Source: a virus. Taken from it: a stretch of DNA of 24,465 nucleotides. Positions 1 through 24,465 of the stretch are shown in pieces (within the stretch, counting starts at the first letter, position 1; the number at the start of each line of letters is the position of its first letter). The position numbers and the translations under genes are program-made. The stretch covers positions 1-24,465 of IMG/VR virus record IMGVR_UViG_3300005747_000393; one strand, written 5' to 3'. A model generated the notes under the pieces. That model was not told the DNA's origin, ran no database searches, and saw only the letters and a list, made by a program, of their open reading frames with translations.

Positions 1-1286
1 CTAGGAGTGATAGAAGGTGTTACTGAAGAAGTAGGTGTTATACTCGGCGTAACACTCGGTGTTACTGAAGGTGTTACTGAACTCGTAGGAGTTACACTTG
101 GAGTCACCGAAGGAGTGACAGATGGAGTGACAGATGAAGTTGGTGTTATACTAGGAGTAACTGATGGAGTTACTGAGGGTGTAACTGAACTCGTAGGAGT
201 AATCGTAGGAGTAATCGTAGGAGTAACACTTGGTGTAACTGAACTCGTAGGAGTAATCGTAGGAGTAACACTTGGTGTTACACTTGGAGTAACTGAGCTC
301 GTAGGAGTAATCGATGGTGTAACGCTAGGAGTAATTGAAGGTGTAACTGAACTCGTAGGAGTTATACTCGGAGTGATCGATGGTGTAACGCTAGGAGTTA
401 CAGAAGGTGTAACTGAACTCGTAGGAGTGATCGTAGGAGTGACGCTTGGTGTAACTGAGCTCGTAGGAGTGATCGTAGGAGTGATCGTAGGTGTTACACT
501 CGGTGTAACGCTCGGGGTAACGCTTGGTGTACTAGCTGCGTTGGCATGTGCGAGGATACGAGATGATGAAAGAGCAGTATCATAAATAGCAAGACCTCGT
601 AACGTTCCATTTAAATACCTCGCGCCACTTCCATCATCACCGACAAAAAAAGGTGCATTTCGATCTACCGGTGAATCTGTTTCAGCAACTGATGCACGCT
701 CAACACCATCAATATAGAGTTTTGCATTTGAACCATCATAGGTATAAACAACATGGTATTCCGTATAACGTGAAACACTATAACCTGTCGGCGTTTCAGG
801 AGTAAGTCCTCTACTTCTGGTTGTATAAAAGATACCTCTAAAATTTGGAGTTCCACCCCAGTCGAACCAAAGCAATATTTCACGTGTAGCAGAATTCCAT
901 TGCCCGATAATTGTACCATCGTTAACGAGCGTATTAGTAGATACGATACCTTCAAGTGTGAAATTCCCACTTGAAACGATATCATCTACTGTAGTTAAAT
1001 CTCCAATTTGATACCTTGTCGTTGTTCCATCGAAGACCTCTGCCGGTCCATTAAGATTTCTATACGCGAGTGGGGAATCAGCTAAGACTTCAGTTTCATA
1101 GGTTATATTAGGAGTAACTGAAGGAGTAACAGATATAGATGGTGTAACGGAAGGTGTAACACTCGGTGTTACTGAGCTAGTCGGTGTGATTGAAGGAGTG
1201 ACACTTGGAGTAACAGATATAGATGGTGTAACACTTGGTGATACGTAAAATGATACCGTTACAGTTGGAGTTGGAGTTGCAGACAT
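1..1286 (-). CDS. LamG-domain protein with Thr/Ser/Pro repeat stalks (partial, C-terminus off the left edge)
   Basis: The frame is open without a stop from the ATG at 1286 to the window edge, giving about 428 visible residues. Residues 1-60 are a Pro/Thr/Val/Ser repeat ([15 protein letters not shown]). Residues about 60-250 form a concanavalin-A/LamG-like jelly-roll domain. Its signatures are a YTYDGSNAKLYIDGVE strand pair, then FFVGDD, then an LRGLAIYDTALSSSRI-type closing strand, the usual end of Laminin_G_3-type domains. From about residue 250 to the edge the protein returns to repeats ([11 protein letters not shown]). LamG folds commonly bind sugars or other surface ligands, so a phage adhesin or fibre decoration protein is the inference. 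It follows the protease-stalk gene after a 28-bp gap on the same strand. No Shine-Dalgarno is visible before the ATG. The domain call is fairly firm; the biological role is not. Confidence 0.8.
   Translation of the reverse strand, partial: MSATPTPTVTVSFYVSPSVTPSISVTPSVTPSITPTSSVTPSVTPSVTPSISVTPSVTPNITYETEVLADSPLAYRNLNGPAEVFDGTTTRYQIGDLTTVDDIVSSGNFTLEGIVSTNTLVNDGTIIGQWNSATREILLWFDWGGTPNFRGIFYTTRSRGLTPETPTGYSVSRYTEYHVVYTYDGSNAKLYIDGVERASVAETDSPVDRNAPFFVGDDGSGARYLNGTLRGLAIYDTALSSSRILAHANAASTPSVTPSVTPSVTPTITPTITPTSSVTPSVTPTITPTSSVTPSVTPSVTPSITPSITPTSSVTPSITPSVTPSITPTSSVTPSVTPSVTPTITPTSSVTPSVTPTITPTITPTSSVTPSVTPSVTPSITPTSSVTPSVTPSVTPSVTPTSSVTPSVTPSVTPSITPTSSVTPSITP
7..525 (-). repeat. Tandem [10 protein letters not shown]-coding repeats
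   Basis: Imperfect tandem 12-18-bp units encode VTPS, ITPS, ITPT and SSVTPS on the - strand. Longer exact copies exist, for example a 37-bp segment at 178-214 recurs at 232-268. The repeat continues beyond the left edge. Confidence 0.9.
447..467 (-). repeat. 21-bp inverted copy of 23768-23788
   Basis: Its reverse complement is identical over 21 bases to 23768-23788. Both encode the peptide segment P-T-S-S-V-T-P within stalk repeats. Confidence 0.8.
1111..1248 (-). repeat. N-terminal VTPS/SISVTPS repeat of the LamG protein
   Basis: Short in-frame units encode SVTPS, SISVTPS and PTSSVTPS between the start codon and the LamG domain. The segment coding VTPSISVTP occurs twice. Confidence 0.85.
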
Positions 1287-1314
1287 ATTTCACGGGATGT
1301 ATCGGTACTGTGTA

Positions 1315-4227
1315 TTAAGAGGGTGTAGGAGCAGGTGGGGATGGTGGTGGAGTTATACTTGGTGTTACTGATGGTGTAATACTTGGAGTCACGCTTGTAG
1401 AAGGAGTGACAGATACCGGTGGTGTAGCTGAAGGAGTAACAGAGACTGGTGGTGTAGCTGATGGTGTGACAGATACAGATGGTGTAACACTAACCGAAGA
1501 TGTAACACTAACCGATGGTGTAACACTAACTGATGGAGTTGCGCTTACAAAAGGAGGTTCACTTACCGGTGGAGCTGAAGGAGGAGGTGTATTACTTATA
1601 CTTGGTGTAACACTAACAGCAGGAGTAACACTAACAGCAGGAGTAACGCTAACAGCAGGAGTTACACTTGGAGTTACACTTGGAGTTACACTTGGAGTAA
1701 CACTTATCGGAGGTGCTGAAGGGGGAGGTGTATTGCTTACGGAAGGGGTAACAGAAACTGAAGGTGTAACACTAACTGAAGGTGTAACACTGACAGAAGG
1801 TGTGACGCTTACGGAAGGGGTAACAGAAACTGAAGGTGTAACTGATACACTTGGAGTAACACTTACAGAGGGTGTTACTGATATTCCTGGAGTTACACTT
1901 GGAGTAACACTTATAGACGGAGCAACACTTACGGAAGGGGTAACAGAAACTGAAGGTGTAGGTGTTACGCTCGGTGATGGTGTAGGAGAGCACTCAGGGA
2001 AAGGATTAATAGGACTGAGTACAACACGTCGTAGTTGTTCAAATCTACGTGAGACATCACATAGAAACTCATCAGTTATTCCACAAGATAAGGTGTAGAA
2101 AGGACATCCGACAAATACTTCCCAATCGGCTGCTGAAGTTGGAGCGTATACAGTAACTTTAAGACGTGATGTATCAGTATCTTTATAGATAGAGCTTGTT
2201 GCTGTAGTCAATGAACTATTAACATAAGGATAACCATCTGGTGCAAGAGCAATTGGTGGATAACTTGCGTACTTTAAGGAACTTTCTAGACCTGTAGTAA
2301 AGCTACTCCTTAATGCACCACCGTAATTCCAGGTTTCGTTGCCAACAAACCCGGTATCTAATCGGATAATATCATCGTATGTATAGACAAAACGATATGG
2401 GTTTACCGGTGTACTCCATTTTAAATCGATATCTCCAATATATGCAGACATCCCATAAAGAATGGTTGTTTCAAATGCACCGGGGTAATCTGAGCCAAAA
2501 GTTGTTAAATCACATGTATTATCCGGACAACCAATATTTGGCTCCATCCCTAAAAATGGTAATTTAGGTTTATCTTCGGAAATTGGAGTTTCTTCCGGTA
2601 CAGGTCCGGTTGTTGTATTGTCAATTGCGAAAGCTGTTAGTGGGGTGAAGGTAAACTCACTTTCATTAGTTTCAGCACTATTGCCTTCAACATGAAATCC
2701 AGTCGTCACGATAACACCATTAGTATTAGAACTTGTAAGCGGTTTAACGAATGAAACTCCCGGTCTATAGCGTGTATCTGAATATACGTCAATACCAGTT
2801 AACTCCTGGGTAAGGAGTTGTGTGTAAAAAGTATCTGTTTCATTCTTATAATCAACAACAATCCTACGCCCATAGTTTCCAAGACGTGCTCTTATTGTTT
2901 TCTTTCCAGAACTAACCAAATCAAAAGCACTGATTGCTTGTGTTGTGATTACGTTAAAATCTTTATCTCTTACTGTAATACTATTAGGTGCATACGATAC
3001 ACCTGATCGTGTAGGTCCATCAGTATAAGTAAGCTCTGATGCAAAGACACCAAGACTATCAAATCCGATACCTAATATTGGCTTATTAAGTGGTTGTGAG
3101 GATAATGATGCAGAGAGAAGAGTATTACCAGTAAATCCAAGATCAGGTCCAACACCTCCACCACTTAATGGGAAGTTAGCATCCTGTAAAAACATGCAAT
3201 ATCCAAATTCATCTCCAGATGTATACGCGCTAAGCTCGTAAGTGAACGACCATGTTATATCGTATTGTGGAGACATACCCTCTTCAAATATCTGCACTGC
3301 TACAGCGGATAGAGGTAGTTCTACAGGAGCTAGGTAATTAATAAAGCCTGATCCAGATAAATTAAATTCAGTAGCAGTATAACCAGTGCTAACACTTGCA
3401 TCTACATCTGCATCAGCAATCAGTCTATTAAGATCGTTAATGTTACGTAGATTGCCAAAAATATCAAAATCAGCTGTTGTACTTGTAACACCAAGAAAAA
3501 CAAGTTGATTGTCAACAATAGCCATCATTGGTGAACCAGAGTCTCCAGGAATCATCGGCTCACGCCAAAGTAATGCATCAGCATCTACTGGAGCTGCATA
3601 ATATGCATAAGCATTACCTGCTGTATCGTAATCGTTAGGGAAGTCGTCATCAAACTGTCTGAAGTTGATGAGACTCATTCTATGAACAAGTGACTTCTCT
3701 TCCTGATCAGTTGATACAATAAGTGCATCACTTAAAGTGGCATATGCAGATGATGTAAAGTTATTTGGTGCAACATACTTATAGAGATCAGAAGGGAAAA
3801 TAGGTAGAGGCTCAATAGCAGCAGGTAGATCAGAGTCGAATGTAACGACCATATAATCACCGTATGATGTATTTAAACCGGTACTTGCAGCCCCTGCTAC
3901 TGTTCTTGTGTAGACGTTGTTGTCTCTATCCCAGAAGTAGAATATGTTACCTACTTGTGCTGATGCGTGACGAGCAAAAACAGCATGTCTTGGTGTAATA
4001 AGAGCGCCACCTAGAAAGGTACCATCAACATAACCACCAAGTGTACGGTTGTTAAGAGCTGGTATACCTGTAGAACCAGAGAGACCATGCATCCAATTAT
4101 CAGTAGTTCTTGTCATTGCTGACAGCGTAGCATAGTTATTAAACATCTCCTTATCGGTAGATGCATCATAACCGCTAATAGCTGCGAGTACAGAATCAGA
4201 AAGTGTGAGTATTAGATCTCTTGCCAT
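1315..4227 (-). CDS. Trypsin-like serine protease domain fused to a tail/surface protein with SVSVTP repeat stalk
   Basis: 970 aa. The N-terminal ~280 residues look like a chymotrypsin-fold (S1-type) protease. GGALITPRHAVFARHA (73-88) aligns without gaps with the trypsin segment around the catalytic His and puts His87 in that place. GDYMVVTF (123-130) matches the DIALL-type strand with Asp124. PGDSGSP (227-233) is the classic nucleophile motif with Ser230. The order and spacing of His, Asp and Ser fit the fold. Residues about 300-735 are an unrecognised beta-rich region with several cysteines (GCPDNTC, GCPFYTLSCG). Residues about 748-970 are nearly pure S/V/T/P repeats, mostly SVSVTP and SVTPSVTP, interrupted twice by SNTPPPSAPP. 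The gene lies downstream of the fibre genes, so a virion-associated or displayed protein is likely. The substrate is unknown; it may mature a fibre, cut itself, or attack host surface protein. No signal peptide is apparent. Confidence 0.82.
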   Translation of the reverse strand: MARDLILTLSDSVLAAISGYDASTDKEMFNNYATLSAMTRTTDNWMHGLSGSTGIPALNNRTLGGYVDGTFLGGALITPRHAVFARHASAQVGNIFYFWDRDNNVYTRTVAGAASTGLNTSYGDYMVVTFDSDLPAAIEPLPIFPSDLYKYVAPNNFTSSAYATLSDALIVSTDQEEKSLVHRMSLINFRQFDDDFPNDYDTAGNAYAYYAAPVDADALLWREPMIPGDSGSPMMAIVDNQLVFLGVTSTTADFDIFGNLRNINDLNRLIADADVDASVSTGYTATEFNLSGSGFINYLAPVELPLSAVAVQIFEEGMSPQYDITWSFTYELSAYTSGDEFGYCMFLQDANFPLSGGGVGPDLGFTGNTLLSASLSSQPLNKPILGIGFDSLGVFASELTYTDGPTRSGVSYAPNSITVRDKDFNVITTQAISAFDLVSSGKKTIRARLGNYGRRIVVDYKNETDTFYTQLLTQELTGIDVYSDTRYRPGVSFVKPLTSSNTNGVIVTTGFHVEGNSAETNESEFTFTPLTAFAIDNTTTGPVPEETPISEDKPKLPFLGMEPNIGCPDNTCDLTTFGSDYPGAFETTILYGMSAYIGDIDLKWSTPVNPYRFVYTYDDIIRLDTGFVGNETWNYGGALRSSFTTGLESSLKYASYPPIALAPDGYPYVNSSLTTATSSIYKDTDTSRLKVTVYAPTSAADWEVFVGCPFYTLSCGITDEFLCDVSRRFEQLRRVVLSPINPFPECSPTPSPSVTPTPSVSVTPSVSVAPSISVTPSVTPGISVTPSVSVTPSVSVTPSVSVTPSVSVTPSVSVTPSVSVTPSVSVTPSVSNTPPPSAPPISVTPSVTPSVTPSVTPAVSVTPAVSVTPAVSVTPSISNTPPPSAPPVSEPPFVSATPSVSVTPSVSVTSSVSVTPSVSVTPSATPPVSVTPSATPPVSVTPSTSVTPSITPSVTPSITPPPSPPAPTPS
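1330..1985 (-). repeat. SVSVTP tandem repeat of the protease-stalk protein
   Basis: About 220 codons of 12-18-bp units encode SVTP and SVSVTP. Exact copies of 33-35 bp sit at 1736-1770, 1808-1842 and 1928-1960. Two PPPSAPP spacers (around 1560-1600 and 1700-1740) interrupt the array. Confidence 0.92.
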
Positions 4228-4231
4228 AGGA

Positions 4232-4239
4232 TTTTTATA
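4232..4239 (-). promoter_or_regulatory. Possible late-promoter-like box TATAAAAA before protease-stalk gene
   Basis: Seven of 8 matches to TATAAATA, 4 bp upstream of the ATG at 4227. Weaker than the others because the AT-rich background could produce it by chance. Confidence 0.3.
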
Positions 4240-4248
4240 AATGTAAAA

Positions 4249-5868
4249 TTACATGCCCCATTCGAACTTTACAAGCCCGTCAGCAGTATCATTTGATGTA
4301 CCAGCATGCCCTCCACCACCAGCACCTGCAACACTATCAGAGCCCCAGAATGAGGCAGTAGAACCAACCTCTTCGGAGCCACCGTCATCTGTATCCCAAC
4401 CACCACCTCCACCTTCAATAACATGCCCACCGAGAATGTAGGCTGACTCACCCCCTGCAAGGCCTGTACCATTTGTTGAAAGATTACCGGTATTAGTATA
4501 ACCATCATGTACACCGCCATTTTCATCCGGTTGGAATCTAGCACCAACTGATCTTGCAAGTTCTGTACTATCAATAGAAATGTAAGAAGCAGCACCACCT
4601 GTGTCATTTGTTGTAACACCGGCACCAATTGTATAGACAACTTCTGTACCTATTGGAGCTGAAAGAATTCCAGTAACTGTAGCTGCAGCACCACCAGAGC
4701 GAGAACCACCTTTAGCACCAGACCCGGTAATCCAGAATCTCGTGTAAGGAGCTTTTGTGAAAAAGGAGCCAGAACCAGCAGTATCAAAAACCTCAACACC
4801 CGGAACAGGAGTTGTAAGAATAACGTTATCAAGTGGTGAGAATGAAGTACCCTCATCAACATTTACACCATTTACTTGTGCAGATAAGTTACCTTGAAGT
4901 GACATTGATGGGGTAGCTACTGTATCAGGTAGAGCTTTAATAAAGAATGTTACCGCTTTAGCGCTTAATCCACTCGTACCAGTGTCTATATGATATTCTG
5001 TACCACTGGCGGGGTTTGAATTAACCCCATATAAAACCGAATCTTCGTAATCAGGTAAATTGAAATTTACATCATCACCACCATATTGCGAGCCAATAAC
5101 AGCAGATAAGTCGCGGTAATCAGCTCCTGCTATTGACTGACCATTACAAAGCAAATATCCACCAGGTACGCTTGATCCCGAAGCAACAGGAATGATTGTA
5201 CCAATAGGTATAACAGAGGAAGAGTTAAAATAGATGGTAGCATTTGATTCTGGAGCGGTCCACCGGAGATTACCATTAGCATCAGAACGTAAGAAAACAT
5301 TATCACCACCAAGACCGCCAACAGGAAATTGATAATCAACATTGTTAATGTTAATATTCTGTGGTAATTTAAGGTGTGAAACTGAATGAGCAGAAACTCT
5401 ATCTGTTTTAATTTGAGTACTACTTAACGAAATTTTAGTATTGCTTAAATCGATTGAATTACCTAACGCATTAACAGAAACATTAGCTCCAGAAATTGTA
5501 CCGACGGAAATAGTGCCATTACTGTCATTAATATCAATAGTAGTATCGCCAGCCTCTAAAATACGACCAGCTGATAACCAAGTAGACTCTTCGGTGAGTA
5601 CGTAAAATATATTACTTGTAGATTCAAATGCATAATCTCCTGTAATAGCGTCTGTAATAGTAGAAATATCTGTAACTGACCCCTTCCATTTATTACCTAC
5701 AACTATACCACCGGCAGTTTGACCATCCCCTACAAACAGACGTTTACCGTCAATAGTGTATCCTAACTCACCTTCTGATAAAGTAACGTTAAGACGATCA
5801 GCATTATCTCCCCGACGAACGAGTAATTTGAGAAGTGTGTTTTCTAGAATTTCGATTTTTTTAGCCAT
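4249..5868 (-). CDS. Tail fibre: tropism-determinant-like N-terminus, tail-collar domain, glycine-rich tip
   Basis: 539 aa. Residues 17-60 (VRRGDNADRLNVTLSEGELG, then KRLFVGDG and GGIVVGN) are the N-terminal module found on many phage fibres, related to the Mtd N-terminal fold, and probably anchor it to the baseplate. Residues about 140-170 are an S/T/N-rich shaft. Residues about 220-282 (PIGTIIPVASG, PGGYLLCNGQ, then YGGDDVNFNLPDY) are a Phage Tail Collar domain. Residues about 380-539 are rich in glycine (GGGGGW, AGGGGHAG), resembling the polyglycine receptor-binding tips seen in some T4-type adhesins. The N-terminus is paralogous to the next upstream gene at 5878-6906, with only a 9-bp gap between the two. 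Start: ATG preceded by an A/T-rich leader with no Shine-Dalgarno. The fibre call is firm; the receptor is unknown. Confidence 0.85.
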   Translation of the reverse strand: MAKKIEILENTLLKLLVRRGDNADRLNVTLSEGELGYTIDGKRLFVGDGQTAGGIVVGNKWKGSVTDISTITDAITGDYAFESTSNIFYVLTEESTWLSAGRILEAGDTTIDINDSNGTISVGTISGANVSVNALGNSIDLSNTKISLSSTQIKTDRVSAHSVSHLKLPQNININNVDYQFPVGGLGGDNVFLRSDANGNLRWTAPESNATIYFNSSSVIPIGTIIPVASGSSVPGGYLLCNGQSIAGADYRDLSAVIGSQYGGDDVNFNLPDYEDSVLYGVNSNPASGTEYHIDTGTSGLSAKAVTFFIKALPDTVATPSMSLQGNLSAQVNGVNVDEGTSFSPLDNVILTTPVPGVEVFDTAGSGSFFTKAPYTRFWITGSGAKGGSRSGGAAATVTGILSAPIGTEVVYTIGAGVTTNDTGGAASYISIDSTELARSVGARFQPDENGGVHDGYTNTGNLSTNGTGLAGGESAYILGGHVIEGGGGGWDTDDGGSEEVGSTASFWGSDSVAGAGGGGHAGTSNDTADGLVKFEWGM

Positions 5869-5877
5869 TTTATTAAA

Positions 5878-6906
5878 TTAAGTTGGTATTTTAAATACAG
5901 GAATTGCAAAGTCACCAAGAGTACCTGAAGCAATTTGAATAAAACCTGCAGATGATAAAGATATAGTGACTGCCGATGAACGATCACTATTTGCGGAAAG
6001 AACATTTACAATCGTTTCACCGCTCGCCCCCGGGTTTGATTCATCTAATGAACCGAAAAAGAGTTGACCATTACCTGAAGTATCTGCACCTGAAAGATTT
6101 TGCTCAATTGCAGTTGTTGTTGAAGTTACTCTACCTGTACTATCATATACAGCACTATTGAACGGTTTGATAGTAGCCCCTCCAATATTTTCAAGTCTTA
6201 TTGTGGACCCGTCACCACTCTTTTCAAGCCCGTTACCAAGCGCAGAATCACAGATTGCTTCAGCGTCAATAGTGTCTGCTGGAGCATTTCTAAACTCTAA
6301 TTGAGTACCATCATAAGTAAAAGAATCTGTAGTATATACTCCAATAGGATCTGCACCACCGCCACTTAGACCATTACCTACACTACTGGTACTAATTGTA
6401 CCGCCAATAACGCTTAGCTGCCCGGTACTAGAATCAACTGCAATAGTAGAACCATCGACATTAGCCGAGAGCCCGGAAGATGTATATAACAGACCACCAT
6501 TTTCACGAACAACGTTACTACTTAGCTGTGCAATACCAACTCCGTTATCGACTATGTGTAATTGATTACTTGCATTATATTCAATAGTTGATGTATCCGT
6601 TTGTGAACCAATAAAGGCCCAAGATGATAAATTATCTGCATATGTGCCGGATAGTTGATATAGAAAATTATTATCATATACTAAATCTCCATTAATTGCA
6701 TAACTAAGATCTGTTCTACTACCTACAGTTATTGGTGTATGTGCAACATTACCGACGTTAACACCACCAACTGTAAACCCATCTCCAACCCAAACACGCT
6801 TAGCGTCTGTAGTATACCCAAGTTCACCTTGCTCGAGAGTAATAGCCTGACGCTGTGTATCAGTACCTCTTCTTAATTTTAATTTTACTATTTCAATATC
6901 TGGCAT
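5878..6906 (-). CDS. Tail fibre with tropism-determinant-like N-terminal domain
   Basis: 342 aa. Residues 8-53 (KLKLRRGTDTQRQAITLEQG, then ELGYTTDAKRVWVGDG and GGVNVGN) match the fibre N-terminal module also present in the 539-aa neighbour. The rest is S/T/N/G-rich, with repeated shaft-like segments such as NGVGIAQLSSNVVRENGG and IAVDSSTGQLSVIGG. It ends in a small hydrophobic tip (FAIPVFKIPT). There is no collar domain and no glycine-rich tip. It lies between the collar-type short fibre (6919-7548) and the longer paralogue. A plausible reading is a shorter fibre, or a connecting segment of a multi-subunit fibre. Confidence 0.8.
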   Translation of the reverse strand: MPDIEIVKLKLRRGTDTQRQAITLEQGELGYTTDAKRVWVGDGFTVGGVNVGNVAHTPITVGSRTDLSYAINGDLVYDNNFLYQLSGTYADNLSSWAFIGSQTDTSTIEYNASNQLHIVDNGVGIAQLSSNVVRENGGLLYTSSGLSANVDGSTIAVDSSTGQLSVIGGTISTSSVGNGLSGGGADPIGVYTTDSFTYDGTQLEFRNAPADTIDAEAICDSALGNGLEKSGDGSTIRLENIGGATIKPFNSAVYDSTGRVTSTTTAIEQNLSGADTSGNGQLFFGSLDESNPGASGETIVNVLSANSDRSSAVTISLSSAGFIQIASGTLGDFAIPVFKIPT

Positions 6907-6918
6907 TGTTTTAAAATG

Positions 6919-7548
6919 TTAAGCTGTTCGTTTCCACACATACAAACCAAATGCAGGAGGTATGTTATTATGCGCTGCTCCACTACCAGTGTTGGATGTA
7001 GGAAAGACATCGGGAGTTTCTACTGTACTTTGAATCGCATAATTTTCAGAACCTCCAGAAGAATCTTTTCTAGCAGCAAAATTTTCTGTGTTATTTGTCT
7101 TAGATGATATATCTTTAAAAGTATTGTGATTATGCACGGGTAGTTCAGCCTCTGTTAATGTATGATTATATTCACCTACTGTTGTGTCGTCACCAGCTGC
7201 TACTGTTTGTGTGGCAGCATTTTTATCCGTTCCTTCCCCTACTCCAGCAATAAACTTACCTTCTGATATTTGTACCCATGTTGTTCCAGTAAATCTAGTT
7301 CCGGGGTTTGTATTATCTGCTGAAAAGATTACTGCGTCCACTGGATAAATGAGATTAATAAATGTAGCTCCTAAACCCCCATCTACATCTATACCTTCGC
7401 CGGCACGTCCAATCTTTAATGAGCTTTTATTACCGAACCCATCATATACGTCTTGTAATCCAGATGCCGGTAAAGCCTCACCTTTAGCATGAAGCACACC
7501 GACATAAGTATCGGAAATGTTGGTGTTCGTTAATGATTCACTTGCCAT
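6919..7548 (-). CDS. Short tail fibre / collar-type baseplate protein (gp12-like C-terminus)
   Basis: 209 aa from the ATG at 7548. A TTG at 7581 would add 11 residues, but the ATG is preferred because a CATAAATA box (7554-7561) lies only 5 bp upstream and MASES is a natural start. Residues 66-103 (INLIYPVDAVIFSADNTNPG, then WVQISEGKFIAGVGEG) and the end (AAHNNIPPAFGLYVWKRTA) are the signature of phage receptor-binding collar proteins. HNH at 139-141 gives an HxH pair like the metal-coordinating His pair in the T4 short tail fibre trimer; metal binding here is inferred. It stands between the propeller protein and the two Mtd-N-type fibres, consistent with distal baseplate. Confidence 0.85.
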   Translation of the reverse strand: MASESLTNTNISDTYVGVLHAKGEALPASGLQDVYDGFGNKSSLKIGRAGEGIDVDGGLGATFINLIYPVDAVIFSADNTNPGTRFTGTTWVQISEGKFIAGVGEGTDKNAATQTVAAGDDTTVGEYNHTLTEAELPVHNHNTFKDISSKTNNTENFAARKDSSGGSENYAIQSTVETPDVFPTSNTGSGAAHNNIPPAFGLYVWKRTA

Positions 7549-7553
7549 ACATA

Positions 7554-7561
7554 TATTTATG
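7554..7561 (-). promoter_or_regulatory. Late-promoter-like box CATAAATA before short tail fibre gene
   Basis: Five bp upstream of the ATG at 7548. It lies inside the reading frame extended to the TTG at 7581 and helps decide the start. Confidence 0.45.
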
Positions 7562-7581
7562 GTAGTGGCAGTATTAAGCAA

Positions 7582-9546
7582 TTAAATTTCTATAATACCT
7601 CCAACAGTATATGAACGTTGTACTGAAGTATCAACATCCGGTTGGACAAAATTAATTAATCTGGTCTGCAGCTCATAAATCAACTTAAAGCATCTGTTTA
7701 AAACACCATTAAGGTTTTCTTCATTACCGTGTATATAGAAATTTTCGATTTCTTGTGTTATAAATTTATTAAACTCTACGTTATAGTTGTAGTCATCAAG
7801 CTCTAAAATGTCATTATTATAGGATCCTGAAAATCTACCAATAATATTATTTTTAAGAGTTAAAACATCGTCGATAAGCTTATAAATTTCCAAATTAATA
7901 ATTGATTGCTGTATAAATCCATCCGGATTTAATGAAAATCCTTCGCTTCCATAGTTAGGGTAGTTAATATCTTTTAGTACTCTTTGATATGATGTAGTTA
8001 TAGGCTCGTCAAAGAAATAAAGCCGACCATTCGTTAACATATAAGTCTTATCATAGCTACTTGTAGATTGGAAAATTGAGAAACTATTAATTTTAGAATC
8101 AAGCAATCCAGTAACTTGTTCTGTGGCAGCAGCCTCCCCAAATTGAGTACCTAAATTCCAAATAAATTGTGCTTGAGAAAAATTAATGTCATTGAAATTC
8201 CAGCGATTATTAATAGTTATTGGGTCAGTAGCAACTTCAATTGTCTCATCTGTAAAGTTTAGAAGATATAGACGCTCAGTACGGTACTTACCAATAACTT
8301 TAGTTGGTCTGGTTTTAAACTTTTTATAAACAGTTTTATTTGTGGCAAAATACCAGTAGTTACTGTCAGTACCCGAAAAGGTTATATCAACTATTTCTTC
8401 ATCAAGAGCTAATTTATCGTCTAAAACAATTTCCTCTTTAAACCTAAAGTTATCACCACTAAAGCGATATAAGGTTGTTACACGATTGTTAATATCATTA
8501 GTAGTTACATCCTTATAAGTTAAAATATATAACGATCCGAAGTCTGGATCGAACCCCATAGCACCTAATGTCTCTACATTAAAGTTAATGGATGTAATAC
8601 GGGTGATATAGTTAAATTCTTCATCAAAAAGCTTAACTACTTTATTTCCAGAATCAAAAACAGCTACTGTATCAGGATTTACTGCTAATTTGGTTGGTCT
8701 TATAAATTTAGTTTGTCGTCTAGCATCTCCATAACCACCAACAAGCTCAATATAGTTACGCTTATTCCTAAGAGAACTATCATTGTTAACGTACCCAGCA
8801 ATATCGTATCGAAGTACTACATTATTACCAGTATCTGAAAGAAACAGATATTTATTTGTAGATGCAATCCCACCTAGCTCTTTAAATGATAAATTATTTT
8901 CTTCAGTCGTTTCGTAACCAGTTGTATCCTCTATAACTGTTAAATCGGTATTCGAACCAGTAAGACATATAAGATCGGAAGATGTGCAGACAAACAAAGA
9001 GAATCTATCATCAAAATCTAAATTAGTTTGAGCAGTAGCCCCTACAACATATCCAAATGCACTTAAATAGTGACTATTCTCAAATCTAATATTGTCTATA
9101 AATTGTGGATTTTCTGTATCCGATGTTCTTATTTCAAACGCTGTTAAAGTATTAGAAGAGAGAGATGCATATCTCAATGACTCCGTATATGGTAGCTTAT
9201 TAGAGGAGATAAATAAGCGTGAGTAAACAAACGTATTATTCTTCCGTAAATTATCTAATTTAAATTTAAATAAATCGTAATTAAAATTATCGTTGAGATT
9301 AAACGTGCAATCGTCTATAGTTGTTGGTAGTGATATTTCTATATCACTAATTACCCGATCTGTAAAATCGTTAGTAAAAAATAAATCAGTGGCAAAAGTA
9401 TTTTTAGAAGATAAAGCCTTACCAGTTGTTACCTCCCGTGCAACCCCATCTACTGTTTCTACAAAGCCGTAAAAATCCGAGCCCGTGAGTGTAAATAATT
9501 CACCAGAGGTATAAACTTTTTTATATGAAGTATAATCAGTAATCAT
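7582..9546 (-). CDS. Structural protein with NHL-type beta-propeller repeats
   Basis: 654 aa. Residues 224-250 (LGGIASTNKYLFLSDTGNN, then VVLRYDI) and 283-320 (RPTKLAVNPDTVAVFDSGN, then KVVKLFD) are NHL-type propeller blades. LGAMGFDPDFGSLYILTY (about 327-344) looks like another, and weaker blades seem to follow. The N-terminal ~130 residues are beta-rich without a recognised domain. The C-terminal ~120 residues are more charged, with an alpha-helical look near the end (EEN, LNRCFKLIYELQTRLINFV). NHL propellers usually mediate protein or sugar contacts. Position between the large wedge-like proteins and the short fibre suggests a baseplate-peripheral component. The gene is separated by only 3 bp from the 1104-aa gene upstream, so the two are probably co-transcribed and co-translated. 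Not assignable to a named T4 gene. Confidence 0.72.
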   Translation of the reverse strand: MITDYTSYKKVYTSGELFTLTGSDFYGFVETVDGVAREVTTGKALSSKNTFATDLFFTNDFTDRVISDIEISLPTTIDDCTFNLNDNFNYDLFKFKLDNLRKNNTFVYSRLFISSNKLPYTESLRYASLSSNTLTAFEIRTSDTENPQFIDNIRFENSHYLSAFGYVVGATAQTNLDFDDRFSLFVCTSSDLICLTGSNTDLTVIEDTTGYETTEENNLSFKELGGIASTNKYLFLSDTGNNVVLRYDIAGYVNNDSSLRNKRNYIELVGGYGDARRQTKFIRPTKLAVNPDTVAVFDSGNKVVKLFDEEFNYITRITSINFNVETLGAMGFDPDFGSLYILTYKDVTTNDINNRVTTLYRFSGDNFRFKEEIVLDDKLALDEEIVDITFSGTDSNYWYFATNKTVYKKFKTRPTKVIGKYRTERLYLLNFTDETIEVATDPITINNRWNFNDINFSQAQFIWNLGTQFGEAAATEQVTGLLDSKINSFSIFQSTSSYDKTYMLTNGRLYFFDEPITTSYQRVLKDINYPNYGSEGFSLNPDGFIQQSIINLEIYKLIDDVLTLKNNIIGRFSGSYNNDILELDDYNYNVEFNKFITQEIENFYIHGNEENLNGVLNRCFKLIYELQTRLINFVQPDVDTSVQRSYTVGGIIEI

Positions 9547-9549
9547 CTT

Positions 9550-12500
9550 TTAATAATCTTTAAATACAATATCATTTATCGTAACACCAACCGGTGCAAA
9601 ATTTCTAGCTTCAGCTAAAATAGATGTTTTTATTTGCTCACGTATAATCGGGTCAGTAATATTGAGATTCTTCACAACAACGTCAATAGTGTTTGAAGAA
9701 TTAGTTCTGTTAAACTTAAAGAACTGCTGAATTTCGGTTTTCGAAGTTCGTTGACCTGCAGGTAGTGATAACACTATATCATCAATTCGTTTTTCTAGCA
9801 AGTATAAAGCATATACTAATTCTGTATCAATAGCTTCATTATAAACAAATGGATTTCTTACAATAAGATCTTTGGTGTAATAATATCCTGGTTGTTTGAG
9901 ATATGTTGATAGATCCATATTACTCTGGAATCCAGTAGATCCAATAAATAATTCATCACTAAATATATCTTGTATCATATATTTACCAGGCGCAAAAGTT
10001 TGATTGTCATATAACTCAGCATTAATATATAACGTTGAATTGCCCTGCACTGTATCTAACCTATATGTAAAGTTATAGAACCCGGGTTCGAAGTCATTAG
10101 GATCAAACGAAATAGTTTTAGTAAGAATGTCCTCATTATCTAGATAATTTCTTAAGGTTAATTTAAAATCTATTGATGAAGAATCATATAAATGATTAAG
10201 TATATTATAGTTCGTAAGCTTTGAATCAGGAGTGTTATGACCGAAAGAGACACCAGACAGTACAGCAGCTGTAAGAGCTGGCATTGTACCTTTGGACATG
10301 TACAATTTATCATCATTACCTTCTGCTAGTAAAACAGGATACTGGTAATTTATACCATTCCGATATTCATTTACCCAATCTATTGATATAAACTCGCCAC
10401 CGGAAAGCGCTACAGTTGTTTCTGTTGCAGGGTTAGGAATACTAATACTACCGATTGATCCGGATAATTCAAAAACACCGCTTGTATTGAATACAAAATA
10501 TTCAGAGGACTTTAAAACATAAACTTTATTTTGCGCAACTAAGAAGTCTTTAATATTGGACTTAAGGAAAGCTTCTGGAGCTCCATCTAAATTATGCTTA
10601 ACAATAAAATTGCTAACCTGATAAAATACAGTTGAATCGTTTTCCCAGTTGTTATTACCGCCAGGTAGTTTATAGACCGTATCGTTATATTCTAATACAT
10701 TATCATATAAGCAAAACTCGTTTTCATATACATCAAATTCATCTGCTGAAAGAGTGGAAACAGAAAATGTATTTGTGTTAATACGTCTTACCTTTTGATC
10801 ACCAGAAATAAAATCTATATGATCGTGCATTTGATAGTATCCAATATACTCTAGAATATCACTACCACAGTCTAGCTTAATTTTATTACCTTGTGTGTTA
10901 ACTTTATAAAATAAATTTCCAGAGGTGGTGACAATGTAATCATCTAAAGCACTTCTTTTAAATACCTGTTTAATCTTAGTTTTGAACTCAACTTTATTTC
11001 TTAATTCAAAGTCAGTGTTAAAAATATATAACGTTTGATCACTTACGACGTGAATAAATGGTGTAACAGTTTGATCTTGGAAAATACCAAATCCGCGATT
11101 GGTGTTGTTGCCTAGTAATTCAAATCCATACTTATTAGCAGGATCTAAATACATATCAAAGTTTAAAGTAAAGTTTTTTGTTTCATCAATACTGTCAGAA
11201 ACATTAAATACACTGTACCTATCGCCATTAAAAGTAAGTTGATTAGTATCAACCTCTGTACAGTAGTTTTCTGTTTCACCCCTTACTACCTTAGATGTAA
11301 TATAGCTATCAAAAGATGAAATTAATGGAGATGAACTTTCGACAATCTCTCTTATATCAGCATTACCAATACGTTGATATTTAATTGCAATATTAGGTTC
11401 AATGGCTGCATCACTTAACTTATCAAAGAACTTTTCTCGGTTAAGTACCGCGTCAGAAGCATTGAGCGTTAATGTATCGACACTATCATAAAAAGAAGGT
11501 GCATAAGTAGGAGTAGCAGACAGCGCTGCACCTTTAGAGATTTTATCAGGGTAATAATATCTGTCAACCCAAACCCCGGCTTCACCTAAAACACCACCTG
11601 ACAGCCAAGTGCAGAGATATCTGCCGTTATCATACTGGGTCGTATTCTGTCTCTTTATAAAAATTTTATCTGACAATACAGGTGTCGGTCCGGAAAATGC
11701 TCCATTATAAACAAATTGTGTATCATTAATATTGAGCTTTTCATATGGGTAAATAGATGAAGGTGCTGTAAAGAATGTATCCGTTCCATTTTCAATAAAG
11801 ACATCTTTATCGTAAAAACTGTAATTGAGATTAATTTTATCTAAACCTTTTTCCTGATCGTTACCAGAGTTTATATTATAATACTCGCGTGGGTCACGGC
11901 CTAGCCCAATTGAACTATCAACCATATTTGAGCCACGTTTGATATAGTTAAATTCTGATCTATTAGTATCTAAAGAAAAATAGTTTATTGGTAACGACTC
12001 TGCAGAAATTGCATTATATGCAGTTGTAAACACGTATTGTCCGTCTTCATTAAAACTACTAGTCTTTGTATCGAGAATTAAGTTAGATGATGTTTTGTTG
12101 TTATAAGATATAAAACTCTTGTTAATGGAATTTACATTTTGATCTAATGTATAATCAATATGCATTAGATTATCAAGCCCACGATTTAAACTGCCTTGTA
12201 CTAATGGAGTGAGAACTAGCTCGCCTCCACTTAGCGTAACAATGTTAAGAACACTATCTTCAAATTTAAACAATTGTAAATACCCATCACTATCTAAAAC
12301 ATATCTAAACACATCACTCTGCTCACGAGTAATGTCTCTATAATTGTCTGTGTTTTGATAAAACACAAATTTATCTACGTTGTTGTTATAATTGAGATAA
12401 AAATCAAACAATCCATTGTTATGTTTAATTCGGCATAAGTTGTTATTTAATGCTTCTATTTCGAAAAAATAGTTATTAGCGAATAACCCAGTTTTGTCAA

Positions 12501-12864
12501 GAGGTTGTATACCTAATGCTTTTTGATCATTAGTTTGATCTGCGTTACTCTTGAAAATGTATAAATATTGACGCGGCTCATTATTTGGTCGCTCAAATCC
12601 AATTTTTGTTACTAAAGAGGTTGTCTCATCACTACTTGTAGATGGCAGTGATATAAAATTCTCTAATTTATTTTTACCAGTCAGGTAAAAAGAAGAATAG
12701 TTATTTATTCTACTATCACGTGCACCTGAAAGAGCATCAATGAGATTGACATTTAACCCCTGCTCTAGAGTTGATCTAGTTTGCTCAATAGAGATATATC
12801 TATCATTATATTCTGCATTAGGAAATGCAATTGAACTAACTGAGTATGTATTGGTGTTCGCCAT
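9550..12864 (-). CDS. Large virion structural protein with LamG-like and propeller-like regions
   Basis: 1104 aa. Residues about 545-615 (FTLNFDMYLDP, then GFGIFQDQ) look like a LamG-type sandwich. They are followed by about 230 residues with short repeated strands (TLYIFNTD, GNLFYKVNTQGN, DQKVRRINTN) that read like a beta-propeller. Near the C-terminus a second LamG-like stretch occurs (NSTLYINAELYDN, then DELFIGSTGF, then IVRNPFVYNEAIDTE). The last ~75 residues (REQIKTSILAEARNFAPVGV) are conserved-looking and may be the attachment helix and strand. An ATTAAATA box (12874-12881) lies 9 bp upstream of the ATG. It is probably a large peripheral baseplate or fibre-network protein. No specific T4 counterpart is recognised. 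Confidence 0.68.
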   Translation of the reverse strand: MANTNTYSVSSIAFPNAEYNDRYISIEQTRSTLEQGLNVNLIDALSGARDSRINNYSSFYLTGKNKLENFISLPSTSSDETTSLVTKIGFERPNNEPRQYLYIFKSNADQTNDQKALGIQPLDKTGLFANNYFFEIEALNNNLCRIKHNNGLFDFYLNYNNNVDKFVFYQNTDNYRDITREQSDVFRYVLDSDGYLQLFKFEDSVLNIVTLSGGELVLTPLVQGSLNRGLDNLMHIDYTLDQNVNSINKSFISYNNKTSSNLILDTKTSSFNEDGQYVFTTAYNAISAESLPINYFSLDTNRSEFNYIKRGSNMVDSSIGLGRDPREYYNINSGNDQEKGLDKINLNYSFYDKDVFIENGTDTFFTAPSSIYPYEKLNINDTQFVYNGAFSGPTPVLSDKIFIKRQNTTQYDNGRYLCTWLSGGVLGEAGVWVDRYYYPDKISKGAALSATPTYAPSFYDSVDTLTLNASDAVLNREKFFDKLSDAAIEPNIAIKYQRIGNADIREIVESSSPLISSFDSYITSKVVRGETENYCTEVDTNQLTFNGDRYSVFNVSDSIDETKNFTLNFDMYLDPANKYGFELLGNNTNRGFGIFQDQTVTPFIHVVSDQTLYIFNTDFELRNKVEFKTKIKQVFKRSALDDYIVTTSGNLFYKVNTQGNKIKLDCGSDILEYIGYYQMHDHIDFISGDQKVRRINTNTFSVSTLSADEFDVYENEFCLYDNVLEYNDTVYKLPGGNNNWENDSTVFYQVSNFIVKHNLDGAPEAFLKSNIKDFLVAQNKVYVLKSSEYFVFNTSGVFELSGSIGSISIPNPATETTVALSGGEFISIDWVNEYRNGINYQYPVLLAEGNDDKLYMSKGTMPALTAAVLSGVSFGHNTPDSKLTNYNILNHLYDSSSIDFKLTLRNYLDNEDILTKTISFDPNDFEPGFYNFTYRLDTVQGNSTLYINAELYDNQTFAPGKYMIQDIFSDELFIGSTGFQSNMDLSTYLKQPGYYYTKDLIVRNPFVYNEAIDTELVYALYLLEKRIDDIVLSLPAGQRTSKTEIQQFFKFNRTNSSNTIDVVVKNLNITDPIIREQIKTSILAEARNFAPVGVTINDIVFKDY

Positions 12865-12873
12865 TTACATACA

Positions 12874-12881
12874 TATTTAAT
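12874..12881 (-). promoter_or_regulatory. Late-promoter-like box ATTAAATA before 1104-aa structural gene
   Basis: Nine bp upstream of the ATG at 12864, in the 37-bp gap after the small PKD-like gene. Confidence 0.45.
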
Positions 12882-12901
12882 GGTACAAACATGAAACACA
12901 A

Positions 12902-13423
12902 TTAATTATTCAAGAAAGTGATATAGGTCGCGTTATTAAACTTCGATTGTAGGTTGGCAATAGTATTGCTAGCGGATGCACCTACCATCTGGGTTGAAGT
13001 AATGCCGAGCTTTTGTATATTATCGTAATAGCTTTCACGAATCAATTTAATGGGTTGGAAAACATTAGCGAAAAATCCGTTGTTGTAGTGTATCAAAAAT
13101 TGCGCAGTTAAGTTAGTGAAATACGAACTTGTAGATGGTACATATGTATGCTCATACTGATTTAAAATAGTTCCACCAACCTTACCATATAGAACTTCAT
13201 CAAAAATAGATTTAGTTTTATAATCGAAGACAATATCTTTTTGAGCATATTGTATAGAACTGGAATCACCCCAATTGATATCTAATGTAAGGGCTGAATT
13301 GATCGCTTCAGATATACCAGTTAATACAAAATTTATCGTAGGAGCTCCTTTGAATAATATTTCTTCCCCATACACATTTGTATTTGCTGTTATGGAAGAA
13401 AGGTTAATAAAAATCGTACTCAT
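12902..13423 (-). CDS. Small structural protein with PKD-like motif
   Basis: 173 aa. LDINWGDSSSIQ (about 47-58) followed by YEHTYVPST (about 90-98) resembles the WxFGDG...HxY core of PKD (Ig-like) domains. The C-terminal ~60 residues (KLIRESYYDNIQKLGI, then IANLQSKFNNATYITFLNN) are more helical. The ATG overlaps the TAA of the 972-aa gene by one base (TAATG), which suggests translational coupling with it. The two may therefore act as partners in the same assembly step. Function unknown; a baseplate accessory or connector is plausible from context. Confidence 0.62.
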   Translation of the reverse strand: MSTIFINLSSITANTNVYGEEILFKGAPTINFVLTGISEAINSALTLDINWGDSSSIQYAQKDIVFDYKTKSIFDEVLYGKVGGTILNQYEHTYVPSTSSYFTNLTAQFLIHYNNGFFANVFQPIKLIRESYYDNIQKLGITSTQMVGASASNTIANLQSKFNNATYITFLNN

Positions 13424-16341
13424 TATACAGTAAAGGTGAAGTGTCTAGAATCTCTGGTAAATGATCCATTACTTGCTGAAATAAAGCTGAAGTTTGTAGT
13501 ATCGCCAAAGGTAGAGGTTCTGGTAATATTATTTAATGGTTCATATCTATTTGAATCAACAACGATAAGCTTATTATCCGACATCTTAAACGAAGCATCA
13601 ACTAAGTGAGTGAAATCGTTTTTATCACATACAATGTATGTCAATTTAAATATATCATTTAAGCTATTATAAGTTAGTTTAGGAGTATGTACAGAATCCG
13701 GAGTGTAATTTCGAGATGAAAGCGATTCTACGTTTAATTCAAAAGCACTTAACGTCGTATCATCTGTACCAGTTGGGTACAGCTTAGTTGTTGAATTTTG
13801 TTGAATATTATATTCGTAAATTTCTGGATATACTGCCTTGTAGTTATCAGCGAGAGGTGCACATGTATCATTAGCATTATCTCTAAAGCGTGCAAAATAA
13901 ACTTTACCAGTTTCTTCGTTATAAAATCTATTAGTAAATACTTCAACCATATTAGCACTATTAACTGAAAATATAGTATTAATAGTTGATGGACGAGTAA
14001 ATGCCCCTTCCTTATATGAAATTTTGTCAATAATGAGGGTTGACTTTGTTTCGAGGAATATAGTATTTTGTATAATATCAAAATCTAGAACCTCATGATT
14101 AATTTGATTTTGAATTGCTGACGAATACTTTGTAATAGTTTTATTAAGTGCAGATGACAACAGCTCGGAAGTAGAGTATGTACCATTTTTAACATAGAGA
14201 TTGCCTATCAATGTTTGCTGCTCTTCTTTCGTGAGAGATGTATTTGATGAAGTAAGGTTAGATATAATAGTGGAGCCTCTCGAGTCGGTATTGTCTAGAT
14301 AGCGGTAGTTATCCGAGTATATAAAGTCATTAGGTAATACAACCTCATCTGTAAAGTAACCACCTTCATATCTCCTATACTGTGCACCAGCCGAAAGGTA
14401 ATATCTTACATCAGTTTCAAAGGTAAGTTCTCCGTTTTCAGCAATAATATTAAAGTCAGATTCTGTTGTAATATCGGACAGGGGTGTTTGTTCTGTTTGA
14501 ATATCAACAGGCGCCGGGAATGTACCCTCTACTAAAACGGTGTAATAATAATTTGTAGATGCTGGATAACCAGGCCCTAAACCTGTAAGCGGATTAGGTA
14601 GTTCGCTGCCATCTAAAAATGTAAATGCACCACCGTCACGCCAGAATGGTAGTAAGTTTCTGGTATCTTGGAGGAGTTCTTGATATGGGTAAAACTCTCT
14701 CATATATAAAGTGAGAGGAGTATCTAGAGCGGTTAATCCGTTTGTATATGTACTGAGTCCAGATCTAATGGTTGTACCATTAACCGCTGTCAAAGAATAG
14801 TTAAAATTATAACCTTCATCGTCATCAAAAAACGTATGACCGTTTAAAAGCAAATTTTTAATTTGTGAAGATACATCCGTATCAATGGGCTTTAAAGGTT
14901 CTGTTTTAAATAATGCATACTCATTACCATATATATCAGTTTGATATTTTGATACTAGCCCTTGATTATATAAGTCTGTAAAGTTTAGTTTGTAACTAAT
15001 ATCATTACGATCTACTAACTGTGAATCGTTACGCTCCTTGGTAGTATACGATTCGTGAGTTGTAGTTTTGTTTGTAATTCTAGGATCTCCAGTCGCTAAC
15101 CCACTTGATACATTTCTAGTATTAAACCTATAGTCAAATTTATAATATATAGGGTAGTTAGATTGAGGGTTTGTAGATACGTTACCGTATTTAGATGGGT
15201 CGGGAAATATGTAAACTTGACCAGATTCTAACAAATTAGTATCTATTTCATATGTGAACGTTTCAGCGTGTAGTTTAAATAATCCAATATCATCAGCTCT
15301 AAAGTTAAGACCTACATCACGCAAAAGTTTTATTTGATTACTTTCAACAGTAGCAGTATCTATTCCCTGTAAATTAAGAGCATTAGCAGCAGGAGTTTCA
15401 GCTCTTACTAACAAACCAGATACCGCTGGTGTTGAAGATGTATCAATGTAGTAAATGTCCGTACCAATGTACTTAGAAATCAACGCACGCTTTAAAGAAT
15501 AAAACTCAGCAATCGTTAACCCGCCTGTTCTATACTGATTGTATAGTTGAACTAATTCATTATCTGGATTACAAATTGCATCAAACTCCGCTGGTGTTAG
15601 GGCTGGAGGATTTATTTTGAATGATCGTAAATTTGTTAAGAAATTATCTCCTGAAGATATTGCATTAATACCTGTCGGGTCAAGATAATATTTTGTATCA
15701 ATTTTATTTATATTGTTACTATCTGTCGTATCAGGTAAATCAAAATAATCACCATACACATCAACAAATTCTTCGATTTCTATTCCTAAATCTTTAATAG
15801 CTTCGAATACAGTAGAATTTTCTGTATCTAGAGAATCTTCTGTATTGAAAATAAAATTATAAATGTTGTCAAAAATGGCTTTTTCTAAACCAGCAGAGCT
15901 ACCTTTGAGTTTGTTCCTGTCTATTACATATTTACCTTCATCACGCTTTTTCTTATAGAATAGTGCAATATCTTTAAGACGGTTTGCAAAGAAAGGTATA
16001 GCTACGTCCAAATCAGCTGGGTCGTTGAAATTTATTTTTTCCAAGAAACGCTTTTCTGTTTCAGTAGTATAGTTAATAACTATTTCTCTAATAAACTGTC
16101 TGTAATAATCTTTAAACTGCGTTTGCTGTTCTTCTTCGGATGCGTCTTGTTTAGAGTACCAGGTTTGAAGGTATTGACTATAAAACGAGCTATACTCGTC
16201 AGGGGAATAATCAGCCTGGGTATTATTGATAAAATCTAAAAACGAAAACGGTGCAATAGTATCTCTATACACACCATCTGTAATATCAGGGTTAGTGATA
16301 GAGTACTTAACTAGAACTGTTCTTATAGATTGGTCAGACAT
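13423..16341 (-). CDS. Large virion structural protein, probable baseplate component (unassigned)
   Basis: 972 aa. The N-terminal ~200 residues are mostly helical and charged (EEEQQTQFKDYYRQFIREIV, IPFFANRLKDIALFYKKKRD). The remainder is beta-rich, with many Y/T/N/S residues and repeated LSS/SSN motifs. No catalytic motif is visible. Its size and place, two genes after gp6 in the same direction, resemble where T4 carries its large wedge protein gp7, but no gp7 motif can be recognised, so homology is not claimed. It is separated by 5 bp from the preceding PKD protein and overlaps the following gene by one base. Neither a late-promoter box nor a Shine-Dalgarno is seen upstream, so it is probably co-transcribed with its neighbour. 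Confidence 0.66.
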   Translation of the reverse strand: MSDQSIRTVLVKYSITNPDITDGVYRDTIAPFSFLDFINNTQADYSPDEYSSFYSQYLQTWYSKQDASEEEQQTQFKDYYRQFIREIVINYTTETEKRFLEKINFNDPADLDVAIPFFANRLKDIALFYKKKRDEGKYVIDRNKLKGSSAGLEKAIFDNIYNFIFNTEDSLDTENSTVFEAIKDLGIEIEEFVDVYGDYFDLPDTTDSNNINKIDTKYYLDPTGINAISSGDNFLTNLRSFKINPPALTPAEFDAICNPDNELVQLYNQYRTGGLTIAEFYSLKRALISKYIGTDIYYIDTSSTPAVSGLLVRAETPAANALNLQGIDTATVESNQIKLLRDVGLNFRADDIGLFKLHAETFTYEIDTNLLESGQVYIFPDPSKYGNVSTNPQSNYPIYYKFDYRFNTRNVSSGLATGDPRITNKTTTHESYTTKERNDSQLVDRNDISYKLNFTDLYNQGLVSKYQTDIYGNEYALFKTEPLKPIDTDVSSQIKNLLLNGHTFFDDDEGYNFNYSLTAVNGTTIRSGLSTYTNGLTALDTPLTLYMREFYPYQELLQDTRNLLPFWRDGGAFTFLDGSELPNPLTGLGPGYPASTNYYYTVLVEGTFPAPVDIQTEQTPLSDITTESDFNIIAENGELTFETDVRYYLSAGAQYRRYEGGYFTDEVVLPNDFIYSDNYRYLDNTDSRGSTIISNLTSSNTSLTKEEQQTLIGNLYVKNGTYSTSELLSSALNKTITKYSSAIQNQINHEVLDFDIIQNTIFLETKSTLIIDKISYKEGAFTRPSTINTIFSVNSANMVEVFTNRFYNEETGKVYFARFRDNANDTCAPLADNYKAVYPEIYEYNIQQNSTTKLYPTGTDDTTLSAFELNVESLSSRNYTPDSVHTPKLTYNSLNDIFKLTYIVCDKNDFTHLVDASFKMSDNKLIVVDSNRYEPLNNITRTSTFGDTTNFSFISASNGSFTRDSRHFTFTV

Positions 16342-16346
16342 AATTA

Positions 16347-18587
16347 TTAATCTTCAAAAAGTTTGAGGCCTTCATATAACGATTGCGAGAAGATATTGGA
16401 CATTGTACCATCATTCTTCGACCAATCATTATATGATGTAAGGCTATATGAAATAGTGTTATTGGGATCTGTAAAATCAATTATAGAGTTTTCAATATCA
16501 GTAGTTACATCTTTCTGATAATAAAAATTATATATATCTAAGATATCACGCCCACCTCCAGATAGCAGCGGCCATCCCCAGCTCGAATTATAATCGCTTA
16601 ATCTATAGTATTGCGAGCTCGACGATAGTGCCTGAGTTAAAAGGTCATCCTCTCCTTCTGTAAGTACTTCACATTGCCCAAATTGCTCAAGTGTAATTGG
16701 GGTACCGCTATTAAGTTCTTCCGATACAGCGGATACTAGCTGACCTGTTGACGTGCCGTATACAATACCATCCGTAATGGTAATAGTAGGAGTGGTTCTG
16801 GCGCTTAGTGGTAGGGTAGTATTTAACGTAGTAAATTTACCACTATACTTTTCTGAAGCTACAATTTGCTGCCCTGCGACAATAATACTACCTCCATTCA
16901 ATTTGTCACCTAAGTTGTAGCCATAAAATTCGTTATTTCGATAGCCATAAGATTGGTAGTATGTTTGATTTCTATTACGTCGACCGAATAATTGCGACCT
17001 ACTAATGGATAATAAATCAATAAGCCTATTAAGTTTAGGTGGGAAAGAATATTTATTTAACTCTGGTAAGCTAAGCATTTGTAAAATACCATCAAGCTCA
17101 TCAACATTACTTTCGTCGATAGATGAATTGTTATCAAAAAAGTTTTGTATCTTTTCATATGTAGCTTTACCGATAGAATCTTGTGTGGAGCTCAAATCTC
17201 CAAAAATTGATCCTAAGAAATCACTCATTAATACCTTAGCATCTGTAAATAATGGTTGTTCAGCAATATCTTTAAATGCTGCTTTAAAATCTATGTTTTC
17301 ACCTTTCTTTGAAATGGTATAGAAACTACTTGGGTAAACCGTAAAAGTATTACTAGCGCCGGATATAACATTACCAGAATATGTTGTATGTCCAGAAAGG
17401 TATACGTCTTCTAATGTATCGGAATTATTACTTACAAAATAACCTTTATAAAATCCTCCAGTATCTAAAGTTGATAGATCGAGGAAGTTTGAAGTTATAT
17501 CAATATCATAATTGGTTGTACCGTTAGTTAGAACGATATTTAGCTCTGGACCACTACCTGCACTTAATAGTGGCATATTCTTTTGAGTAAAGTTATTATC
17601 ATCTTTTACTTTAGCTACAAAAGCAATTTTTGTTGTAGCGAATTTTGTAGCACCAATATTAAAAGTTGTAAAGGAATTGTTAGGACCTTCCCCATCTAAC
17701 CCATTTGATGAAAATGAAAGCTTATCATATGTATTGTTGGAGATTATAGTAGAAGATACCCCGTAGTTAGTTGTGTTAGAGTATTCAAAAATATCTCCTT
17801 GCTTATAGCCAAAAATAAGATTATATTTACTCGGATAATCACTCTTAAAATATACATCAGCCGTGCCAGTCAAGCCTGCATAAAAAGCATCAGGATCTGT
17901 CTCCGTAGTTGACACAATCTCATTGCTGCTTAGTTTGATATAGATAGGCGTGTCTTCTGTAATTACATTATCAACTTCAATATTCTCAATTACCCCACTC
18001 GATGTTAATTTTTGAACAAATGATGAATAAGGCTTTAGGTGACCATAAGTCTCATTAGCGTAACCATTTCTAAAGTAATCATTATCAGCGCCGGCGGATG
18101 AATATGCTACTATTGATGGTATACCAGATTCAAGAGATCTATATGAATTATACCTCTCAATAGTAATTGGATTTTCTAGCTGACCTGCATCTGCAGATAA
18201 TACAGAAGATAGAGAGCTACTTACACTAATGTCAAGTTTATCTTCAATATAGTCTTTAATATCTACTTTTAAAGAAAAGGTATCTAGATAACCTGTACCA
18301 GACTCATCATATAAGTAGCATGTAACTTTATAACGACCCGGCTTGTCATACGCATGAGATGCAGTAACACTCTCTACTGTAGTACCATCACCGAAATTCC
18401 ATACAAGCCGTTTATTAGAAACAAAATCCTCTATACCATCATTTAAATTGGGTATAAAATGGAGAGGTGTAAACGGAAGTGCGAAAGTTTCATATGTCTC
18501 TACATTTCTATAATCTCGTACATAGAAAAAATTGTATAGCAAATCGAATTCACCAGATGAATCGAGTTGTAGAGAACTTAACGACAT
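16347..18587 (-). CDS. Virion structural protein with N-terminal PKD domain
   Basis: 746 aa. Residues about 35-110 form a PKD/Ig-like domain. The hallmark VWNFGDGTTVESVTASHAY is at 62-80 and GRYKVTCYLYD, the closing strand, at 84-94. The rest is Ser/Asn-rich beta structure of no recognised family. A helical stretch sits at about 430-520 (ADAKVLMSDFLGSIFGDLSS region and EKIQNFFDN), and a Gly/Tyr/Arg/Asn-rich piece (QLFGRRNRNQTYYQSYGYRN) at about 540-560. It directly follows the gp6-like wedge gene. PKD domains in virions are usually surface-exposed and thought to make weak carbohydrate or protein contacts. Preceded by ATTAAATA (18594-18601), 6 bp from the ATG. Likely a wedge-bound baseplate protein; the exact role is unknown. 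Confidence 0.7.
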   Translation of the reverse strand: MSLSSLQLDSSGEFDLLYNFFYVRDYRNVETYETFALPFTPLHFIPNLNDGIEDFVSNKRLVWNFGDGTTVESVTASHAYDKPGRYKVTCYLYDESGTGYLDTFSLKVDIKDYIEDKLDISVSSSLSSVLSADAGQLENPITIERYNSYRSLESGIPSIVAYSSAGADNDYFRNGYANETYGHLKPYSSFVQKLTSSGVIENIEVDNVITEDTPIYIKLSSNEIVSTTETDPDAFYAGLTGTADVYFKSDYPSKYNLIFGYKQGDIFEYSNTTNYGVSSTIISNNTYDKLSFSSNGLDGEGPNNSFTTFNIGATKFATTKIAFVAKVKDDNNFTQKNMPLLSAGSGPELNIVLTNGTTNYDIDITSNFLDLSTLDTGGFYKGYFVSNNSDTLEDVYLSGHTTYSGNVISGASNTFTVYPSSFYTISKKGENIDFKAAFKDIAEQPLFTDAKVLMSDFLGSIFGDLSSTQDSIGKATYEKIQNFFDNNSSIDESNVDELDGILQMLSLPELNKYSFPPKLNRLIDLLSISRSQLFGRRNRNQTYYQSYGYRNNEFYGYNLGDKLNGGSIIVAGQQIVASEKYSGKFTTLNTTLPLSARTTPTITITDGIVYGTSTGQLVSAVSEELNSGTPITLEQFGQCEVLTEGEDDLLTQALSSSSQYYRLSDYNSSWGWPLLSGGGRDILDIYNFYYQKDVTTDIENSIIDFTDPNNTISYSLTSYNDWSKNDGTMSNIFSQSLYEGLKLFED

Positions 18588-18593
18588 ATAACA

Positions 18594-18601
18594 TATTTAA
18601 T
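18594..18601 (-). promoter_or_regulatory. Late-promoter-like box ATTAAATA before PKD structural gene
   Basis: Six bp upstream of the ATG at 18587, identical to the octamers at 20436-20443 and 12874-12881. Confidence 0.45.
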
Positions 18602-18602
18602 C

Positions 18603-20429
18603 TTACAATCGTCGTATAGCAATCTTATTCGTGATATTTTGAGGATTGTAGAAATATGCAAATTGAAAATCTTCTAATTGATAATTTAGAGATTGTAAAA
18701 CATTATCTTCGTTTTTGTAATCGGGATTCCAAATAACAAAATTCAAATTAGGTACTATACTATCACCGTTAATAGTATCAAGACCAGTTACACCAGGGAT
18801 GTTAAGAATATCTGTGGTGAGCCGTGCAACATCAATAAGATCACCTAACTGCACTCCATTAAAGTAGTTGTTGAGAATATTATATATTGAAGATTTGATA
18901 GAACCGTCATTAAGAGCTTGATTCTTATCTAAAGTAACACGTAGCTGAGAATTATTAACTGTATCGTCTACGGAATCATCATCTACATTAGGTGCTCCAA
19001 ATGCAAAGGCTTTAAATATTGGATCTGAAATAACTACATTCTGTGTAATGTCCTTTTTATTATCACAAAATTCCGCAAGGAGTTGTTTTTGAGCAGAATT
19101 TAAATAATTTGGAGTAAGCCCGTTTAAGGTAGGGTTACTATTCGGCACTGTGTATACATACACATTATTAAATGATGTCGATGCAGAGAATAAAACCTGC
19201 GAAAATAAAATCCTTGAATCATCATTACCTTGTGCGAGACCTATATCATCATAATACGATAACACTTTAGATGTATAATCGTTATTAGATAAGATTTTAA
19301 CATCGCGTGTAATATTGTTAAAGTTTCTATTAAGTTGATATTCATAATCATCTTTAGTAACTAAACGATTTTGCGCAGCAAAAACTTTTGGTGCATTACG
19401 TCTTATATCTGCTACAGTCTCTGCTATTTTAGTTGGAGATGAAGCAAAGCGGTTGTTGAGAAGTAAGTCGCCTAATTGTGCGGCAGTAATTAACGTTTGA
19501 TTAGTATCGTAAATAATATTTTTTACTGCATCGAAATTAGTGGATCCAAATAAAGTGAAAGAAGTATCCGTAAATGAATTAGGTCCCACTATACCTGCTT
19601 CATTATCCGATATAACATAAAAAATTAAAACCGTGTCATTAGCTTCTAATTGTTTACCGTTTAAATTATTACCAAATTTGAATTCGTAGTTACCGCTGCC
19701 ATTTAAACGCTTTTCATATTTTTTAGCATCTGCACTCTCTAAGAATAAGGACGACGTTTCTTCGTATTGCGACCATTCTCCTGTTGTATTATTTTGTACA
19801 AATATGTTAAATGAATTATCACTAATAAATTTTGAATCTCGAACGTTAGATGTACTCTGTATAAATTGTTTAGATGTAAAGCTATCAATTAAAATAATAT
19901 TTTCATATGGCTCACCAGTAGCATTATATGATGTTTCGGTAATAGTGCCTTGATATAAAGTACTATTAGAAGGTGCAACTTGTTCTAAAGTGTTATCTAT
20001 AGTTTTCTCAAAAGTAATATCTTCAATAGTTACGTAGTTATTGCCATTAGCTGCAACTGAACTAAATCTTGGAAGAGTATATACATTAGAAGTTAAATTA
20101 CGTGCAGAGAGAGATATGTTAACTAAGGACGTTTGATCACCTAGTGGATTGTATCCAATGGTAGATACAAGCTTATTCATATTTTCATAAATAGTAGCTG
20201 TACTAAATGTAGATTCATTAGAGGTTGTGTTAAGCTGAAAAAGCAACACATGATACATATATGCTACAACATCAATAAATGCACTAAAGTTTGAACCTTC
20301 AAAGTTTTGATCTGTAAAGGTTTCATTCTCATTAAGCCTGTCAATAATTAAAGTCTTGAGAGAATTAGCATCAAAAGAAAGATAAGCGTTCCTCGGAAGG
20401 CTGTAGTCTGTAAAATCTTGGAGGCTCAT
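18603..20429 (-). CDS. Baseplate wedge protein, gp6-like (baseplate J family)
   Basis: 608 aa, close to the length of T4 gp6 (660 aa). The N-terminal pattern FTDQNFEGSNFSAFIDVVAY (38-57) corresponds to the DYDFEGSRLNVLCDLLAY-type segment of T4 gp6. ADIRRNAPKVFAAQNRLVTK (340-359) followed by DDYE is the typical baseplate-J motif (AP...RxQNRAVTxxDYE). The product is a core wedge subunit whose dimers form the inner iris of the baseplate in T4. It is next to the gp25-like gene, the conserved gp25-gp6 pairing. An ATTAAATA box (20436-20443) is 6 bp upstream of the ATG; no Shine-Dalgarno is seen. Confidence 0.9.
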   Translation of the reverse strand: MSLQDFTDYSLPRNAYLSFDANSLKTLIIDRLNENETFTDQNFEGSNFSAFIDVVAYMYHVLLFQLNTTSNESTFSTATIYENMNKLVSTIGYNPLGDQTSLVNISLSARNLTSNVYTLPRFSSVAANGNNYVTIEDITFEKTIDNTLEQVAPSNSTLYQGTITETSYNATGEPYENIILIDSFTSKQFIQSTSNVRDSKFISDNSFNIFVQNNTTGEWSQYEETSSLFLESADAKKYEKRLNGSGNYEFKFGNNLNGKQLEANDTVLIFYVISDNEAGIVGPNSFTDTSFTLFGSTNFDAVKNIIYDTNQTLITAAQLGDLLLNNRFASSPTKIAETVADIRRNAPKVFAAQNRLVTKDDYEYQLNRNFNNITRDVKILSNNDYTSKVLSYYDDIGLAQGNDDSRILFSQVLFSASTSFNNVYVYTVPNSNPTLNGLTPNYLNSAQKQLLAEFCDNKKDITQNVVISDPIFKAFAFGAPNVDDDSVDDTVNNSQLRVTLDKNQALNDGSIKSSIYNILNNYFNGVQLGDLIDVARLTTDILNIPGVTGLDTINGDSIVPNLNFVIWNPDYKNEDNVLQSLNYQLEDFQFAYFYNPQNITNKIAIRRL

Positions 20430-20435
20430 TGTATA

Positions 20436-20443
20436 TATTTAAT
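20436..20443 (-). promoter_or_regulatory. Late-promoter-like box ATTAAATA before gp6-like gene
   Basis: Six bp upstream of the ATG at 20429. The same octamer stands at the same or similar spacing before the genes starting at 18587 and 12864. Confidence 0.45.
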
Positions 20444-20455
20444 CTAATGGCATTG

Positions 20456-20941
20456 TTATACAACAACGTAACCATCTTTATTGAGAGTAGCATTTAAAGA
20501 TAGATTGTTGATATCTAAATTAGGTATACTAAATCCAATTTCGATGTTGTATTGATTTTGTTCTGGTAATCCTTCAATACTAACGCTATTGAGAGTGATG
20601 CGAGGCTCTTGAACACCTAAATTTAAATAGATGAATTGACTTAAAAAGTATGAAGTAGTTGTATTGATAGGCTCAAACAAATAGCTTCTAAAATCTAAAC
20701 CTAAAAGTGGGTTAAGTAATTTTTGACCAGGGGTAGTAGTAAGAATATTTTTAACTGAATTAATAACAGCTTGACCGTCTTGTATTTCGGCAAGATCTTT
20801 TGGTCCGGATTCAGAGTATAATTCCGGTTTTACAAAGCGGTTAAAATCTAAATCAAACTTTATATCTTTATAGAGATAGCCGTCCTGTAAAGATTTCTGC
20901 TCAATTGAAGATCTTTCTAAATTATCTAATCTTACCGCCAT
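20456..20941 (-). CDS. Baseplate wedge protein, GPW/gp25-like
   Basis: 161 aa, slightly longer than T4 gp25 (132 aa). The family signature is at 66-91: ILTTTPGQKLLNPLLGLDFR, then SYLFEP. This is the conserved TxxGERxxxPxFG core of the gp25/GPW family (historically annotated as lysozyme-like), preceded by the AVINSVKN helix. In contractile tails this protein sits in the inner baseplate next to the sheath and gp6. It is the first gene of the leftward block, with its promoter in the 40-bp divergent region. The pairing with gp6 immediately downstream strongly supports the call. Confidence 0.92.
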   Translation of the reverse strand: MAVRLDNLERSSIEQKSLQDGYLYKDIKFDLDFNRFVKPELYSESGPKDLAEIQDGQAVINSVKNILTTTPGQKLLNPLLGLDFRSYLFEPINTTTSYFLSQFIYLNLGVQEPRITLNSVSIEGLPEQNQYNIEIGFSIPNLDINNLSLNATLNKDGYVVV

Positions 20942-20954
20942 AAATTTGTATAAA

Positions 20955-20962
20955 TATTTATC
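20955..20962 (-). promoter_or_regulatory. Late-promoter-like box GATAAATA before gp25-like gene
   Basis: It matches TATAAATA at 7 of 8 positions and lies 13 bp upstream of the gp25-like ATG. This is the only box with a gap longer than 9 bp. Confidence 0.45.
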
Positions 20963-20968
20963 TTAACG

Positions 20969-20976
20969 ACTAAATA
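20969..20976 (+). promoter_or_regulatory. Late-promoter-like box ACTAAATA before 164-aa gene
   Basis: Five bp upstream of the ATG at 20982; a stronger exact TATAAATA lies 20 bp further upstream. Confidence 0.4.
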
Positions 20977-20981
20977 TTAGT

Positions 20982-21476
20982 ATGGCTAAAGACAAAAAAT
21001 TTCTCCATCTTTTTGAGTACTATATGGCTAAGTACCCTGCACGTGGAACGCAAGGCGGTTTTCAGCAAAATGATGTTTTCAAATTTAATGATAACTTTAA
21101 GAGTGATGAAGCGTATGAAGGTCTTCCATCTAACGTAAAGGAAATTGTTGATGATTTTATCGATACTGGATTACATCTTCGTGTTAGAGGAATTAGCCCG
21201 GAAGGAGATAAAGTAACCCTTTCAGTTGACCATGGAGGTGGTCGTTATGTCGGTAATGTTGATGTTCCATGTTGTCTTGGTGAGCCTGTTGATTTTGGAG
21301 TTAATTTACCTCCAATTCCTGATGCACAAAAGCGTAAAGATGATGTTAACATTGACCCTAAAGATGTTGAGCAAGATGAAGAAAATCCATCTAACATGAG
21401 TGATAAAGGAGATGGTAAGCTCTCTAAGACAGAGCTCACTCTCGAGAAAGAGAGTTATACACAACAGTACATTTAA
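20982..21476 (+). CDS. Conserved-looking phage protein of unknown function, acidic C-terminus
   Basis: 164 aa. Residues 1-20 (KKFLHLFEYYMAKYPARG) are helical. Residues about 40-110 look like a compact beta domain (GLHLRVRGIS, DKVTLSVDHGGGRYVGNVDV, then the unusual Cys-Cys pair in VPCCLGEPVDFG). Residues about 115-164 are a charged, probably disordered acidic tail (DPKDVEQDEENP, DKGDGKLSKTE). I do not recognise the family. It is the first gene of the rightward block and its TAA overlaps the ATG of the zinc-ribbon gene (TAATG). A structural or lysis-module accessory role is only a guess from position. Confidence 0.7.
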   Translation: MAKDKKFLHLFEYYMAKYPARGTQGGFQQNDVFKFNDNFKSDEAYEGLPSNVKEIVDDFIDTGLHLRVRGISPEGDKVTLSVDHGGGRYVGNVDVPCCLGEPVDFGVNLPPIPDAQKRKDDVNIDPKDVEQDEENPSNMSDKGDGKLSKTELTLEKESYTQQYI

Positions 21477-21631
21477 TGTCTAAAAAAGAAAAGCCTACAA
21501 CGAAGTGGTGCCCTGTATGTCATAGTTCGCAAAAGATATCCGGGTTTCGTTCGTATAGGTGTAAAGAATGTTGGATAGCAGCTGGTAAACCTAAAACTAT
21601 AAGGCCAAAAAGCAATGACGGAACAGTTTGA
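21476..21631 (+). CDS. Zinc-ribbon mini-protein (51 aa)
   Basis: The frame runs ATG to TGA with 51 residues. Two CxxC knuckles, WCPVCHSS (11-18) and RCKECWI (28-34), make a four-cysteine zinc-ribbon. The remainder is Lys/Arg-rich (MSKKEKPTTK, KPKTIRPK), typical of nucleic-acid-contacting mini-proteins. The ATG overlaps the stop of the gene before it by one base, and its last 17 bp overlap the start of the lysozyme gene, so translation is probably coupled on both sides. The Cys spacing pattern, compact overlaps and normal codon use support a real gene. A DNA- or RNA-binding or regulatory role is inferred. Confidence 0.7.
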   Translation: MSKKEKPTTKWCPVCHSSQKISGFRSYRCKECWIAAGKPKTIRPKSNDGTV

Positions 21632-22328
21632 TGAAGGGTTTAAAGAGATACTTTTAGGTCTACTCTCTCTTGGTGCAACTGCATATGAAACTGATTATAT
21701 CCTTAAGTTACTAAATAAGCGTCCTGAACCAGTTGAGCAAAAAATTGAGGCTCTTAAAAAAGCTGATGATATGATATCATCAACTAAATTTGATCAGGTT
21801 GCTGCTAAAGTAATGCAACGACTTAAATTGGAAAATGAGCCAGTCGAAATTAAATCAGAGCCAGTTAAAGTTAAACCTAACATTAAGAGTAATCCTAAAA
21901 AAGGATCGCCAGAATATATTGTAAACCGTCTCCGTAAAGGTGGGCTCACCACAACTGCTGCTGTGGGTATAGTTGCCAATCTTAAAGCAGAGTCTAATTT
22001 AAATCCAGCTATTAAACAATATGGTGGTGGTCCTGGTAGAGGATTAGCTCAGTGGGAGAAGGGTGGTCGTTATGATACCGACCCAATTAACTTAGTTAAG
22101 TTTGCTAAGCGTAGGGGTACTGATTGGAGTGACTTAGATACTCAAATTGATTTTATATTATATGAAATGGATAGGCATCCTGAATATAAGAGGGTTAAAG
22201 AGATGCTTAATAATACTGATAATGTAGAAGACGCCACATTGATATTCTTAAAAAAATATGAAAAGGCTGGTACTCCACATACATCTAAAAGAATAAAGTA
22301 TGCTGAAGAACTAAATGATTTGATATAA
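21615..22328 (+). CDS. Phage tail lysozyme-type muramidase
   Basis: 237 aa. The C-terminal half is a Phage_lysozyme2-type (tail lysozyme) domain. [20 protein letters not shown] (111-130) carries the probable catalytic Glu126, and [14 protein letters not shown] (139-152) is the conserved second motif. [13 protein letters not shown] (173-185) and [13 protein letters not shown], with [13 protein letters not shown] near the end, complete the family pattern. Residues 1-32 form a hydrophobic helix ([20 protein letters not shown]) that may serve as a membrane or virion anchor. Residues about 40-98 are a charged linker ([13 protein letters not shown]). It would cleave peptidoglycan during entry or egress. 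The gene overlaps the zinc-ribbon gene and lies just before the propeller adhesin gene. An AGGCC at about 12 bp upstream is a weak Shine-Dalgarno candidate. Confidence 0.85.
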
Positions 22329-22330
22329 AA

Positions 22331-23977
22331 ATGTTTTGGGGTAGCAAACACTTGTTAAAGACATTTGAAAACATAAATAGCCATATGAGCAGTAATACAG
22401 ATGTAAGTTGGCCAAAGTTAAGTTTTTTAGATGGTGAGATTCAAGGCAACCTTACAAAGACACGTAGTATAGCTTTAGATGATTCTGGGATAATTCACGC
22501 GCTAGGGTACAAATCTGAATTCTATGCGAAAACATATACCTCTCTAGATAAGATAGAGAAAATGCCTGAAGGCTATAAAGGTTTTGTTGGAACCGTAGAA
22601 TGCTCCGATGGCAATACTTATTTCTTGCCAGCCTATACGAAATCTTTTGGAAAACTAAATAGGGCTAGCGGCGAACTTACTATAGAAGAAAAATTATCAT
22701 ACTCCCCTCAAGTTAGATCTGGCGTGGAAGGGTTGAATGGTATTATTTACATGCCTTCGTATACTACAAATCTCAGAATTTTAACCCTCAATACAAAAAC
22801 TGGCGAAATTGGAAGTATTATTCCAGAAAAAGATAAAAGACCAGGGTACATGTCTAGGTTTGGCCATATCTGGGGAGCAGCTACAGACTGCAAAGGTGAG
22901 ATCTATATGCCCCCTGCTTTAAATTCAAGCGCAGCAAAGATTGATAAAAATGGGGAGTTTAAATACCTTGAAGGTCCCCCTATCACCTCAGGGGTATCAG
23001 GTTTTAGTGTGAAATATGTAGGCGCAATTTACGTAAAAGGAGTCAATAAAGTATTTTGCCTACCAAGAACAGGTAAGAAGATTCTTATTATTAATTGTTC
23101 AGATGATTCCTACGAAGAAATCGATCTTCCAAAAGATTACCTCGCAGTAGTAAATAAAAACAAAAACTTCCATGGCTACTTGGCCCCTGATGGTTGGCTT
23201 TATAGCGCCTTCTGGGCCGATACTAAGTGCTTTAGAATCAATCCTAACACATATGAAATTCAATGGAAGGATTATAGTGAGGAGTTTATGGATGGTAAAG
23301 ATACTATTGAAGAGGGTTCTGGTATTATGAGTATAGGTACGGGATTTACAACAGCCACCATTACCGTCGGTAAAAGTGTATATTTCGGTTTAGCTGGCAC
23401 TTCTAAAGCAGTTAAATTAGAATTTGAACCCCTAGTTGCTAAATTACCCAAACCGACAAATGTTATTATGAGTGAGATTAAAATTAATAGTAACGACATT
23501 ACTCCTGGTATTAGAAGTTTGATGGGAGCTTTACTAGCTACGGATAGTGATAAAGAAATTACAATTACTATCTCTAGTAAAGATGTGCCAACAGTGAGTC
23601 CGAGTCCTTCACCATCTCAGACTCCACCACATTCTCTCCCTGTAACACCTAGTGTAACACCTAGTGTAACTCCTTCAAAGACTCCGAGTGTTACTTCAAG
23701 CGCTACACCAGCTGTATCGCCACCAGTTTCCCCAACCAATACACCATCTGTTACTCCGAGTATTACACCTACGAGCTCAGTTACACCATCGGTGACTCTA
23801 AGTGCTATCCCTAGTATAACTCCAACAGTGTGTCTGAGTCCTTCACCATCTTTTGTTTGCCTCACTCCAACAGTGAGTCCGAGTCCTACATGCAACTACG
23901 CAAATTACTGCACTTGCAGTAACTATTGTTGCTCAACAACTACATACTATTGTAGTTGTAATATCTGTTGTTGCTAG
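22331..23977 (+). CDS. Beta-propeller protein with T/S/P stalk and cysteine-rich C-terminus
   Basis: 548 aa from the ATG at 22331, two bases after the lysozyme stop. An alternative ATG at 22385 (530 aa, MSSNTDVSW) has a CATAAATA box 5 bp before it (22372-22379), the same arrangement as at 7548, and may be the true start. Residues about 45-380 contain repeated strands ([69 protein letters not shown]) like a 6-7-bladed propeller. Residues about 418-500 are VTPS/SPSPS repeats similar to the two proteins at the left end. The last 50 residues hold 12 Cys (10 in the last 28), ending CSCNICCC. Such an end suggests dense disulfides or metal binding. A displayed adhesin or receptor-binding protein is the inference. 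Confidence 0.75.
22372..22379 (+). promoter_or_regulatory. Late-promoter-like box CATAAATA inside 5' end of propeller gene
   Basis: Five bp before an in-frame ATG at 22385. The arrangement is the same as for the short tail fibre gene, supporting an internal start or promoter. Confidence 0.35.
23587..23890 (+). repeat. SPSPS/VTPS repeat of the propeller protein
   Basis: In-frame units encode SPSPS, VTPS, SITPT and SSVTPS. They are shorter and more diverged than the left-end arrays but use the same vocabulary. Confidence 0.85.
23768..23788 (+). repeat. 21-bp inverted copy of 447-467
   Basis: The right partner of the long-distance inverted repeat, inside the stalk of the propeller protein. Confidence 0.8.
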
Positions 23978-23993
23978 TTAATTATGTAACAAC

Positions 23994-24023
23994 AAAAAGC
24001 CGGGCTATAGCCCGGCTTTTTTT
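23994..24023. terminator. Bidirectional intrinsic terminator
   Basis: A perfect 18-bp palindrome (23999-24016) pairs GCCGGGC with GCCCGGC around a TATA loop. It is flanked by five A on the left and seven T on the right. It can stop transcription from the rightward block and from the convergent acidic-protein gene. Confidence 0.95.
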
Positions 24024-24042
24024 ATATAGTAATTTTATGTTA

Positions 24043-24465
24043 TTATTTAAGTAAAGGTACTCCTTGAAGCTTAGGCTTTACTCCGTGCATAGGGCTAGCA
24101 CCACCGAAGACAACCTCTTCATCTTCTTCTTTGTGCTCTTCTTTTTTTTCTTCGTCATCATCTTCTTCCTTTTCGTCATCTTCATGACTTTCATACATAA
24201 CAATCTGGACATCTTCTGCCAATACAGCAGCTAATTTACCATTATGCTCAATGTAGTATTCTTCAATAAGACCTGCTTCATTAAGGCTATGGTGAAGAAT
24301 CTTCTTAACGCCCTCAAACTGAGGTGCTTCAATGTGAGATGCTCAATCATGTTCGATGTTACCGCCTTTAAAAGCAGCTTCTTCATCTTCTACGTCGTCG
24401 AAGACGTACTCATCAATCTCCTCCCTCTCACGTTCAGTCAACTCACGACCTAATTTTGCTTCCAT
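24043..24465 (-). pseudogene. Acidic protein interrupted by in-frame TGA (partial context; starts at window edge)
   Basis: One continuous frame of 141 codons runs from the ATG at the very edge (24465) to TAA at 24043-24045, except for a TGA at codon 41 (24345-24343). The upstream part reads MEAKLGRELTEREREEIDEY and ends NIEHD. The part after the TGA (ASHIEAPQFEGVKKILHHSL, then LAAVLAEDVQIVMYESHE) continues naturally into an extremely acidic run (about residues 103-123, mostly Asp/Glu) and ends SPMHGVKPKLQGVPLLK. A TGG here would give HDWASH, so a single base change explains it. Possible causes are a real nonsense mutation, a sequencing error or readthrough. The protein family is not recognised. 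An upstream extension beyond the window is possible. Confidence 0.7.

Follow-up and report, generated by a model that had tools for sequence, protein, structure and literature searches.

A predicted S1-like protease domain optionally attached to tail-associated adhesin genes of marine phages

Well-described phage-tail enzymes, including tailspike and fibre depolymerases, mostly cut glycans, and glycan depolymerases are swapped among tailspikes. Trypsin-like domains are known from other contexts: UmbA of the Streptomyces umbrella toxins comprises an N-terminal trypsin-like domain followed by a surface-binding domain within an extracellular particle (PMC11062931), and an annotated trypsin-like protease of Rhizobium/Sinorhizobium phages has been named (PMC10783043). 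In the open-access papers searched, no S1 protease was found to be described from a phage tail fibre. Here, we analysed a 970-residue protein of a marine phage, encoded in a 24,465-nucleotide stretch of viral DNA (IMG/VR record IMGVR_UViG_3300005747_000393), which is referred to as the window. Its N-terminal domain shares with the S1 peptidases of clan PA (chymotrypsin, factor IX, plasminogen and urokinase) the His-Asp-Ser order, the GDSG motif and the predicted fold, but it is very divergent, contains no cysteine, has a residue other than Asp at position 189 and displays an RHxxxxxH motif specific to its own family; no activation N-terminus of the IVGG type was seen in the domain. As in UmbA, the trypsin-like domain precedes a putative surface-binding part, whereas the UmbA triads are incomplete and inactive and that of the window protein is intact rather than degenerate. 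Like the tailspike and fibre depolymerases, the domain would be an enzyme that a host-contacting tail protein may or may not carry, except that it would cut protein. Closer by sequence is UOF78081.1 of Podoviridae sp. ct3Et533 (MW202510), a member of the same family with 27–29% identity, the triad retained and a location in a tail-gene region, which differs in its length of 411 residues and its other N-terminal module and is annotated solely as a hypothetical protein. Neither the fold nor the mechanism is new; what seems to be undescribed, within the open-access papers searched, is the family and its role as an optional module borne by tail adhesins.

The protein is encoded on the minus strand (1315..4227) and consists of the S1-like protease domain, a two-part middle region and a repeat tail. 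The original prediction had placed the protease at the N-terminus of a 970-residue protein, which agrees with the open reading frame and with the extent of the chymotrypsin-fold domain (residues 1–292; 3352..4227, minus strand). The middle region (residues 302–746; 1990..3324, minus strand) is common to relatives with and without the protease. Its first half resembles a jelly-roll lectin by eye, and "lectin-like" is a visual judgement because searches of PDB and Pfam returned no matches to the middle region. This half may constitute a separate domain, since ORFs of ~270 residues in L207, L208 and L209 match it, and not the second half, at ~30% identity. The C-terminal 224 residues (1318..1989, minus strand) form a Ser/Pro/Val/Thr repeat tail devoid of Lys and Arg. 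A stalk of about 220 residues had been noted and such a tail is indeed present in the window, but it is an inconstant partner, being a separate ORF in relative L017. Differing low-complexity tails, such as SSSG and SAETSAETSAE, follow the protease in L012, L023, L055 and L063. Neighbouring genes rich in SVTP/SITP repeats were observed in the window (3–1286, minus strand, with a LamG-like stretch by eye) and in L001 (12980–15451, >824 residues, running past the contig end), and the long frames opposite repeat tails at 1–585 and 1406–2098 (plus strand) of the window are antisense artefacts of the repeats. By eye, signal-peptide-like N-termini are present in several bacterial homologues and not in the window protein.

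Searches of Pfam, NCBIfam, PHROGs and, with the single sequence, PDB yielded no matches over the window protease domain. The Pfam Trypsin profile (PF00089) matched six of 38 relatives weakly (best E 2.6e-4) and not the window protein. Scans with protein patterns picked up a single near relative among viral contigs; genome contigs yielded none. A degenerate DNA pattern was derived from the window and the MW202510 homologue, with Gly74, Arg80, His81, His87, Gly93, Phe98, Arg108 and Val110 fixed, and scanned over viral and genome contigs. This gave 78 loci, a few of them copies of one contig, scoring >90 bits against the family profile, compared with <9 bits for chance pattern matches. A profile built without the window in its seed recovered the window protein at 154 bits (E 4e-47). 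The family is found mostly in marine viral contigs and in a few bacteria, mainly Verrucomicrobiota/Kiritimatiellota; a scan of plasmids returned no matches. In the tree, the window groups with L005, L046 and L027 (support 96/92), and the remaining members are mostly viral contigs; seven rows come from genome contigs, among them Verrucomicrobiota, Kiritimatiellota and Bacteroidota. The segment spanning residues 1–292 belongs to a divergent and apparently new S1-related family.

An S1-type fold had been proposed, to be sought by structure prediction and Foldseek, and both pointed to it. AlphaFold2 modelled the protease domain with a pLDDT of 90.2 and a pTM of 0.90 from a 38-sequence alignment, compared with a pLDDT of 28.8 from two sequences. 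The best 50 Foldseek matches in PDB all had the S1 fold (E 1e-9 to 7e-8, probability 1.00), with target-length TM-scores mostly between 0.46 and 0.61 and high rmsd values across long gapped alignments. The best viral match was an uncharacterised Caudovirales protein (E 7e-20). In a profile search of PDB sequences, all 60 matches listed of 75 were S1 proteases, with a best E of 0.012. The predicted structure thus corresponds to the double beta-barrel chymotrypsin fold of S1 and clan PA.

The proposed catalytic residues were located exactly where the original prediction had them, namely His87 in ITPRHAVFARHA (3967..3969), Asp124 in GDYMVVTF (3856..3858) and Ser230 in PGDSGSP (3538..3540), all on the minus strand and corresponding to chymotrypsin positions His57, Asp102 and Ser195, respectively. 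They follow the S1 and clan PA order with GDSG around the serine, and their motifs are not a product of chance because the distant phage homologue keeps all three residues. Homologues lacking triad residues were looked for and none was found: among the 76 aligned members, every one has Asp124, a residue that the DNA pattern had left free, and Ser230 is present in all 72 whose sequence reaches that position; His87 is likewise invariant (76/76), although the pattern itself required it. When the family profile was aligned with coagulation factor IX, the conserved Asp fell on Asp102 within NHDIALLELD and the His regions and GDSG motifs were also paired, and the spacing of Ser249 from Ser230 equals that of Ser214 in S1 peptidases. 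Comparison of the window with its closest relative gave a dN/dS of 0.26 for the catalytic core (residues 71–284), which indicates purifying selection.

The term "trypsin-like" held for the S1-type fold and the order of the triad, but not for trypsin-type specificity. Counted back from Ser195, assuming no insertion, position 189 is Pro224, within a column that is variable across the family, and not the pocket Asp189 found in trypsin-specific S1A proteases, which argues against a trypsin-like preference for basic residues. The triad also bears on a purely binding role, as in the umbrella toxins, which we consider distinctly improbable. Three of the best 50 PDB fold matches are chains of the umbrella toxin particle (8w20), and UmbA likewise joins a trypsin-like domain to lectins, propeller and concanavalin types included (PMC11062931). 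However, the S. coelicolor UmbA proteins lack a complete triad and those domains that were assayed were inactive (PMC11062931), whereas Asp124 and Ser230 are retained throughout the family studied here, and binding alone would not demand a conserved triad.

Relatives without the protease were found by searching with the middle region of the window. In ten contigs (L194–L199 and L201–L204), whose downstream domains are 60–91% identical to those of the window protein, the same gene starts close to the middle region and carries no protease. At the DNA level, alignment of these contigs with the window resumes on either side of a cassette-like segment at ~3329–4245 (minus strand), with roughly 65–82% identity depending on the locus. 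The protease is present in the fibre gene of L001 and of the L017/L027 pair. A whole-record search of the L194 contig found a family protease inside a 798-residue protein, the orthologue of the second adhesin-like gene of the window (22331..23977, plus strand), with 68% identity to its product over 358 residues. In the window, this second gene is protease-free, with an MFWGSK leader and a propeller-like appearance by eye. In L053, a family protease protein has a comparable MFWGSK leader, and a gp6-like protein is 84% identical to that of the window. The L001 contig combines a protease-loaded fibre gene with a protease-free propeller gene, and the L196 and L201 contigs possess both carriers with no protease matches in whole-record searches. 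Among the few contigs seen, whose records are fragments, none had both carriers loaded. Near relatives without the protease, and one with a related protease domain in a second surface-type protein, suggest an optional host-surface enzyme. Second adhesin-like proteins were observed to start with MFWGSK, MCWGSQ or MFWSSK, and those of the window, L220 and L210 have Cys-rich tails, e.g. the CGSCPSSSATI repeats of L220. In the contig of L201, the propeller-like gene has a DUF1501 protein as its immediate upstream neighbour (L220:225–1424, E 1e-97). DUF1501 is common in planctomycetes, so this neighbour is a possible hint at the host.

The suggestion that the protease sheds or matures fibres in general did not survive these comparisons, since in close relatives this fibre gene lacks the cassette. 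In a narrower form, the protease would act in cis and cut its own carrier, either to free itself or to mature the fibre. Self-cleavage is known from other phage fibre proteins, several relatives carry the protease as a cis fusion, two unrelated carriers being among them, and a basic-specific protease would spare a repeat tail without Lys or Arg. We nevertheless regard cis processing as unlikely, given the ten relatives whose version of this fibre gene has no cassette, the separate protease gene of L012, which adjoins a propeller-like adhesin gene, and the Pro at position 189, a pocket that predicts no basic specificity.

The location in the fibre gene region was borne out. Immediately upstream of the ORF, 21 nt away and in the same orientation, is a tail gene bearing Mtd_N and phage tail collar domains (4249..5868, minus strand); the ORF itself ends a baseplate/tail cluster that includes baseplate wedge relatives. 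Homologues are also fused to tail-fibre modules, as befits a virion tail fibre or adhesin: in L060, the domain is C-terminal to a long-tail-fibre N-terminus. In L034, it follows a Big_2-like (Ig-like) module. These two fusions speak against a protease that acts inside the cell or is released on lysis and just happens to be encoded near structural genes, as does the placement of the protease at either end of the tail cluster within the group of the window. The free-standing gene of L012 and the genes of L041 and L054, whose neighbours serve DNA metabolism and not the tail, would fit such a protease, which we consider quite unlikely.

The reading we favour, and deem somewhat probable, is an active, optional protease on tail-associated adhesins that cuts extracellular protein, probably of the host surface, during adsorption; we infer virion display, enzymatic activity and a host-surface substrate. 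The intact conserved triad, the purifying selection and the changing carriers suggest an active protease acting on a target other than its carrier. Phages of this group would attach the chymotrypsin-fold protease to the front of the adhesins, the adhesin part would carry it to the cell surface, and the His87-Asp124-Ser230 triad would cut protein outside the cell, the likeliest substrate being a host-surface protein that either obstructs the receptor or serves as it. Against this stands that the N-terminus of a phage fibre is usually the virion attachment part, and with an enzyme there the site of attachment is not accounted for. The DNA-metabolism surroundings of the gene in L041 and L054, the free-standing gene of L012 and the lack of Pfam, NCBIfam or PHROG matches to the domain in the window protein also weigh against this reading. 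More tentatively, the domain may be an interchangeable viral S1-like module, which resides on either adhesin, in a neighbouring gene or nowhere, and opens proteinaceous host surfaces; this possibility could be likened to the swapping of depolymerases among tailspikes. Tail adhesins bearing a widespread but uncatalogued chymotrypsin-fold family would imply that marine hosts have protein barriers and would supply a protease paired with a surface-binding module, and the presence or absence of the domain among closely related phages would offer a natural comparison for host range.
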